A model generated the notes under the pieces. It saw nothing but the letters and a program-made list of their open reading frames with translations. It was not told where the DNA came from and did not search any database. Shown here piece after piece: positions 1-64,000 of a DNA stretch of 64,000 nucleotides; within the stretch, counting starts at the first letter, position 1, and each line of letters begins with the position of its first letter. This stretch comes from Haloarcula rubripromontorii (GTDB taxonomy: Archaea > Halobacteriota > Halobacteria > Halobacteriales > Haloarculaceae). A program made the position numbers and the translations under genes. The DNA lies in assembly GCF_001280425.1 (NCBI RefSeq), contig NZ_LIUF01000003.1, positions 62,001 to 126,000 on the forward strand, given 5' to 3'.

Positions 1-1496
1 GGGTTACCGTTTTCAGCGGCGTTCAGCGTCGCATCGAGGGTCCCGCGATAGCTCCCTTTCGACCGCAGCGTGAGACTGATCCCGTCGGCCTGTGATTCGA
101 ACTCGCGGACGAGGTCTTCCAGCAGTAACGCCTTCTCGCCGCCCATCGCGTGCCAGAATTCGACGACAGTTCCGTCCGTGCTCGCCGCCGCCGAACCTGT
201 CGCCAGTTCGAAGGACTCCAGCGATGCCTCCAGCGATTCAGCTCGCTCGGTAAGCGTGGAAACTCGCGTCGAGACCTCCGCAAGTTCCGTTGTCTGGTCC
301 GCTGCGGCGTCGGCGGCGACAGCCGCCTCTTCGGCTGTCCGGGCGCTGATGTCCTCGACATCGTCGACCATCGACACGACTTCTTGCGTGGAATCGGCCT
401 GCGTGTCCGTCGCATCGTCAATTTCCTGGACGCTCGAATCGACCTCCTCGACCATCGAGACGACGGAATCCAGTTCATCAAGCGCGCTGGCGACTGACGA
501 GCGGGTGTCCTCGACACTCTCCCGGGTATCGTACATCTCTGCAACTGTCGCGTCAGCCTGTTCGTGGACCTCCTGGATAGAGGCTGCAATCTCGTCAGTC
601 GCTTCCTTCGTCTCCGTTGCGAGCGATTTGACCTCCTCAGCCACGACGGCGAACCCGTCGCCGGATTCCCCTGCTCGGGCCGCTTCGATGTTGGCGTTCA
701 GTGCCAGCATGTTGGTCTGGTCCGCAACGTCGGTGATGAAGCCCACAATCTCCTCGATGTCAGACAGCAGGTCGTTCAGTTGTTCGACCTTGTCGACGGT
801 CGATTCGGCGTTGTCGGTCAATCGGTCGAGCGTCGTCATCGCAGAGGACGCCGACTCTAGTGCGGATTCACCCCGGGCGCTGGCTTCGCTTGAGGTGTCT
901 GCAACCTCGTTTGCGGCGCTCGCTATCTCCTCGATCGTCGCCGAGAGGTTCCGCATCTCGTCGGAGATCGACTGTATCTCGTCGCGCTGCTCGTCCGAAC
1001 CGGCCGAAATCTCGCCGACAGCACCGCTCACGTCTCGGCTGGCGGACTTGACCGATCCGAGACGAGTGTCGACCTGTTCCGTTGCGGCGGTCACCTGTTC
1101 GCTGAACGATGCCATCCGGTCGACAGTATCAGTCCATTCCCGGAGCAGTTGCTCGTATGCCGCGTACAGCGGCTCAGCTGCCTCTGCTGGTGGCTGTCCG
1201 GGTTTTGCAGTCAGGTCGCCGTTAGCGTTCGCTTCGACAACAGACGTGAGACGGTCGACAGTGGTTTCGAGCGCTTGGCGGTCTGCCCGCTCCTGTTCGA
1301 GTTCCGCCGCCAGCTGCTCACACTGTGCTTTCAGTTCCGCCCGTGAGGGGTCGGCTCCCGGTTCCTGTTCCGGGGCATTTGCCGACGGCGGTTCGGCCTC
1401 CGACTTGTTCTCGTCCCGCTCCTCGGTGACACCGCCGTCGGTCCGTTCTTCGCCCGGAGGGTCGTCGCCTGAATCAAGTGGGTTCCATTTACTCAT
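1..1496 (-). CDS. Soluble methyl-accepting transducer fused to UgpB-like solute-binding domain (partial)
   Basis: I read this by reverse translation from an ATG at 1496; the frame stays open to the left window edge, so the C-terminus is missing. Residues about 110-440 are a long helical coiled coil with the canonical chemoreceptor hairpin tip near residues 250-285 ([18 protein letters not shown], then [13 protein letters not shown]). No membrane segment is visible, so the transducer is probably cytoplasmic. From about residue 441 the sequence changes to [19 protein letters not shown] and [13 protein letters not shown], which resembles the start of UgpB-type glycerol-3-phosphate or sugar binding proteins. 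The family normally signals to CheA/CheW. It lies divergent to glpABC, which suggests, as an inference, taxis towards glycerol phosphate or a related solute. Confidence 0.85.
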
Positions 1497-1506
1497 TGTC
1501 GCTCCC

Positions 1507-1524
1507 GTTGGCCGAACGGCCAAC
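1507..1524. promoter_or_regulatory. Perfect inverted repeat between promoter and transducer start
   Basis: The arms GTTGGCCG and CGGCCAAC are separated by AA. The palindrome sits 11 bp upstream of the transducer start codon and between it and a TATA-like sequence (1552-1560 on the minus strand). The position suits a repressor operator or a 5'-leader hairpin. The palindrome is visible; the role is inferred. Confidence 0.4.
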
Positions 1525-1845
1525 ACACTCTCGGAAATAGTCCACTATCAAAATATATAATAGTTACTGTCGAACCGGTATGAGTGATAACTACTGTTTG
1601 AGAACGAAAGAATAGCTGATATACTGTATTTGAACTCATATACATTAACTATATCAATATAAGAGCCATATTTGTGAAAATATATCCAAGTAATTCACTC
1701 AAAGGACAGTGAGAATTACGTGCCAATAGTCAACAATTAACATCTGGAGTTTCCGGTATTCCTCATGATTACATAGAAAATTTACTACCCGAACACCAGC
1801 AACGGTAAAGTGAAGTGTATGCGCTCCAAACCCACGGAAAGATAG
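1525..1845. other. AT-rich divergent intergenic region
   Basis: This stretch separates the divergent transducer and glpA and is clearly more AT-rich than its surroundings. It should hold both promoters: a TATATTTTG-like box for the transducer around 1552-1560, and for glpA a weak TTTACTA box around 1781-1787. No credible coding sequence or RNA gene was seen. Confidence 0.5.
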
Positions 1846-3573
1846 ATGGGACCGACACCACACATCGCCGTCATCGGTGGCGGCTCGACTGGGGCAGGCA
1901 TCGCGCGGGACCTCGCGATGCGCGGGCTCGACGTAACCCTCGTAGAACAGGGGAATCTAACCCACGGGACCACCGGTCGAATGCACGGGCTGCTCCATAG
2001 CGGCGGGCGATACGCCGTCTCGGACCAGGCCAGCGCGACCGAGTGTATCGAGGAAAACCGGGTGCTGCGTGATATCGCAAGCCACTGTGTCGAAATGACC
2101 GGTGGCCTGTTCGTTAAGCGACCTGAGGACTCCGAGGAGTACTTCCAGAAGAAGCTTAGTGGCTGTGAGGAATGCGGTATCCCCGCCGAGGTCGTCTCGG
2201 GCGAAGAAGCCCGAGCGATGGAGCCACACCTGGCGAAGGACATCGACAAGGCAATCAGCGTTCCCGACGGGGCTATTGACCCGTTCCGACTGGTGGTCGC
2301 GAACGCCGCGAGCGCACAGGAACACGGCGCACGCATCGAGACACACACCAAAGTCACCGACCTCATCGTCGAGAGCGGCGAGGTCGTCGGTATCGAGGTC
2401 GAACACGACTCCGGTCCCGGAAAGCGCGTCCACGGCACGGAGGGCGGAACCGAACAGATCCGTGCTGATTACGTCGTAAACGCAACTGGTGCCTGGGCCG
2501 GCCGCATCGGCGACATGGCCGGACTGGATATCGAAGTTCGCCCCTCCAAGGGTGTCATGACCATCATGAACATCCGTCAGGTCGATACCGTCATCAACCG
2601 CTGTCGACCGAAAGGCGACGCGGACATCGTCGTCCCCCACGAGACGACCGCGATCCTGGGCACGACCGACGAGGAGGTCGAGGACCCCGAGGACTACCCC
2701 GAGGAGCAGTGGGAGGTCGACATGATGATCGACACCCTCAAAGAGCTGATTCCGATGCTCGAAGAGGCACGGACCATCCGCTCGTTCTGGGGCGTCCGCC
2801 CGCTGTACGAACCGCCGGACGTCGGCAGCGACGACCCGACCGACATCACGCGGGACTTCTTCCTGCTCGACCACGACGAGCGCGACGACCTGCCCGGCAT
2901 GACCAGCATCGTCGGCGGGAAGTTCACCACCTACCGGATGATGAGCGAACAGATAAGCGACCACGTCTGCGGGAAGTTCGGCATCGACGCCGACTGCCGG
3001 ACCGCCGACGTGCCCCTGCCCGGCAGCGAGGACTTCTCGGTCCTGCGGGACTACATGGACGAGTTCGGCCTGCGCTCGCCCATCGGCCGCCGGAGCGTCG
3101 AGCGGCTCGGCTCCCGTGCCGACGAGGTACTCAAAACGGACGGCCCGAACCCGACCGTCTGCGAATGTGAAGGCGTCACCCGCGCCGAGATTCAGGACGC
3201 TATCGAGGGGTCCGGATCGGACCTCAACGCCGTCCGCATCCGCACCCGCGCGTCGATGGGGAACTGTCAGGGCGGCTTCTGCTCCCATCGGATGGCGAGC
3301 GAACTCCACTCGGAGTACGACGAGAGCGTCGTCCGCGAGGCCTGGGACGAACTGCTGCAGGAGCGCTGGAAGGGACAGCGACACGCCCTCTGGGGCGAGC
3401 AGCTCTCGCAGGCGGCGCTGAACTACGCACTACACGCAACCACACAGAACCGCGACCAGGACCCGGCGGACGGGGACCCGGTCGACTTCTCAGCGTTCGA
3501 CACCGGCCGCAGTCAGGCGAGCGGCGTCGACAGCGCGGACGTGGCCGCCGATGGAGGGACAGATGGCTATTGA
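1846..3573 (+). CDS. glpA: Glycerol-3-phosphate dehydrogenase subunit A
   Basis: The 575-aa FAD flavoprotein oxidises sn-glycerol-3-phosphate to dihydroxyacetone phosphate and works with GlpB and GlpC. The N-terminus has the dinucleotide fold [19 protein letters not shown] with the acidic residue of the second strand in TLVEQGN, and the DAO-family stretch [15 protein letters not shown]. Near the C-terminus [11 protein letters not shown] and GNCQGGFC form a BFD-type cluster-binding region, typical of GlpA and absent from aerobic GlpD. The start gives the conserved N-terminus. It is the first gene of an operon in which glpB begins inside its last codons. Haloarchaea use this enzyme as the main route for glycerol carbon. 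Confidence 0.96.
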
Positions 3574-4837
3574 GTCAGAGGTACTCGTCATCGGCGGCGG
3601 CCTCGGCGGACTGACCAGCGCGCTGGCGGCCGCCCACGAGGGAGCCGACGTGCGACTGGTCTCTTACAAGCAGAGTACGCTCCGCCAGGCATCTGGCCTG
3701 GTTGACGTGCTCGGCTACACGCCAGACGGCGACGGCCCACTGACCAACCCGTACGAGGCGATACCGTCGCTACCGGAGAGCCACCCGTACCGGAAAGTCG
3801 GCGTCAAGACGGTCCGGGACGCGCTGTCGCTGTTTGACGACGCGGTCCCGACCTACGAAGGCGAACACACGGAGACGAACGCGCTCCTGCCGACCCACGG
3901 CGGGAGTATCAAGCCGACCGCCCGCTACCCGGCCGGAGCCAGCGCTGGCCTCGCCAGCGACACCCGCGACACGCTGCTGGTCGGCATCGAAGAGATGGTC
4001 GACTTCGACGCCCCCCACGTCGCTGCCCATCTCGACGCGACGGGCGTGCCATTCGATGTCCGTGGTGAAACAATCCGGTTCCCGGGCGACCTGCGCGCGG
4101 ACGCGAAGGTCACGCGGTACGCCAAGCTGCTCGATACTAACAGCGAGGTGGCGGTTCGCGGGCGAATGGTCCCCGCTCGCGAGGCGCTGGCACAGCGCGT
4201 GAACCCGCTGCTGGAGGACGAAGAGCGGGTCGGCTTCCCGGCGATTCTCGGTGACGACAACCCCGGCGCGATCCGCGACGCAGTAGGCGACCACCTCGGC
4301 GTCGACGTGTTCGAAGTCCCAATGGGGCCGCCGTCGCTGCCCGGGCTCCGACTTGAGGACGCGCTATTCTCGGCGCTGGACGAGGCTGGAGCCAGCATCG
4401 AGACCGGAAACCCCGTCGTCGACTTTGAGGGCGAGGACCGCATCGAGAAGGTATTCATCGAGAAGAACGGTGCGAAGATTCCCAACAGCGCTGACCAGTA
4501 CGTCCTCGCGACCGGCGGCTTCGTCGGTAAGGGCGTCGAGTCCGACCGCGACGGGGTGTATGAACCCATTTTCGATTGCCACGTCCCCCACGCCGAGGAT
4601 CGGTACGACTGGTTCGAGGGCGAACTGTTCGGCGACCACGAGTTCGCCCGCTACGGTGTGGCGACCGACGACGACCTGCGTCCCCTTGACGCGAGTGAGC
4701 ACAGCGAGTTCGAGAACCTGCGGGCCGCCGGCTCCGTGCTTGGCGGGTACGACTTTGCCGCCGAGAAGTCCGGTAGCGGAGTCTCGATTGCGACAGGCTA
4801 CGCGGCGGGCCAGCGCGCCGCACAGGAGGCACGATGA
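3563..4837 (+). CDS. glpB: Glycerol-3-phosphate dehydrogenase subunit B
   Basis: This is the second flavoprotein subunit, with the N-terminal nucleotide-binding motif [27 protein letters not shown] and [15 protein letters not shown] near residue 45. I prefer the ATG at 3563 to the one at 3551 because GGAGG lies five bases before it; the longer form would add only four residues. The gene overlaps the end of glpA and shares ATGA with glpC, so translational coupling within glpABC is expected. GlpB is thought to pass electrons from GlpA to GlpC. Length (about 424 aa) fits the family. Confidence 0.93.
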
Positions 4838-6210
4838 GTGACGCTGAAACCCCACCAGAGACAGAGTTTGACCCGGTAGCACCGAATACAGGCGAGGAGT
4901 TCGAACCAGTTGATGTCTTCCCCGACAGCGACGACTTCGACCTCCGTCCCGGCGCGGACTCCTGTTATAAATGCTCGACCTGCGATACGAACTGCCCCGT
5001 CGCGGAGGTCGACGACGACTTCCCCGGCCCGAAGTTCCAGGGCCCCGAACAGTGGCGGCTCAAGCAGTCCGACGACGACCACGACATCGACGACTCGGTG
5101 ATGGACTGCTCGAACTGCATGCGCTGTGACAACGCCTGTCCGTCTGGGGTCCCGCTCAGCCAGATGCACAACACCGCTCGCGGAGAGTACGTCAGCGAGC
5201 AGATGGACAAGCTCTCGGTCGAGTACATCCGCAACCGCATTCTGGCGAACTACCGCACCTCCGCGTTCTTCGCCAGCAAGGTCCCGCGGTTGGCCAACTT
5301 CGCCATGAACTTCGGACCGGCCCGCTGGGTCATGGAGAAGACGCTCGGCGTCACCAGCGAGCGCGACTTCCCCGAGTTCGCTCGGCAGACCTTCCGCGAG
5401 TGGTGGGCCGACCGCGGCGGCCAGGTCCAGTCCAGAGAGAACGCACGGGCCGCCCGGAAGCGACGTGGCCTCGCCGAGGACGCCGACAAGAAGGTCGCGT
5501 ACTTCCACGGCTGTTACTCCAACTACAACACGCCGGAGGTCGGCAAGGCGATGGTCCGCGTCTACGAGGAGTTTGGCTACGAGGTCGTCGCGCCAGAACA
5601 GAAGTGCTCGGGGACGCCGATGTTCGCCAACGGGATGCTCGAAGACGCCCGCCGTCACGCCGAGACGAACGTCTCGTCGATGTCGGAACTCGTCGACGAA
5701 GGGTACCACGCCATCGCCTCCTGTACCTCGTGTTCGATGGCGCTGCGCCAGGAGTACCCCGAACTGTTCGACATCGACGGCATCGACAAGGTCGCCGAGA
5801 ACACCTTCGAGGCCGTCGAGTACCTGCGCATCCACGAAGACCTCAAAGGTGAGGTGCAGGCGGCCGACGTGGACGGCGAACTCGCCGAGGAGTTCGCTTA
5901 CCACGCTCCGTGTCACTCACGGAATCAGGGACTCGACCGCCAAGCCGTCGAACTGTTCCGCGACCTCGACGGCGCCGAAATCGAGGACGTGGGCGACTCC
6001 TGTTCTGGCATCTCGGGGACCTACGGCTGGAAAGAGGAAAAGTACGAGAAGTCGATGGAGATCGGCGAGGAGATGTTCGAGCACATGGAACACGCCGAAG
6101 GCGAAACCGGCATGACCGAGTGCCCGACCTGTGCGATGCAGATGGAACACGGGAGCGGCTACGAGATCCGGCATCCGCTCGAACTTCTCGAAGCCGCGCT
6201 GGTCGAGTAA
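4834..6210 (+). CDS. glpC: Glycerol-3-phosphate dehydrogenase subunit C, Fe-S
   Basis: This 458-aa subunit carries two 4Fe-4S motifs near the N-terminus (CYKCSTCDTNCPV and CSNCMRCDNACPSG, residues about 44-110), then two CCG cysteine-rich domains with HGCYSNYN, CSGTPMF and CTSCSMAL in the first and HAPCHSRNQG, DSCSGISGTYG and ECPTCAMQM in the second. This architecture is that of GlpC, which anchors the complex and feeds electrons to the quinone pool. The start overlaps the glpB stop by four bases (ATGA). It ends nine bases from the convergent uspA stop, closing the operon. Confidence 0.95.
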   Translation: MSDAETPPETEFDPVAPNTGEEFEPVDVFPDSDDFDLRPGADSCYKCSTCDTNCPVAEVDDDFPGPKFQGPEQWRLKQSDDDHDIDDSVMDCSNCMRCDNACPSGVPLSQMHNTARGEYVSEQMDKLSVEYIRNRILANYRTSAFFASKVPRLANFAMNFGPARWVMEKTLGVTSERDFPEFARQTFREWWADRGGQVQSRENARAARKRRGLAEDADKKVAYFHGCYSNYNTPEVGKAMVRVYEEFGYEVVAPEQKCSGTPMFANGMLEDARRHAETNVSSMSELVDEGYHAIASCTSCSMALRQEYPELFDIDGIDKVAENTFEAVEYLRIHEDLKGEVQAADVDGELAEEFAYHAPCHSRNQGLDRQAVELFRDLDGAEIEDVGDSCSGISGTYGWKEEKYEKSMEIGEEMFEHMEHAEGETGMTECPTCAMQMEHGSGYEIRHPLELLEAALVE

Positions 6211-6219
6211 GTACTTCTC

Positions 6220-6672
6220 CTACTCCTCGCCGCGGACGAACGTGACCGGGCACGGCGCGTTCAGCATGACTTCCTGTGCGGTGGAGCCGAAGACGGCCTT
6301 CCCGGTCGGTGAGCGCTTGCGGCCGCCGACGACGACAAGGTCCGAGCCAGTGGCTTCGGCGAGGTTGACGATCTGCTCGCCGTGGTTGCCCACGGCACCC
6401 CGGACCTGCGTCGACAGACCGCCGTCGTTGAACCGGGAGACGAGTTCCCGGACGGTTGTGTGGCGGTCGGCGACTTCGTCGGGGTCGGCTTCGCCGGTCG
6501 ATTCGAATTCGAGCCTGTCGACGACGCCGTCGTACTGGTCGTCGGTGAATACGTGTGCAACGATGACCGTCGCGCCGGCCGGGCTCGCGATATCAAGTAC
6601 GGCATCAGCGAGTTCGTCGATTCGGTCGGCGTCGTTCGGTCCAACTGCGAGAAGAACGGTTTCGAGTGCCAT
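6220..6672 (-). CDS. Universal stress protein, UspA family
   Basis: This 150-aa single-domain UspA-fold protein begins ETVLLAVGPNDADRI. The C-terminal part has the ATP-binding signature GGRKRSPTGKAVFGSTAQEV, which matches the G-2x-G-9x-G(S/T) pattern of ATP-binding members. It is likely a cytoplasmic dimer with a stress-related role; haloarchaea carry many paralogs, so no specific function can be given. It is transcribed convergently with glpC, and its start lies about 96 bp from the ppc stop on the same strand. Confidence 0.9.
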   Translation of the reverse strand: MALETVLLAVGPNDADRIDELADAVLDIASPAGATVIVAHVFTDDQYDGVVDRLEFESTGEADPDEVADRHTTVRELVSRFNDGGLSTQVRGAVGNHGEQIVNLAEATGSDLVVVGGRKRSPTGKAVFGSTAQEVMLNAPCPVTFVRGEE

Positions 6673-6768
6673 ACCGGCTACTCCGGGGGCAGACGCCTAA
6701 ATCCTTCGATGGGTACTACTTTCGTAGTAAGTCGTTCCGACTATGCCGCAGCCGGGACGCTCAGTGGC

Positions 6769-9465
6769 TTACCCGGTGTTTTTCATCCCGGCCGCGATGC
6801 CCTGGACGGTTAGCCGCAGGGTCCGGCGCTCGGTCTCGGTCCGGTGGGACTGCTTGAGCAGGCGGACCTGCAACAGGTTCAGCGGGTCGACGTACGGGTT
6901 CCGGCGCTCGAGGTTCTCCTTGAGCCAGTCCCGCGAAAGCAGGCCGTCCTGCCCGGTGATTTCGAGCACCTTTTCGACGGTGTCCTCGTACTCCTCGACG
7001 AGACGCGGGTAGATGCGCTCGCGGAGTTCGGGGTCGGCGAGGTCGGCGTACTCCTCGGCTATTCCGAGGTCGGTACGGGCGAGTGCCAGCGACGCGTTGT
7101 CGAGTTTCGTCCGGAAGAACGGCCAGTTCTCGTACATCTCCTGTAGCGTTTCCATATCGCCGCCGTTTTCGAGGTAGGCGTCCAGTCCGGTCGAGATGGA
7201 GTACCAGCCGGGGATGATACAGCGGGCCTGCGTCCAGGAGAACACCCACGGGATGGCCCGGAGGTCCTCGACGCTGCGGTCCTCGCTTCGGGAAGCCGGC
7301 CGCGAGCCCATGTTGAGGTTCTCGATGACGGTAATCGGCGTCGCCTGCTCGAAGAACTCGACGAAGCCGTCGGTCTCAAGCAGGTCCTGGTATTCCTCGC
7401 GGGCGGCGTCGGCCGCCGTCTCCATCGCGTCCTCCCACTCGTCGGGGATCTCCTCGACAGGCTCCTCGATAGCGTTTTGCCGCGCCCGAATCTGGGCGTT
7501 GAGCATCTGTTCGAGGTTTCGCTCGGCGATGTCGTGGTTGGCGTACTTCTCGGCGATGGCCTCGCCCTGCTCGGTAAACTTGATCTGGCCGGTCACCGTC
7601 TCGTTTGGCAGGGCCAGCATGGCGTCGTTCATCGGGCCGCCACCGCGGGAGATGGAGCCGCCGCGGCCGTGGAACAGGCGCATCTCCACGTCATAATCAT
7701 CGGTAATGTCTGCCAGTCGCTTCTGATTGTTGTACAGCGACCAGTTGGCGGCGAGGAAGCCGTTCTCCTTGTTCGAGTCGGAGTAGCCCAGCATGATCTC
7801 CTGAATATTGTCCCGGGCCTCCAGTGCCTGAGAGTAGGCCTCGTTCTCGAACAGCGTGCCCATGATGCGGCGGGCGCCGGAGAGCGCGTACTCCGATTCC
7901 AGCAGCGGCACCACGTCGAACCCACAGTAGCCGGGCAGGTCGACGATATCGACTTGATCAGCGAGGAACAGCACTTCCAGGGCGTGGCTGGGCTCCTCAC
8001 ACCACGAAATAGCGTAGGTGTCGATAGCGTCGATACCGAACTCGTTTTGCCAGTCGGCGGTCGCGCGGAACCGGTCGAGGACTCGCGTCGCGTCCTCTGA
8101 GAGGCCCTCAGTGTCCTCCATATCGATAACAGTGTTATCCTGCAGGATGGCCTCGGTCAGGAACTCGACGCGCTCGTCCTCGTCCATCGCCGCGTAATCG
8201 ATGCCTTGCCGGTCGACAGCCTCGGCGATGGCGTCGGTGTGCATCTTCCGGTGGTCGCGCAGGTCGAGGCTAGCGAGTGTGAAGCCGAACGTCTCGACTT
8301 TGCGGATCAGCGGGTCGACGTGGGCCTCGGCGATGACCTCGGCGTCGTTCTCCCGGAGGCTGTCAGCGATGACGCGGAGGTCGGTCAGCAGTTCCTCCTC
8401 GTTCTCGTAGCCGCCCTGACGAACGTCGCTGACCCGGATGACGGATTCGCGCATCAGCCGGAGCTTCTGGCGGTAGGGTTCGTCTGGATAGCGTTCCTCA
8501 GCCTCCGCGGCGATACCGGGGAGCCGAGACTTGTGACGGTCCAGCCGCTCGTTGAACAGCGCGTCGGTCGCGATGTTCGAGGCGTCTTGGCTGAGCACGC
8601 CGGAGAGTTCCTTGAGCTTATTGCGATACAGCGGCAGGACGGTCTCGCGCTGACGCTCTAGGGTCTCCTCGGTCACCTCGGTGGTGACAAACGGGTTGCC
8701 GTCACGGTCGGAGCCGGCCCACGAGCGGAACTCGTAGAGGGTGTCGATATCGATGTCTTCGTCGTACACGTCTTCGAGCGTGTGTTCGAGTTCGTCGTAC
8801 ACTTCGTCGATGACGTCGAACAGGACGTTCTCGAGATACCACTGGACGTTCAGCGCCTCGTCGGTGACCTCCGGCCGGCGGTCCCGGACCTGCGGGGTCT
8901 GCCAGAGGCTCGTCACTTCGGCGTCGAGATTCCGCTCGATACGCTTCTGTTCGCGTTCGGTGAGTCGCCGCTCGTCGAGTCGTTCGATGTCACGGGCCAC
9001 TGACCGGAGTTTCGCCTTCACCGTCTTCCGGCGGGCCTCGGTCGGATGGGCCGTGAACGTCGGCTGAATGAGTACGTCTTCGAGGACCTGTTCGAACTCC
9101 GCCGGGTCCGCGCCGCGTTCGGCCAGGTCCCGGACGGCTTCCTCGACGCTGTCTGCCAGCACGCCTTCCTGACTACCTTCTCGAATTTCGCGGACCCGCT
9201 CGCGCTCCTCAGCGAGATTGATAAGTTCGAAATAGGTGGTAAACGCTCGGGCGACAATATCCTGCGTCTCCGGGTTCAGTCGGTTCAGTGCCCGGTGGAC
9301 CTCGTCCCGCGTCTCGGCGTCCCCGCGTCGGTAGTCGATACACGAGTTCCGGATCGTTTCCACCGTTTCAAACGCCTCGGTCGAGGTCTGTGCCTCCAGC
9401 ACTTCGCCCAGGAGCGCACCCAGCTCCCGTACGTCCTGGTTTATCTCTCTGGCGTGCAAAGTCAT
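6769..9465 (-). CDS. ppc: Phosphoenolpyruvate carboxylase
   Basis: This 898-aa enzyme carboxylates PEP to oxaloacetate, replenishing the TCA cycle. It is the full-length bacterial type, not the short archaeal PpcA type. Visible motifs are the catalytic histidine region QPTFTAHPTEARR (about residue 140), RVSDVRQGGYENE, GYSDSNKENGFLAANW, the glycine-rich FHGRGGSISRGGGP, and the C-terminal AAGMKNTG that ends members of this family. The N-terminus MTLHAREINQDVRELG agrees with the chosen start. The gene is a single unit; the region upstream (9466-9618) is a divergent promoter region shared with a Bat-type regulator. Confidence 0.97.
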   Translation of the reverse strand: MTLHAREINQDVRELGALLGEVLEAQTSTEAFETVETIRNSCIDYRRGDAETRDEVHRALNRLNPETQDIVARAFTTYFELINLAEERERVREIREGSQEGVLADSVEEAVRDLAERGADPAEFEQVLEDVLIQPTFTAHPTEARRKTVKAKLRSVARDIERLDERRLTEREQKRIERNLDAEVTSLWQTPQVRDRRPEVTDEALNVQWYLENVLFDVIDEVYDELEHTLEDVYDEDIDIDTLYEFRSWAGSDRDGNPFVTTEVTEETLERQRETVLPLYRNKLKELSGVLSQDASNIATDALFNERLDRHKSRLPGIAAEAEERYPDEPYRQKLRLMRESVIRVSDVRQGGYENEEELLTDLRVIADSLRENDAEVIAEAHVDPLIRKVETFGFTLASLDLRDHRKMHTDAIAEAVDRQGIDYAAMDEDERVEFLTEAILQDNTVIDMEDTEGLSEDATRVLDRFRATADWQNEFGIDAIDTYAISWCEEPSHALEVLFLADQVDIVDLPGYCGFDVVPLLESEYALSGARRIMGTLFENEAYSQALEARDNIQEIMLGYSDSNKENGFLAANWSLYNNQKRLADITDDYDVEMRLFHGRGGSISRGGGPMNDAMLALPNETVTGQIKFTEQGEAIAEKYANHDIAERNLEQMLNAQIRARQNAIEEPVEEIPDEWEDAMETAADAAREEYQDLLETDGFVEFFEQATPITVIENLNMGSRPASRSEDRSVEDLRAIPWVFSWTQARCIIPGWYSISTGLDAYLENGGDMETLQEMYENWPFFRTKLDNASLALARTDLGIAEEYADLADPELRERIYPRLVEEYEDTVEKVLEITGQDGLLSRDWLKENLERRNPYVDPLNLLQVRLLKQSHRTETERRTLRLTVQGIAAGMKNTG

Positions 9466-9618
9466 ACCACTTCATCCAGAACCGAGCCCTAAAACACTAT
9501 TGAAACGGTGTATCAGGGATAGACGTTCGTGAAGAACCCGTTTGCAGAAAATAGCTATTATTAATCGTGGGGTTCTTTACCGTATCACACGAATTACACA
9601 CGAGACAGTGGACTGCCA

Positions 9619-10323
9619 ATGATAGATATCGCTCTGGACATGGAGCAGTACGACTGCCCCTTCATCGACACGACGGCAGACCACGATGTCGCCTTTGCAG
9701 CGGTACACTGGGACTTCGACCAGCGTGCGCGGGAGTTGGAGACGCGGATGGTCGTTGAAGCCGAGGACGCGGGGATACTCGATATGGGGCTTGACAGCCT
9801 GCAGGCTCACCAGAACATGAACGACTGTGCCCTGTTGCGCCGCGAGGGCAACGCCGCCCACATCAGGACAACCATCGAGGAGACGGCGGCGATGCAGACC
9901 ATCAGGGACAACGGTGGCTACATCACCGGGCCATTCCACATCGAGGCGGGCAGCGAGACCTGGCACGTCGGCTTCGACCGCGGCCGGGACGCCGACACGA
10001 CGCTCTCAGAACTCGACCGCGACAACGAGTACGACGTGATCGAGCGCACGTCGACGACGCTCCCGCAGCTACAGGACCTTGTGCAGAACGCCGGCGCGGC
10101 GATGACACTTGTGGACGGCTGTCGTGACCTCTCTGACACCGAACGCGAGACGCTGGAAACCGCCGTCTCCGAGGGGTACTTCGAGTCCCCACGGGACGCC
10201 ACGCTGGGGTCGCTGGCCGAAGACTTCGGCGTGTCCAAACCCGCCGTCTCGAAGAACCTCCGGCGCGGTGAGCGCAAGCTGATCCAGCGCGTCGTCGAAG
10301 CGTTGGACGAGATCGAGGACTGA
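9619..10323 (+). CDS. Bat-type HTH transcription regulator
   Basis: This 234-aa protein ends with a bacterioopsin-activator HTH (HTH_10) module: LSDTERETLETAVSEGYFESPR followed by LGSLAEDFGVSKPAVSKNL and RRGERKLIQRVVE (residues about 170-228). The N-terminal part is a sensor-like domain of unknown ligand common in this haloarchaeal family. A TTTACC-type box lies about 40 bp upstream. It is divergent to ppc and could regulate it, but the sequence gives no direct proof. The cysteine pairs seen in some Bat homologues are not obvious. Confidence 0.85.
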   Translation: MIDIALDMEQYDCPFIDTTADHDVAFAAVHWDFDQRARELETRMVVEAEDAGILDMGLDSLQAHQNMNDCALLRREGNAAHIRTTIEETAAMQTIRDNGGYITGPFHIEAGSETWHVGFDRGRDADTTLSELDRDNEYDVIERTSTTLPQLQDLVQNAGAAMTLVDGCRDLSDTERETLETAVSEGYFESPRDATLGSLAEDFGVSKPAVSKNLRRGERKLIQRVVEALDEIED

Positions 10324-10587
10324 GTCCGACGTGGATGGCGGCCCGGTCGCGTCTCCGCTTGGAGTGGTAACTGGGCGGAGCAGGTAACTGTCACATCCTC
10401 CTCAGCTGGCATCTGTGTAGGCTTTGACGCACTTTCAGCGGTGAGCGGCGGCGTCGGTAAGACGCGTACACCCCCACGAGATAGTACCGACAGTATCGGC
10501 CAATGTACGAACCGGTCAGTTCAGGCGAAAGACCGTCCGCACTGCGCTAGCGAGAGAGGGGGCCGCTCGCGGTGTATCAGAGACCCG

Positions 10588-11286
10588 TCAAATATCTGGT
10601 TGCTCGACATTCGATTCCCAGAACTGGTCGCGTAAGTACCGTTCGTCCATCGCCCTACGACCAGTCAGGCGTGCGACTCGGCCGATAGAAGCCCAGAGTA
10701 ACTGCTGAACGATCTGTGGCGCAATGGTAATCCGTGTCCCGGCTTTGACGTACTCGGCCAGCAACAGTCCCTGAACGAAATCGGGTTCGCCGTATTCGTC
10801 ATCAGCTCCGAGATATCCCTCGTGATCGAGTCCTGCAACCATGTACTGCGTGTCGATTGTCTTCTTCCACGGGACTTCCACCTGGAAGGCAACAAAATCG
10901 TCAGTATCGTTTCTAAAGTAGTGTGGGTCTCCCGGGTCGACCGTGAGTTCCTCTCCGGTAGCGAGGCGCTTGGGACAATCATCAACGACAACAGTCAGTT
11001 CACCTTCGACCGACTGAAACGTCTCTGTACTGCTCGTATGTACGTGCGCCGGCAGTGTCGTGGCCTCTGGACCAAGCCAGACAAGCATGGCGGGAGTGCG
11101 GTTCGCGCCTGATTCCGGGTACCGCAGTATTGTCGACCACATTCCCATGCCCGGACTTGATGCGAGTGCATGGGGGGACTCCGAAAACAGTTCCATAGCA
11201 CGCCCTTCCGGGTCAATTTCGAGCGCCGGCCCCGTGGTCGGCGCTCCGGCGTCGTCAAGTGGTCGGCCTGTAATCTGAGAGGGCAT
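10588..11286 (-). CDS. Cupin-domain protein
   Basis: The central part of this 232-aa protein is a small beta-barrel cupin: LPAHVHTSSTETFQSVEGEL, with the metal-ligand HxH..E pattern, then LTVDPGDPHYFRNDTD, which carries the second cupin motif (residues about 78-130). The C-terminal 90 residues are helical and include QLLWASIGRVARLTG. Members bind a small metabolite or metal, or act as sugar isomerases or dioxygenases; no substrate can be assigned. It is a monocistronic unit on the minus strand, divergent from the ABC transporter operon that starts 240 bp away. Confidence 0.75.
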   Translation of the reverse strand: MPSQITGRPLDDAGAPTTGPALEIDPEGRAMELFSESPHALASSPGMGMWSTILRYPESGANRTPAMLVWLGPEATTLPAHVHTSSTETFQSVEGELTVVVDDCPKRLATGEELTVDPGDPHYFRNDTDDFVAFQVEVPWKKTIDTQYMVAGLDHEGYLGADDEYGEPDFVQGLLLAEYVKAGTRITIAPQIVQQLLWASIGRVARLTGRRAMDERYLRDQFWESNVEQPDI

Positions 11287-11529
11287 AGCCTTATTTTTAA
11301 TTTATCACACATATGGCTGGTGAAAAGAGTCGCTGTTCTGCTCCCTTCGCACGCGAGCGGACGCAGGTATTCTCGGTTACAATATTACAATATTTCACAC
11401 GAGAACGCCGCTGCAGTACCCAGATCTGTAGCATTGTTCGGAGGACTGCGTGCCATCACCGTTGATCTCCACCGCGTTAATATGTTAACTCAGCACACTA
11501 TGTGGCCGGCGAGTCTACGATTATCTGTT

Positions 11530-12942
11530 ATGCAGAATACGGCTACACGGAGGCGCGTTCTCGGCGCGCTCGGTGCCGGTGTTGTCGGACTCAGCGGCTG
11601 TGTCAGTGACGACTCATCCATGACTGAACAGGACGATTCGGACGGCGGGACGACGGACAGCGGCACGAACGGCGAATCGGGCGGCAGTGGCTCGGCACAG
11701 ACAGTTACCATCGGGGTCCTTCAGCCCCGGGCTGGGGACCTGAAATACTACGGCGACCAGGCGCTGTGGGGGTTCCTCTCCGGACTGGCGTACAAGGGCG
11801 GGACGGAGCCGCCGACAGACGCCGGGAGCGGCGAGATAACGGTCACCGCCGGGGACACGGAGTACCGGCTGCTGGTACGGGACACGGAGTTCTCGGCGGA
11901 CACGGCCCAGACAGCGGCGACGAACCTCGTCGAGAACGAGAGTGTGGACCTGCTCGCGGGCTGTACGTCCTCGGCGGCGGCCAGCCGGGTCGTCACGACG
12001 GTCGTCAATCAGGCCCAGGTCCCCATCATGCTCGGCCCGGCGGCGTCGGCCGACATCACATCGAATTCGGATACCTGTAGCGACCTCGTCTACCGGGCCA
12101 GCGAGAACACCGCGATGGACGCCCGCTCGGGCGGGAAGTACGTCGCCAGAGAGACGGACGTGTCGAGCGTCTACCTGTTCGGCGCGGACTACAGCTTCGG
12201 CCGCGCAGTCGTCAACAACTACCGGGACGTGCTCGAAGCCGAGGGCGTCGACATCGTCGGTGAGCGCTTCGTCGAACAGGGCTACGCCGAGTGGGACGGC
12301 CTGCTAGACAACGCCGAGGAAGCCGGGGCCGAGGGTGTCGTCGGCGGGTTCACCGTCGCCACCCTCCCGGCGATGTTCAACGCCTTCCTCTCGGGTGAGT
12401 ATTCCTATCGGGTGTTTGGCGGCTTCGCCACCCGAATCACCAACAGCGTCGTCGGCGGGACGATGCAAAGCGTACTCGGCGAACCGCTGACCGAGGAGAA
12501 GATACGGAATTCACGGCTGGGACCGTTCACGACCCGCTACCACTGGAACCAGTATGACAATCCGATCAACGACGCGTTCGTCGAGCGGTACACCACTGCT
12601 TACGGCGTTGTTCCGGACCTGTTCTCGGCGGGGACGTTCACGGGCGCGTCGGCGATTCACCAGGCCATCCAGGAGAGCGGATCGACCGAGGGTGCGGACA
12701 TCGCCGATGCCCTGAAGGGGATGACCGTCACCGACACGCCGAAAGGCGAGAACGGCTACAGTTTCCAGTCGTACAACAACCAGGCGCGGTCGGCGATGAC
12801 CGTCGCCAACCCGATTCCGACGACCGACGAGTGGGCCGACAACTGGGGCGCGGCCATCATGCCCGGCGAACCGCTGGCCCGCATCAGCGCCGACGAGACG
12901 ACCATCCCGAAGGACAGCGACCAGATGGGCTGTTCACTGTAG
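11530..12942 (+). CDS. Branched-chain-type ABC transporter substrate-binding lipoprotein
   Basis: I place the start at the ATG at 11530, giving 470 aa with a Tat lipoprotein signal: RRRVLGALGAGVVGLSGC, a twin arginine and a lipobox with Cys. A Ser/Thr/Asp-rich linker (about residues 25-60) leads to a type-I periplasmic binding fold (VTIGVLQPRAGDLKYYG, LVENESVDLLAGCTSSAAA, SVYLFGADYSFGRAVV) as in LivJ and amide or urea-binding AmiC/UrtA proteins. Longer in-frame starts upstream would bury the signal peptide. It is the first gene of an operon with two ATPases, two permeases, a hydrolase and an acyl-CoA ligase, so the ligand is probably a carboxylate or ester rather than simply leucine. Confidence 0.9.
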   Translation: MQNTATRRRVLGALGAGVVGLSGCVSDDSSMTEQDDSDGGTTDSGTNGESGGSGSAQTVTIGVLQPRAGDLKYYGDQALWGFLSGLAYKGGTEPPTDAGSGEITVTAGDTEYRLLVRDTEFSADTAQTAATNLVENESVDLLAGCTSSAAASRVVTTVVNQAQVPIMLGPAASADITSNSDTCSDLVYRASENTAMDARSGGKYVARETDVSSVYLFGADYSFGRAVVNNYRDVLEAEGVDIVGERFVEQGYAEWDGLLDNAEEAGAEGVVGGFTVATLPAMFNAFLSGEYSYRVFGGFATRITNSVVGGTMQSVLGEPLTEEKIRNSRLGPFTTRYHWNQYDNPINDAFVERYTTAYGVVPDLFSAGTFTGASAIHQAIQESGSTEGADIADALKGMTVTDTPKGENGYSFQSYNNQARSAMTVANPIPTTDEWADNWGAAIMPGEPLARISADETTIPKDSDQMGCSL

Positions 12943-12944
12943 GT

Positions 12945-13754
12945 ATGCTCAGAACACAGGGACTGACAAGAGAGTTCGGGGGACTCACTGCCGTCGACAG
13001 CGTCGACTTCGAACTCGACACCGAACTCTGCTCGCTCATCGGCCCGAACGGGGCCGGCAAGACGACGTTCTTCAATCTGCTGACCGGGACCCTCTCGCCC
13101 ACCGAGGGGACGGTCGAACTCCGACGTGACGGACAGTGGGAGGATATCACCGACGCGTCGCCCCACGAGACGGCCAGCAAGGGTCTCCACCGCTCCTATC
13201 AGGTGACGAACGTCTTCCCCAACAGCACGGTCTTGGAGAACGTCCGGGTCGCTGAACAGGCCCACAGTGACGCCGCCACGACGTTCTGGCGAAACGTCGA
13301 CCACTACGACGAGTTCACCGAGCGTGCCCACGAGCTGCTTGACCGGGTCGGGCTCGCCCATCGGGCCGAGGACCTCGCAAGCACGCTGAGCCACGGCGCA
13401 AAGCGCAAGCTCGAAGTCGCCATCGCGCTGGCCGGCGACCCCGCCGTACTCCTGCTCGACGAGCCAAACGCCGGCGTCTCTTCGGAGAGTGTCGACGAAA
13501 TCCGGGACCTCATCGAAGCGGTGGCGGAGGACTACCCGGTCCTGCTGGTCGAGCACAACATGGACATCGTGATGGGCGTCTCCGACCGCGTTGTCGTCCT
13601 GCACCAGGGGGCGGTCATCGCAGACGGGCCACCAGCAGAGGTGCGGGCTAACCCCGACGTACAGTCGGCGTACCTCGGCGGCTACGAGCCGGGCAGTCTG
13701 GACGACGGCACGACGACCGGGTCCGATACGGACGCGGGGGAGGGGACGGCGTGA
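12945..13754 (+). CDS. livG: ABC transporter ATPase, LivG type
   Basis: This 269-aa ATPase has Walker A (GPNGAGKTT, near residue 33), the Q-loop region LHRSYQVTNVFPN, the signature LSHGAKRKLEVAIAL and Walker B (AVLLLDEPNAG). The signature differs slightly from the usual LSYGQQRRLE of LivG. The start is the ATG three bases after the lipoprotein stop. The last base overlaps the GTG of the next ATPase. It drives import through the LivH/LivM-like pair. The C-terminus carries a short acidic Gly/Thr/Asp tail. Confidence 0.92.
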   Translation: MLRTQGLTREFGGLTAVDSVDFELDTELCSLIGPNGAGKTTFFNLLTGTLSPTEGTVELRRDGQWEDITDASPHETASKGLHRSYQVTNVFPNSTVLENVRVAEQAHSDAATTFWRNVDHYDEFTERAHELLDRVGLAHRAEDLASTLSHGAKRKLEVAIALAGDPAVLLLDEPNAGVSSESVDEIRDLIEAVAEDYPVLLVEHNMDIVMGVSDRVVVLHQGAVIADGPPAEVRANPDVQSAYLGGYEPGSLDDGTTTGSDTDAGEGTA

Positions 13755-14449
13755 GCCTGCTCGAACTGAACGGCGTCCACACCTACTACGGCGACAGCCA
13801 CATCCTCGAAGGCGTCGACCTCTCCGTCGAGGCGGGGGAAGTGGTCGCGCTCGCCGGCCGCAACGGCGTGGGCAAGACCACCACACTCCGGACGATTCTG
13901 CAACTGACCCCGCCCCGCGAGGGGTCGATTACCTTCCGCGACGAGTCGCTGGTCGGCCTGGAGACACACGAAGTCGCCGAGCGCGGACTGGGATGGATTC
14001 CGGAGGACCGTCGGATGTTCAGCCAGCTCACGGTCGAGGAAAACCTCCGGGCGGCGATTCCTGACCCCGACGACGTGGGTGACGGCCTCCGGCTGGCCTT
14101 CGAGTCGTTCCCTATCCTCGAAGAGCGGCGGGGTCAGGACGCCGGCACCCTGTCGGGCGGGCAACAGCAGATGCTCGCCATCGCCCGCGGGCTGGTCGGC
14201 GACAACGACCTCCTGCTGGTCGACGAGCCGAGCGAGGGGCTGGCCCCCCAAATCGTCGCCGACGTGGCCGAGGCGCTGTCGAACGCGAGCGAGGACGTGA
14301 CGATGCTGCTGGTCGAACAGAACCTCCCCTTAGCGCTTGACCTGGCCGACCGGTTCTACATCCTCGACAAAGGCCGTGTCGTCGATGACGGCGAGACGGC
14401 AGCGGTGACGGCCGACGACGAACGGTTCAGGAGGTATCTGTCGGCATGA
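13751..14449 (+). CDS. livF: ABC transporter ATPase, LivF type
   Basis: This 232-aa ATPase starts at a GTG overlapping the previous stop by four bases (GTGA). It has Walker A (GRNGVGKTTTLRTI), WIPEDRRMFSQLTVEENL, the ABC signature TLSGGQQQMLAIARGL and Walker B (LLLVDEPSEGLAPQI), all characteristic of LivF. It pairs with the LivG-type ATPase just upstream. Its stop overlaps the permease start (ATGA). Confidence 0.94.
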   Translation: MSLLELNGVHTYYGDSHILEGVDLSVEAGEVVALAGRNGVGKTTTLRTILQLTPPREGSITFRDESLVGLETHEVAERGLGWIPEDRRMFSQLTVEENLRAAIPDPDDVGDGLRLAFESFPILEERRGQDAGTLSGGQQQMLAIARGLVGDNDLLLVDEPSEGLAPQIVADVAEALSNASEDVTMLLVEQNLPLALDLADRFYILDKGRVVDDGETAAVTADDERFRRYLSA

Positions 14450-15435
14450 TCGTCGAAGCCCTCGCGGAGTTTCTGACGCTCGGCGAACTCGGCGGCGTCA
14501 TCGTCAATGGCCTCGCCAAGTCGGCGCTGTACGTCATGATAGCAAGCGGCCTCACACTCATCTTCGGCCTCATGGGCGTGCTGAACTTCGCGCACGGGTC
14601 GCTGACGATGGTCGGCGCATATCTCGGCGGCCTCCTGATGGTCGTCACGGTCACCGGCGGGACAGCGCCGCTGACCCGCCTCGGTCTGTTCTTCGTCGCC
14701 ATCGTCGTCGTGTTCGCGCTGTTGACGGTGCTTGGCGGGGCCATCGAGACGACTATCATCCGGCCGCTGTACGACCGGCCGCCGATATACCAGATCCTGC
14801 TGACGTTCGGCTTGACACTCGTCATTGAGGAGCTCGTCCGTATCGTGCTGGGTGTCTATGACCTCCAGCCGCTGTCGGACTGGCAGGCCGCCCTAGCGAC
14901 CAAGCCGCAGTTCCTCCGGGAACCGGTCGCCCTCGGTCCCGTCAGCGCCGGCTGGATGTCGCTGTTCCAGATACTCCTCGGAATGATCACGGTGGTCGGC
15001 ATCTGGGCGTTCCTTACGAAGACCCGGTACGGCCTGTACATCCGGGCCGGGAGCGAAGACGCGGAGATGGCGTCGGCGCTCGGCATCGACGTGCGCCAGG
15101 TGTTCACCGTCGTCTTTGCGCTCGGTATCGGGCTGGCCGGCGTGGCCGGCACGCTCCTGATGTGGGACCCGACGTGGGGCGCGAGCGTCCCGCTCGCGGC
15201 CGAGACGCTGTTGCCGGCGTTCATCGTCGTCATCGTCGGCGGCCTCGGGACGTTCCGGGGCACCGTCGCCGCCGCCCTCGTGGTGGGGATGGCCGACGCG
15301 GTGACGACCTGGTGGTTCCAGAACGCCATCCAGTTCACCGGCCTGCCGGAACTCGTGCTGTTTCTGGTCCTCGTGGTGACGCTTATCGTCCGCCCGCAGG
15401 GCCTGTTCGGCGTCGAGGAGGTGGGGGGCCATTAG
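14446..15435 (+). CDS. livH: Branched-chain-type ABC transporter permease, LivH type
   Basis: This 329-aa integral membrane protein has about eight hydrophobic helices and the LivH features GLTLIFGLMGVLNFAHGSL near the N-terminus and the EAA-like cytoplasmic loop TRYGLYIRAGSEDAEMASAL. It forms the translocation pore with the LivM-type protein that follows. It shares a four-base overlap with livF. Confidence 0.92.
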   Translation: MIVEALAEFLTLGELGGVIVNGLAKSALYVMIASGLTLIFGLMGVLNFAHGSLTMVGAYLGGLLMVVTVTGGTAPLTRLGLFFVAIVVVFALLTVLGGAIETTIIRPLYDRPPIYQILLTFGLTLVIEELVRIVLGVYDLQPLSDWQAALATKPQFLREPVALGPVSAGWMSLFQILLGMITVVGIWAFLTKTRYGLYIRAGSEDAEMASALGIDVRQVFTVVFALGIGLAGVAGTLLMWDPTWGASVPLAAETLLPAFIVVIVGGLGTFRGTVAAALVVGMADAVTTWWFQNAIQFTGLPELVLFLVLVVTLIVRPQGLFGVEEVGGH

Positions 15436-15487
15436 CACCGAAACCGAGGCCGACGCCGAGGCGTCGTCCGAGCCACCGGCGACGACT

Positions 15488-16735
15488 GTGGAAACGGAAT
15501 GGCCCCGCGACTACGTGCGAGACCACACTGCTCACATCCTCGTCATTGCCCTGCTGGCGCTGTACCCGCCGGTGTATCACACGCTGTTGAACTCACCGGT
15601 CAGCGCCGAGACGCAGATGCTCCTGCCGACGGTGGAGACGATGGTCGGCGTGTTGTACTTCGGTCTCTTTGCCATTTCGTTTGACTTCATCAGCGGCTAC
15701 ACCGGCTACCTGTCGTTCGGCCACGCGGTGTTCTACGGCACCGGCGCGTACGCGGTCATCCTCATCGCCAACGGGAAGATGCCGCTGCTTGGTCCCGGGA
15801 CGCCGTTCATGCTGTCGTTGCTGGTCGGCGGTCTCATCGCCATTGTGCTGGCGATACTTGTCGGCCTCGTTTCGTTCCGGCTCTCGGGCGTCTACTTCGC
15901 GATGATCACGCTCGGCTTCGCGCAGGTGTTCTACGTGTTTGTCCGCGGCTGGGACTATGTGGCGACCAACCCCCGGGATGGCCCCGCGGTCGGGCCAAGC
16001 CACGCCGAGGGGTTCCAGATCGGGATTCCCGGCATCGACCAGCTCTCGCTGTCTATCGGCGTCCTCACCGGTGACGAGATCGCCCTCCTTGGGTCGACGC
16101 TGTCCGGGACAGAAGTGTCCTACTACATGATCGGCCTCGTCGTCCTGGCCTGCTACTTCGCGATGCAGCGTATCATCCACTCTCCCTTCGGCCGCGTGAT
16201 GATCGCCATCCGAGAAAACGAGGAGCGCGCTATCGCCATCGGCTACAACACGTATCTGTACAAGCTCGGAGCCTTCGCCATCAGCGGGTTCTTCGCCGCT
16301 GTCGCTGGCGGCTTGTTCGCCGGCTTCAAGCGCTCGGCCAGCCCGGAGAACTCATTTTACTTCCTGGTGACCGGCGACGCGCTGCTGGCGAGTATCATCG
16401 GCGGCTTTGGCACGCTCGCCGGGTCGCTGTATGGCCACCTGTTCGACGAAACGGTGAGAGAGTTCCTCTCGAAGGCCGGGCAGGGCGGCGGCCTGTTGCC
16501 CTATCTCCGCGCGCTGCTGGGCCAGGAGACGCTGGATGCCACGCTGCTCGGCGAGACGACCATCGGCGGTCTCATCGACCTGCTGTTGAACGGCCACGCG
16601 AGCCTCTACGTCGGCCTCGTGTTCGTGCTGTTCGTCCTCTACGTCCCCGACGGCCTGCTCGGGACGCTCCGGACGCGTCTCGGCGGGACGTTCGCCGAGG
16701 CGTTGCCTGCAAAGCTCTGGGGTGATTCGGAATGA
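15488..16735 (+). CDS. livM: Branched-chain-type ABC transporter permease, LivM type
   Basis: This 415-aa permease has multiple membrane helices, ISFDFISGYTGYLSFGHAVF (the LivM counterpart of the LivH NFAHG motif) and the cytoplasmic loop SPFGRVMIAIRENEERAIAI. The start used is GTG at 15488. The same frame is open for about 65 bases upstream without an ATG or GTG, so an unusual earlier start is possible. Near residue 320 there is an extended loop (KAGQGGGLLPYLRALLGQE) longer than in typical LivM. The stop overlaps a 51-aa microgene by four bases. Confidence 0.9.
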   Translation: METEWPRDYVRDHTAHILVIALLALYPPVYHTLLNSPVSAETQMLLPTVETMVGVLYFGLFAISFDFISGYTGYLSFGHAVFYGTGAYAVILIANGKMPLLGPGTPFMLSLLVGGLIAIVLAILVGLVSFRLSGVYFAMITLGFAQVFYVFVRGWDYVATNPRDGPAVGPSHAEGFQIGIPGIDQLSLSIGVLTGDEIALLGSTLSGTEVSYYMIGLVVLACYFAMQRIIHSPFGRVMIAIRENEERAIAIGYNTYLYKLGAFAISGFFAAVAGGLFAGFKRSASPENSFYFLVTGDALLASIIGGFGTLAGSLYGHLFDETVREFLSKAGQGGGLLPYLRALLGQETLDATLLGETTIGGLIDLLLNGHASLYVGLVFVLFVLYVPDGLLGTLRTRLGGTFAEALPAKLWGDSE

Positions 16736-16887
16736 CGAAACCCGTAAAAACGACCACTGAGCCGCCAGACCGTACGACGACTTGGGCGTGGGCCGGCCCC
16801 GCACCGCCTAGCTATCTCACAGAGACGTATCGCCAGCGGGACGACACGCCCCGCAACCGACCGAAGACGGAGCCAGTAGATCAATGA
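16732..16887 (+). CDS. 51-aa microprotein within the importer operon
   Basis: This short frame begins with an ATG overlapping the livM stop (ATGA) and ends with a TGA overlapping the ATG of the hydrolase gene, so it is coupled on both sides. The product starts MTKPVKTTTEPPDRTTTW, is hydrophilic and rich in Thr, Pro and Arg, contains WAWAGPAPPSYLTETY in the middle and has no membrane segment or metal motif. I do not recognise a family. The exact four-base overlaps at both ends are the main evidence that it is translated. Confidence 0.6.
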   Translation: MTKPVKTTTEPPDRTTTWAWAGPAPPSYLTETYRQRDDTPRNRPKTEPVDQ

Positions 16888-17738
16888 GTACGGAACCGGA
16901 CCACTTGAAGGATATCCAACCAGAACGAGTCAGTATGCAATACGCGACCAACGACGGCGTCGATATCGCCTACGAACGCGAGGGGCCGCCCGACGCCGAA
17001 ACCGTCGTCTTCGTCGAGGGTATCGGCTACGGCCGCTGGATGTGGCTGTGGCAACAGGAGGCGCTCGTCGAGGCGTACGAGACCATCGTGTGGGACAACC
17101 GCGGCACCGGGGACTCCGACGAACCCGAGGGGCCGTACACGATGAGTCAGATGGCGGGAGACCTAGAGGCCGTCCTCGACGACGCCGGCGTCGAGCAGGC
17201 CCACATCGTCGGGGCCAGTATGGGCGGGATGATCGCCCAGCAGTACGCGCTGGAGTACGACCGCGCCGAGTCACTGACGCTCATGTGTACCTCGCCGGGC
17301 GGTCCCGACGCCGAGCCGGTCCCCAAGGAGACACAGCGGCGGATGTTCGATGTGCCTGAGGACCTCGACAAACGGGAACTCCGGCGGTACAAGATGCAGC
17401 CCGCGCTCTCGGAGTCGTTCATGGATACCCACGAGGACCTCATCGAACGCATCATCGACTGGCGCATCGACAGCGACGCCAGCGACCGGGCGCTGGAATG
17501 GCAAGGTGCGGCGGTCCAGGCGTTTGACGCGTCGGACCGCCTCAGCGAGATCACAGTTCCGGCCCTCGTCATCCACGGGACCGCCGACGAAGTGGTTCCT
17601 TACGAGAACGGGGAACTGCTGGCCCGCGGGCTACCACACGCCGACTTCGTCACCGTCCACGGCGGCCCGCATCTGCTGTTCATCGAGGAGTACGAGCGCG
17701 TCAACACACAGATCCGGGAGTTCATCGACGATGTCTGA
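16884..17738 (+). CDS. Alpha/beta hydrolase
   Basis: This 284-aa alpha/beta-hydrolase fold enzyme has the oxyanion and nucleophile elements WDNRGTGDSDEP and the elbow VGASMGGMIAQQYA (Ser about residue 111), the acid in VIHGTADEVVPYENG and the histidine in TVHGGPHLLFIEEYE. It resembles carboxylic-ester hydrolases and 3-oxoadipate enol-lactonase-like proteins. It sits between the importer genes and an acyl-CoA ligase and overlaps both neighbours, so it may hydrolyse an imported ester, lactone or amide before CoA activation. The substrate is not determined. Confidence 0.88.
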   Translation: MSTEPDHLKDIQPERVSMQYATNDGVDIAYEREGPPDAETVVFVEGIGYGRWMWLWQQEALVEAYETIVWDNRGTGDSDEPEGPYTMSQMAGDLEAVLDDAGVEQAHIVGASMGGMIAQQYALEYDRAESLTLMCTSPGGPDAEPVPKETQRRMFDVPEDLDKRELRRYKMQPALSESFMDTHEDLIERIIDWRIDSDASDRALEWQGAAVQAFDASDRLSEITVPALVIHGTADEVVPYENGELLARGLPHADFVTVHGGPHLLFIEEYERVNTQIREFIDDV

Positions 17739-19353
17739 GAGCGCTCCACAGGAGTGGGTCGGTGCCTGGAGCGAGCGTCGGGCCGCACTCACGCCGGACC
17801 GCGAGGGACTGGTCGACGCGACGACCGGCGAGCGGTTCACCTACGCCGAACTGGACCGGCGAGCGAACCGGGCCGCTCGCTTTCTCCGGCGGTACGGCGT
17901 CGGCGACGACGATACCGTCGCCGTCGTCTCGCGGAACCGCTCCGCCGTCGTCGACCTGTTCTTCGCCACCGGCAAGACCGGGAGCCGGCTGGCACCGCTG
18001 TCCCACCGGCTCGCGCCCCCCGAACTCGCCGAACTCCTTGACCGCGTTGACCCGGCAATCATCGTTTTCGAGGCTCCTTTCGCCGAGACTGTCTCGACGG
18101 CGCTGGAGAAAGCAAACACGGCGGCCCCCAAACTCATCCATCTCGAAACCGCCACCGACGGCGCGTCCTCAGCCGCCACGCTCGACAGTACGCCCTACGC
18201 TTCGGCCCTCCCCGAGGACGACACGCCCGTCGAGACGGCGACGCCGGCCCCCGGCGACACGCACCTCCTCCTGCACACCGGCGGGTCGACTGGGACGCCA
18301 AAGGAGACGGAGATCACCCACCGCGGCATCGTCTGGAACTCCCTGAACACGATCACGGCCTGGGGACTGCGTGAGGACGACGTGACGCCGATGGTGTTCC
18401 CGATGTTCCACACCGGCGGCTGGAACGTCCTCACCGTCCCGCTGTGGCACATCGGTGGGACAGTCGTCATTGCCCGCGAGTTCGACCCCGGCGACGTACT
18501 GGAGATCATCGACGCGGAGGGCGGGACGGTGCTGGTCGCCGTCCCCGCTGTGCTACGAATGATGACAGACCACGACGGCTGGGAAGCGACGGACCTCTCG
18601 ACGCTCCGCTTCGCCAAGTCCGGCGGCGGCCCCTGCCGCAGGAGCGTGATGGAGACGTGGTGGGACCGCGGTGTCGACCTCTCGCAGGGGTACGGCCTCA
18701 CTGAATGCGGCCCGAACAACTTCGCGATGCCCGAGGGCTGGCCCCGCGAGAAGGCCGATTCCGTCGGCAAGCCGGCGATGCACGTCGACGCCAGGGTGGT
18801 CGCGCCTGACGATGCGGGCGATGGCGACAATCATACCAACCAACGAGAGCCAGTCGACCCCGGCACCGTCGGCGAACTCCAGTTGCGCTCGCCCCACGCC
18901 GCGACGGGCTACCTCGACAACCCCGATGCCACCGCCGAGACGTTCGGCGACGGCTGGGTGTCGACCGGCGACCTCGCCCGTGTCGACGCGGACGGCTACT
19001 ACTACATCGAAGGTCGCACCAAGCATATGTTCGTCAGCGGCGGCGAGAACGTCTATCCCGCAGAAGTCGAGGACGCTATCGCCGACCATCCATCAGTCGG
19101 TGAAGTCGTCGTGATTCCGGTCTCCGACGACAGGTGGGGACAGGTCGGGAAGGCCGTTATCGAACCTGCGGCCGATAGCAGGACGGGCGGGGCCGACGAC
19201 CGGCCGCTGACGCTCGATGGCCTCCGGGCGTTCCTTGACGACCGACTAGCCCGATACAAACACCCCCGCGAGATTGCGTTCATCGAGGCAATGCCGACCA
19301 GCGGTCCGGACAAGATCGACCGAGGTGCAATCTCGGATCGATTCGGGACATAA
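17731..19353 (+). CDS. Acyl-CoA synthetase (AMP-forming ligase)
   Basis: I place the start at the ATG at 17731, giving 540 aa and an eight-base overlap with the hydrolase. ANL-family motifs are present: the P-loop HTGGSTGTPKETEITHRG (about residue 182), YGLTECGPNNF (about 323), DGWVSTGDLARVDADGYYYI (about 408), the hinge GRTKHMFVSGGENVYP and the catalytic Lys near the end (TSGPDKIDRG). It activates a carboxylic acid to its CoA thioester using ATP. The context suggests it acts on the acid taken up by the adjacent importer. Residues before RGAI look complete for the family. Confidence 0.9.
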   Translation: MSESAPQEWVGAWSERRAALTPDREGLVDATTGERFTYAELDRRANRAARFLRRYGVGDDDTVAVVSRNRSAVVDLFFATGKTGSRLAPLSHRLAPPELAELLDRVDPAIIVFEAPFAETVSTALEKANTAAPKLIHLETATDGASSAATLDSTPYASALPEDDTPVETATPAPGDTHLLLHTGGSTGTPKETEITHRGIVWNSLNTITAWGLREDDVTPMVFPMFHTGGWNVLTVPLWHIGGTVVIAREFDPGDVLEIIDAEGGTVLVAVPAVLRMMTDHDGWEATDLSTLRFAKSGGGPCRRSVMETWWDRGVDLSQGYGLTECGPNNFAMPEGWPREKADSVGKPAMHVDARVVAPDDAGDGDNHTNQREPVDPGTVGELQLRSPHAATGYLDNPDATAETFGDGWVSTGDLARVDADGYYYIEGRTKHMFVSGGENVYPAEVEDAIADHPSVGEVVVIPVSDDRWGQVGKAVIEPAADSRTGGADDRPLTLDGLRAFLDDRLARYKHPREIAFIEAMPTSGPDKIDRGAISDRFGT

Positions 19354-19437
19354 TCCAGCAATGCAGGTGTATCTTCAAGAGGGGGGATGCAGTTCTATTT
19401 ACACAAGATGCCTGACACATATGCGACCGCAGATTCG

Positions 19438-21279
19438 ATGCACGTATTGCAGGTAGACGACACGCCGCTACTCGACGAGCCTGTCGATTTTCCGGAGAGT
19501 CGACGTCCGGACTCGCTTACGCTGACTACGACCGACCGGGCAGACAGTGCGCTCGAACGTCTCGAAGGCACTGCTATCGATGGCATCGTCGTCGCGGACG
19601 ACCTCCCAGACCGGTCCGGCTGTGCGTTCGCTGACGCGGTCCGCGAGCGGGACAGCAGTGTCCCGGTGCTGTTGCTGACCGAGTCTGAACCCGTCGCCAG
19701 CGACGTACTCTCGAACGGCGTCACCGACGTTTTCAGCAGAGACACAGCTGCTGTGCGTCGTGACCTCCTCGCCAATCGGATTCGGCTGCTGGCTGAACAT
19801 CACCAGTCGACGGAACTCGCCAGCCGGACCAGACAGCAACTCACAGAGCTGGCAGAACAGTCGTCGGAACTGCTATGGGTGTTTTCCGGGGACTGGACCG
19901 AGATACAGTTCGTCAATTCGGCATACGAAACCATCTACGGCCGCTCCGTCGAGTCCTTGCAGGCCAATCCCGCGGAGTTCATGACGGCGGTTCATCCCGC
20001 AGATCAGGACAGTGTTATGCAGGCGATGCAGCGCGTCTCAGCCGGCGAATCCGCCGACCTCGAATTCCGCATCACCCGGCCGGATGGCGAACAGCGCTGG
20101 GTACGGGCCACGGCCCAACCCATTGTCGAGGATGGCACGGTCGCCAGAATCGTCGGCGCGTCGCGTGACATCACCGAGCGGAAGCGACGCGAGTCCGAAC
20201 GCGCCGCGGAACTGGATAGCCCCGATGCACCGGTCGATGCAGTGCCGGATCTGTTCTATGCACTCGACGAGAACGGTGATCTCGTCCGCTGGAATGACGC
20301 ACTGGCGGCGGCCACTGGAGACGGGGACGCTGACCTCACGTCGATGGCGCTGGCAGAGCTCTTCGCCCCATCCGATCGTGAGGTCGTTCGACAATGTATC
20401 GAGACGGCTCTTGCCACCGGTGAGACATCGTTCGAAGCAGACCTGCTGACTGCCGACGGAACAGCAGTCCCGTACGAATTCACCGGTGGCCGAATAACAG
20501 CTGCTGACGGCTCGGCGGTCGGCGTGGCCGGTATCGGACGGACTACCGCTCCCCGCGAAAGCAGGCAACAGGCTCTTGAACGGCAAAACGAGCGCCTCGA
20601 CGAGTTTGCCAGCGTCGTCAGCCACGACCTCCGGAACCCGCTTGACGTTGCCCGGGGCCAGCTAGAGCTCGCACAGGTGGCACACGACAGCGAGCACCTC
20701 GACGCGGTCGAGCGAGCCCACGACCGCATCGGACAGCTCATCGAGGACCTCCTGACACTGGCCCGGAACGGCGAGGCCGCACTCGACAGCGAGCCGGTGC
20801 CGCTCCAGACAGTCGTCGAGCAGTGCTGGCAAACCGTCGAGACCGACGACGCAACGCTGGAGCTACGGACCTCGGCTGTGGTCCGCGCGGACCCCGGCCG
20901 GCTCCGGCAACTGTTCGAGAACCTGCTCCGTAACAGCGTGGAACATGGACAGACGCCACCTGCCCAGAGACAGGGTGACGCCGCCGGGCAGTGTGCGACG
21001 GCCTCGGTATCACAGTCGGAGGGAGCAGCCGCCAGCCTGACGATAACTATCGGCGAACTGGACGGCGGGTTCTACGTCGCGGACGACGGCGTCGGAATTC
21101 CGGCCGACGAGCGCGACACTGTGTTCGAGGGCGGCTACTCACTGGCTTCGGGTCCCGGGTTCGGCCTCCAAATCGTCGAGGAAATCGTCAAGACCCACGG
21201 TTGGTCGATAACAGCTGCAGAAAGCGACGCCGGCGGCGCTCGCTTCGAGATCACCGGCGTCGAGTTCGAGACGGCGTAA
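19438..21279 (+). CDS. PAS-domain sensor histidine kinase with receiver-like N-terminus
   Basis: From the ATG at 19438 the product has 613 aa; two in-frame ATGs at 19387 and 19408 lie upstream. A TTTACA box at about 19397 favours 19438 as a near-leaderless start and gives the usual MHVLQVDD start of haloarchaeal receiver domains. The order is receiver-like domain (1-110, acidic pocket present but the fold degenerate), PAS (about 125-240), second PAS (about 255-375), HisKA with VVSHDLRNPLDVARGQLELA (His about 397), and HATPase with FENLLRNSVEH, VADDGVGIP and GFGLQIVEEIV. It has no membrane segments and is probably cytoplasmic. No partner regulator is adjacent. Confidence 0.88.
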   Translation: MHVLQVDDTPLLDEPVDFPESRRPDSLTLTTTDRADSALERLEGTAIDGIVVADDLPDRSGCAFADAVRERDSSVPVLLLTESEPVASDVLSNGVTDVFSRDTAAVRRDLLANRIRLLAEHHQSTELASRTRQQLTELAEQSSELLWVFSGDWTEIQFVNSAYETIYGRSVESLQANPAEFMTAVHPADQDSVMQAMQRVSAGESADLEFRITRPDGEQRWVRATAQPIVEDGTVARIVGASRDITERKRRESERAAELDSPDAPVDAVPDLFYALDENGDLVRWNDALAAATGDGDADLTSMALAELFAPSDREVVRQCIETALATGETSFEADLLTADGTAVPYEFTGGRITAADGSAVGVAGIGRTTAPRESRQQALERQNERLDEFASVVSHDLRNPLDVARGQLELAQVAHDSEHLDAVERAHDRIGQLIEDLLTLARNGEAALDSEPVPLQTVVEQCWQTVETDDATLELRTSAVVRADPGRLRQLFENLLRNSVEHGQTPPAQRQGDAAGQCATASVSQSEGAAASLTITIGELDGGFYVADDGVGIPADERDTVFEGGYSLASGPGFGLQIVEEIVKTHGWSITAAESDAGGARFEITGVEFETA

Positions 21280-21358
21280 CTGTGCCGCCGTACGTCCTGT
21301 CTGGTGACACCGCGTCACCCGGTGCCGCCCCAGTCAACACCAACGATGGAGCCGAACC

Positions 21359-22609
21359 TTACGCCTCGTCGAAGACGGTATCGCCAGCAACGACATGCTC
21401 CTCGACAGCGTCGAGGTCGAGTGTGAGTCCGAGCCCCGGCTCTTCCGGAATCTCGATATAGCCGTCCTCGATGACGGTCTCCTCGACCAGATCCTCCCAC
21501 CAGCCGAGTTCGTAGGAGTGGTACTCGACAGCCAGCGAGTTCGGGACCGCGGCCCCGACGTGGGCGCTCGCCATCGTCGCAATCGGCGAGGAGACGTTGT
21601 GCATCGCCACCGGGATGTAGTACTGGTTCGCCACGTCGGCGACCTTCCGCGTCTCGCGCATGCCACCGACCTTCGGCATGTCCGGCGCGATCATGTCGAC
21701 AGCCTGGTTCTCGATCAGCCGCCGCTCCTCAGTGACGCGATAGCGGTTCTCGCCGACGGTGATCGGCGTGGTCGTGGACTTGGTGACTTCCTCCTGCACT
21801 TCGAGGTTCTCCGGCGGAACGGGGTCTTCCAGCCACCAGACATCGTACTCCTCGATAGCCTCTGCGAGACGTTTCCCGGAGCTACCCGAGAACGTCCAGT
21901 GACAGTCGAAGGCCACGTCAGCCTCGTCTTTGACCTCTTCGGTGACTTTCTCGACGATCTCGGCTTTGTGCCGGATTTCACCCGGGCGAAGGTGTCGGTT
22001 CGCGCGGTCTTTCTCCAAGCCGCTTGGCACGTCGAGGTCGAACTTGAGGGCGTCGTAGCCCAGTTCGTCGACGACGCGGCGCGCCTCGTCGGCGCAGGCC
22101 TCGGGGTCGGCCTCCTCTTCGGTGTGACAGTCGCAATACACGCGCATCTCGTCGCGGTATTTGCCACCCAGGAGCTGGTAGGCCGGCACTTCGAGAATCT
22201 TGCCCGCGAGGTCATGTAGTGCGACCTCGATACCCGCGATGGCTGTCACAGTGACACCCTCGACGCTCCCCTCGCCGCTCATCTTCTGGATGAGATGCTC
22301 GTAGAGGCGGTCGATGTCCAGCGGGTTCTCGCCGACGACAAACGGCTTCATCCGCTCGATGAGTTCCGGGACGCCGGCGCCCCAGTAGGCCTCGCCCGTG
22401 CCGACGATGCCTGCGTCAGTGTAGATTCGAACGAGCGTCCACGGGAAGTTCCCGTCGACCATCGTCGTCTGAACGTCGGTGATCTCCACGTCGCGGCCAC
22501 CACCGCGCTTGGCGGTGACACCCATTGTCTCCGCAGAGAGCTCCCGCATCGTGTACTCTGCGTTCGGGTCGTGCAGGTCAGCGTAGTCTACGTCGTTTGC
22601 CTTTCCCAT
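21359..22609 (-). CDS. Enolase-superfamily sugar-acid dehydratase (gluconate dehydratase-like)
   Basis: The start at 22609 gives MGKANDVDYADLHDPNAEYT and 416 aa; an ATG eight codons upstream is also possible. Mandelate-racemase/enolase superfamily ligands are visible: KFDLDVP, FDCHWTFSG (Asp), WLEDPVPPEN (Glu), ITVGENRYR (Glu) and the catalytic AMHNVSSP (His). The N-terminus resembles haloarchaeal gluconate dehydratase, which makes 2-keto-3-deoxygluconate in the semiphosphorylative Entner-Doudoroff route, but galactonate or another aldonate could be the substrate. It stands alone, facing the histidine kinase. Confidence 0.85.
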   Translation of the reverse strand: MGKANDVDYADLHDPNAEYTMRELSAETMGVTAKRGGGRDVEITDVQTTMVDGNFPWTLVRIYTDAGIVGTGEAYWGAGVPELIERMKPFVVGENPLDIDRLYEHLIQKMSGEGSVEGVTVTAIAGIEVALHDLAGKILEVPAYQLLGGKYRDEMRVYCDCHTEEEADPEACADEARRVVDELGYDALKFDLDVPSGLEKDRANRHLRPGEIRHKAEIVEKVTEEVKDEADVAFDCHWTFSGSSGKRLAEAIEEYDVWWLEDPVPPENLEVQEEVTKSTTTPITVGENRYRVTEERRLIENQAVDMIAPDMPKVGGMRETRKVADVANQYYIPVAMHNVSSPIATMASAHVGAAVPNSLAVEYHSYELGWWEDLVEETVIEDGYIEIPEEPGLGLTLDLDAVEEHVVAGDTVFDEA

Positions 22610-22717
22610 ACCCCCGCTTGCTAGTGGCGTCACAAAAGTGTAGAGGAAATCGGTCTCGGTCCGACATAATCGACTGTGTCCGATACCTGTGGGGAGCCCA
22701 CGGCGTCCGGCGGGCCG

Positions 22718-24184
22718 CTACATTCCGCCGGTGTCCTGTGCGACAATCAGGTCAAAGGGTGTGTCGGCCGGTTCGTCGTCCGGCGTGAGATAGCCCGCCG
22801 CAAAGGCGGTGTACCCCGTTTCGCCAGCCAGGTTAAGATCGTACTCCGCGACCACGTCCCCATCGTTATCAGGTGTCGCTCCGCGGACCTGTATCGTATA
22901 CTCACCCGCTGGCACCTCGACGCTGTCGAATTCCCGGAAGTCGGCAGCATCGAACAGCACGTCCCCGTTCGACGCGAGGGTCACGTCGACTTGTGGGGCA
23001 TCGGGCGAGAGGTGGACCAGTCGGAGGCGGGCTGTCCCGTCGCCGGGCGCGGTAGTGTTGTCGGCGAGCACGAGCGGCTGGAAGGGGTCACCGGTATCGC
23101 CGCCGATTTCGCCGGCCGCAGCGACGGTGTACGCCTGCCCGCCCTCGACGGTCACGTCACCCTCAAACACCGACGTGTCCGGGTCGCCAGCAGCAGTGAT
23201 CTCGACCGTTCGCGCGCCAGCGGGGACCTCAAGATAGTCGCTGACAGCGCCGAAGGGCACGTCTTCGAGTACTGCCGACCCGTCGACGTACACATCTACG
23301 TTCGGGGCGTTCGGCGACATGTGTGCCACCCGGACGCTCGCTGGCTCGGACTCGGTTTCAGTCTGCGTAGCGCTGTCACCAGTGTCCTGTGTCACGAGCA
23401 GATCGAAGGGCGTGTCCGCCGGGTCGTCGTCCGGCGTGAGATAGCCCGCCGCGAAGGCTGTGTACACTTCGCCACCGGACAGGCTCACGTCGAACTCCGC
23501 GGCGACGTCGCCGTCGTTGCTCTCCGTGTCACCACGTACCTGTAGCGTGTAGTCGCCCGAAGGCACTTCGACGTAGCCGGAGCCGCCGTACTCGACACCG
23601 TCGTACAGCGCGTCCCCGTTCGACGCGAGGGTCACGTCGACGGCCGGCGCGTCCGGCGAGGCGTGGACCAGACGGACACGTGCGGTGTCACCGCCGGGGT
23701 CGCTGTTGTCGTCTTCCAGCACGAGCGGTTCGAACGCCTGGTCAGCGTTGTCGCCGATTTCACCGACTGCGGCGATAGTGTACTCCGTGTCCGCATCCAC
23801 CGGAACCGGCCCCGAAAACACCGACGTATCCGGATCGCCAGCGGCGGTTATCTCGACTGCCCGCTCTCCCGCGGGCACGTCGAGGTACTGACTCACCGCA
23901 CCGAAGGGAACGTCTTCGAGAACTACATCGCCCTCGACGTAGACATCCACATTCGGGGCGTTCGGCGACATGTGCGCCACTCGGACCGCCGCGGTCCCCG
24001 GATCGGTTTCCGCTTCGGTCTGAGTCTCTGTTTCGGCCTCCATTGGCGTGTCCATGCCGCCTTCCGTCTCGGTGTCGGGCCCTTCGGCACCGCCGTCACC
24101 GTCGCCGCTACAGCCAGCGATGCCGACTGTCACACCGGTTCCGATACCGAGCAAAATCCGTCGTCGGGTCGTGTCTGATGACAT
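22718..24184 (-). CDS. Tat lipoprotein with duplicated DUF4397 modules
   Basis: This 488-aa protein has a twin-arginine lipoprotein signal (TTRRRILLGIG and GIAGC), then a Thr/Glu/Asp-rich linker and two near-identical modules (about residues 65-275 and 283-488). Each has two subrepeats of the type VRVAHMSPNAPNVDVYVEG / VRLVHASPDAPAVDVTLAS, as in DUF4397 proteins. It is exposed on the outer face of the membrane. The function is not known. The duplication is also visible in the DNA, roughly 22741-23330 against 23390-23980 with a 649-bp offset, so it is recent or kept similar by gene conversion. Confidence 0.9.
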   Translation of the reverse strand: MSSDTTRRRILLGIGTGVTVGIAGCSGDGDGGAEGPDTETEGGMDTPMEAETETQTEAETDPGTAAVRVAHMSPNAPNVDVYVEGDVVLEDVPFGAVSQYLDVPAGERAVEITAAGDPDTSVFSGPVPVDADTEYTIAAVGEIGDNADQAFEPLVLEDDNSDPGGDTARVRLVHASPDAPAVDVTLASNGDALYDGVEYGGSGYVEVPSGDYTLQVRGDTESNDGDVAAEFDVSLSGGEVYTAFAAGYLTPDDDPADTPFDLLVTQDTGDSATQTETESEPASVRVAHMSPNAPNVDVYVDGSAVLEDVPFGAVSDYLEVPAGARTVEITAAGDPDTSVFEGDVTVEGGQAYTVAAAGEIGGDTGDPFQPLVLADNTTAPGDGTARLRLVHLSPDAPQVDVTLASNGDVLFDAADFREFDSVEVPAGEYTIQVRGATPDNDGDVVAEYDLNLAGETGYTAFAAGYLTPDDEPADTPFDLIVAQDTGGM

Positions 24185-24340
24185 CCATCATCTGCTGGGA
24201 TTGTCAGCTAAATAGTACATTTCGTGACTCGGGCGTGACTCTCTCTCAATTCTCTCTCAAATCCGGCTAGAGAGTTCTAACCTACCGTTTAATCGAGTTC
24301 CCCGAAACTGTTTTATCGAACATTCCCGGACGTTTGCAAC

Positions 24341-24518
24341 ATGGACAACAGGTTTCTCGCGCTGGGTGCGGCGGCGATTCTCAGACCCGGGCTAAACCGA
24401 GGTGTTTTGCACCCTCAATACCTCCCACTCGGTCGTGGGACGCAATCTCCGGGCGTGTTCGGTCGGTCGTTCCCCATGTCGGTGGATTCTTGCCACCCCG
24501 TCCGGAAATGGAACCAGA
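24341..24518 (+). pseudogene. Possible gene remnant before ArsR-like gene
   Basis: A TTTTATCG box at about 24310-24317 lies the right distance from an ATG at 24341, and the first 14 residues (MDNRFLALGAAAIL) look like the start of a signal peptide or membrane segment. The frame then turns into basic low-complexity sequence with no hydrophobic continuation. This suggests a deleted or frameshifted small secreted or membrane protein whose promoter now drives the downstream regulator. It could also be chance. Confidence 0.3.
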
Positions 24519-24797
24519 ATGGAGACGGTCCTCTGGCAAACGCTTGCAGGTACCCGCGGAGGACCCAACCGTGCCCGCGTACTTCGCGCGCTAGCCGACC
24601 AGCCGCGAAACGCCAACCAGCTCGCTGATGACCTTGACCTCGCATACAACACAGTCCGGTACCATCTCGATATCCTCGAAGACAACGGAGTCATCACCAG
24701 CAGCGATGCCGACTACGGCGTTATCTATCTCCCCAGCGAGCGCGCGAGAACCCACTGGGACACGGTCGAACAAATCCTCACACAGGTGGACGATTGA
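24519..24797 (+). CDS. ArsR-like winged-helix regulator
   Basis: From the ATG at 24519 the product is 92 aa. The winged helix is clear: GGPNRARVLRALADQPRNAN, QLADDLDLAYNTVRYHLDIL and LEDNGVITSSDADYGVIYLP. It is very close to the ArsR-type haloarchaeal regulators that precede a small membrane protein, as here. The frame is open upstream to 24402 but those residues are atypical. It is probably cytoplasmic and autoregulatory; the signal is unknown. Confidence 0.85.
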   Translation: METVLWQTLAGTRGGPNRARVLRALADQPRNANQLADDLDLAYNTVRYHLDILEDNGVITSSDADYGVIYLPSERARTHWDTVEQILTQVDD

Positions 24798-24857
24798 CAT
24801 GAGCACGACACCACATCGCCGACAGTTGGAGACTGGCCAACGACAGGAGCCCAGAGC

Positions 24858-25139
24858 ATGAGTCTCGTACTGAACGGGGCTCGTATCGCCGCCGCAGTCA
24901 ACATCCTGTTGCTGGGCATCCTCATCAGCATCTGGGTGCAGACGTACCGGGAAATCCATGCCCCGCTGACGCTTGGCTCAATCGTGTTCGCGTCGTTCCT
25001 ACTGGCGGAAAACGCCGTTGCCCTGTACTTCTATTTCACCGCTCCGGCGATGCCCGCGGTTGCCGTTCAGGTGATGATGGTGCTCCAGATGCTCGAAACG
25101 ATTGGTATCGGCGTGCTGACGTACTTCACATGGAAGTGA
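24858..25139 (+). CDS. Small three-helix membrane protein
   Basis: This 93-aa protein has three hydrophobic segments: AAAVNILLLGILISIWV, IVFASFLLAENAVALYFYF and VAVQVMMVLQMLETIGIGVL. It lies 60 bp after the ArsR-like gene on the same strand, a pairing often seen in haloarchaea. No functional motif was recognised. It is the last gene before the mobile region. Confidence 0.75.
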   Translation: MSLVLNGARIAAAVNILLLGILISIWVQTYREIHAPLTLGSIVFASFLLAENAVALYFYFTAPAMPAVAVQVMMVLQMLETIGIGVLTYFTWK

Positions 25140-25202
25140 CGCGTGGCAGCTTTCATCGATTGCCTGTTTGAACGACTCTATGGCCTGTTTCGCTTCGTGA
25201 AA

Positions 25203-25217
25203 AGTGGGACCGCCGAG
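25203..25217. repeat. Candidate attachment repeat, copy 1
   Basis: The sequence AGTGGGACCGCCGAG occurs here, 77 bp beyond the 3' end of the first recombinase gene, and again identically at 30747-30761, 70 bp beyond the 3' end of the second recombinase gene. The symmetric placement makes it a candidate att core. A 15-mer repeat alone is not rare in a GC-rich window of this size, so the argument rests on position. Confidence 0.45.
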
Positions 25218-25293
25218 TGCCGCGGTTCGTCTCTAGAATCGTTCATCCGTGGGTTGCCGTGGTTGTGACTCATGGGTACTCTGTGAACTGCGG

Positions 25294-26370
25294 TTAGTCG
25301 ATGTAGCTACGGCGCGATTCCATCCGCTTCAGCAGGTCCGGCTGGTCGTAGTGCGTGCGAATGACCTCCGGGGTCGCGTTCACACGCTCGGCCAGCACCT
25401 CCGGGGGCCAACCTTCGTCACGGTGATGCGTGATCGAGCCAGTCCGAATCCGGTGTGGAGATCGGGCCGACGGGCAACGCGATTCGTAGCCGTGTTCCAG
25501 CGCCTCGCAGGTGTCCGTATCGCGGTCGTGTGGACACGTCTCGAAACGGCACGGCTGGGTGATGATATTGAACCGCGAACGAATCGCACCCTTCGACATC
25601 CGACCGGTCCCGCGCTTGCTGGAGAACAGCGGCTTGCGCCCGTGTTCGTCCTCGACCTCGACGCGCGTCACCTCGATGTAGTCTTCGAGCAGCTGCCCGA
25701 TCTCTTCCGACAGGCCGACCGGTCGCTCACCATCCTCCTGATTCTTCAGCGGCGTATCCGTCTCAGGCCGGTGGCAGAAGTAGACGAACGGAACGTCGAA
25801 CTGTCCGAGTTCCTCGTCGGAGAGTCCGTCCCGGTGGGCCAGTCGGTCGAGATCGTCGTCGGTCAGGTAGCAGTCGTCCAGGTCGAGCGCACGAAGCGCA
25901 CCGAGTCGAGCACCAGTATGCCACGCCAGCGCGAACAGCATGTGGTCGCGGCTGGCGTAGTCGAACTGTTCCAGTTTGTGCAGAATCCTCTCGGCACGGT
26001 TCGCCGTCAGTTTCTCCTCGTTCGCTCGTTCTGCCTTCGAGAGGGTCGGCACGTCGACTTTCGCGGGCAGTACCGGCGGGACTGCTTCTACGTCGACGCA
26101 GAAGTCCAGAAACAGTTTGATCGTCCCGAGTTGCGTGTTCAGGGCGTTCTTCGTTAGCCCGTCAGCACGCCGGTCGGAGTCGTACCGGAACACGTCGCGC
26201 CCGGTCAGGTCGTTCAGGTTGTCGATGCCCTCTTCGTCGAGCCAGTCGACGAACTGCCGAACGCGGTAGTAGTAGCTCTGGACCGTCTCGTCGGCTTTCT
26301 CGGCTTTCTGCCGGTCTATCCACATCTCCAGTGCTTGCCGGGGGGCAAGCGGTTGGAGATCGTCACTCAT
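25294..26370 (-). CDS. Tyrosine recombinase / integrase 1
   Basis: From the ATG at 26370 (MSDDLQPLAPRQALEMW) the product has 358 aa. It has an N-terminal SAM-like core-binding domain (VQSYYYRVRQFVDWLDEEGI) and a catalytic domain with the first Arg in HTGARLGALRALDL, SSKRGTGRMSKGAIRSR, SPHRIRTGSITHHRDEGW (HxxR) and the nucleophile in RTHYDQPD. A CPHDRDTDTCEALEHG insertion is typical of this haloarchaeal plasmid and provirus family. It shares the whole layout with the recombinase at 30831-32006. It lies at the border between metabolic genes and accessory DNA, as expected for an integrated element. Confidence 0.92.
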   Translation of the reverse strand: MSDDLQPLAPRQALEMWIDRQKAEKADETVQSYYYRVRQFVDWLDEEGIDNLNDLTGRDVFRYDSDRRADGLTKNALNTQLGTIKLFLDFCVDVEAVPPVLPAKVDVPTLSKAERANEEKLTANRAERILHKLEQFDYASRDHMLFALAWHTGARLGALRALDLDDCYLTDDDLDRLAHRDGLSDEELGQFDVPFVYFCHRPETDTPLKNQEDGERPVGLSEEIGQLLEDYIEVTRVEVEDEHGRKPLFSSKRGTGRMSKGAIRSRFNIITQPCRFETCPHDRDTDTCEALEHGYESRCPSARSPHRIRTGSITHHRDEGWPPEVLAERVNATPEVIRTHYDQPDLLKRMESRRSYID

Positions 26371-26586
26371 CGGTGTCCCTCTCGGACGGGGCATCCGGTT
26401 CTGTTTCGAGGGCGGACGAGCGAATCCGATTTCAAATTTGACGGGGCAGTCATCCACTCCAGACTGCTGATTGCACGTATAAACCGGACCGTCTCGGTTG
26501 GGTGAAAGTGGAACCGTGGGGCTAGGCCCACTGATTACTGCGTTTATCCGGCTTTCTGAATCCACTCTTGAGAAACTAACACGACT
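26371..26586. other. Recombinase upstream region, no gene seen
   Basis: Together with the hairpin array at 26587-26732 this forms a gap of nearly 490 bp between two divergent genes. The frame of the recombinase stays open upstream but without family-like sequence. No RNA gene of a known class was recognised here. Confidence 0.4.
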
Positions 26587-26732
26587 GCCGGACAACCTCC
26601 GGCGGGGTCGAGCGAGGGGTTTAATCCTCGCGGTTGTGTCTGCTAACATGCTTCCGTGGGTAGGTCACGGAAGCCACAGCGGGCCGGTGTTCCAGCACCG
26701 GGTCCGCGTTTTCCGAACTGTTCCAGCAGTCC
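26587..26732. other. Array of five consecutive hairpins
   Basis: Five inverted repeats occur in 146 bp: GCCGGA/TCCGGC (26587-26603), GCGAGG/CCTCGC (26612-26631), GCTTCCGTG/CACGGAAGC (26650-26674, nine base pairs), CCGGTG/CACCGG (26684-26701) and CGAACTG/CAGTCCG (26714-26732, one mismatch). The last two share the loop TTCCAG. This could be a structured noncoding RNA, a leader, or the single-strand origin of the rolling-circle element whose Rep lies at 27881-29722. It does not look like tRNA, 5S, SRP or RNase P RNA. Confidence 0.5.
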
Positions 26733-26856
26733 GGGTGACCTCCGTAGCGAATAATCATACTGACCTCTATTAATAGTTTCCAAAGATGTAAGAAGGGGTA
26801 TACGTACAACGGTTCTGGTGGGATTTTATAAGCAAAACACTCGATTGAATGTGGTA

Positions 26857-27069
26857 ATGGCTGGACGGAAACCAGACGTAACTGACGAGGAGATCGTCAG
26901 GGTCCTACGCGATACGTCCGAACACGTTTTATCGACTATCGAGGTCTCGGAGCAGCTGCCGATCAAAGACAAGGCCACGATACGGCGACTCAAAGAACTC
27001 CACGAAGAGGGCCGCATCAACGGCAAGCAAGCCGGTCGTAGCTGGGTCTGGTGGGTCAACGACGAATAG
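26857..27069 (+). CDS. Small winged-helix DNA-binding protein
   Basis: The ATG at 26857 lies about 29 bases after a strong TATA box (TTTTATAAG, 26824-26832), so a leaderless transcript is likely; this excludes the upstream in-frame ATG. The 70-aa product (MAGRKPDVTDEEIVRVLRDT, then STIEVSEQLPIKDKATIRRL and GRINGKQAGRSWVWWV) is a one-domain winged helix common in haloarchaeal mobile DNA. It probably controls the recombinase or rep of the 5.5-kb element. It has no metal ligands. Confidence 0.8.
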   Translation: MAGRKPDVTDEEIVRVLRDTSEHVLSTIEVSEQLPIKDKATIRRLKELHEEGRINGKQAGRSWVWWVNDE

Positions 27070-27155
27070 TACGCTCTCCCATCGGGGACTCGGTCGCCGT
27101 CAGCACGTCGGGGACTCGTTTGACGGTCGCTCCTGATATTTTAACAAAATAGTCC

Positions 27156-27785
27156 TTAGTTTACAAAATCAAGCAATTCTTGAGCAATTTCGATACAGAA
27201 TTTCGCGTCATTTACAGCACGAGATGCATCATCAGTATTAAATACCATTTCTGGACGCACATCGAGTTGCGGTGCCCCATATTTAGCTAATTCATAGAAT
27301 TCTGCCCAGAATTGTGTTATGAATATGACTCTTGGTATATCATCTTTACGTGGGAAATCTTCAGGAATCTCGGAATAGAACCCCTGGGTACGTCCATCGT
27401 CAAAAGAAAGACCATGTGAAAAGGGATGATCCTTTTCAGCTAACTTGAACATCGCTTTAACAGCTAATTCTATGCAGAGCTGACAGTCAATGATTACATT
27501 CTGTATGTGAGTGCCAATCAACTCCTCATCAATATCTCGAATCCATTCAATATCCTCTTTAGGTGTATCTTCACCTGCTAATGCCTCTATGATTTCTTCG
27601 TCATCTAGCCCGCTCGATGCTTGAACCATAACTTCCGAAACGTTTTCTTCATCTTCACCGAATTCGTACTGTGCCTTGAACTTAAGTCCAGATCTTGCTA
27701 CACGTTCGTAAATTGACTCTAATCGTCTATTAGCTTCCGTAATCTGCTCTTCAGCGTACTGACGTTCATTTTCTGTAGGATTCAT
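27156..27785 (-). CDS. HEPN-domain protein, AT-rich
   Basis: This 209-aa protein is mostly helical; the central IDCQLCIELAVKAMFKLAEK followed by HPFSHGL matches the helix and loop pattern of HEPN proteins, where paired helices surround a nucleotide or RNA pocket. The classical RNase motif RxxxxH is not evident. Codon use is much more AT-rich than the neighbours, a sign of recent arrival. HEPN proteins often belong to toxin-antitoxin or defence systems, but no MNT nucleotidyltransferase partner is adjacent. The function is therefore left open. Confidence 0.65.
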   Translation of the reverse strand: MNPTENERQYAEEQITEANRRLESIYERVARSGLKFKAQYEFGEDEENVSEVMVQASSGLDDEEIIEALAGEDTPKEDIEWIRDIDEELIGTHIQNVIIDCQLCIELAVKAMFKLAEKDHPFSHGLSFDDGRTQGFYSEIPEDFPRKDDIPRVIFITQFWAEFYELAKYGAPQLDVRPEMVFNTDDASRAVNDAKFCIEIAQELLDFVN

Positions 27786-27880
27786 ACTTTTATGATATAA
27801 TAGATTACATATTAAAGTATCTTTAGATCCAGCAGAGGCTCTGATAAGGACATCTTTTAACCAATACGTAATTCAACACA

Positions 27881-29722
27881 CTAAGACCAAACATCGACGA
27901 TTGGTGGGTCTTTCTCTCGATCAACTACGGGCATATCATCACAGTCGTCAGTGTAGTCCTCTACGGTTTCGAGGTCGTCGTGGCCATTGCCCAGCTCTTC
28001 CCTGGGAAGATCCCAGTACGCATACGCGCCGATGTAATCCACGATACACCTGAACGTAGCCTCTTCAGGCAACGTTGAACGCACCTGCGGCTGTTCCACG
28101 TCGGAACTCGCCCGCTCTACGGCGGCGTCGAGATCGTCGAGGTCGTCCCACTGCCGACGCGCGAGGTCGTCGCGTATCTCGCTCTCGCTCGCGGCTTGCA
28201 CTGAGTCGAGCGAACACCAGCGCACAGCTTCACGAACGTCCGGGTCCTGCAGGTGGTCGTTCGGGTCGATTCCTTCCGTAATCGACTGAGAGCAAGACCA
28301 GAACCGGCGGTTCGTCGCCCAGTACAGTGCGAGCTTCCAAGTGGCCGCTTTGTCTGCGTACGTCTCTCGGTCGTCGTCGCCCTGCTCGAAGGATTCCGTC
28401 GCGTCGAGCAGCGAGCCGAACGTCGCACTCAGGTACTTTCCGAGATACGCGCCAGCGGTTGACTCCATTTCATGGCCGTCGTCGCCGAACTCGATCAACT
28501 CGTGCGAACGGGTCCGTTCTCGAACCCACTCTTCGCCGTGATCGTGGTCGCCGAACCTGTACCAGTCGACGAAGCCCTCGTCGCTCTGGAACTCTGGTTC
28601 CAGCTCGTCGAGGTCGTCGCGGTACGTCAGCGGGTACACGTCGACGATCTCGCCTTGGCCGTAGTCGGCCCATTTCTCGGCTACTTCCGGCTTGTCGCAC
28701 AGCCACGGCAATCCGTCTTGCTGGCGGGTCGGAACGTCGAAAAACAGCACATGCAGGTGCGGGTATCCTTTCTCGGTGAACTCCAGCGCCTTGATGTAGT
28801 CCGGTCGGTCACGCGGTCGCCCAGTCACGTCGTCGTCGAGGTCGTGCCTCCAACCGGGAACACTCGGGTTGCGGGTATCGGCTTTCGTCGACGGGTCCGA
28901 GTCGAAATACGACAACAGCCGGTTGAAATTCTCGTTTATCGAATCTATCCCGTCGAGCAGCGAATCTTGGCGCTTCGGGTCGGTCGTCAACGTCACCAGC
29001 ACAGCGTTCTCAGCGTTCTCGTAACCGTATTCCAGCGCGTCATTGAACCGGGCAAACTGCTTGGAGACGCGGCCTTGGTCGTTGAATCGGGTCTTGTAGT
29101 CCTTCGTCATCCGCTGTGTGGATTCGCCGCCGCGCCGGTCGACGAAGTGGACATCGAACAGCAGTTTGTAATCCTTGATGCGGTTCAGGTAGGATGTAAA
29201 ACCGTCTTTCAGTAGCTCCCGCAGGTCATCACCCACAGAATCGACACGAGAGAGGTAATTACGCAGGAACTCACGATCATACGTCAGGCCCTCTGTCTGG
29301 GTTGTTTGAGTAATGCCTTCTGTAATCAAGTCAAGAAGCCGCAGTGTCGGGGTCACGAAAAGAACGCCTGACGACCGAGATTTCCGCACGTACGGGTCGT
29401 CATCGGCTACAAGGTCGTCGACGAAGCGGTATGCAAACTGGTAGTCCGGATCCGAACCGTCGACGCGCTCGCACGTCTCAGGTGACACTCCCTTCACTGC
29501 GTACGAAACGACGTGCGACAGCGGCGTACCCTCCGGATGCGCCGCAACGAACTTCGCAATGCGTACGCGGTCTTCGTCGCGTTCGGTCAGTGTTCCGTCG
29601 AGCAACTGGCCGTGGCCGAGGAGATCACGCTCTTCCAGAAGGTCCGCTAAGACGGGAGTGTTACATCTATCAGCGAGGTCGAGGCCGCCCAGGTGTCCCG
29701 GCGGCTCCACGCGGCTCGTCAT
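27881..29722 (-). CDS. rep: Rolling-circle replication initiator (HUH Rep)
   Basis: This 613-aa protein has the three motifs of HUH endonucleases in order: VLVTLTTDPK (motif I, about residue 242), GYPHLHVLFFD (HxH metal motif, about 322) and GAYLGKYLSATFG (YxxKY catalytic tyrosine region, about 428). It nicks the double-strand origin of a plasmid or viral genome and holds the 5' end. Similar large Rep proteins occur in haloarchaeal plasmids such as the pHK2 group and in pleolipoviruses. With recombinase 1 it forms the core of the 5.5-kb element bounded by the 15-bp repeats. The C-terminal 100 residues are acidic without recognised domains. Confidence 0.88.
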   Translation of the reverse strand: MTSRVEPPGHLGGLDLADRCNTPVLADLLEERDLLGHGQLLDGTLTERDEDRVRIAKFVAAHPEGTPLSHVVSYAVKGVSPETCERVDGSDPDYQFAYRFVDDLVADDDPYVRKSRSSGVLFVTPTLRLLDLITEGITQTTQTEGLTYDREFLRNYLSRVDSVGDDLRELLKDGFTSYLNRIKDYKLLFDVHFVDRRGGESTQRMTKDYKTRFNDQGRVSKQFARFNDALEYGYENAENAVLVTLTTDPKRQDSLLDGIDSINENFNRLLSYFDSDPSTKADTRNPSVPGWRHDLDDDVTGRPRDRPDYIKALEFTEKGYPHLHVLFFDVPTRQQDGLPWLCDKPEVAEKWADYGQGEIVDVYPLTYRDDLDELEPEFQSDEGFVDWYRFGDHDHGEEWVRERTRSHELIEFGDDGHEMESTAGAYLGKYLSATFGSLLDATESFEQGDDDRETYADKAATWKLALYWATNRRFWSCSQSITEGIDPNDHLQDPDVREAVRWCSLDSVQAASESEIRDDLARRQWDDLDDLDAAVERASSDVEQPQVRSTLPEEATFRCIVDYIGAYAYWDLPREELGNGHDDLETVEDYTDDCDDMPVVDREKDPPIVDVWS

Positions 29723-30144
29723 GCGTGGGACCCCGCGCAGGCAGGAACAGCATTGGTCGGACAGATGAACGCGGTAACGATTCCCCTCACCCGCCGGGTT
29801 CGGGGGAAACGCTCAGGCTTCCGGGTCGACCCGTGAAGGGTCGCTTCCGGCTGGTCGAGCAGGTGCGGGCCGCGATTGGCGCTCGCGGCCCGGTCCGGGC
29901 TGCTCGCTCCGCTGCGCTGCCGGGCGTGCCAGCTCTCCCGCGCCCTCGCTTTCGGTGGGCTGTGGGGGCTGGCAGAGACGCGCGGCTGAGAGGTCGAGTC
30001 AACCCCCGCAAGGGGGGTTTCCTCTCCCGGAACGCGAACCTGTGGGGTCGAGCCGCCGACACACTGGGTTGGTCGGACGGTGGGTCGGCTACCTACGGCG
30101 GGTACTCCCCTGTCCTCTCCTCGGCACATCGTCGGACAGAGGAG
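29723..30144. other. GC-rich palindromic region upstream of rep
   Basis: This 420-bp gap has no convincing gene. It contains the perfect palindrome CGGGTCGACCCG (29822-29833), GCCCGG-T-CCGGGC (29888-29900), and the stem AACCCCC/GGGGGTT (30001-30019) followed by T residues. The position just upstream of rep fits a double-strand origin, and the last hairpin could terminate plus-strand transcripts. The palindromes are seen; the origin role is inferred. Confidence 0.4.
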
Positions 30145-30462
30145 TTACCGATCAAGCGCCGGATCGTCGACGCTGTGTCGGTCGAGTGTCGGAACTGCGT
30201 AGCAGTGGCGACACTCTCTCGCCCGGGCGTAGTCCGAGTCGATCTTGTTGATGCAGTTGTCTTGGCAGATGCAGCACCGATAGGCCGTGTACTGCGACCA
30301 GTCGGTACTCTCGCCATCCGCGACGTGTGGGAGGTCCGGCCTGTGTTCCTCTGGCAGGTTCTCAGGAGTTGAGCCACGTCTTGCTGGACTTGGACCAGAG
30401 TTCGGTATCTCGCTCTCGTCGCTTTCCTCAGCGGGATCTACGTGGCGCTCAGCGTCACTCAT
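30145..30462 (-). CDS. Zinc-ribbon small protein
   Basis: From the ATG at 30462 (MSDAERHVDPAEESDESEIP) the product is 105 aa, with an acidic N-terminus and a zinc site in the C-terminal half: YRCCICQDNCINKID and ARECRHCYAV give CxxC..C and CxxC spaced about 20 residues. Such mini-ribbons are frequent beside rep and integrase genes of haloarchaeal plasmids. Its start overlaps the stop of the preceding small frame (ATGAGTGA). It is likely DNA- or RNA-binding, but no role is proven. Confidence 0.7.
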   Translation of the reverse strand: MSDAERHVDPAEESDESEIPNSGPSPARRGSTPENLPEEHRPDLPHVADGESTDWSQYTAYRCCICQDNCINKIDSDYARARECRHCYAVPTLDRHSVDDPALDR

Positions 30463-30610
30463 CGGAACCACCTCGCGCGAGTTCGTCGTCGACCTCTTGG
30501 ACTGCACGGCGCACCTCTGCATCAGTCGCGCCATCCTCGACGAGTCGGCTTGCAGGGACGAACGCACAGGGTGGATACGGCCACTGCTGACGACGCCGAA
30601 TTTCGATCAG
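30455..30610 (-). CDS. Small basic/acidic ORF, start unresolved
   Basis: A protein-like frame (IRRRQQWPYPPCAFVPASRL, then VEDGATDAEVRRAVQEVDDEL) ends with a TGA overlapping the ATG of the zinc-ribbon gene. It has no ATG or GTG at a suitable place; a CTG at 30610 would follow a TTTAAATA box (about 30652-30659) at a near-leaderless distance. Either a rare start codon is used or the original start was lost. Composition is typical of haloarchaeal proteins. Confidence 0.4.
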   Translation of the reverse strand: MIEIRRRQQWPYPPCAFVPASRLVEDGATDAEVRRAVQEVDDELARGGSDE

Positions 30611-30746
30611 AAGCCGTAGCTTCTTGACAGAATTCTTATGTTTCTCGGCGGTATTTAAAGAACGACTAAATTTCAGCCGGATACGGGAAGGAAGTTGACC
30701 GCTCGCACACCTAAGCGTACAGGTGTCGGCATCTGGTAAAAGCTTG

Positions 30747-30761
30747 AGTGGGACCGCCGAG
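30747..30761. repeat. Candidate attachment repeat, copy 2
   Basis: This is identical to the 15-bp sequence at 25203-25217 and lies 70 bp beyond the end of recombinase 2. Both copies are soon followed by TGCCGCG (directly in copy 1, five bases later in copy 2). A shorter match, ACCGCCGAG, lies at 32179-32187 upstream of recombinase 2. If copies 1 and 2 are att sites, the DNA between them is a 5.5-kb integrated unit. Confidence 0.45.
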
Positions 30762-30830
30762 CACAATGCCGCGCTGTCGGGCGATTTCCATGTCTTTCTA
30801 CCCGTTATACTCACTTTACCTATCATAATT

Positions 30831-32006
30831 TTAACTACTATCTGAATTGTCGAGCTTATCCAGATGTTCGCGCCGTGAAGCACCGCGAATAAGCTGTTCT
30901 GGCTGGTCGTAGACGCCCTCAATCAACTCCTCGCTCGTGTTTGCCTTCTGGGCAAGATCTGGAGTCGGCCAGCCCTGATCACGATGATGCGTGATCGCAC
31001 CAGTGCGAATCTTATGTGGGCTCCGCGAGCTCGGACACTTCGACCCCTGACCATGCTCGCGAGCCTCACACTCCTCCGGGTCTCGGTCATGAGGGCACCG
31101 ACCGCCAAACTCACACGGCTGGGTCAGGACATACACCCAATTCCGCATCGCGGACTTCGACAGTCTGCCCGACCCCTTCTTCGAACTGAACAACGGCTCA
31201 CGGCCGTACTCATCCACAATATCCGAACGGTTGACACGGAGATACCCGCGGACAACATCAGCCACCCAATCGGCGATATTGATGACACGCTCACCACCAG
31301 TCTTGTTCTTCAGCGGCGTTTCAGACTCCGAGCGATGCCGGGGATACAAAAAAGGTAGCGACGCCTCGTCGAGGATGCTCTCGACAACATGAGGAGCGAA
31401 GCCCTCGCCTTCGAGTTCTGCACGCAGGCGTTGCCTGTCCCCATCATCGAGATAAACATCACACAGATCCAGTGACCGGAGCGTGCCGATTCGGGCGGTC
31501 GTCCGCCACAGCAAGAGCATCAGAACATGCTCCCGCGAGGCGTATCTGAACTGATCCAGTTCGTCTAAAATCCCCTGAGCGCGGTCGGTGATGAGTTTCG
31601 CCGTGTTTACCCGGTCTTCCTTGGAGAGGTCTGGTACCTCCCACGCCCGAAACACATCTTCCGACACCGCGTTCAGATCCCGGCAGTACTCAAACCACAG
31701 CCGGAGCGTCCCGAACTGGTTATTCAGTGTGTTCCGCTGCAGGTCCGAATTCCAACGACAGGCTTCGAACTCCTTTATATCGCGCGTCGTTAGATCACTC
31801 AGGTCATCGATACCAGCCTCATCGCAGTACTCCAAGAACGGCTGAACGCGATAACGATACGACTGGGCCGTTGAATCGGCCATCTCCTGCTGCTGCATCC
31901 AAAGGTCAAACGCCTCGCGGGGCTCGACCGATTCGAGATCGTCTGAAGCGCCGACCATATCGCGAAGTTCGTCCAGCAGCTCGTCGGCGTCGGGTTCGTC
32001 GCTCAC
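30831..32006 (-). CDS. Tyrosine recombinase / integrase 2
   Basis: The start is taken as the GTG at 32006 (SDEPDADELLDELRDMV), giving 391 aa; sequence upstream in frame is a read-through of a tRNA-arm-like stretch. The domains match recombinase 1: core-binding (TAQSYRYRVQPFLEYCDEAG), first Arg in RTTARIGTLRSLDL, SSKKGSGRLSKSAMRN, SPHKIRTGAITHHRDQGW and the nucleophile in EGVYDQPEQ, with the same CPHDRDPEECEAREHG insert. It is a diverged paralog and probably the integrase of a second element lying to the right. Confidence 0.9.
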   Translation of the reverse strand: MSDEPDADELLDELRDMVGASDDLESVEPREAFDLWMQQQEMADSTAQSYRYRVQPFLEYCDEAGIDDLSDLTTRDIKEFEACRWNSDLQRNTLNNQFGTLRLWFEYCRDLNAVSEDVFRAWEVPDLSKEDRVNTAKLITDRAQGILDELDQFRYASREHVLMLLLWRTTARIGTLRSLDLCDVYLDDGDRQRLRAELEGEGFAPHVVESILDEASLPFLYPRHRSESETPLKNKTGGERVINIADWVADVVRGYLRVNRSDIVDEYGREPLFSSKKGSGRLSKSAMRNWVYVLTQPCEFGGRCPHDRDPEECEAREHGQGSKCPSSRSPHKIRTGAITHHRDQGWPTPDLAQKANTSEELIEGVYDQPEQLIRGASRREHLDKLDNSDSS

Positions 32007-32141
32007 GCACCGACACCTTCCGCTACTCGACGGTCGAAACAACCAACTACGTGCTCTGTGAGGGCCTTCATGGGTCTTGTATGGTGACAGCGAGCGCGGC
32101 CAGGGTACCAATCTGAACACGCGCTCGCTGTCGAGAGACCC

Positions 32142-32160
32142 CTCGGGAATCGAACCCGAG
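32142..32160 (-). other. tRNA T-arm-like hairpin upstream of integrase 2
   Basis: On the minus strand CTCGGG-TTCGATT-CCCGAG forms a six-base-pair stem with a perfect T-loop. No matching acceptor 5' strand, D-arm or anticodon stem was found upstream, so this is not a complete tRNA gene. It may be a tRNA 3'-end fragment left at an attachment site, 136 bp before the integrase start. Confidence 0.35.
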
Positions 32161-32203
32161 TTCCACCAGTGAGTCTGAACCGCCGAGTCGCTACTGTCCG
32201 CTG

Positions 32204-32401
32204 TCAGGCCTTCTCCGGATCGTACCGCACCGAATCCGAGCCATCGCCACCACGATGCGACCGCGCCTCTCGGACCTCCGCGCCGTCGCGGACCCGATCC
32301 TCGCAGAACGGGCAGACGCGGGGCTGGTCGACGCCGTCGGGCGTGAACACCCGCGCGTACTGCTCGGTCACTGTCTCTCCGCATCCTTGGCACGTCGGCA
32401 T
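32204..32401 (-). CDS. 65-aa two-CxxC zinc-finger protein
   Basis: The product MPTCQGCGETVTEQYARVF carries one CxxC at the start and another in QPRVCPFCEDRV, enough for one zinc site; the C-terminus is hydrophilic. The ATG follows the stop of the 300-aa zinc protein by one base, so the two are coupled. It is one of several mini zinc proteins in this block. The function is unknown; DNA or RNA binding is the usual guess. Confidence 0.7.
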   Translation of the reverse strand: MPTCQGCGETVTEQYARVFTPDGVDQPRVCPFCEDRVRDGAEVREARSHRGGDGSDSVRYDPEKA

Positions 32402-32402
32402 C

Positions 32403-33305
32403 TCAGTCGTCACTCCCGTAGCGACGCCGCAAACGGTCGAGTTCATCCATCAGTTCTGCTGTTTCCGAGAGCGAGAGCCCGGACACCTCCGCCAACAGCC
32501 GCTCGGCTGGGTCGCGCTTCGTCCGGCCGTCCTTCAGCTGGTCCACGGCATCGAACAGCGCCTCGATATCTCGCTTCGCCACGCCCGAGTTGCGTCGGTA
32601 AATGAGATCCCGTGCGTCGTCGTCCGAAAGTCCAGTCTGTCGGAGCCGTTCGAGGTCTGCAGTCAGCTTAGAGACTGTCTCGGCAGCCTCGGCCAGCGAC
32701 TCCAGCCGAGCGACGAACTTGTCGGCGTCCAGCATCGTCAGATTCTCCAAGACGATCTCGTCGGGGCGGTCATCGGTATCCTCGACGAAGAGCCGATCAA
32801 GTGGCGTTTGATCTTGCCCGCCGTCAGTGACCAGCTCCTCGCTGTCGTCGCGCTGGTCATCCGCCGGATCGTAGACGGTTACCACCCGGTCCATATCCGG
32901 CGCTCGGAACAGTTGATTCGTCCCGTCGTCCGCGTAGTAGTGGCTGAACTCGGCATCGCAGTCGGGACAGAGCGCAAGCTCTCGGTTCTGGTACTCCAAG
33001 TCACCGCCACAGTCGGGGCAGGTGACAAACGAGCCGTCAGCATAGTGCTCGGTCTCGGCGGCCGTCGGCGTGCCACCGTCGGTGACAATCTTCGCGAAGC
33101 GGTCCGAACAGCATCGAAGCGCCGGCCCACGGTTTCGATACCGCGCGCCACAGACACAGTAGTGCCAGCGGTTGTCGTCGCGGCTGCGAAGCCGGGCGAC
33201 CACCGCCCGCCAGGACTCACCGTCGCCCTTCGGGACGCCGATGTCTTCGATGTCGTACGGTCCAATGCTCTCGGTACGCTCGTCGCTGTCGGAGGTGTCA
33301 CTCAT
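32403..33305 (-). CDS. 300-aa zinc-binding protein of mobile-element type
   Basis: The N-terminal half has cysteine groups HYCVCGARY..LRCCSD and a clean ribbon VTCPDCGGDLEYQNRELALCPDCDAEF (CPDC twice, residues about 90-120). The C-terminal half is helical, with a probable coiled coil AETVSKLTADLERLRQTGL and LMDELDRLRRRYG at the end. It overlaps the end of the preceding zinc-ribbon frame by four bases and is followed immediately by the 65-aa zinc protein. I do not recognise a named family. It is likely a nucleic-acid-binding factor of the integrated element. Confidence 0.65.
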   Translation of the reverse strand: MSDTSDSDERTESIGPYDIEDIGVPKGDGESWRAVVARLRSRDDNRWHYCVCGARYRNRGPALRCCSDRFAKIVTDGGTPTAAETEHYADGSFVTCPDCGGDLEYQNRELALCPDCDAEFSHYYADDGTNQLFRAPDMDRVVTVYDPADDQRDDSEELVTDGGQDQTPLDRLFVEDTDDRPDEIVLENLTMLDADKFVARLESLAEAAETVSKLTADLERLRQTGLSDDDARDLIYRRNSGVAKRDIEALFDAVDQLKDGRTKRDPAERLLAEVSGLSLSETAELMDELDRLRRRYGSDD

Positions 33306-33628
33306 GCTTGCTCCAGAACGCGGTCAGTCGGCAGCGCGGCCGCGCTGTGGCCGCAGGGGTCGATGGTCGTCCGGTCGTCCGCGGCCAGCCCATCGACGGG
33401 GGTGCCACAGAACGGACAGGTAATATTTACTTTCCAGTTGGTAGCCTGTTCATAACCGCCTGAATCGTGCGGGAGGCTTTTGTCGCCCCCGTGTGATGTG
33501 TTTATCACGGTTGGTTGGCCAACCGACGCGACGCCCGTGCTGGTGACACGGCGTCGCACTCCGTTTTCCAGAGTGCTACAACCCTGATGGAGCGTCGCGT
33601 CGACTGTAATGTCCAAATGATTTCCCAT
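33302..33628 (-). CDS. Zinc-ribbon ORF, start unresolved
   Basis: The last 42 residues (VNITCPFCGTPVDGLAADD, then TTIDPCGHSAAAL) look like a zinc-ribbon protein with CxxC and CxH, and the stop overlaps the start of the 300-aa protein. The frame is open back to an ATG at 33628, but the sequence between is not protein-like, so the true start is probably within about 33430-33450 on an unusual codon. Coordinates give the longest reasonable form. Confidence 0.45.
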   Translation of the reverse strand: MGNHLDITVDATLHQGCSTLENGVRRRVTSTGVASVGQPTVINTSHGGDKSLPHDSGGYEQATNWKVNITCPFCGTPVDGLAADDRTTIDPCGHSAAALPTDRVLEQA

Positions 33629-33730
33629 ATCCATTAGTCTTTGGGGTAATGATTGTACAGTATGTCTAGATTTATGGACAATTTGGACAATTCCGAAGAG
33701 GGTTTTAGATGGCTCTTCGGGGATAGTCCT

Positions 33731-34015
33731 ATGTCCCGGCACCGAGCGAATTGGATGACAGGAAGCGATGATGCCATCCTGGAATTTTTGAAAGACACCG
33801 GTGCCGGTCACAATTACCAAGGTATCGTGAACAATTTCGAGGATAGAGGAGTCAAAATATCGTATAAAACTATCACTCGGAGATTGCCAAAGCTCAAAGA
33901 GGCAGATCTCGTTCGAATTCTTCCTGGGAAGGGGAAGTATTACGCCATCACCGAGCGCGGCGAAGCATATCTCGAAGGGGAAGCCGACCTTCGCGACGAA
34001 CCGGACCCAAGCTAA
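33731..34015 (+). CDS. PhiH1-like winged-helix repressor
   Basis: From the ATG at 33731, with a TTTTAGA box about 27 bases upstream (leaderless), the product is 94 aa: MSRHRANWMTGSDDAILEFL, VNNFEDRGVKISYKTITRRL and LPGKGKYYAITERGEAYLEG. The NWMTGSDDAILEFL opening and the YYxITERGExYLxGE wing are hallmarks of the repressors named after halovirus PhiH1. It is divergent from the zinc-protein and integrase 2 block and probably keeps that element silent. Confidence 0.85.
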   Translation: MSRHRANWMTGSDDAILEFLKDTGAGHNYQGIVNNFEDRGVKISYKTITRRLPKLKEADLVRILPGKGKYYAITERGEAYLEGEADLRDEPDPS

Positions 34016-34291
34016 TAAGTAGACTTTATCAAACAGGCCACTCGACCGCCGCATGGGAGTTCGGTCGGTATTGTCACCCCCAAACCCCACCGCGACCGAA
34101 CCCCTCTCTGTCAATCCCCATCCATTTTGCGCTGGCTGAACGCTTATATCGCTGATACAGCAAATACGATTATAATGGCCAGTTCGAAGCGTGACGGAGA
34201 CACTCACGAGGCCCTGCCGGACTTCATGCAGTAACCACGGTGAATCGCCCGCGCTGTGCGGATAACCCCACCGGCGATACTGTTTTCTGTG
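34016..34291. other. Intergenic region before vapBC
   Basis: This stretch separates the repressor from the toxin-antitoxin pair. It contains no convincing coding sequence and no RNA gene that I recognise; a short AT-rich part around 34140-34180 could hold a promoter. Confidence 0.35.
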
Positions 34292-34311
34292 GTGTGAACG
34301 AACGTTTACAC
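34292..34311. promoter_or_regulatory. Inverted repeat operator of vapBC
   Basis: GTGTGAAC-GAAC-GTTTACAC has 8-bp arms with one mismatch and ends two bases before the vapB ATG. VapBC complexes usually bind such repeats to repress their own promoter; this site would cover the transcription start. Confidence 0.5.
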
Positions 34312-34313
34312 AC

Positions 34314-34553
34314 ATGGGGACGAAGCACGTCCGCCTCGACGAGGACGTATACGAGGCGATTCGCGCACGGAAGCACGAGGACGAGACCTTCTCGGAGGCC
34401 GTCGAGCGGCTCATCGGTGGGCCGTCGCTGCTGGACCTCGCCGGCATTCTCTCCGACGACGAGGCCGACGCGTTCCGTGAGGCGGTCGACGACGTGGATG
34501 CCGCCGACGAAGAGGACCTCGACGACCTCGTCGACCGCTTCGAGGGCGCATGA
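34314..34553 (+). CDS. vapB: VapB-type antitoxin
   Basis: This 79-aa protein starts TKHVRLDEDVYEAIRARKHE, an N-terminal ribbon-helix-helix-like DNA-binding segment, continues with ETFSEAVERLIGGPSLLDL and ends in an acidic tail (VDAADEEDLDDLVDRFEGA) that would wrap the toxin. It is the first gene of a pair with a PIN toxin, sharing ATGA with it. Antitoxins of this haloarchaeal family neutralise the RNase and repress the operon. Confidence 0.9.
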   Translation: MGTKHVRLDEDVYEAIRARKHEDETFSEAVERLIGGPSLLDLAGILSDDEADAFREAVDDVDAADEEDLDDLVDRFEGA

Positions 34554-34942
34554 TCCTCGACACGTCGTTTCTGATCGACCTGATGAACGGCCAGTCCGAT
34601 GCCGTCACGCAGGCCGGGCAACTCGACGCGATGCCCGTCGTCGAGCGCATCCCGGCACAGGTCGTCTACGAGCTGTACGTCGGCGTCGGCTACACCGAGA
34701 CACCCGACGCGGAGGTCGAGAAGATTCAGTCGATTCTCGATACGCGCCCCATCGAAGAGACGACGCCGGAGATCGCACGGCTCGCCGGCCGCATCAACGG
34801 CAGTCTGAAACGCGAGGGCGAACAGGTCTCGACCGGCGATATGCTGATCGGCGCGACCGCGCGCCACTTCGGCGAGCCCGTCGTGACCGGGAATCCGGCC
34901 GACTTCGAGCCAATTCCCGATATCGACATCGAACGCTACTGA
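34550..34942 (+). CDS. vapC: VapC-type PIN-domain toxin
   Basis: This 130-aa PIN-domain RNase has acidic residues in the expected order: MILDTSFLIDLMNG (first Asp), QVVYELYVGVG (Glu), VSTGDMLIGATARHFG (Asp) and VTGNPADF near the end, where TxN replaces the common TRN..DF. VapC toxins cleave tRNA or rRNA when the antitoxin is degraded. The four-base overlap with vapB is typical. The pair probably stabilises the element. Confidence 0.93.
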   Translation: MILDTSFLIDLMNGQSDAVTQAGQLDAMPVVERIPAQVVYELYVGVGYTETPDAEVEKIQSILDTRPIEETTPEIARLAGRINGSLKREGEQVSTGDMLIGATARHFGEPVVTGNPADFEPIPDIDIERY

Positions 34943-35025
34943 GACGCGTTCTCGGAGGACCTGTCTATCATCACGCACTCCAGCGAGAGAGGCATCGGCC
35001 GCTCCGCGTAGTGTCTTCGTTCGCC

Positions 35026-37137
35026 TCACAGAAATCCCTCCAGCGAGAGCGTCGTGGTGCCGCGGAGATACCGACGATAGTCGGACCGGTCCCACCCCAG
35101 CGGACGAAGCACACTCTCACCGGCCCGAAGCGCCAGCGTCCGATAGAACTCCGTATCGTATTCGCCCAGTGACTCGTGGGCTAACTGAACTCGCTCTTTC
35201 GACCGGCGGCTGTCGTCGACAACGAGATACTCGACATCCTGGCCCGGATGCCGCGGGAGTCCCTGGTCCCGCGCTCGCTGGAGAGCGGCGACCGTTTGTG
35301 TTCGCTGGTCATAGGCCTCGACTGTCTTGGAGACGCGCTTTCGAATCAGCAGGTTTCGCGGGTCAACGTTCCCCGATTCGAGCGTCTGGATGTCGCGATA
35401 CAGCCGCTCACAGATCGCCTCCGGCGACTGCTCACGGTCGAGTGTCCAGATGAGGTCGCGCTGGAGTGCTTCGACGAACGGCGGCGTACTCCGCTGGACC
35501 GCCTCGATCCCTTTCGTGACCAGTTCGTCCGCACCGGCCACGCGACCGAAGTACTTCGTGAGCGCCCCCGCCTCGGAATCACTGAGTGGGACGAAACAGA
35601 TCCAGTCGTATCGGTCCTCCAGTTCCAGCGGGATGGATTCGCGCTCGGAAATACGGTCACACAGCTCCGGAATCGGTGTCTGGCTCTCCCCCGCGACGGG
35701 TTGCACCCAGAGACTGTCGACGATGCCGTGAACGACCCGCCAGCCGCCCGCTTCGAGTGTCTCTTTCGCATCCAGTAGAATCTCACGGGCGTAGGCGTTG
35801 ATGGCCTCGTGACACTCGATGCGGCCGAATTTGGCGTTCCGATACCCCTGATACCCGAAGCAACTGACCAGAATCCACTTCAGTGCATCCGACCGCGCCT
35901 TGAGAGTCTGTCGCCGGTCAGAATCGCTCGTCGACGCTATCTCTGCCTTGATGTCGGCGCGGTCGTCGATAATCGGGCGGAGAACATCCGGGATGAACCC
36001 ATCTCGGTCACAAATACTGTACCCGATACCGGGCACATCCTCGGTGTCGTGGCAGTCACAGCAGACCGTCTCCGGGCTGATGTTGTACTCGCACATGATG
36101 TTCGGATACAGCGACCCGAAGTCGATCTGGACGACGTCCTCGTGTATCCCAACGTCCGGTGCGAAGGTGAACCCGCCACGGTCGGCCTCGTGAAGCGTCG
36201 CGACCGTCTTGAACTGCTCCGGCTCCCACTTGTTCCACGGAATCAACACGTCGCGTTCGAGCGCTTTGCGGACCTGAATCGCCGTCAGTATCGTCCCAAT
36301 CGACCCCCAGGCGGTCTCCTGAAGTGGCCGCCAGGACCGTGCTACGAGGTCGAGCAGGCCCGGGATGCCCGACTCGTCCAACAGAAACGAGTTCGACTCG
36401 TCGACAACGGCCCGTCCCGGCACGCGGAAGCGAGCTGGGGAGTGACCGATCTGCCCGTAGCTCTCGTATGTACTGGCTCCGGCAAGCTTCTCGTAGCCAT
36501 CCGCACGACCCAATCGGAAGTCGTCGATGTCCTGTTCGCTGGCCTGCTCGTGACAGAAGGGAATGATGCGGGCCGTCGAACAGCACAACACGTCGGGGTC
36601 TACGGTCCGAACCCGCTCGTCGAGCGCCCTGAGAACCCCAGCCGGGCTGTCGCCGAGTCGCTCCCCGTCGACGGTCAGTGCGGTCACGTCTCTGTCGCGG
36701 AGCGTGGGCTCCGGAATGCCGAGGTTCAGCACGCGAAGGTCCCGCTCCGGAACCGGCGAAGTCCCCGTCTCGACGCAGTACCGGAACTGCGGTGCGAGGT
36801 CGACGTTGAACAGCCGGAACGCGCCGGGATGAAACTCCTCGATTTCGTACAACCGCCGGATTTCGTCTGCCAGCGTTCGAACCTCTGTCACCCGCTCAAG
36901 ACCGACACGGAGGACGGTCGACGTCGTGTCTGAACCCAGCGAAGTGAACCACTCGTCGTATCGCGTGCTGGTGACCTTCGGGTCCGATTGAAGCCGGTCC
37001 CGCAGCCCGTCCAGACCTTCGCCGGAGACCATCAGCGCGGGCTCGTAGTCCGTGTTACGCCGACGCTCGACGCCATCGCTGGTGACGTGCCACTCCCGAA
37101 CACCCTCCTCTCGAAACTCGCAGGTAAGCAGCGGCAT
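35026..37137 (-). CDS. Family-B DNA polymerase, divergent
   Basis: This 703-aa protein has a palm and fingers region of PolB type: motif A VQIDFGSLYPNIMCEYN (about residue 340), motif B KWILVSCFGYQGYRNAKFG (about 420) and a motif C that reads HGIVDSLWV instead of YGDTDS, so only the second Asp is kept. The N-terminal 200 residues hold no DIE-type exonuclease motif, so proofreading is probably absent. It is shorter than chromosomal PolB (about 800 or more aa) and resembles the PolB copies found on haloarchaeal plasmids. The next two genes form the usual cassette. It may be a reduced or translesion-type polymerase; activity is uncertain. Confidence 0.88.
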   Translation of the reverse strand: MPLLTCEFREEGVREWHVTSDGVERRRNTDYEPALMVSGEGLDGLRDRLQSDPKVTSTRYDEWFTSLGSDTTSTVLRVGLERVTEVRTLADEIRRLYEIEEFHPGAFRLFNVDLAPQFRYCVETGTSPVPERDLRVLNLGIPEPTLRDRDVTALTVDGERLGDSPAGVLRALDERVRTVDPDVLCCSTARIIPFCHEQASEQDIDDFRLGRADGYEKLAGASTYESYGQIGHSPARFRVPGRAVVDESNSFLLDESGIPGLLDLVARSWRPLQETAWGSIGTILTAIQVRKALERDVLIPWNKWEPEQFKTVATLHEADRGGFTFAPDVGIHEDVVQIDFGSLYPNIMCEYNISPETVCCDCHDTEDVPGIGYSICDRDGFIPDVLRPIIDDRADIKAEIASTSDSDRRQTLKARSDALKWILVSCFGYQGYRNAKFGRIECHEAINAYAREILLDAKETLEAGGWRVVHGIVDSLWVQPVAGESQTPIPELCDRISERESIPLELEDRYDWICFVPLSDSEAGALTKYFGRVAGADELVTKGIEAVQRSTPPFVEALQRDLIWTLDREQSPEAICERLYRDIQTLESGNVDPRNLLIRKRVSKTVEAYDQRTQTVAALQRARDQGLPRHPGQDVEYLVVDDSRRSKERVQLAHESLGEYDTEFYRTLALRAGESVLRPLGWDRSDYRRYLRGTTTLSLEGFL

Positions 37138-37140
37138 GGG

Positions 37141-37386
37141 TCAATCCCGGACCTCCTCGCGGAGCGTCTGGAGTTCCCGCTGCTGGGCGACCAGCACCGA
37201 CAGGAGTACAGCGAACTCGGGGTCGGTGCTGTTGAGATAGCCGGCGGCATCGGCGTGCTGATTCGCCTGCTCAAATATCTCATCAAAGGCCGGTTTGGAA
37301 TCCCGGCGGAGCGCCCGCCGAAACGGCTGGCAGCGGTCCTCGAACCGGCCGAGGAAGTCCCGATAGGTCGGATTGGTTCGCCCCAT
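37141..37386 (-). CDS. Small conserved protein of the plasmid PolB cassette
   Basis: This 81-aa, helical, charged protein (MGRTNPTYRDFLGRFEDRC, FDEIFEQANQHADAAGYLN, VLVAQQRELQTLREEVRD) lies three bases from the polymerase start and overlaps the stop of the upstream gene. I recall such short MGRTNPT-type proteins next to polB on haloarchaeal plasmids. No motif tells a function. A structural partner of the polymerase is a guess. Confidence 0.7.
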   Translation of the reverse strand: MGRTNPTYRDFLGRFEDRCQPFRRALRRDSKPAFDEIFEQANQHADAAGYLNSTDPEFAVLLSVLVAQQRELQTLREEVRD

Positions 37387-38072
37387 CAGGCCCCTCCCAT
37401 CGTAGCCGGCGTAATCGGACCGATTCCCGCGGCGTCGGCCTGCTCCTCCGCGACCCCAAGCAGGTCAACCCAGTACGGGATGGTCGTTTGCCAGTACCCA
37501 TCCGACCAGTAGACGGTCGTCTCGTAGTCCTCCCCGACGAAGCGGTAGCCCATCGGCGTCCGCTCACACTCGTAAGAGGTTTCGACTCGCTCCGCCACCA
37601 TCTCGGTGAGACCATCTCCAGCCGCATCAGTCACGAGAACCGAGATCTCGTATCCCGCTGCCACCTCGGCGAGCGCGTCAAGGACAGCGTTGAGCATCGG
37701 CTCAGCCTCGTGAGCCGGCACGTCGTCGTCACGGTACAACGACGCCAAGTTCGGCAGGATAATACAGCCAGTCCGCGCGGAGGCCTGCTTGATCACGCGC
37801 CGGACTATCTGGAAGTGTTGGTACGCAGTAAAGCCCCTCGCAAGGCGAATTCGACGCAGGAGACGACGATGTGGGGCCAGTTCGTGGAGCGTGTACGAGG
37901 AACTGGTGTTCCGGGCGTCCACCCAGTACGCAATGCCGTCGGTTTCCTGAACCGTGTCGAGTGCCAGCTGGTGGAGCGCGGCTGATCGGGGTTCAGGTGT
38001 TTCCAACAGCGTTAGCCCCGGTTCCAGGTCGGGTAGGCTCTCATCCGTGGCCCCCCGGCGACGGCGCTTCAT
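37386..38072 (-). CDS. RecA/RadA-fold protein lacking Walker A
   Basis: This 228-aa protein retains core strands of the RadA fold: AYWVDARNTSSSYTLHEL, RRIRLARGFTAYQHFQIVRR, TGCIILPNLASLYRDDDV and ISVLVTDAAGDGL. The segment where the P-loop GxxxxGKT should be shows none, so ATP hydrolysis is unlikely. It lies directly upstream of the 81-aa gene and PolB in one transcription unit, and a role in loading or assisting the polymerase in repair synthesis is inferred. The C-terminus contains TTVYWSDGYWQTTIPYW. Confidence 0.6.
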   Translation of the reverse strand: MKRRRRGATDESLPDLEPGLTLLETPEPRSAALHQLALDTVQETDGIAYWVDARNTSSSYTLHELAPHRRLLRRIRLARGFTAYQHFQIVRRVIKQASARTGCIILPNLASLYRDDDVPAHEAEPMLNAVLDALAEVAAGYEISVLVTDAAGDGLTEMVAERVETSYECERTPMGYRFVGEDYETTVYWSDGYWQTTIPYWVDLLGVAEEQADAAGIGPITPATMGGA

Positions 38073-38863
38073 GACACCACCTCTGCAGGGTCGAAATTCA
38101 AGAGCAGCCGCTCAGAAGTCTGATTCGCGGACCCACTTGTGCCACTGTTGATGTAGTTCTTGCTGTCACGAGAGACCACCCACAACCTATCGACCTGCTC
38201 CGGTAGGTCCTGGTACGAGCACAATCCAAATCCGGACAGCTGGGTGAGTGTGTCGACGAGTTCCTCGTGCTCAATCTCGCTGGTCGGATAGTAATCCTCA
38301 GTTCCGACGTATGGCGGATCGAAGTAAAACACCGTCTCCTCATCGTCATACTTCTCGACAAGCTCTTGCCAATGGAGGTTCTCGATGACGACCTCGTCGA
38401 ACCGCTCGGCGAACTCCCGTAGCCGGTCGATCTTGTTCGAGAAACTCAGTGCCCGACTGGACACCTTGCTTGTGGCGAAGCCGTTGAATGAATCATATCC
38501 GCCGCCCCACTGCGAATACCGGAGGTAAAAGAACTGTCCGGCTCGCTTCACGCTATCCTTGGGACGGTAGCCACGATAGTACTTTTTCGCCCACTCGGAA
38601 TGGACACCACGCGAGTACGGCACGGACGAGAGCCATTCAACTAAGTCGCCGGGTTGCTCGCGCAGCACCTGAAAGAAGTGCACGAGGTCTTCATCGAGGT
38701 CGTTGTACACTTCGACCTTGCTCGTTTCCGGGTCCTTGTTCGCGAGCACGCCAGCCGCGCCGCCGAACGCTTCAACGAAACAGCGATGCTCCGGTACGTA
38801 GTCGAGAATCCACGACGAAAGGCGGCTCTTCCCACCAGGGAACGGAAAGACCGCGTCCGGCAC
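38069..38863 (-). CDS. D12-class DNA adenine methyltransferase
   Basis: This 264-aa Dam-like N6-adenine methylase has the SAM motif VFPFPGGKSRLSSWILDYV, EAFGGAAGVLANK, NDLDEDLVHFFQVLRE and the catalytic motif FYFDPPYVGTEDYYP (about residue 183). GGGYDSFNGFATSKVSSRA and NFDPAEV agree with the D12 family. There is no restriction gene adjacent, so it is likely an orphan methylase that protects the element from host nucleases or marks its DNA. It overlaps the next gene by four bases. Confidence 0.92.
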   Translation of the reverse strand: MPDAVFPFPGGKSRLSSWILDYVPEHRCFVEAFGGAAGVLANKDPETSKVEVYNDLDEDLVHFFQVLREQPGDLVEWLSSVPYSRGVHSEWAKKYYRGYRPKDSVKRAGQFFYLRYSQWGGGYDSFNGFATSKVSSRALSFSNKIDRLREFAERFDEVVIENLHWQELVEKYDDEETVFYFDPPYVGTEDYYPTSEIEHEELVDTLTQLSGFGLCSYQDLPEQVDRLWVVSRDSKNYINSGTSGSANQTSERLLLNFDPAEVVS

Positions 38864-38865
38864 GG

Positions 38866-39141
38866 TCAGGCCACCCCCTCGATCTCCTCAATGCCCAGCC
38901 CCAGCAGCGACTCGATCAGCCACTCGGGCAGGTTAGGTTCGGCGAGCAGGTCGTCGGCCACCACGCTGGTCGAGAGAAGTGTCGCAACGGCCTCGCTGTC
39001 GACGCCGAACTCCCACGACTCCTCGCGCTCGACTTCGATGCGGCTGCTGTACTCGGGGTCGGTGTGGAAAATATAGACTTTCGTGTCTATACCGTCGATT
39101 GTCTCGCTCTCAATCCGATCTGGCGTCTGAGTACGCGACAT
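38866..39141 (-). CDS. Small acidic protein of unknown function
   Basis: From the ATG at 39141 (MSRTQTPDRIESETIDGID) the product is 91 aa. It has a beta-rich middle (TKVYIFHTDPEYSSRIEVER) and an amphipathic C-terminal half with LLAEPNLPEWLIESLLGLG. No metal or nucleotide motif is visible. It is the first gene of the PolB/methylase unit; its promoter lies in the AT-rich region with TCATCGGAA repeats. Confidence 0.6.
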   Translation of the reverse strand: MSRTQTPDRIESETIDGIDTKVYIFHTDPEYSSRIEVEREESWEFGVDSEAVATLLSTSVVADDLLAEPNLPEWLIESLLGLGIEEIEGVA

Positions 39142-39189
39142 ACTCGTGGCGACGATGTGGTATGTAAAAGAGCTGGGGCGGGCGTCAAC

Positions 39190-39260
39190 GGAAATAGTTT
39201 TCAGCAAAATTTAGGAGATAGAAATAATGGAAACCAACCTAAAACGTTCAAAAACAGCAA
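39190..39260. other. AT-rich tract next to orc1/cdc6
   Basis: This stretch (gaaatagttttcagcaaaat and on) is clearly AT-richer than the surroundings. It could be a DNA-unwinding element, and it also holds the promoter of the 91-aa gene. It borders three short direct repeats and the end of orc1/cdc6. Confidence 0.35.
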
Positions 39261-39261
39261 A

Positions 39262-39325
39262 TCATCGGAAGTTGAACGGAAGTCATCGGAAACGCCGCCG
39301 TCTGGCGATTCGAAAATCATCGGAA
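39262..39325. repeat. Three direct repeats TCATCGGAA beside orc1/cdc6
   Basis: TCATCGGAA occurs at 39262-39270, 39283-39291 and 39317-39325, spaced 21 and 34 bp. The first and third are followed by GT. Short iterons beside an AT-rich tract and an initiator gene suggest an origin, although no known haloarchaeal ORB consensus is matched. Confidence 0.4.
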
Positions 39326-39326
39326 G

Positions 39327-40322
39327 TCAGACCAGCGACCGATAGGACTTCCCGCGACCGTTCCCCTTGTCTTCAATGAGTTCGTATTGTTTCAGACTCC
39401 GTAGATAGCCTCGTCGCGTCGGTCCTGCCTTGGGCGAATTGCTCCGCTCTTCGTAGCGAGCGTGCAACGTTCCGGCGTCGATCTCGCCAGCCTCGTCGAT
39501 AATTCGGAACAGCAGTCGCTGGTGCGTCCCAAGCGTGCGAATCTTCCGCTGTTTGACCTCACGCTGTGCGTCCTCAACGATTGCGTCGACGACCTCTGTC
39601 GTCAGCTCGCGCATTTCGTTGTCCTCAACGTGAACTGCGGCCCGCCGGAGCAATGCGATTCCATCGCGAGCGTCGCCAGCCGCCAGATCGGCGATGTACT
39701 CCACGGCATCATCAGCTACGCGCGACGGGACCAGCCCATGTGCGACACGAGCATCGAGGATGTCAACGAGTTCGGCGTGAGTATATTTGTCCAGTCGGAC
39801 GGTCGCGGCGCTGTGCATCCGCGACGTAGCGGCCTGCCCCAGCGATGTCATCCACTGGTCCTCCTTGATCGTGATGCAGATGAGCGAGACGTTCGGGACC
39901 TCGTAGAGGGCAAGCAGGGTTTCCTCGTCAAGCACGGCGACCTCGTCGAGGACAGCGATGAACTGTTCGTCGCGGTCGCGAAGTCGGTCGATTACGACTG
40001 AGCGCGACGTTCCCTCTCGCCGAAGGTCCGCACCGATCCCGACTTCGCGGGCGAACTCGTGCAAGACTGCGCTCGCGCTGTTGTCGCGCATGCAGTTGAC
40101 GTAGCCCCACCGTAGGTCCAACATCTCGCGTTCGAGCTGCCCGAGAACGAACTTCGCGATGGTGGTCTTGCCGACGCCGCTGGGCCCGAACAGACAGATA
40201 TCCTCAGTTCGGTCCAATGCTGACGGAGCGAGAATCGACGAGAGGTGGTTGATCTGCCCATCGCGATGGTGGAGATCTCTGGGGACGTACTCGGGTCGGA
40301 GCGCTCTGGCGTCCGTGATCAT
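39327..40322 (-). CDS. cdc6: Orc1/Cdc6 replication initiator
   Basis: The start at 40322 gives the usual MITDARALRPEYVPRDLHHR and 331 aa; a longer in-frame start is less typical. The AAA+ module has Walker A FGPSGVGKTTIAKFV (about residue 47) and Walker B FIAVLDEVAVLDEE (about 124), followed by sensor regions and the C-terminal winged helix LGTHQRLLFRIIDEAGEIDA..LKQYELIEDKG. It binds origin repeats and loads MCM. It belongs to the short plasmid or provirus type (chromosomal copies are about 370-420 aa). Flanking repeats on both sides make it the likely origin region of the second element. Confidence 0.93.
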   Translation of the reverse strand: MITDARALRPEYVPRDLHHRDGQINHLSSILAPSALDRTEDICLFGPSGVGKTTIAKFVLGQLEREMLDLRWGYVNCMRDNSASAVLHEFAREVGIGADLRREGTSRSVVIDRLRDRDEQFIAVLDEVAVLDEETLLALYEVPNVSLICITIKEDQWMTSLGQAATSRMHSAATVRLDKYTHAELVDILDARVAHGLVPSRVADDAVEYIADLAAGDARDGIALLRRAAVHVEDNEMRELTTEVVDAIVEDAQREVKQRKIRTLGTHQRLLFRIIDEAGEIDAGTLHARYEERSNSPKAGPTRRGYLRSLKQYELIEDKGNGRGKSYRSLV

Positions 40323-40413
40323 GGGTTGGTAGATGGATACCGGGATTCGATTAAAAGGGCGAGCCATCCGGAGTGAAAGTGAAGCTATGCAGATTTGACC
40401 ATGATTTACCGAA

Positions 40414-40802
40414 GTTTCAGTCGATCACATCGGATTAGAGCAAGCGTTTGCTTGGAGAGGATGTGCAGCCTGTCGGCGCCCCGCCTGGGGGGCGCCGCCT
40501 CTTGCAGTGGTCGTTCACGGAGTTCTGCGAAATGACGCTCCGCGCAGCTTGGACAGCACTTGGTGTCGTAGGTCTGTTCCAGCGAATCAACCACTTGACG
40601 ACCGGTTCTTCCGATAGCTGCACCCTATTAGGGTGCAGTGGTGAGTGGCAACACCGTCGTGTCGGCGGCGTCGCCGCCGACAGCGACCCCATCGGCAAAA
40701 ACACACTGGCTCTATTGCTCAGATGCCCGCTCCAGTATCGGTTACGCAGATTTAGCGGCTACTGAACGCTGTCGGGACTTTGCCAATGTGATCGACTGAG
40801 AC
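40414..40802. other. 389-bp unit bounded by 20-bp inverted repeats and rich in palindromes
   Basis: GTTTCAGTCGATCACATCGG (40414-40433) and its reverse complement with two mismatches (40783-40802) bound the unit. Inside are CAAGC/GCTTG (40441-40454), GGCGCCCC/GGGGCGCC (about 40478-40498), CTGCACCCTA-T-TAGGGTGCAG (40618-40638) and TGTCGGCGGCG-T-CGCCGCCGACA (40660-40682). A 62-aa minus-strand frame with CCPSCAERH (40406-40594) spans part of it. Two readings are possible: paired origin boxes upstream of orc1/cdc6, or a MITE-like insertion; no target duplication is visible. Confidence 0.5.
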
Positions 40803-40912
40803 TGATTATTTGAACTTAGTCCCGTTTCGCGGAATGACTACGGTTGATCCAGTAACAAAAGTGACTCACTATTAATCCGTCTTCCAGTCTCGGTCTGGAT
40901 ACATTCAAGGAA

Positions 40913-42124
40913 TTAATCAGCAAAATCTAAAGTTGCTTGCTGAGCGAAGCCCCCAATCTCAGAAGACTTTTGATTAAACTCCTCTAATGTCAGAGCACTT
41001 GCCCGAATTCGATAAATTCGTTCTTTATTTTCTTCGGTTAGCCCTTCGTTGTACACTGCCTGTTTAAGATAATAACCCAACGTCTCTCCGAGATATGGGG
41101 GGACAGCGTTCCCTATCTGCTGTCGCTTGGCTTGAAGACCCCCCTCAAACACATATTCGTCGGGGAATGTCTGTAGTCGGGCTCCTTCGCGTGGAGTTAG
41201 CCCACGGTGTTGGAAAGGATGGATACAGCGAGCGCTCGACGGCTTCGACATATTTGAGGTAATAGCAACAGCCGGTTCATCCGATTTTAGTCGCGAGTAC
41301 GAATTATGGTAACCAGAGGAAGGTTGCATCTCATCAGGGATAGCATCTCTATTCCCTCCATCAGGTATATGTGATATCATTTCCACCATGTCCTCGGTGT
41401 GCTGAGCTGCAATATGTGAGCCCACTTTCCCTGAATCTCCACGCAAATCTCTTTGAATCACTGTTTGCGGTTCGCACGCGTAGGACATCTTCTGTTCGCC
41501 CGGTCCGAGTTCTGGTAAATCTCCGATGCCATCCATAACGCCGGGTTCACGGATAGGATTGACCTCAAATCCATCAAATGGATTCTCATGACGGTCTTTT
41601 TTCGATGCAAGGACGATGAGTCGTCGGCGGTGCTGCGGTACACCAAATTCGGAAGCGGTCACGATTCGGTGGGTCACATCATAACCCATTTGATCAAATG
41701 ACTCACGGACTGCATCAAGGAACTTTCCATCAGCCGTGTTTTGAATGCCACGAACATTCTCGAACAGCGCCGCTTCCGGGTCGAGTTCATCTACCCAATT
41801 TATAAAATGTGTAAATAAGTGGTTTCGATCGTCAGAGCCGTCTGGACTCACCACTTCAGAGAATCCTTGACATGGTGGCCCTCCAGCAACTAAATCTACG
41901 CTCTCTCTGTCAACGATATTGGAAATATTCGCTTTATTTATATCTCTTATATCACCGGTTACGTCTTCAGGTTCCCACCCTTCCCGATTGAGCGCAAAAG
42001 TCTCTCGAGCATCTTCATTGACCTCAACCGCATGGACAAGGTCAAAACCCGCTTTTTCCAATCCAACGGACAATCCGCCGGCACCTGCAAACAAATCGAC
42101 ATACTCCAAGTTGCGGGAGGTCAT
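40913..42124 (-). CDS. DNA cytosine-5 methyltransferase of a type II R-M system
   Basis: The 403-aa C5 methylase motifs are clear: YVDLFAGAGGLSVGLEKAGF (I), AVEVNEDARETF (II), DLVAGGPPCQGFSEV with the catalytic Cys (IV, about residue 84), LFENVRGI (VI), FGVPQHRRRLIVLAS (VIII) and RQQIGNAVPP (X). The recognition domain between VIII and X includes KMSYACEPQTVIQRDLRGD. It is divergent from a winged-helix gene and a putative restriction endonuclease and protects the host from the latter. Lower GC than neighbours suggests recent transfer. The recognised sequence cannot be read from the protein. Confidence 0.95.
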   Translation of the reverse strand: MTSRNLEYVDLFAGAGGLSVGLEKAGFDLVHAVEVNEDARETFALNREGWEPEDVTGDIRDINKANISNIVDRESVDLVAGGPPCQGFSEVVSPDGSDDRNHLFTHFINWVDELDPEAALFENVRGIQNTADGKFLDAVRESFDQMGYDVTHRIVTASEFGVPQHRRRLIVLASKKDRHENPFDGFEVNPIREPGVMDGIGDLPELGPGEQKMSYACEPQTVIQRDLRGDSGKVGSHIAAQHTEDMVEMISHIPDGGNRDAIPDEMQPSSGYHNSYSRLKSDEPAVAITSNMSKPSSARCIHPFQHRGLTPREGARLQTFPDEYVFEGGLQAKRQQIGNAVPPYLGETLGYYLKQAVYNEGLTEENKERIYRIRASALTLEEFNQKSSEIGGFAQQATLDFAD

Positions 42125-42258
42125 TCAGTATCACACTTCATCATAGACTGTATTTAAGCGTTCGGACGGATGGCTCATTGGTAATCGGTTGGTAATTGCT
42201 TGGTAGATTCTGCCTTATTACTCAACATCAAAACCGCCTAGGGAACGGTGATATCACG

Positions 42259-42540
42259 TTGACTGCGAACGGTGATGATAAGAATGAACTCGATCTTGCA
42301 GCGTTCATTGCAGGCTCAGATTATCGAAAACTGGTGATTTCAGGACTTCTTGAAGACGCGAAACAGCCCAGTGACCTTGCTGATGAAGGAGACGCTGCCC
42401 GCTCACACGTAAGCCGAGCTCTTTCGGAACTACGTGAACGGAATCTTGTCCGTGAACATGGTGGGGGTACCCGTGCAAAGTTATATAGTTTGACAGATCT
42501 TGGACGCCGCGTCGCTGAACACATTTCCTTTGACAAATGA
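42259..42540 (+). CDS. Winged-helix controller of the R-M system
   Basis: No ATG is in a suitable place; a TTG at 42259 gives 93 aa (TANGDDKNELDLAAFIAGSD) and another TTG at 42196 a longer form. The fold is a winged helix: YRKLVISGLLEDAKQPSDLA, ARSHVSRALSELRERNLV and RAKLYSLTDLGRRVAE. The stop overlaps the endonuclease start by four bases (ATGA). Such a regulator between divergent methylase and endonuclease genes likely delays endonuclease expression, the role C proteins have elsewhere, although the fold differs from classical C proteins. Confidence 0.75.
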   Translation: MTANGDDKNELDLAAFIAGSDYRKLVISGLLEDAKQPSDLADEGDAARSHVSRALSELRERNLVREHGGGTRAKLYSLTDLGRRVAEHISFDK

Positions 42541-43652
42541 GCAACTTCGACTTTCAAGAAGACGTAGAAGAACTGATTTATGAACATTTCCGATCAGAGT
42601 ACGATCACGACACCTCAGCAATCCCCAACGAGGAAAAAGAAGAGATCGAGTATATTGTCAACACCGTTGGCGACGACCTCCTCAGCAACGTCGGTGAATT
42701 AGGGGTGGCTTTGGACTTCATCCTTGTAGCGGAAGACCTCTCACAGGTCGATAGTTGGGTGTCTGGATTCGATCCCGATCTCACACGAGACGAGATTTTG
42801 GATCATTACCAGACAAAAGACACGAATACTCTTACTATTCGGTTTGATGATGACTGGTATAGTATCCGTTCTATCCAGAACGACCTTCGAGATCTTTTCC
42901 GATACGAACTTAGACGAACGAACTTTCCCAGCTCTCCTGGACATCATACCGGTAACTGGGATGACTACGATGATTTACTAGAGCGAGCCTTTAGACTGTC
43001 AAGACCTGGTCGGTTTGAGGCAGTTGGTCAACTGTTTGAACTCGGTCTTGAGCGGCTCAATGAAAAGCGGATGGAGGCAAGGGACCCTCCATTTCCTCGG
43101 CCATTCTCGGAGATAGTTGAAAACTATCAACGGTCATACGAGAATGAGAATGGGGGATTAGCTTTCCAAGCGATGATTTATGGATATATGAAAGCCGAAT
43201 ATGGACATCTCTCTTTCCGGGCTAGTAAGGTCCGGACTGGTTCATCGCGACAAAATCGGTACGGGGATATCGATGGGTTCCTCGGACCCGATTTGATGGT
43301 TTCTGCTGAAGTGAAGGACTTGTACATTGACGAACAAAATGTCCGAAGTGAGCTTGGAACCACAATTCAATTATCCAATGACAGTACAGCTATTCCACTG
43401 GCAGTCTGCAAATCGGTGTCGGAAAACGCCCGTGAAATTTTAAAAAGCGAGGGGGTAGAAGTACTAACCAATCAAAATCTCTTGGATGAACTACGTCAAT
43501 GGGATTATCATAAGCAGGATCGAGCAGTACAAGGAGCTCTTCACTACTTAGCAAACATCGAGGAGGACCCGAGTGCTGTCGAACGTCTTCTACAATTCTT
43601 GGATGACGTGGATAGCAATAACATAGCTCTGGATCATCTCATTGAAGACTGA
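42537..43652 (+). CDS. Putative type II restriction endonuclease
   Basis: In this 371-aa protein the C-terminal half holds a plausible PD-(D/E)xK core: LAFQAMIYGYMKAEYGHLSF, then NRYGDIDGFLGPDLMVSAEV with AEVKDLYID, giving Asp..Glu-x-Lys (about residues 238-262). The N-terminal half is helical with SPGHHTGNWDDYDDLLERAF. No close named family is recognised, but being coupled with a winged helix and divergent from a C5 methylase makes a restriction enzyme the best call. AT-rich codons match the methylase, so the three genes probably moved together. Confidence 0.7.
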   Translation: MSNFDFQEDVEELIYEHFRSEYDHDTSAIPNEEKEEIEYIVNTVGDDLLSNVGELGVALDFILVAEDLSQVDSWVSGFDPDLTRDEILDHYQTKDTNTLTIRFDDDWYSIRSIQNDLRDLFRYELRRTNFPSSPGHHTGNWDDYDDLLERAFRLSRPGRFEAVGQLFELGLERLNEKRMEARDPPFPRPFSEIVENYQRSYENENGGLAFQAMIYGYMKAEYGHLSFRASKVRTGSSRQNRYGDIDGFLGPDLMVSAEVKDLYIDEQNVRSELGTTIQLSNDSTAIPLAVCKSVSENAREILKSEGVEVLTNQNLLDELRQWDYHKQDRAVQGALHYLANIEEDPSAVERLLQFLDDVDSNNIALDHLIED

Positions 43653-44015
43653 ATACCGCCTGCACTAGCTAAGCTGGTACGGCTAACCAACCGAATAGCG
43701 TGCTGAAAACGTAACCCGTTCCTTTCGCTGAGATTCGTGTATCACTTGATTCATGTGGAAATCGTAATCGTAAATTCAGACACTTTTTGAATAGCTTGTT
43801 CTTTCAGATGGTATTGAAGCACACCAGCTACGCTGGTAACGACTTATTACACAGATCACATCTGAACTATGTTATAGGTTCAGCGGGGGCTATAGGTCAG
43901 ATATGGCGTATAATCCCCAACAGCCCCAGTCCAACCCCAGTTTGCGAACTTATTTTATCACCCATCGACAATGATGGATGGCGGCAGTGAGTACTCAACA
44001 GGAATAGTTGCCGCT
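43653..44015. other. Gene-poor region after the R-M system
   Basis: About 360 bp with no convincing gene. A short frame at 43787-43990 has no family-like sequence. The region is AT-rich and near CTGGTA repeats (GCTGGTAACG, GCTGGTAAGT) of unknown meaning. Confidence 0.35.
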
Positions 44016-44022
44016 GGTAAGT

Positions 44023-44157
44023 ATGAGTAGGCGCACCAGTGACATCGTCGACCCCATCGTCGTGATGGGGGCCGGCACAGTCCTAACCTTAGGGAGCCAT
44101 CCGCTGGGGCCTGGACTAATCCTCCTGGCGCTCGGGATGTTCCTCAACCGGGGTTAG
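44023..44157 (+). CDS. 44-aa membrane microprotein
   Basis: ATG at 44023; product MSRRTSDIVDPIVVMGAGTV, then a hydrophobic stretch through LILLALGMFLNRG at the C-terminus, so one or two short membrane segments. It is followed six bases later by a hairpin that may terminate it. Its first codons overlap one of the direct repeats. No family is recognised; the hydrophobic profile is the main evidence. Confidence 0.45.
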   Translation: MSRRTSDIVDPIVVMGAGTVLTLGSHPLGPGLILLALGMFLNRG

Positions 44158-44162
44158 AATCA

Positions 44163-44180
44163 CCGACGGCTCTCCGTCGG
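44163..44180 (+). terminator. Hairpin after the 44-aa gene
   Basis: CCGACGG-CTCT-CCGTCGG forms a seven-base-pair stem immediately after the stop codon at 44157 and is followed by CTTCT. It may be a transcription terminator or an RNA end structure; archaeal termination often relies on T tracts, which are weak here. Confidence 0.35.
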
Positions 44181-44270
44181 CTTCTACTCATGCGTATTAT
44201 TAAGGTAAGTATGAGCAGGCACACCTTTGTCACCGACGGTCAGGTCGGCTGTGGTAGGTGCACCAGTGAC

Positions 44271-44498
44271 CTAAGCATATTCTACCTCTCGATAGTAGGT
44301 TGCATGGTCACTGTTATTCCCCCAAGCGTACTATGGGGGCATATTGAGATAAACTCTACAAATCAATGAATCTACCGGAGTTGCGACTTCTTGTACAAGT
44401 CGTAACAGACACTAGAATTTTCACTCCGAACACGGGGTGTCCCCGCGCAGATCACGCCGTCCGCAACCACTATCCTAACGGAAACTAAAGTAATCGTA
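44271..44498. other. Leader region of the short integrase
   Basis: Roughly 230 bp without a gene between the repeats and the integrase ATG. It includes the weak inverted match CCCCAAG..CTATGGGGGC (about 44320-44341). No tRNA gene or tRNA fragment was recognised. Confidence 0.3.
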
Positions 44499-45095
44499 AT
44501 GCGAATCGAAGCCACCGACGGGAACGAACACAAGGTCTGGCTCACCGACAGCGAGATCGAGGACCTCCGGCGAGCGACGAACAGCCAGCGCGACGACCTT
44601 ATCATCCAGCTGGGCGCGTTCGTCGGCCTGCGCGCCTTCGAAATACCACAGGTCCGCCCCGTCGACGTGAAAGCGACCGACAGCGGACAGTACCGCCTCC
44701 GCGTTCGCGCCGGGAAGGACACATCGGGCAACGGCGGGAAGCCCCGCGACGCCTATCTCCCCGACAGCGTCGAGCGCGACCTCCAGCGCTACCAGAACGA
44801 GCACAGCATCGCCCCGAATGACCCCTTTATCGATTTGAAACAGCCCGGCGTCCGTGCGGTCGTCCGCCGCACCGCTGCCCGAGCTGCCGACGCTACTGGC
44901 GACGCCGACTTCGAGAAGGTGAGCACGCACGATCTCCGCCGCCGGTTCGCCCAGCGCCTCCTGGTCGACGAGCAGATGAACCCCCGCGTGGTGATGGCCG
45001 TCGGCGGCTGGGACTCTTTCGCCGCTATCGAGCCGTACCTGAACGCCCCGAGCGAGGACGTGATCGACGATGCTTTCGAGAACATCGGTCTGTGA
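44499..45095 (+). CDS. Short tyrosine recombinase (XerC/D-like integrase)
   Basis: The 198 residues hold only the catalytic domain: the first Arg in FVGLRAFEIPQVRPVD, a beta-hairpin with YRLRVRAGKDT, STHDLRRRFAQRLL (HxxR), VMAVGGWDSFAAIEPYL with the nucleophilic Tyr. The N-terminal SAM-like domain of classical integrases is missing, as in short integrases of several haloarchaeal proviruses and plasmids. It is unlike the other two recombinases and could mark a third element, possibly the one with the large membrane operon to the right. Confidence 0.85.
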   Translation: MRIEATDGNEHKVWLTDSEIEDLRRATNSQRDDLIIQLGAFVGLRAFEIPQVRPVDVKATDSGQYRLRVRAGKDTSGNGGKPRDAYLPDSVERDLQRYQNEHSIAPNDPFIDLKQPGVRAVVRRTAARAADATGDADFEKVSTHDLRRRFAQRLLVDEQMNPRVVMAVGGWDSFAAIEPYLNAPSEDVIDDAFENIGL

Positions 45096-45225
45096 ACCCT
45101 GATGTGGTAACACAGCCGTATCTGTTGAAAGAATTCTGGATATGCATATCGCACCTCAGTAAGAATCAAACCAGTAGTCAGAGTAGAATTAAAACCTATA
45201 CAGCGAGGCACACATTTTTTATTAA

Positions 45226-46122
45226 ATGTGTTTCCAAAGTATTGATTCCGGGCGGATCCGACTCGCGACATTCGTTTTCTTAATCATCGGATGGCTCGCT
45301 CTCGTTGGGTTTTTTTGGGACAGTGGAAACAGGGAACTTGGCGCGGCGGCTATCGGTGCAGGTCCTCTTGCTCTCTACTCGTTCTATGACGAAGTAGTCA
45401 ATCAGCCGGTGCTCACAGTGTCGGGACCTATCACATACGAAAAGTCGGTAGTGCGTGGCTACGTAGACGGCCCCACACTCACTGAGCACTTGAATACACA
45501 GCAGCCTGTCCTTCTAAATGAACCAATTGAGACAGTGTATCCTATTATAAACGTGAATGTGGAAGTCAAGAACAAAGGGCTGAGCACGGCAGAATCTGCA
45601 ACGACAAGGGTCCTGACAGAGTTGGTAGAACCCTTTTTTGCACGTTGGGGAGACGAAGCGAACGAGCAGTCGATTAGCATTCACCCTGGAATGTCTCGGA
45701 CACTTACTCTTATGCGAATTACACCACGTCACCTGGATTTTCAACAATTCCTCGGACAAGATGAGGTTGAAGGCCACGAATACATGGTCACACGAATTTT
45801 CGATGTTTTAGAACCGGGGTACTCTGGTGACGGCGTGTTGATCGATGGAATACCGTACTATATCCAGCATCCAATTCATCAAAATAAGGAGCGAAGGAAA
45901 GCCGGCGATAATCAAGGAACATTCTTTGGCAAACAAATGCCACCCAACGAGACGTACAAGATAGAGATTGAATTCGGCGCGGCGGAATGGGGGAGAAGAG
46001 TTGATAATGTGGGTACCGTTTCACTGCCTGATGCGGTAACCGATGGGGAATGGGAATCGTCGTTCAGAAGGTACAACAGATACGACGAGCTTGTTACTCA
46101 CTTGGAAGAGCATGGCTGGTAA
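45226..46122 (+). CDS. Membrane-anchored protein of unknown function
   Basis: This 298-aa protein begins with two hydrophobic helices (LATFVFLIIGWLALVGFFW and AAAIGAGPLALYSFYDEVV) followed by a 240-residue beta-rich soluble domain (VYPIINVNVEVKNKGLSTAE, ITPRHLDFQQFLG). No motif is recognised. Base composition is lower in GC than the operon to the right, so it is probably cargo. The soluble domain is predicted on the side opposite the short loop; topology is uncertain. Confidence 0.6.
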   Translation: MCFQSIDSGRIRLATFVFLIIGWLALVGFFWDSGNRELGAAAIGAGPLALYSFYDEVVNQPVLTVSGPITYEKSVVRGYVDGPTLTEHLNTQQPVLLNEPIETVYPIINVNVEVKNKGLSTAESATTRVLTELVEPFFARWGDEANEQSISIHPGMSRTLTLMRITPRHLDFQQFLGQDEVEGHEYMVTRIFDVLEPGYSGDGVLIDGIPYYIQHPIHQNKERRKAGDNQGTFFGKQMPPNETYKIEIEFGAAEWGRRVDNVGTVSLPDAVTDGEWESSFRRYNRYDELVTHLEEHGW

Positions 46123-46257
46123 ACGACATCACCAACAGGCTCTCTCAAAATCACAAGGAGTAGATACTCTCTGACTAGGATAGCTGATGGCCGACATGCG
46201 CCCTGTATTCACCACAAAGAGTGAAACCTATCGTCGCGTGAGACTTTCAAAGAGCCC

Positions 46258-46515
46258 TCACTCACCCTGCCGCTTCCCGAGCACGTCCTCGTCGAGAATC
46301 CGCTCGGCAGCGAGCCGCTGTATCGCCTCGCACTCGGACAGTTCGGGAACGTCGCCGTCACACACCCGAACGACGTAGGCTCGCTCGTCGAGCCGGTCGA
46401 CAGTAAGGTGGGCCTCGTCGGGCTCGCCGGACTCATCGAGCAACCCGTCGCGTTCGAGGAACCCCTTCGGCAGCGTCACCAGACCGGACCCGCTTCGGTT
46501 CTGTAATTTCTGCAT
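46258..46515 (-). CDS. AbrB-like DNA-binding protein
   Basis: This 85-aa protein with KLQNRSGSGLVTLPKGFLER and HLTVDRLDERAYVVRV resembles a SpoVT/AbrB swapped-hairpin domain. The rest is helical and acidic (SECEAIQRLAAERILDEDV). A TTTAATA box on the minus strand at about 46540 lies at leaderless distance from the ATG. It is divergent from the large membrane operon and is a good candidate for its regulator. Confidence 0.65.
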   Translation of the reverse strand: MQKLQNRSGSGLVTLPKGFLERDGLLDESGEPDEAHLTVDRLDERAYVVRVCDGDVPELSECEAIQRLAAERILDEDVLGKRQGE

Positions 46516-46671
46516 GAGCGGAATGGTAAGTTCGTAGCTATTAAACGTAGCTTCTCTGGCGGTTCCGTGTACATTCTGTCACCACAGTTTGTGACTCAAC
46601 GGCGGGTATATGGCCTGATAGCTACATCGCCGGCCAACCCGCGGCCCAGCCGCGGGGGAGTACCCCTACCC

Positions 46672-46851
46672 ATGACGAACAACAAGGCTGGCGGTCCGAA
46701 TCCGCCGGACAGCGCGGCCAAGACCGCGCATCGACCATATCGAATCGACTGGCATACCTTCGACGAACGCCGCCGCGAGCGAGCCCGACATGAAGCCGCC
46801 GGTGCGAGCCGCGATCTCCCCGCTAGGGAACTGGTCGGAGGTGGCGCGTGA
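46672..46851 (+). CDS. 59-aa basic protein, first gene of the large operon
   Basis: From the ATG at 46672 the product is MTNNKAGGPNPPDSAAKTAH, then HRPYRIDWHTFDERRRERARHE and ARELVGGGA: hydrophilic and basic, with no membrane segment. It ends with GTGA shared with the next gene. A longer frame upstream (from 46567) adds non-conserved-looking residues. The role is unknown; the basic helix might bind nucleic acid or lipid head groups. Confidence 0.55.
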   Translation: MTNNKAGGPNPPDSAAKTAHRPYRIDWHTFDERRRERARHEAAGASRDLPARELVGGGA

Positions 46852-47390
46852 GCACCCTCGAAGTCGACAACGCTCACCGGTCGGACCTCTCCGTGGTCGG
46901 CTGGCTCGGTGTCGGCCTCTCTGTTTCCGGCGTCGCCCACGCCGGCTGGACGCTCATGACGTGGGCCACCGTCGGTGGCGACGTCGCTGAGGGGCTACTC
47001 GTCGGCACGGCCGCAGTTCTCATCGGGGGCATCATCGCCTACGGCGACGCGACGCCGGAGATGGACGCCATGTGCGACCACTGCGGTGAGCGCATCGTCG
47101 CTCACTCGAGTCGCGACGGCCATGACGAATCCATCGAAGCGTTCTGCACCTCGGATCCGCGGCGTGGCCGCCTCGGGCCAATCTCCGCTGTGCTCCAGCG
47201 CCGAAAAGAGACCTTTCACTACTGTTCTGGGGAGTGCGCTGCAGTCGATGCTGACCGGCGTCGGATGCAACTCCCGTCACAGATTGACACCGAGACACCT
47301 GCTGCCCGACTCGCGGCGACCGACGGCGGCACCGAACAGGCAGACAACCAGGGCGTTCCCCAGCCCGCAAGCGGGGATTCAGACCTATGA
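46848..47390 (+). CDS. Two-helix membrane protein with zinc-finger domain
   Basis: A GTG start overlaps the previous stop. The 180-aa protein has two helices (VVGWLGVGLSVSGVAHAGW and LLVGTAAVLIGGIIAYG, residues about 16-65), then a cytoplasmic-looking domain with MCDHCGERI, AFCTSDP and FHYCSGECAAVD, a four-cysteine zinc site, and a hydrophilic tail. The membrane anchor plus zinc site could connect the membrane complex with nucleic acid or other element proteins. No named family is recognised. Confidence 0.65.
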   Translation: MSTLEVDNAHRSDLSVVGWLGVGLSVSGVAHAGWTLMTWATVGGDVAEGLLVGTAAVLIGGIIAYGDATPEMDAMCDHCGERIVAHSSRDGHDESIEAFCTSDPRRGRLGPISAVLQRRKETFHYCSGECAAVDADRRRMQLPSQIDTETPAARLAATDGGTEQADNQGVPQPASGDSDL

Positions 47391-47974
47391 TAGGACCATT
47401 CTCGACTGACTCGAATCGTTCTCGACCACTCGCACTGCTGCTGGCTGGCCTCATCTGTGCCAGCATTGCCATCGCTGGCGTCGGCGGGGCGGCCGCAGCG
47501 ACGACCGAGACCGCCACGCCGACCGAAACCTCGACATCGAGCACGCTGGCGGACAAGACCGTCGCTGTCGACAACCAGACCCAGCAGGTCTACCTCGAAG
47601 TGACGAACACGAGCGGCCAGAGCATCGACTACACGGTGTATGGTGTCTCGGACGGCATCACAACGAAGGTTGACTCTGGGCAGGTATCGGCAGCCGCGAA
47701 CCAGACCTCAGAACAAACTTTCGCCGTTGACTCGTCGGAGTACGACAGCTACCGCATCGTCGTTGAGGAGGATGACACTGACAGTGACTCCGAATCGGCG
47801 GAGTCCATCGAGATAGGGAAGATCGTCCAGCAGTCGTCGGGCGGCGGTGGCATCTTCGGCGGTGGCGGCGACGGGCTGCTGACGCCGATGAACATCCTGA
47901 TAGCCGCCTTGCTGGCCGCAGCGGCGTTCCTGCTGGGGCTGTTCGATCCGATCAAGCGCAGGATTGCGGGGTGA
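47387..47974 (+). CDS. Secreted/anchored protein with signal peptide and C-terminal helix
   Basis: This 195-aa protein has a signal peptide (PLALLLAGLICASIAIAGVGGAAAA), a Thr-rich linker, a beta-rich ectodomain (QQVYLEVTNTSGQSIDYTV), a glycine-rich hinge GGGGIFGGGGDGL and a membrane helix (NILIAALLAAAAFLLGLF) with a basic stop-transfer end (DPIKRRIAG). This is a type I membrane layout seen for small surface or virion proteins. It overlaps its neighbour by four bases. Confidence 0.7.
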   Translation: MIGPFSTDSNRSRPLALLLAGLICASIAIAGVGGAAAATTETATPTETSTSSTLADKTVAVDNQTQQVYLEVTNTSGQSIDYTVYGVSDGITTKVDSGQVSAAANQTSEQTFAVDSSEYDSYRIVVEEDDTDSDSESAESIEIGKIVQQSSGGGGIFGGGGDGLLTPMNILIAALLAAAAFLLGLFDPIKRRIAG

Positions 47975-47980
47975 GACGGG

Positions 47981-48466
47981 ATGTCATCTGACCCGAGCTT
48001 GGACCTCGGCGACGGCAGCGGGCAGGAGTCCTTGAGTGGTGTGACAAACTTCCTGCAGGATGGCGGAGACGCTGGGAAGGTGCTGTCTGCGTCGATTATC
48101 GGCCTGATAGTGTCACCAGTCGTTGCAGTCATCGACGTGGTGAACGCGGTGGCGAACTTCTTTGCCCAGCCGTTCGACAACGCGGGCGATGCGATTGGGT
48201 CATTGCTGACTGGGCTCTTCGAGGCTCCCGGAAATCTGCTGACTGCGGGGGCAGATATCTCGGAGACAGCGCTCAGATCGGCTCTCGGTGAGACGCTGGC
48301 AGGGACTCTCGCGTTCCCGATCACCGTTGGCATCGTCATGCTTGCGCTGTATCTGGTCGTGCGCTATCTCCGCGAGGACGAGACTGGCGACGTGCTGCCG
48401 GGCCTGCCCATCGACGTGCCAACGGACATCTTCGGCGTCGAAGAGGAGGACACGATAGACGAATGA
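47981..48466 (+). CDS. Membrane protein of the large operon
   Basis: The 161 residues carry two or three hydrophobic stretches (LSASIIGLIVSPVVAVIDVV, AIGSLLTGLFEAPGNLL, FPITVGIVMLALYLVVRYL) and an acidic C-terminus. No motif was recognised. It starts six bases after the preceding gene. A 15-codon frame overlaps its stop and the next start but is probably only a spacer. Confidence 0.6.
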   Translation: MSSDPSLDLGDGSGQESLSGVTNFLQDGGDAGKVLSASIIGLIVSPVVAVIDVVNAVANFFAQPFDNAGDAIGSLLTGLFEAPGNLLTAGADISETALRSALGETLAGTLAFPITVGIVMLALYLVVRYLREDETGDVLPGLPIDVPTDIFGVEEEDTIDE

Positions 48467-48502
48467 CGGCTCGCCAGCCCCACAACTCGGAGGTCACTGT
48501 CG

Positions 48503-48946
48503 ATGGCTGATGACTCGGGGCTGACGAGTTTGATTAATAATGCCGACTCCAACTCGAAGTTCGACGATTACAGAATCGTCGATTCGGCGAACCCGGTCAA
48601 CTGGACCCGCGTCGGCGCGTCGATTCTGCTGTCGACGGTCGCGACGGTGTATATCGGCCTTCGGAAGTACATCGACGAGCTGATCGGCATCCCGGAGCGG
48701 CTCATTGAGGGTGCAACGTCGTTCGTCGGCGAAGTGTCGACCGGCGAGACCCCGACGGGATCGGGCGTGCTGGGTGAGCTGTTCGTCCCGATTCTGCAGT
48801 GGTATCAACAGGATGTCTGGGCCAGCAGCGTCGACCAGTTCGGCATCTGGGGTTACCTCGTTGCGCTGGGGTTCACTCTGTTGACGCTGTTCGTCGTCGT
48901 GCGTGGCCTTCGAGAGGGGGCCCAACGGCTCTCGGGGGGCGAGTGA
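48503..48946 (+). CDS. Membrane protein of the large operon
   Basis: This 147-aa protein has two helices (RVGASILLSTVATVYIGL and GIWGYLVALGFTLLTLFVVV) with an intervening amphipathic segment (IPERLIEGATSFVGEVS) and a basic C-terminus. No family is recognised. It overlaps the next gene by four bases (GTGA), so expression is coupled. Confidence 0.6.
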   Translation: MADDSGLTSLINNADSNSKFDDYRIVDSANPVNWTRVGASILLSTVATVYIGLRKYIDELIGIPERLIEGATSFVGEVSTGETPTGSGVLGELFVPILQWYQQDVWASSVDQFGIWGYLVALGFTLLTLFVVVRGLREGAQRLSGGE

Positions 48947-49407
48947 CAGTGTCACAGTCACCCAACGGCGGCGGTGGCGGCCCTGTCCTCCCGCCGTCGC
49001 TGAAAGCATTCGCAGCCTCTCCGACCGGGTTCATCCTCGGTCTTATCTTGACGCCGTTGCTGAACGGCGTTGAGGAAGTGGTGGAGAACGTTCTCTGGGC
49101 CATCAACTACGTGTTTTTCGGCCATTCACGGTCGTCAACACTCGGGGACCTCGGGCTCGTGGATGTCCCAGCCGTCATCGCGACGACACTCATTGACGCT
49201 GGGTCCGCAATTGGTGAGCCAGTACTCAGCGTCATCGGTTCTGGTGTCCAGTTGCTAATCGACTTTTTCAGCTGGACGGGACCGGCGGGAATGCTTGGCG
49301 CGGCAATTGTCTTTGCTCTCGTTGTGGTCGCTTACTCGACGTACCTGCGGACGGCCATCGAGATTGCGCTGGACTTCATCCCCGGCGGAGGTGCCTTCAT
49401 CAACTAA
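48943..49407 (+). CDS. Membrane protein of the large operon
   Basis: GTG at 48943 overlaps the previous stop; a GTG two codons later is an alternative. The 154-aa product has a glycine-rich start (SQSPNGGGGGPVLPPSLK) and helices such as FILGLILTPLLNGVEEVV, AGMLGAAIVFALVVVAY plus amphipathic segments. It is similar in style, but not clearly in sequence, to the flanking proteins. The end shares TAATG with the next gene. Confidence 0.6.
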   Translation: MTVSQSPNGGGGGPVLPPSLKAFAASPTGFILGLILTPLLNGVEEVVENVLWAINYVFFGHSRSSTLGDLGLVDVPAVIATTLIDAGSAIGEPVLSVIGSGVQLLIDFFSWTGPAGMLGAAIVFALVVVAYSTYLRTAIEIALDFIPGGGAFIN

Positions 49408-49691
49408 TGTCACTCAAAGAGTTCCTCACCCACCCAGCAAGTGCGGCAACGGCAACGGCGACGACACTGTTCGGTGCGTTCCAGCTCGACGTGATTGCGG
49501 TGTTGCTGCAGTGGGGCTGGGCAAACCTCGGGCAGTTGTTCTACGGAGCGACGTTGCTGGTCAGCTCCGCACCAGTCTTGCCGATCACGCAAGCGACGGC
49601 ATCAAAGTTCGTCGCCGGGCTGGCGGCGCTGTTGTTACTCAAACTGCTGCTGAAAGCTCGCGAACAGATTGACAAACGAACGGACGGCTAA
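49407..49691 (+). CDS. Small two-helix membrane protein
   Basis: This 94-aa protein has hydrophobic segments LDVIAVLLQWGWANLGQLFY and FVAGLAALLLLKLLL, followed by a basic tail KAREQIDKRTDG. It begins in the stop of its neighbour (TAATG). The function is unknown; size and layout fit a pore, holin-like or structural membrane component. Confidence 0.6.
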   Translation: MSLKEFLTHPASAATATATTLFGAFQLDVIAVLLQWGWANLGQLFYGATLLVSSAPVLPITQATASKFVAGLAALLLLKLLLKAREQIDKRTDG

Positions 49692-49695
49692 ACTC

Positions 49696-49776
49696 ATGAT
49701 TCGGAACGAACGCAGTAAACGGACGTATCGAACAGGAACGGTGGACAGCGTGGAGGTGGGCCGATGCCAGAAGTGA
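49696..49776 (+). CDS. 26-aa basic frame, doubtful
   Basis: A short frame (MIRNERSKRTYRTGTVDSVE, ending CQK) fills the otherwise empty gap between two operon genes and overlaps the next start by 13 bases. It is strongly basic. It may be a coupling leader rather than a functional protein. Confidence 0.25.
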   Translation: MIRNERSKRTYRTGTVDSVEVGRCQK

Positions 49777-50123
49777 CGACGGCAACGGCGACCGGCTGGG
49801 CTATCATCGGGATGATGTTCTACGTGATCGGCGAGTACACGTCGGTGCTGACAAAGACAGCCTACCCGATCAAGTGGTTCAAAGGCCGCCCGGCCCGGCT
49901 GACGACGGGACTGGTGGGCGGGTTCTTTGGCGGCGTGTATGCCGGCGGATTCCTCTGGAGTGCGGCGTCGTCGTTCATCGGAGCGGGCGCACTGGCCGGC
50001 GGTGGCACGGTATTCCTCGGACTGACGGCTAAAGAGACGCTGGTCGTGTTCCTGGCGGCGCTGGTCGTAGGACTGGCGCTGTACACAGGCGCGGCTGCAG
50101 AGGAGGCGGTGGATGCAGATTAA
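49764..50123 (+). CDS. Three-helix membrane protein
   Basis: The 119 residues include helices at TGWAIIGMMFYVIGEYTSVL, LVGGFFGGVYAGGFLWSAASS and TLVVFLAALVVGLALYTGAA, with a basic loop (KWFKGRPARLT) that should stay in the cytoplasm. No family is recognised. The last codons overlap the start of the 44-aa protein. Confidence 0.6.
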   Translation: MPEVTTATATGWAIIGMMFYVIGEYTSVLTKTAYPIKWFKGRPARLTTGLVGGFFGGVYAGGFLWSAASSFIGAGALAGGGTVFLGLTAKETLVVFLAALVVGLALYTGAAAEEAVDAD

Positions 50124-50247
50124 CATCTCCGGCTGGGGGGCGGTCATGCTGGCCGTGGTCGGGCTCGTCGCCATCGCGATGCTCGTGGCCCCGGAGGCAA
50201 CGACGGACTACGTCAACGGCGTGGCAAGCGCGCTCTCGGGGGGCTAA
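50113..50247 (+). CDS. 44-aa single-helix membrane microprotein
   Basis: This frame starts inside the end of the preceding gene and stops two bases before the next GTG. The product is MQINISGWGAVMLAVVGLVA with the helix continuing through IAMLVAP, then TTDYVNGVASALSGG. A short N-terminus, one helix and a short polar tail are reminiscent of small major membrane proteins or pilin-like subunits, but there is no type III signal site. Placement in the overlap chain supports it. Confidence 0.55.
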   Translation: MQINISGWGAVMLAVVGLVAIAMLVAPEATTDYVNGVASALSGG

Positions 50248-50249
50248 CT

Positions 50250-52052
50250 GTGGGCGGACACGCACTCTCGGGAGGTGATAGGGCCGCCGTCGCCGCGGTT
50301 AGTGTTGCGGTCGTCCTCGTCGCTGTCACCGTGGCGGGCGCGTTCGCGATGCCCGCATCGGCAGCGGTGGCTGACGGACACTATCAGGCGAGCAACGAGA
50401 CGACCGAGGGCGGGAACTGGACCGCGCCGGGGCCGTTCGGCATCGACGAGTTGCGAACCGGCGGCAAACAGATATCGAGTGGCGGGTCCCAAGGTCCGCC
50501 CGAATCAACGCGGATGCTTCCGACCGGCGGAGTCGTCTTGAAGTATCTCCCGTTGAACCCGGCCCAGTCGTCGTACCAGCCGCTGGGTCGGAATCAAGCA
50601 CTCAAAACCGATTACCTGCTGGCATACACTTCCGCATTCGGCGAGAGCGTCGGTGACTACGAGTTCGTCGTGGTGTTCTGGCAGGAACGGAGTACGGAGG
50701 TCAACGGGACACAGCAGACATACGCGGCGAATCAGACAGTCCAGCGGATTGGCTTCGAGGCAGATAACGGCTACTCAGCGTCGAAACTGCAACTGCAGTC
50801 CCATTTCGACAAGCAGTGGCAGGCGACGGCGTGGCTGGAAAAAGACGGCGAGCGTGTCGAGGGGGCACGCTGGCGGTTCGCGCATCAGACGAACCCGTTG
50901 ACGGCGTCTCCCGCGTACCCGACGAACTCGAAGGGGGACCTCTGGCGGTGGGGAACGCTGAACCTGATTATCCCGGCGATTTGCGGCATCATGTTCTCCG
51001 GGGCGTCGGCCAAGCACGTTCTCTCGCGAACGATTGTGGGGACGCTGAAAGGGGTGAGCTACTGGGCTGGCGTAGTGGTGGTGCTAATCGGCATCGCAGC
51101 GATACTTGGTACGTGGCAGACATCGATCATCCTCGCGAACGCGCCCATCGCGGTGGGCATCTTGATCGGGCTGCTGGCACTGCCGGTGATGCTCTCGATT
51201 CGAGACAGCGACCTCTCGAAAGCCGGGTTTTTCCAGCGCAAACTCCGGCAGGGTGCAATCTCGCCCAGTGGTGAGGAAACGGTCGGGACCCGTCGGGTTC
51301 CGAACAAAATCAAGTCCGTGTATCGCCACGGTGAGCAACTCTATGCCCCAGTGTCCGGCCTGCGGCCGATGCTGGCTCGGTACTGGGCAGACCCGGCGAG
51401 GATTCCGACCGAGGACTGGAAGAGCTACGACAGCGGCGAGGGCGACCTCGACCAGCTCTTCGAGATCGACCCAGAGTCCGAGAAGGTTGTTCGGCACAAG
51501 CCAGCGCGACTGAAGTTCGCGCCGTCACTGACGAAAGAGGTTGCCGACGAGGACCTCACGGACCCGCCAGAGGCCGATGGCATCGCAGCGCTACCGGCGG
51601 CCATCTCGGCAACAGTGTCGAACTGGGTGACGCGTCGGAACTGGCGGTTCATCGGCATTGCACTGGGCGGCGGGGCAGCGGTCTATCTGTCAACGGTTGC
51701 CACGCTGGGCTCGTCGATTATCGGGCTCGGGCTGGCGACGTTGCCGGCGTTGATCGAAGGCCACGAAGCCCGGGACGGCACCCTCGAAGTGGACTGGGGA
51801 CCGAGCCACTGGAACGATGTTCAGGCACAGGTCCAGACCGAGCGCCACGAGTACGAAGAGCGCCAGACGTTCGACCAAGTTCTGGAAGCGGTCACCGAGC
51901 TTGAATGGTCTGAACACGAGAAGGGCCAGCAGATTGTCGACCGCGTCCGGACGGAGATTCAGAAGGCGCTGGACGACGAACACGGCGGGAACAGCCCGTC
52001 GACGAACCTCTCGCCGTCGTCGCCACAGCAGGGGGTTGACGCAGATGACTGA
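50250..52052 (+). CDS. 600-aa polytopic membrane protein with ectodomain
   Basis: GTG start. The protein has a signal-like first helix (AAVAAVSVAVVLVAVTVAGA, ending MPASA), an ectodomain (about 40-230) with NxT/S sequons, three helices (LNLIIPAICGIMFSGASA, SYWAGVVVVLIGIAAILG, APIAVGILIGLLALPVML), a 150-residue soluble domain, two more helices (IGIALGGGAAVYLSTVATLG and IIGLGLATLPALI) and a charged C-terminal coil. No recognised family. As the largest polytopic protein of the operon it is the likely core of the membrane machine. Confidence 0.7.
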   Translation: MGGHALSGGDRAAVAAVSVAVVLVAVTVAGAFAMPASAAVADGHYQASNETTEGGNWTAPGPFGIDELRTGGKQISSGGSQGPPESTRMLPTGGVVLKYLPLNPAQSSYQPLGRNQALKTDYLLAYTSAFGESVGDYEFVVVFWQERSTEVNGTQQTYAANQTVQRIGFEADNGYSASKLQLQSHFDKQWQATAWLEKDGERVEGARWRFAHQTNPLTASPAYPTNSKGDLWRWGTLNLIIPAICGIMFSGASAKHVLSRTIVGTLKGVSYWAGVVVVLIGIAAILGTWQTSIILANAPIAVGILIGLLALPVMLSIRDSDLSKAGFFQRKLRQGAISPSGEETVGTRRVPNKIKSVYRHGEQLYAPVSGLRPMLARYWADPARIPTEDWKSYDSGEGDLDQLFEIDPESEKVVRHKPARLKFAPSLTKEVADEDLTDPPEADGIAALPAAISATVSNWVTRRNWRFIGIALGGGAAVYLSTVATLGSSIIGLGLATLPALIEGHEARDGTLEVDWGPSHWNDVQAQVQTERHEYEERQTFDQVLEAVTELEWSEHEKGQQIVDRVRTEIQKALDDEHGGNSPSTNLSPSSPQQGVDADD

Positions 52053-52845
52053 CCCGATGGCCGCGGACGGGCATCACGCGCTCAAATGGCTCGCGAGTGA
52101 TGTCCGGTCGGCTGACCGGTCGTTTGCTGCCGGGCTCGACTCGCTTCGCGCCCAGCAGCGCCACCTGCAGGAGAGTCTTCGCGATGGCTTCCAGACTCGC
52201 ACGGAAGTGCTGGAGTGGTGTCACGCCGTCGACGTGGTCTCGGGTGGCCAGACGCCCGAGACGTGGCATGAGGATCTCGTGAAAGACCGCTGGAAAGTGG
52301 CTTGCCTCATGGCAGATTCGGACGACAGGGCGGCGATTTGCGACCAAGCTCCTCGCGATGATGAGACCGCGGATGCGTTCCGGCGGAAGGTCATTCGGAA
52401 GGTGCTGCTGCCAGCCTTCCAGTCAGCCACTGAACTGCTACGTGAGCGGGTCGCTGAGTTCTCGGATGAAGAGGGCGTCAAAGACGCCGAACGGATTCAG
52501 TACGTCGCTGGGCGGCCGCGGTTGCACCAGCGCGCCGTCGAACAGCACGGGATGCTACGGTCGACGCTGCGGGACCCGCCCCGCGTCGAGTCGGAGGTGA
52601 TGGCGTGGGCTGAGGATATCATCCACATGACCGAGGGGCACGTCCGCAGCGGGTTTATCGAGGACGTGCTGGACCGCCACGGCGACTGGTGGCACTCGCT
52701 GACTCGTGGGCCGTCAGTCCGGCTTGAGTGGCTGCTGGCCGGCGAGGTGTTCCCGGCGATGAACGCCACCCTCTCAGAGTTAGTCACGAACAGCAACGAA
52801 CTCGCGGACGTTGCTGGCCGTCCCAAGGAGGTGCCGCCGGGATAA
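52045..52845 (+). CDS. Soluble helical protein of unknown function
   Basis: From the ATG at 52045 (overlapping the previous stop) the product is 266 aa: LKWLASDVRSADRSFAAGLD, RKVIRKVLLPAFQSATELL, LVTNSNELADVAG. It is soluble, acidic and mainly helical, with no membrane segment or metal site. It sits between the 600-aa membrane protein and GINS/MCM genes, so it may link the membrane and replication modules. The next gene begins in its stop (TAATG). Confidence 0.6.
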   Translation: MTDPMAADGHHALKWLASDVRSADRSFAAGLDSLRAQQRHLQESLRDGFQTRTEVLEWCHAVDVVSGGQTPETWHEDLVKDRWKVACLMADSDDRAAICDQAPRDDETADAFRRKVIRKVLLPAFQSATELLRERVAEFSDEEGVKDAERIQYVAGRPRLHQRAVEQHGMLRSTLRDPPRVESEVMAWAEDIIHMTEGHVRSGFIEDVLDRHGDWWHSLTRGPSVRLEWLLAGEVFPAMNATLSELVTNSNELADVAGRPKEVPPG

Positions 52846-53174
52846 TGGATATCGAGGAAATCCGGGCGGCCCGAGCCCGCGAACAGGATGCGGCGTCACT
52901 CGTGGCACTGGCCGAACCAACGATCTTCGAGCGCGCCCAAGATGCCGTCGACGCTGACGATATCGACACCGACGACGCGGTGGCATTGACGACAGAACTT
53001 GCTGACGAACGCACCGGAAAGCTCCTGAAACTGGCGTCGTTCCGGGCCGCCGGGATGGCGGTCAACTGGGACGGCGTCACCGAGCAAGAACGCGCGCTCG
53101 TCGAGGACCTCGTCGCCCGCATCGAGACGTGGCGCGAATCGGTGATACCGGGCACGGAGGACAGCAATGAGTGA
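52845..53174 (+). CDS. GINS-like replication protein
   Basis: From the ATG at 52845 the product is 109 aa. MDIEEIRAARAREQDAASLV resembles the N-terminus of archaeal Gins51 (MxLxELRxxxxxERxxxxL) and RTGKLLKLASFRAAGM followed by VTEQERALVEDLVARIE matches the conserved helix pair of that family, by my recollection of haloarchaeal GINS. It is shorter, since the C-terminal B-domain is absent. It lies directly before MCM, overlapping it by eight bases; GINS binds and activates MCM in the CMG complex. This family call needs a profile search. Confidence 0.6.
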   Translation: MDIEEIRAARAREQDAASLVALAEPTIFERAQDAVDADDIDTDDAVALTTELADERTGKLLKLASFRAAGMAVNWDGVTEQERALVEDLVARIETWRESVIPGTEDSNE

Positions 53175-55116
53175 TGAGCTGTCCGACCGGGTTAGTCGAT
53201 ACCTCCGCTGGCAGGTGCCGGATAAGGTGGCACTGCTGGCTCAGCGCTATCCAGACGACGCGTCACTGACGCTGGACTGGACGGCTCTGGCTCGGTGGGA
53301 CCCGACGCTGGCAGAGGATATCCTCGATGCGCCCGATTCGATGCTCGACTACGTCGAGGCGGGCATCGCCGATACGCCGCTGCCGGTCGACACGTCGCTG
53401 GGACAGGCCACGCCACGCTTCGAGAACCTGCCAGAGTCGCACACGACCGCCCCCGGGGAGTTCTCACCGAGCGAGCGGCGTGGGCAACTGCTGGCGCTCG
53501 AAGGGCAGGTCGCGAAACGAACACAGGTCCAGCCGCGACTTGTCGAGGCGGCCTTCGAGTGCCAGCGCTGCGGCACCCTCACCCGCATCCCGCTCGAAGC
53601 GGGCCAGTACATCGAACCGTTCGAATGCGTCGGTTGTGAGATGAAGGGTCCGTTCCGCATCAACTCCGACCAGTCCCGGTACGAGGACTACCAGAAACTC
53701 CTGTTGGAGAACCCCAGCAGTGCGGCGCTGGGCGGTGACACGTCGGATGTCATCGCGCACCTGCAGGGCGACCTCGCGGGACACGGGGCCATCGCGAACT
53801 GTCAGGACGTGGTCCTCGTTGGTGAGCTGCAGTTCCGCGGTGGCGGCCCGATCCCCGAGCCACAGGTCGTGGTGAACTCCGTGCAAGCAGCCGGCCAGAC
53901 CTATCAGGACACGGAGTTCACAGCCGACCAGCGCGACCTCTTCGAGCGCTTGCGCGAGCGGCCGGCGTCCTTCGACGTTGGGATCGAGGACCCGTCGACG
54001 GCGGATGTGCTGATGGCCGCCGCAGCGCCGAAGTTCGTCGCGGGCTCGCATCCCCGGGACCGGCAGGTGGTTCGCGGGCTCGTGTTACAGCTGGTCAGCG
54101 CGTCGACGTTCGACGGCCCGGATGGCTCGCACTATCGGGGCGATATCCACGTCCTGTTACCCGGCGACCCGGGGACGGGCAAGTCCGTGCTGGCGAAGTG
54201 GGCCGCGGCGGTCGCGCCACGGTCGGCGTTCGCGAGCGGCGAGCGTGTGTCGGGTCCCGGTCTGACCGCGGCGGCAGTGAAGGACGACTTCTCGGACGGC
54301 GGATTCAGCATTGAGCCCGGCGTGCTGGTCCGAGCCCACGAGGGAATCGCGGTCGTCGACGAGCTGGACAAGGCCGGCGACGACGCCATCGAGAAGATGC
54401 ACTCGGCGCTGGCCGACCAGATACTGCCGCTGTCGCTGGCCGGGCAGTCGATGACGCTGCCGGCGGAGTGTGGCCTGCTGGGCGTGTGCAACCCGCTCGG
54501 CGGTCACTTCGCTGGTGACGAGTCGCTGGTCGACGCGCTCGGGATTGACAGTCCGCTACTGTCCCGGTTTGACCTCATCATGCAGATGCGGTCGAAACAG
54601 GACCGTGACCACGTTCGGGAGCTGGCGGAGTCGATGATTCGAACGTGGTCAGCGTCGTTGAAGGACGCAACTGGGCAGGCGCTCGACGAGGATGACGCTG
54701 AGGCTATCGACCCGATCTTGTCGATGGACGAGTACCGCGCGGTCCTGCTGCGGGCTCGGCAGTTGCATCCGACACCTGCGAACGACGCGGTGATCGAGGC
54801 GCTGGCCGGGTGGTTCGAAGAGCAAAAGATGGCGCTGCCGGAGCGGTATCGCGATGCGCTCGCGAACGCGGACGGGCAGTACCACGGGCCGCCCGTGCCC
54901 GTGACTGCCCGCAAACTCGGGGCCGCTCGCCGGGTTGCACAGGCGAGCGCGCGGGCAAACCTTCGGACTGAGATAACGATGGCCGACGTTGAGGTGGCCA
55001 AAGAGATGGTCAGCCGGTCGCTGGCCGACTTAGATATCCCGATTGTCCACAACGCTGGCCTCGGCGGCGGCGACGTGCAACGGCGCGAGACGACTGATTT
55101 GACTGGAGTGAGCTAA
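53167..55116 (+). CDS. mcm: MCM replicative helicase encoded by the element
   Basis: The 649-aa MCM has an N-terminal domain with zinc site FECQRCGTLT and FECVGCEMKG (about 128-158), Walker A LLPGDPGTGKSVLAKW (about 330), Walker B GIAVVDELDKAG (DELDK instead of DEFDK, about 393), sensor 1 LLGVCNPLGG and the arginine finger SPLLSRFDLIMQM (about 464), then a C-terminal winged-helix region. It unwinds DNA for replication of the element. It is a bit shorter than chromosomal haloarchaeal MCM and contains no intein. It is one of few MCMs placed among membrane-protein genes. Confidence 0.95.
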   Translation: MSDELSDRVSRYLRWQVPDKVALLAQRYPDDASLTLDWTALARWDPTLAEDILDAPDSMLDYVEAGIADTPLPVDTSLGQATPRFENLPESHTTAPGEFSPSERRGQLLALEGQVAKRTQVQPRLVEAAFECQRCGTLTRIPLEAGQYIEPFECVGCEMKGPFRINSDQSRYEDYQKLLLENPSSAALGGDTSDVIAHLQGDLAGHGAIANCQDVVLVGELQFRGGGPIPEPQVVVNSVQAAGQTYQDTEFTADQRDLFERLRERPASFDVGIEDPSTADVLMAAAAPKFVAGSHPRDRQVVRGLVLQLVSASTFDGPDGSHYRGDIHVLLPGDPGTGKSVLAKWAAAVAPRSAFASGERVSGPGLTAAAVKDDFSDGGFSIEPGVLVRAHEGIAVVDELDKAGDDAIEKMHSALADQILPLSLAGQSMTLPAECGLLGVCNPLGGHFAGDESLVDALGIDSPLLSRFDLIMQMRSKQDRDHVRELAESMIRTWSASLKDATGQALDEDDAEAIDPILSMDEYRAVLLRARQLHPTPANDAVIEALAGWFEEQKMALPERYRDALANADGQYHGPPVPVTARKLGAARRVAQASARANLRTEITMADVEVAKEMVSRSLADLDIPIVHNAGLGGGDVQRRETTDLTGVS

Positions 55117-55118
55117 CG

Positions 55119-56666
55119 ATGTCACAGAGAAAACCAAAATCCGAACAGGACGGTTTCACCAAACAGACGAAACAAGGCGCACAGATCGTTTACGATGCTG
55201 AACCGCACGGTAGCTGGGATGATGATGCGGAGATGATACGGACCCGGTTCGATATCCCAGCGTTCGACCCGGAGGCGTTCTACCCACGCGAGGGCGCGGC
55301 GCTGTCGGGCGTGTATCCGGACTTTCTCGTGCATATCGAGAGTGGATCGGACGGCCCGTCGACGGTGAACTCACCGGGGGCGTCACTGACGATGGTCGAA
55401 GCGCCGAAGGGCTCTGGCAAGTCGACGGCGGCCGACCAGTTTGCCACGTACCAGATGGAACACAACGATGAGCGCATCGTCAGGAACGGGCGGCAGAAAA
55501 GCTCGGACTGGCGGCGGATGCGTGACTGGACGACGCTGTGGCTGCCCAGTGGCGTTGACGTTGACGGGCGCTGGATGGAAGCTGTCGACCGCAGCGAGCC
55601 CGATCCCGAAGAACTGTGTCGGGATGTCCGGCACTATTCGGATGTCATCGAACTCGTTGAGCGGCTGCAGGACCACCCGAAAGGAACGTACAACGTGGTG
55701 TTCCCGGACCCGTACTTCCGGAAGTGCGAGGACGCGCTGTCGACGGCGGATGCAACGGTCGAGAAACCGACATTCGTGCCAAAGAACGAGCCGAACCCGA
55801 CGCCGGCATCGCACTGGTGGTTCGGGTTCCTCGCGGCACGCACGTTCGACGGTCTCCGCGTCGACGGTGACGGCGAGCGCAACTGGATGACTGCCCATAT
55901 CGATGAGTTCGGAATGCTCGCGCCAGAGTCAGCGCCGGGCGGCGAATCCGGCCACTGGACGTATGAGTGCATCCAGATTATGGCGGACATCGCGAAGGAA
56001 ATGCGGTCGGCTGGGCTGTCGCTGGTCGGGTACGGCCATCACGAAGAGGACGTTCACAACCACTGGCTCAAAGAGTTCGATTTCTGGGTCGAACTCTCGA
56101 ACCACGACCGCGGGAACCGCACCACCAAGACGGAGGCACCGAAGCCGTTCCGGGATCTCGAACAAGACCAGGACCTGCTGTCGAAGCGGCCGAAAGGGTT
56201 CGGGCTATGCTACACCGGCAGTCGGTTCTCTGAGTTCCAGTTCTCGGATCTCGGTTACCCACACGACACGCCAGAGTTCCAGCTGCGGCTCGGAATCCCG
56301 TCCTCGGTCGACGTGTCCACCAGCGACGACGGTGGCATGATCGTCGAGGACCTCCAGGTGGCGACCGACGACGAGAACCAGCCAACGCTGCTGGAGGAGT
56401 ACCGCGCAGCCAACGGCGCTGTTCACGAGCTGCGTGTTCTCGCACCCGGCGAGGGTATCATCGATATCTCTGGTGACGCGCCGGAGGTAGTCGAAGCGCT
56501 GTCGAGCCCGTATACTGACGGCAAGTTCCCAGAGAAGCCGATCAAAACGATCCAGAACCACTATGATATCATATTCAACCCCGACAGTAGCACGGAGATT
56601 GTGGCGGCGCGCATCCCGAGACGCACTGGGCCCGGTGCGACAACGGAGGTCGTGGCTGATGACTGA
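55119..56666 (+). CDS. HerA/FtsK-type P-loop ATPase
   Basis: This 515-aa ATPase has Walker A VEAPKGSGKSTAADQFATY (about residue 93) and Walker B TAHIDEFGMLAPE (about 260), followed by MRSAGLSLVGYGHHEEDVHN, an Arg-rich sensor stretch (NHDRGNRTTKTE) and a C-terminal domain of unknown type. The layout matches hexameric DNA pumps of the HerA/FtsK superfamily, including packaging ATPases and conjugation coupling proteins. No membrane helix is present, so it would be recruited to the membrane complex. It follows mcm by two bases. Confidence 0.75.
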   Translation: MSQRKPKSEQDGFTKQTKQGAQIVYDAEPHGSWDDDAEMIRTRFDIPAFDPEAFYPREGAALSGVYPDFLVHIESGSDGPSTVNSPGASLTMVEAPKGSGKSTAADQFATYQMEHNDERIVRNGRQKSSDWRRMRDWTTLWLPSGVDVDGRWMEAVDRSEPDPEELCRDVRHYSDVIELVERLQDHPKGTYNVVFPDPYFRKCEDALSTADATVEKPTFVPKNEPNPTPASHWWFGFLAARTFDGLRVDGDGERNWMTAHIDEFGMLAPESAPGGESGHWTYECIQIMADIAKEMRSAGLSLVGYGHHEEDVHNHWLKEFDFWVELSNHDRGNRTTKTEAPKPFRDLEQDQDLLSKRPKGFGLCYTGSRFSEFQFSDLGYPHDTPEFQLRLGIPSSVDVSTSDDGGMIVEDLQVATDDENQPTLLEEYRAANGAVHELRVLAPGEGIIDISGDAPEVVEALSSPYTDGKFPEKPIKTIQNHYDIIFNPDSSTEIVAARIPRRTGPGATTEVVADD

Positions 56667-56871
56667 CCCAGCGAGCCCGCTGGTTGTGACCGATATCGAC
56701 CGCCCTTTTAACTTCACGTCAGCCGGCTGCGGCGGCCGGGTCGGCGGCCGCGGCGGCACCGATCAGCGTGAGCGGAAGATAAGTTCCGCTCGTTACGCGC
56801 GCGTATCTGGAACAGGAACGGAAGGGGGGACCCCCCTGAGCGGTGTTGGAGGTGTGACTGATGGACAGTGA
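56659..56871 (+). CDS. 70-aa glycine/arginine-rich protein
   Basis: ATG overlaps the ATPase stop and the end overlaps the start of the giant protein. The product reads MTDPASPLVVTDIDRPFNFT, then CGGRVGGRGGTDQRERKISS: basic, glycine-rich, perhaps disordered. The coupling on both sides is the best evidence that it is real. Confidence 0.45.
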   Translation: MTDPASPLVVTDIDRPFNFTSAGCGGRVGGRGGTDQRERKISSARYARVSGTGTEGGTPLSGVGGVTDGQ

Positions 56872-59800
56872 CGACCTGCCACTCTCCCGCGAACAACTGT
56901 CGATTGTCGGGATGGCGCTGGCGGTCGTCATCGTCTCGGTGGCCGCGCCGATGCTGTTCGCGCCACAGTCGAACGCACCCGAGGATGCCAACAGTGGCGA
57001 GGTGTACTCGACGCCGACTGACAGCTCCGACAGCCAATCCGAGCCAGCATCGACGCCAGCCGAACCGACCAATCCTATTGACGACCTGAGTACCGCGCCA
57101 CGCGCTCCCGACGAACCACTTGCGTCGGTTCCGGACACGCACGTCGAGAGTAACACGAGCAAGCCATCGCTGTCGGCCTCGACTGGGGCACAGACGCTGC
57201 GGGCTGCAACGACGACCGTCGAGGGCGAGCCGGCGCTGAACCTCACCGACGACCGCACGCACGACGGCCGCTGGGTCGGCGTCTCGACGGACTGGCTCAA
57301 ACAGCAGCATGGCTCGGTGCCAGCTGTCGTCGGCGTGGTTCACGAGTCTGGCGCGGTGTATCAAGAAGAGGTCCACGTCCGGAACGGGCAAGCACAGTTC
57401 TGGGTCGACGGGTTCTCGACGAACACGATTACGTTTGGCGGCACGCTCCGGATCGAGGGCCAGCCAGCGACGACTGGCACGACGCATCTGTATGAAGTGC
57501 GCGACCTCGACAGTGCGACGGACCCGGAAATCACGCTCACTGGACAGGTCAACACCGAGCGCGATACGACACAGGTCGTCGGTGCGACCGACGGCCAGTC
57601 GATTCCGCTCTCAGTGGCTGGCGACAACCTCGAACCGCGCAATCCCGAGGTGACCTTTACTGGCGTCGAACAGACCACGACCGACGCGAGTCTGTTCTCG
57701 ACAACGCTGTCCGACGGTGAGACTGTCGACTACAGTGTCGACGGGAACCAGCCAGCGACGAATGTTTCGACGACGTTCATAGGCAAATCGACATCGAACC
57801 GCCGGACGGTTTCAGCGTCGAACATCGCCAACGGCGATTCGTTCACTTATAACGTCGGCGGCAATACTCTGGCGAACGACGCGTCAGTGACTTTTATCGG
57901 AGAATCGTCGACAAAACCGGCTTCGGATGGGGGCACGCTATCGGCTGGCGGCTCGGACTCGCTTAATCTCAACGGCAACTTAGACCCGGGAAACGAGCAG
58001 CTTACTGTCTCTGGCGGATCCTCATACTCGCAGGGAGATTTTACGTATATAGCAGGTGGGAAGTGGTCCTCTGAGCTGAAACGCGTTCCCAATTCGGCAA
58101 TGACTGAGATCACATTTCATTTGGAGGAACACTCAACTGGTGGCTCATATGAGATATATCTCACTCGTGAGGGAGTGGATGCAGACCACACCGAAGGGAC
58201 GTTAGTGGCGTCTGGAGTGAGTTTCAACGAGCGACACAAAACTGTCAATATTTCGCCATGGGATCCAAAAGGTGCAGATAACGTCACCCTCTCTGTACAT
58301 AAAACCAGCAATCCAGAGGGGGGTGTCAATTTCGAACGGAGCGGAGGCGGGGCACAGTCGTTTGTCTACAACGACGGATATTACTACGATTCGTACATTC
58401 ATATTGATTACAAAACCGGGGCCGATGTGACAATCTCAACGGATAGCGGCACATCTGAGAGCTTTTTCGTAGAGGGTGGTGGATCGCAAACTAAGAGTTT
58501 CCCAGTCGATCTGGGGGATAGTATTTCCGCAAGCGGAGCTGGGAAAATTGACTACTCATTTGATTATTCAGCCCGTACGGGAACTGAAAACCCGGCCATC
58601 GACATTAATGGCGACGGATCTACCGATGCGAGCTACTCTGGAATCCTCCAACCGGGAGAGACAGCGACGGTCAGCGCATCGAACATCCCCAGCGGTTCAC
58701 ACACGGCAACCGCATCACTTGCCGGCGGCCAGACCGACGTTGACCTCTCGTTCACCGAGCGCACGGCCACAAAGAACCCGTCGATAGATATCAACGATGA
58801 CGGAACGGCTGATGCGTCATACGACGGCGTTCTGATGGATGGCGAGACCGTCACGCGGTCGATGCCGGACATCCAGTCCGGGTCACAAACAGCACAGGTA
58901 TCGACCAGCCACAAGGTCGGCGTCGATGCCGGGTCAACCGTGACCACGACGACACAGGACCCGACACTGGATATCGACGGCGACGGGATGGCCGAAGCCG
59001 AGTATCTCGGCAAGCTCACCGAGGGCGAATCGCAGACCGTCCAGATCGACCAGTTCGATGCGTCGGTCAGCAATGCAACCGTCGGCACGCAATCTGGCGC
59101 GGTCGACGTGGATATCGACTACACCGAGCGCACGCTCACTGAGGACGCTGGTGTCATCATCAACGGCCAGCCCGTGCGGATGTCGGGAACGCTCAGCCAA
59201 GACGAGACACAGACGCTCACCGGAAACAAGAGTTGGCTACAGTCTGGCCAGAACAACGTCACTGTCGTCGCTGGCGATGGCGACACTGGGACGGATGCAC
59301 CAGCCCCGACCGTCAAGATCGACTACCAGCACGAGCTGACGACCAAGTGGGCAGTCACGTTCAGCGACGAGGCATTCAGTGAGCGCTACAACATCTCGCG
59401 AACGTACCTCTCCAGCCGCGAGGATGCCACGCTGACGATTCCACACGCACAGAACATCATCTCCCTGCGGACGCTGGAAGTGCGCCTCGACCAGTCTGGT
59501 GGCTGGACGGAGATCCCGGCGTCGGCCCGAACCATGCAGGGGACGGACCTGCAGATCGACATTGCGGCGCTGACCGGCGGGACCGTTCCCGAGGGGACGA
59601 CTGTCGAGATCCGGTCGGTCGGGTCGAAGGTTGATGTCCACAACGGCGCGGTCACGGTCAAGCAGGCCACGTCTGTCGGGACCGATCTCGACTCTCGCGT
59701 GCGGCTGGATAGCTGGGCATCGGATTCCTACATCAGCGTCAGGAATACGTCACAGGCCCAGCAACTCCACTACGGCGTCAACGAGAGCTATTCGGCGGAA

Positions 59801-60814
59801 AGCGACTACGCGAAGCTCTCGGCAGACCACGCCCAGCAGGTGCATTTCCCGGAAGCCACTTCAGGTAGTGAGGTTGGTATCAAGACTGCGCCCGTTCAGC
59901 TCTCACCGACGAACGGAACCATTCGAGCGAGTGTGCCAGAACAGCAGACGAACGCGACCAGCCCGGCGTTCGTGGTCAACCCCGGCCAGCGCTCGGGTGA
60001 GTCGTTCACCGTCGAGTACATCGGCGCGACCGAGGGGACGTGGTACGGCGTCTATGAGGTCGACACGACAAAGCGATTCGACCGCGTCCAAGGCCGCGAA
60101 CCGATGACGGTGCCGAAAGACGATATCGACTCGGTGATTCGGGTCAAGACAGCGCCCGCACCGACCGCGAACCCCGAGGGCGCGTCGACGATCTTCGGCG
60201 CGGCCGATCAAGGGAATCTCGTCGGTCTCATCGCCCTGTTCGGGTCGATTGCGATGCTGTTCGTGATCGGACGGCGACCCGACCAGTCCCGCGACGTGGT
60301 CGACTCGGTCGCGACCGGCGCTGGGGACGCGGCTGGACAGCTCCCGCAGGTCGGCGGCGTCGTTGGCACTGCCGTCGAAAGCGGCCTCGATGCGCTCGGC
60401 GATGCTATTGTGACGCTGGGTGAGAACACGCTGTTGACGAGCGCTGTAGGGGCGGCGACACTCGTGGCAGCCATCCAGTCGGGTTACATCGATATCGGGC
60501 CGGAACTGGGTGCGATGCTGACTGTCGCCGGAATCGCTATCGGGTCTCTGGTAGCCCTGCAGCGGCTCGATGCGTTCACGACCGCTCGATGGATTGCGAT
60601 TGTCGGCATCACTGGCGTCGTGGCACTGCAGGCACTCGGTGAGGGCGACCTGCTGACGGCGCTGGTCAACTCGGATGCGTTCGTGATCGTGCTGGTTATC
60701 GCCGGCTACGCGGTCATCCAGCTGGTCCGCGAGTACCGAGCGAACAACTCGCCGGACGACGACCAGCCACAGGTGAACATCATCGCCAGCCGCGGCGGCG
60801 GGAGTGACGACTGA
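56861..60814 (+). CDS. 1317-aa membrane-anchored surface protein with Ca-loop repeats
   Basis: An N-terminal helix (VGMALAVVIVSVAAPMLF, about 15-34) is followed by a Ser/Thr/Pro-rich linker and a huge ectodomain, then a C-terminal cluster of about five helices from about residue 1116 (LVGLIALFGSIAMLFVIG to VIVLVIAGYAVIQLVREY). The ectodomain holds short beta repeats (PEITLTGQ, PEVTFTGV, ASVTFIGE) and three dockerin-like loops (DINGDGSTDASY about 578, DINDDGTADASY about 644, DIDGDGMAEAEY about 705) expected to bind calcium. Residues about 330-580 are coded by AT-richer DNA. Many NxS/T sequons suggest glycosylation. The protein probably forms the external adhesin or spike of the operon's particle or complex. 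Confidence 0.8.
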   Translation: MDSDDLPLSREQLSIVGMALAVVIVSVAAPMLFAPQSNAPEDANSGEVYSTPTDSSDSQSEPASTPAEPTNPIDDLSTAPRAPDEPLASVPDTHVESNTSKPSLSASTGAQTLRAATTTVEGEPALNLTDDRTHDGRWVGVSTDWLKQQHGSVPAVVGVVHESGAVYQEEVHVRNGQAQFWVDGFSTNTITFGGTLRIEGQPATTGTTHLYEVRDLDSATDPEITLTGQVNTERDTTQVVGATDGQSIPLSVAGDNLEPRNPEVTFTGVEQTTTDASLFSTTLSDGETVDYSVDGNQPATNVSTTFIGKSTSNRRTVSASNIANGDSFTYNVGGNTLANDASVTFIGESSTKPASDGGTLSAGGSDSLNLNGNLDPGNEQLTVSGGSSYSQGDFTYIAGGKWSSELKRVPNSAMTEITFHLEEHSTGGSYEIYLTREGVDADHTEGTLVASGVSFNERHKTVNISPWDPKGADNVTLSVHKTSNPEGGVNFERSGGGAQSFVYNDGYYYDSYIHIDYKTGADVTISTDSGTSESFFVEGGGSQTKSFPVDLGDSISASGAGKIDYSFDYSARTGTENPAIDINGDGSTDASYSGILQPGETATVSASNIPSGSHTATASLAGGQTDVDLSFTERTATKNPSIDINDDGTADASYDGVLMDGETVTRSMPDIQSGSQTAQVSTSHKVGVDAGSTVTTTTQDPTLDIDGDGMAEAEYLGKLTEGESQTVQIDQFDASVSNATVGTQSGAVDVDIDYTERTLTEDAGVIINGQPVRMSGTLSQDETQTLTGNKSWLQSGQNNVTVVAGDGDTGTDAPAPTVKIDYQHELTTKWAVTFSDEAFSERYNISRTYLSSREDATLTIPHAQNIISLRTLEVRLDQSGGWTEIPASARTMQGTDLQIDIAALTGGTVPEGTTVEIRSVGSKVDVHNGAVTVKQATSVGTDLDSRVRLDSWASDSYISVRNTSQAQQLHYGVNESYSAESDYAKLSADHAQQVHFPEATSGSEVGIKTAPVQLSPTNGTIRASVPEQQTNATSPAFVVNPGQRSGESFTVEYIGATEGTWYGVYEVDTTKRFDRVQGREPMTVPKDDIDSVIRVKTAPAPTANPEGASTIFGAADQGNLVGLIALFGSIAMLFVIGRRPDQSRDVVDSVATGAGDAAGQLPQVGGVVGTAVESGLDALGDAIVTLGENTLLTSAVGAATLVAAIQSGYIDIGPELGAMLTVAGIAIGSLVALQRLDAFTTARWIAIVGITGVVALQALGEGDLLTALVNSDAFVIVLVIAGYAVIQLVREYRANNSPDDDQPQVNIIASRGGGSDD

Positions 60815-61119
60815 TGTTCGAGTGGTTTAGCGTTCTGGTCGGCGAGTTCGGGAAAGAGGTCGCACTGGTCACAGCTGTCGTGTACGGGGGCTACAAGTTC
60901 CGGCGGATTCAGAGTATCCTCGGCGGCGTGGTCGGGGCGATCGGGACAGCCGCGACCTTCGGCGCGCTCACCGTCGGCGCACTCGTGCTGGGGATGGCGA
61001 CGGGCTGGATTAGCGTCGACGCGGGGCAGATGCTGGGTGATATCGTCTCCGGGGCTGGCACTGCGTGGGATATCATCGGGCAAGATGCTGTCGAGTGGCT
61101 CACAACGGAGGTACTATGA
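60814..61119 (+). CDS. Membrane protein after the giant surface protein
   Basis: The 101-aa protein starts in the previous stop (TGATG). Helices are visible at VALVTAVVYGGYKFRRI and TAATFGALTVGALVLGMATGW, the rest being amphipathic (GQDAVEWLTTEVL). No family is recognised. The ATGA at its end couples it to the winged-helix gene. Confidence 0.6.
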   Translation: MFEWFSVLVGEFGKEVALVTAVVYGGYKFRRIQSILGGVVGAIGTAATFGALTVGALVLGMATGWISVDAGQMLGDIVSGAGTAWDIIGQDAVEWLTTEVL

Positions 61120-61436
61120 CGGACCTCGATGGCGTCGAGGACCCACCGGAGTGGGCAGCGTATCAGAACCTCTCGCCAGCGGCCCAGACGTGTCTGTTGC
61201 TGGTCGGCCAGCACGACGGCGACGGGTGGCGCGGGCTGATCGCACAGGCGGCCCAAGAAGGGAAGGATATGAGTGACCGCTGGGTGCGCGAACAGCTCTC
61301 AGAACTGGAAGAGAGCGGGTTTATCGAGTCTGAAGGACCGAACACGCGCCGGGAGACGTTTGCGGTCACTGACGAGGGCCGGGAGGTGCTGGCGGGGATG
61401 CGGAACAGTCTCGACCGGGCCTTGGGGGACGACTGA
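61116..61436 (+). CDS. Winged-helix regulator within the operon
   Basis: From the ATG at 61116 the product is 106 aa: PEWAAYQNLSPAAQTCLLLV, then MSDRWVREQLSELEESGFIE and TRRETFAVTDEGREVLAG, a PadR/MarR-like winged helix. It lies near the end of the membrane operon and is cotranscribed, so it may provide feedback regulation. The effector is unknown. Confidence 0.75.
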   Translation: MTDLDGVEDPPEWAAYQNLSPAAQTCLLLVGQHDGDGWRGLIAQAAQEGKDMSDRWVREQLSELEESGFIESEGPNTRRETFAVTDEGREVLAGMRNSLDRALGDD

Positions 61437-61452
61437 GGGATATGGGACACTG

Positions 61453-61977
61453 ATGACCGTACAAGCAATCATTCAGAGAACAGGGGAATTGACAGACCTT
61501 GGGTCTGGGCTCGCAACTATCGCGGCGATCACAGCGGCCGGGTTAGTAGGCCTGCTGGTATTGTTGCAGTCCTACACCGAGCGAAACATCTGGAACTACC
61601 TCTCGCGCGTTGATGGAATCGGCATCGTCGCGATCGGCACATCGCTGTCGGTACTGTACGCGGTTGGAACTCAGAATTTCGAGTTGTTACGGGTATACGG
61701 GACGCCGATTGCCGGCGTGCTGATACTCGTAATTGGTATCAAGTCCGAGCGAGTGTCAGGGCCTGCAGGGCTGTTAGAATGGCTGACTCTGGATGACGCG
61801 CTACGGGCGATAATTGTTGCAGCCTCTCTCACAACGCTGGTCGGCGCATTCCGTTCTGGCCCACAGAACGTGGCAGTAGCTGAGTATTTGGCTGGGTTTC
61901 CACACTCAGGGCTGTTGATCCTTGGCGTGATCGTGGTGATTCCAGCGAAAAAACTGCAAGAACTGGGTGACAACTAA
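61453..61977 (+). CDS. Four-helix membrane protein at the operon end
   Basis: From the ATG at 61453 the product is 174 aa with helices at ATIAAITAAGLVGLLVLLQ, GIGIVAIGTSLSVLYAVG, GTPIAGVLILVIGI and SGLLILGVIVVIPAKKL. It is the last gene of the rightward run; its stop overlaps the stop of a convergent 45-aa gene. AT content is higher than in most of the operon. No family is recognised. Confidence 0.6.
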   Translation: MTVQAIIQRTGELTDLGSGLATIAAITAAGLVGLLVLLQSYTERNIWNYLSRVDGIGIVAIGTSLSVLYAVGTQNFELLRVYGTPIAGVLILVIGIKSERVSGPAGLLEWLTLDDALRAIIVAASLTTLVGAFRSGPQNVAVAEYLAGFPHSGLLILGVIVVIPAKKLQELGDN

Positions 61978-62111
61978 CGTTCGATTAGTTCACCAGTCTT
62001 AATCAGTGCCAGTGGGGCGTATCCGTCCTGATAGACAGTGTAGAGATAGTACGCAAATGTGAGGAAGATTAGCACGGTCCCGACAACAATCCCCTCAATT
62101 GCTGCATCCAT
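61974..62111 (-). CDS. 45-aa single-helix microprotein, GELIER paralog 1
   Basis: From the ATG at 62111 the product begins MDAAIEGIVVGTVLIFLTFA, continues the helix through YYLYTVY and ends GYAPLALIKTGELIER. The last residues match those of the next leftward gene (GYxxxxLxKxGELIER), so the two are paralogs. A short N-terminus, one helix and a conserved cytoplasmic-looking tail are the only features. No family is recognised. Confidence 0.6.
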   Translation of the reverse strand: MDAAIEGIVVGTVLIFLTFAYYLYTVYQDGYAPLALIKTGELIER

Positions 62112-62207
62112 ATTCACCGATACACGTACTGGAATAATAGGTGTTAGGGTGGGAAACGATAGTCGCAACGACCTGGAGAGGCACCCTCAAAACTCGTTTA
62201 CACAGGA

Positions 62208-62363
62208 TTAGCGTTCGATGAGTTCGCCTTTCTTGACCAGCTTCGGGATGCTGTATCCCTCCCGATGCCACTTGATTAGCATCACTGCATAAATGACGAA
62301 TACTAAACAGATACCAATCATGGCCTCCAAGAGCTCAGTCGTCACCTCAAGGCCAAGGGCCAT
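62208..62363 (-). CDS. 51-aa single-helix microprotein, GELIER paralog 2
   Basis: From the ATG at 62363 the product begins MALGLEVTTELLEAMIGICL, continues through VFVIYAVMLIKW and ends with GYSIPKLVKKGELIER. The C-terminal match to the 45-aa neighbour shows duplication and selection on the tail. The two genes are in tandem about 97 bp apart. The role is unknown; the tail may be a docking motif. Confidence 0.6.
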   Translation of the reverse strand: MALGLEVTTELLEAMIGICLVFVIYAVMLIKWHREGYSIPKLVKKGELIER

Positions 62364-62665
62364 ACTGAACAGTGGTGGCGGCCGAATCTTAGAACTTCGG
62401 GTGAGTGGTCGGTGACCGACGGTATCTGGCCCGTTGTGGCAGGGCTGTGGGTCACCGTGATACCCATCAATGCTATCAGTGGACTGTTCAGGGTAACCTT
62501 CTGACAACCCCTTCATTTCTCCTGGTTCATCTGGAGTCTGCGGTACGTAGCGGTGTGTATTTTTGCGCCCCGCATGGGGCGTGGCCTTAGCCACACCTCT
62601 GTTCGGTGTGGGACCGCTGGCTCCGCGACATTGAATATCTTGCAATTGGTTGGCTTGGATAGAAT
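62364..62665. other. Intergenic region with two hairpins
   Basis: This roughly 300-bp gap holds CGCCCC-GCAT-GGGGCG (about 62569-62584) and CCACACC-TCTGTTC-GGTGTGG (62591-62611). They lie close together upstream of the gene at 62666 and could be part of its leader or a terminator of rightward transcription. No gene is seen. Confidence 0.4.
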
Positions 62666-63055
62666 ATGGTATCACCATCTTATTCGTGGGATGAGACGGA
62701 CTACGGGTATGAACTGGACAACAAACGGATCTCCGTGGATGAGATGAAGATGGAAAGATGGGATACCGGAGAGAGGATCGAGACGACAGCGTTCAATGTG
62801 CAGGTACGGATCGGCACACCGGGGTACGCCAGTCCGAAGGATGTCTTGGCCTACGAGGACCCGAAGCCGGCATGGGAGGCAGCCAATATTCTAACACATT
62901 TCCTCGAAGAGTGGGGAAAAATGGGCCTGAGCGAACTTCAGAACACGCCGTCTGGGGACTCTCTCCCGACTGGACTGGCTGAAGACGACCCGATAGATCT
63001 GTTTGAGGCATCACTCGGGTACAATGACTTCAAACTCAAGCGTGCGCTACCGTAA
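62666..63055 (+). CDS. 129-aa soluble protein of unknown function
   Basis: MVSPSYSWDETDYGYELDNK, with a beta-rich middle (AFNVQVRIGTPGYASPKD) and a helical part (WEAANILTHFLEEWGKMG). It is acidic and soluble, with no recognised motif. It stands alone on the plus strand. Length and codon use look genuine. Confidence 0.55.
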   Translation: MVSPSYSWDETDYGYELDNKRISVDEMKMERWDTGERIETTAFNVQVRIGTPGYASPKDVLAYEDPKPAWEAANILTHFLEEWGKMGLSELQNTPSGDSLPTGLAEDDPIDLFEASLGYNDFKLKRALP

Positions 63056-63511
63056 GAGCCGATAGGGTATCTTTTCCTCGGTTGCTCATGGGCCACTATC
63101 CTGCCGTAGCGTTCGTCTATCCATCCAGCACGCTCTTTCAGCCGATGACACAAGTGCGGGAGCGCGGCGAGCGCTATGCGAGCCGCGCAATTGGATGGGA
63201 GCCGCTTACGGGCAACTACCGTAGGGACACATAGGGTGCGGGCGGCCCGACACCGAACCCCTACGCCGGCGTGAGACGGTGAGAGACGGGGTAGAAAGCC
63301 AGAGCTGGCCGATAGAAATGGCCGAACACTGGCTGAAAACTGGGCCAGTGAGACGCAATTACCCAGATGCGAGAGAAAATACCGCTACAGATAGCTGTGA
63401 AACATAGAACTATCAGCTACAGACTACGTTAGGCGGGTTGAACGAGTGGAAAAAACAATCGCTGACGAGTGCTACAGCTACAGAACCGGCGACCACGTCG
63501 CCCGAGTGAGG
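63056..63511. other. Gene-poor stretch near right edge
   Basis: About 450 bp without a convincing gene. Around 63381-63485 the hexamer CTACAG recurs four or more times (CGCTACAGATAG, CAGCTACAGACTA, TGCTACAGCTACAG), and CAGATAGCTG is partly mirrored by ACTATCAGCTAC. This may be a binding region for the winged-helix protein encoded next to it, which is transcribed towards it, so the link is weak. Confidence 0.3.
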
Positions 63512-64000
63512 CTAACCGAAGAACTCGGGGTACGGGTCAGTGCGTATTTGGACGTGTTCGGGGTCGATGTACTGCTGGTCGAGCGCACGACCCAGCTGCG
63601 AACCGTCAAGCAGGACTTCGCGGAACAACCGCCAGCGCTCCTCGTCGCGATCGACATCCGTCGAGTCGTCGCCGTCGTGATCGTCGCCCCTGTCGTCGAC
63701 GTCGTCAGCTGATTCGTTCTCCGCCGTATCGCGCTCCTGCCGGCGCTTACGGCGTTCCTTACCGACCTGACGGATATCGTCGAGGCCACGGTCAGGATGG
63801 ACCTGCTGAAGCGCCTCGGTGGCGTTCAGTCGAAGTTCCTCGTTGTGGTAGACAACGATGCGCGGGTACGTCACTCGCAACAGGATATCCATCGACTCCA
63901 GTTCCTGGACGACCTCGCGGACATAGTCGTAACTGAAGCCAGTGATCTCCTCCAGCGTCTCGTAGCTACACCCCTCCGTGACGGCGACCGTCCAGAGAAT
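63512..64000 (-). CDS. Winged-helix protein, partial at right edge
   Basis: The frame enters from the right edge and has no start in the window; 162 residues are visible. They begin ILWTVAVTEGCSYETLEEIT followed by GFSYDYVREVVQELESMDIL and RVTYPRIVVYHNEELRLN, a helix-turn-helix with wing, then a charged Asp/Arg-rich coil (DDRGDDHDGDDSTDVD) and REVLLDGSQLGRALDQQYID. An ATG inside at 63892 would cut off the helix-turn-helix, so it is not the start. Probably a regulator of the element. Confidence 0.65.
   Translation of the reverse strand: MLWTVAVTEGCSYETLEEITGFSYDYVREVVQELESMDILLRVTYPRIVVYHNEELRLNATEALQQVHPDRGLDDIRQVGKERRKRRQERDTAENESADDVDDRGDDHDGDDSTDVDRDEERWRLFREVLLDGSQLGRALDQQYIDPEHVQIRTDPYPEFFG

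Follow-up and report, generated by a model that had tools for sequence, protein, structure and literature searches.

A stand-alone Gins51 A-domain gene coupled to an MCM gene on haloarchaeal plasmid-like elements

The window analysed here is a stretch of 64,000 nucleotides from Haloarcula rubripromontorii (contig NZ_LIUF01000003.1). It contains a gene for a 109-residue protein, called P0001, that runs directly into the gene of an MCM helicase. The features of the region are collected in Table 1. An earlier note on this DNA had reported that the two reading frames share eight bases, and both the coordinates and the overlap turn out to be exact. The identical 8-bp overlap is found on pNG300, a 39.5-kb circular plasmid of Haloarcula marismortui. 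On the upstream side, the TAATG at 52843-52847 lets the stop codon of a 266-aa gene share bases with the ATG of the GINS-like gene. The two overlaps mean that the three genes are coupled in series, and the gene of a P-loop ATPase begins 2 bases past the end of the MCM gene.

Table 1. Features in and around the GINS-like/MCM locus, in window positions.
Feature	Position	Strand	Basis
Stand-alone Gins51 A-domain protein (P0001), 109 aa	52845-53174	+	homology searches; orthologue matches Pfam Sld5
Element MCM helicase, 649 aa	53167-55116	+	Pfam MCM, E=1.7e-48; motifs; MCM tree
GINS-like/MCM gene overlap, 8 bp, ATGAGTGA	53167-53174	+	sequence
266-aa protein, no assigned function; stop overlaps GINS-like start	52045-52845	+	
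P-loop ATPase, 515 aa, element-family marker	55119-56666	+	weak PHROG match
Secreted/spike-like protein, 1317 aa, C-terminal hydrophobic segments, conserved in family	56861-60814	+	
Run of membrane-protein genes, starts at 46848, 47387, 47981, 48503, 48949, 49407, 49764, 50250	about 46848-52052	+	
Tyrosine integrase (PF00589), possibly part of the GINS/MCM element	44499-45095	+	
Orc1/Cdc6-like AAA ATPase, element membership unproven	39327-40367	-	27.6% identical to one on pNG300

The earlier note had also placed the two genes on a mobile element and among genes for membrane proteins. Both statements are borne out, as the same block is present on the plasmids pNG300 and pNYT2, and the pair is flanked by a run of membrane-protein genes on one side and by the spike-like protein on the other. 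This run is conserved with pNG300, pNYT2 and three further elements (G003, G179 and G136). The 266-aa gene is conserved across the element family, upstream of either the GINS/MCM pair or the ATPase, and its product has no match in Pfam or PHROG. The ATPase is present in 61 of 391 Halobacteria genomes. The plasmids pNG100, pNG200 and pNG400 of H. marismortui carry the same ATPase with 67-87% identity; within the stretches examined, pNG100 and pNG200 have neither an MCM nor a GINS-like gene. With respect to the pR1SE-like vesicle plasmids (apHPV), the ATPase search matched no plasmid of Halopiger or Haloterrigena, the genera reported to have homologues of pR1SE proteins. Direct repeats and a tRNA-Pro copy were sought around the window element as marks of its ends, and none was convincing.

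The relation of P0001 to Gins51 can be seen already at the level of single sequences. In its own genome, tblastn with P0001 finds the chromosomal Gins51, whose gene adjoins priS, at E=2.4e-8 (41% over residues 27-101), and of 98 related genomes 87 give a match. When hmmsearch is run with an HMM built from seven chromosomal Gins51 A-domains, P0001 is recovered at E=2.7e-15, and five further element proteins have E-values between 2e-13 and 4e-10. Reciprocally, the profile of the element proteins matches 369 of the 391 Halobacteria genomes, where the matches beyond the element copies are single ones that fit the chromosomal Gins51, the next-best match in nearly all haloarchaeal genomes; the haloarchaea searched generally have only one Gins51 per genome. 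The profile-profile comparison that had been proposed as a check was made with hhalign between six element proteins and ten chromosomal A-domains, and it gives 99.1% with E=8.3e-19 over 101 columns (residues 1-101).

The opposite possibility, namely that P0001 is some other helical protein with chance similarity to GINS, draws on several weak results. P0001 itself has no Pfam match, its best NCBIfam hit (Gins23, 13 bits) is not significant, a PDB search with an element-only profile returns noise only, and the predicted fold, described below, is of low confidence and has no GINS match. However, the profile matches are reciprocal, the alignment to chromosomal Gins51 keeps the N-terminal start and the order of the A-domain segments, and the orthologue from G136 matches Pfam Sld5, the GINS helical bundle, along its whole length (positions 5-100 of 102, E=5e-4). 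At 20.6 bits, with a cut-off of 22.3, this orthologue scores above the true Gins51 of its host, at 17.9 bits. In addition, a PDB search with a profile of P0001 and 57 Gins51 A-domains has Gins51 of T. kodakarensis (3anw_A) in first place, at E=0.0018. A chance resemblance is thus an extremely remote prospect. P0001 is by these comparisons a true homologue of haloarchaeal Gins51, with family membership by descent secure, and the Gins51-like features seen in the earlier note can be narrowed to Gins51 specifically on the HMM, hhalign and reciprocal profile evidence.

The element form is 32-43% identical to the chromosomal A-domain, and R56, K59, A64-S65, A68, G77 and E82 are invariant between the two groups. 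Relative to the chromosomal protein, P0001 is without some 18 residues of alpha2 and 5 at the start of alpha3, such that the alpha2-alpha3 hairpin is shorter by about 23 residues. Alpha2, which spans residues 26-47 in the chromosomal form, is a stub, and the set of four A-domain helices is incomplete. The protein terminates about 8 residues past the last helix and has no linker, and the B-domain is missing as well: PF22090 (Gins51_C) matches the genome only at the chromosomal gene. Judged from its alignment, P0001 is A-domain only and departs from the two-domain architecture that defines Gins51. The shortened hairpin may disturb GINS interfaces.

The AF2 model of P0001 has a low confidence (pLDDT 69, pTM 0.49), and Foldseek gives no match below E=1. 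As a control, the chromosomal A-domain was modelled in the same way, giving a pLDDT of 95 with helices at 3-15, 26-47, 55-90 and 102-124. Its best structural match is 3anw_A (E=3e-4, TM 0.81), and the next 36 matches are all GINS subunits in GINS, CMG or replisome entries. The control thus indicates that the approach itself works, and we infer the fold of the shortened P0001 domain from homology.

The MCM of the window has an intact Walker A (GDPGTGKS, 333), Walker B (IAVVDELD, 394), arginine finger (SRFD, 466) and Cys4 zinc site (132), including the intact ATPase motifs expected of a CMG motor. Its C-terminus differs from that of the canonical archaeal MCM, which has a C-terminal winged helix. 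While the chromosomal MCMs extend 86-89 aa beyond the final aligned block (query residue 622-624), only 25 aa follow there in the window MCM. The tail is similarly short, and the winged helix missing, in the family MCMs examined, with or without a GINS-like gene.

The earlier note had raised the prospect that the element has a CMG-type helicase subcomplex of its own. This part is not borne out, considering the missing B-domain, the loss of most of alpha2 and the absence of a DHH/RecJ protein: Cdc45/RecJ was sought in the form of DHH matches, of which the genome has six, none within the element region. Since neither Cdc45/RecJ nor a B-domain is encoded, a complete element-encoded CMG is not supported.

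Extra-chromosomal GINS-like copies were found on seven elements among the 391 Halobacteria genomes: the one in the window, pNG300 (NC_006391; G019), pNYT2 (CP019157; G027), G003, G179, G136 and G268. All seven copies lie just before an MCM gene, either adjoining it or one small ORF away. Six elements have the order 266-aa gene, GINS-like gene, MCM, ATPase and spike, while in G268 the 266-aa gene is followed by ATPase, spike, GINS-like gene, a 50-aa ORF and MCM. The MCM gene is thus located before the ATPase in six cases and after the spike in the seventh, which means that the pair stays together while its position differs. This genomic context is what ties the protein to the helicase, and it agrees with the suggestion of the earlier note that the protein is a dedicated MCM partner. 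In G268 (L211, between 14274 and 14450), the 50-aa ORF has a CxxC pair and overlaps both the GINS-like and the MCM gene by a few bases.

Eight related elements (G288, G148, G177, G312, G162, G187, G060 and a plasmid of Halosegnis marinus) have the same ATPase and a similar MCM, with 33-41% identity to the window MCM over the first 345 residues, and no GINS-like gene near the MCM. This indicates that the GINS-like protein is not essential to that type of MCM. In the MCM tree, the element-family proteins form one group (100/99, or 98/99 without G060) apart from the chromosomal and haloviral MCMs. Six of the GINS-bearing MCMs make up one clade (100/100), and the MCM of G268 groups with that of the GINS-less G162 (99/93). 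This topology would fit a history in which the GINS-like gene was either gained once and lost once or gained twice.

As had been suggested as a check, the GINS-like proteins were also placed against the chromosomal ones in a tree. The six copies that can be compared form a single long-stemmed clade outside chromosomal Gins51 (100/99), G268 being too divergent to place, and the element copies are consequently not recent copies of host genes. The two forms also differ in setting: the haloarchaeal chromosomal Gins51 is encoded beside priS and has a linker and a B-domain, whereas the element form is encoded beside MCM and has its own clade. Between the window and pNG300, the amino acid identity is 85% for the GINS-like protein and 94% for the MCM. 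Pairwise dN/dS values are 0.17-0.51 for the GINS-like gene over six elements and 0.06-0.27 for the MCM, values at which the GINS-like gene is under purifying selection.

These data bear on whether the gene is a captured Gins51 fragment that travels with the operon and plays no part in replication today. Such a relic would agree with the truncation relative to host Gins51 and with the absence of the gene from eight related elements, which either lost it or never acquired it. On the other hand, the reading frame is clean in all seven elements at pairwise identities of 42-94% among the six comparable proteins, dN/dS is well below 1, and the coupling to MCM is conserved. We consider a relic to be highly improbable.

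The arrangement has been mentioned before. In 2014, pNG3052 and pNG3053 of H. marismortui pNG300, which have the same arrangement as the pair in the window, were described as a "C-terminally truncated GINS homolog" located 5' of an outlier MCM (PMC3972481). That description consists of one sentence on one plasmid, with "data not shown", and has no analysis of family, domains or constraint. In the papers searched, we found no mention of the seven-element family, of the losses in alpha2 and of the B-domain, of the selection or of the contrast with sister elements that lack GINS. The 2014 paper also states that GINS genes do not adjoin any of the core haloarchaeal MCM genes, and relays from MacNeill (2010) that gins and mcm are chromosomal neighbours in other archaea. 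In those cases GINS adjoins MCM too, but the genes are those of the cellular GINS.

Our preferred reading, whose chances we judge from sequence comparison to be about even, is that the two genes constitute a helicase cassette of haloarchaeal plasmid-like elements, in which an A-only core-GINS would be dedicated to an MCM without winged helix. The two products would be made together, and the A-only protein would pair via its A-domain, either forming a dimer or taking the upper layer in a tetramer with host Gins51. It would then bind the N-terminal domains of the element MCM ring, and the binding would load or activate the ring. The B-domain surface for Cdc45/RecJ and the polymerase would be supplied by the host or dispensed with. 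Known properties of GINS that are relevant here are that T. kodakarensis Gins51 without the B-domain still forms a stable GINS tetramer and that isolated Gins51 dimerises whether or not B is present (PMC3114041), that the B subdomain of Gins51 binds RecJ/Cdc45 and the polymerase, the A subdomains being part of the core (PMC12035558), and that the homotetrameric Gins51 of Thermoplasma, a Gins51-only archaeon, interacts with MCM (PMC7776575).

A more specific version, which we put forward only tentatively and consider somewhat doubtful, is a minimal element-specific "MG" helicase, where the A-only GINS would activate or load the winged-helix-less MCM without docking of Cdc45 or polymerase. If this version is true, the core function of GINS would be separable from the B-domain in nature, and mobile elements would encode their own helicase activator.

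The main alternatives to the core-GINS reading both involve host Gins51. In one of them, the leading rival, the A-only protein would act as a decoy: it would join host Gins51 through the A-domain but be unable to hold Cdc45 or polymerase, and host replication would be poisoned or diverted to the benefit of the element. A dominant-negative subunit is expected to lack the B-domain in just this way, A-domain dimerisation is independent of B (PMC3114041), and plasmids of these hosts also bear proteins consisting of the MCM N-terminal domain only, four of which have been described and which could be another kind of decoy (PMC3972481). However, a decoy has no need of coupling to MCM, yet 7/7 copies are coupled; the protein is strongly divergent from host Gins51, the alpha2-alpha3 region included; and the sequenced strains maintain the plasmids stably. 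We regard the decoy as unlikely.

In the other alternative, P0001 would be an adaptor that forms mixed tetramers with host Gins51 and in this way brings host Cdc45/RecJ and polymerase to the element MCM, resulting in a hybrid host-element CMG. It would suit the single Gins51 that is usual in the haloarchaeal genomes searched and the lack of a RecJ on the element. Moreover, the Gins51-only tetramer has been modelled with B-domains in its lower layer, which an A-only protein cannot provide (PMC3114041). On this indirect evidence, we regard the proposal as likewise an unlikely one. The readings differ in what P0001 is predicted to bind: the element MCM, host Gins51, or both.

As of 2025, no structural details had been worked out for the contact of archaeal MCM with GINS or RecJ (PMC12035558). 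An A-only GINS with a simplified MCM offers a ready-made minimal system for testing the contact, in haloarchaea as genetically tractable hosts. That plasmid-like elements have a conserved GINS lineage is also relevant to a published statement according to which, as of 2012, viral genomes had yielded no GINS (PMC3307487). IMG/VR, scanned with P0001 and with both the element and the chromosomal profiles, gave no relative, and none was found in a phages collection.

An element-borne MCM as the likely replication protein is a feature shared with the haloviruses BJ1, HSTV-1 and HFTV1, the pT26-2 family and the pR1SE-like plasmids. Unlike the window element, the haloviral and other plasmid MCM loci examined have no GINS-like gene, and the ORF before MCM is unrelated. 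Hidden GINS proteins were sought among the small ORFs that precede MCM in eight haloviruses and ten plasmids, and none of these ORFs matches a Gins51 HMM or a mixed element/Gins51 HMM; many of them resemble coiled-coil or ribbon-helix-helix proteins. In BJ1, HRTV-29, HSTV-1, HATV-3, BLv36, HFTV1 and two Natronosalvus plasmids, most of the MCM genes examined come after an unrelated small ORF of about 130-205 aa, often coiled-coil-like and sometimes with an N-terminus like that of ribbon-helix-helix proteins, and the ORFs of HSTV-1 and HRTV-29 have a similar C-terminal motif in common. These unrelated ORFs may be other MCM partners or loaders. In several other elements of the family, MCM is preceded by an ORF for a short membrane protein.

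Finally, there are some observations on related genes elsewhere. In several haloarchaeal plasmids, the match to MCM is confined to its N-terminal ~200 residues, and the products are possible decoys or loaders. The chromosome record of Haloarcula rara (NZ_CP119785.1) has equally scoring gins51 A-domain matches close to its two ends, probably because the overlap of a circular assembly was left untrimmed. A second full-length Gins51, with A- and B-domain, is found besides the chromosomal copy on the 560-kb plasmid of Salinibaculum sp. KK48 (NZ_CP129994.1; L041:11770-12564), away from MCM and on a long branch.
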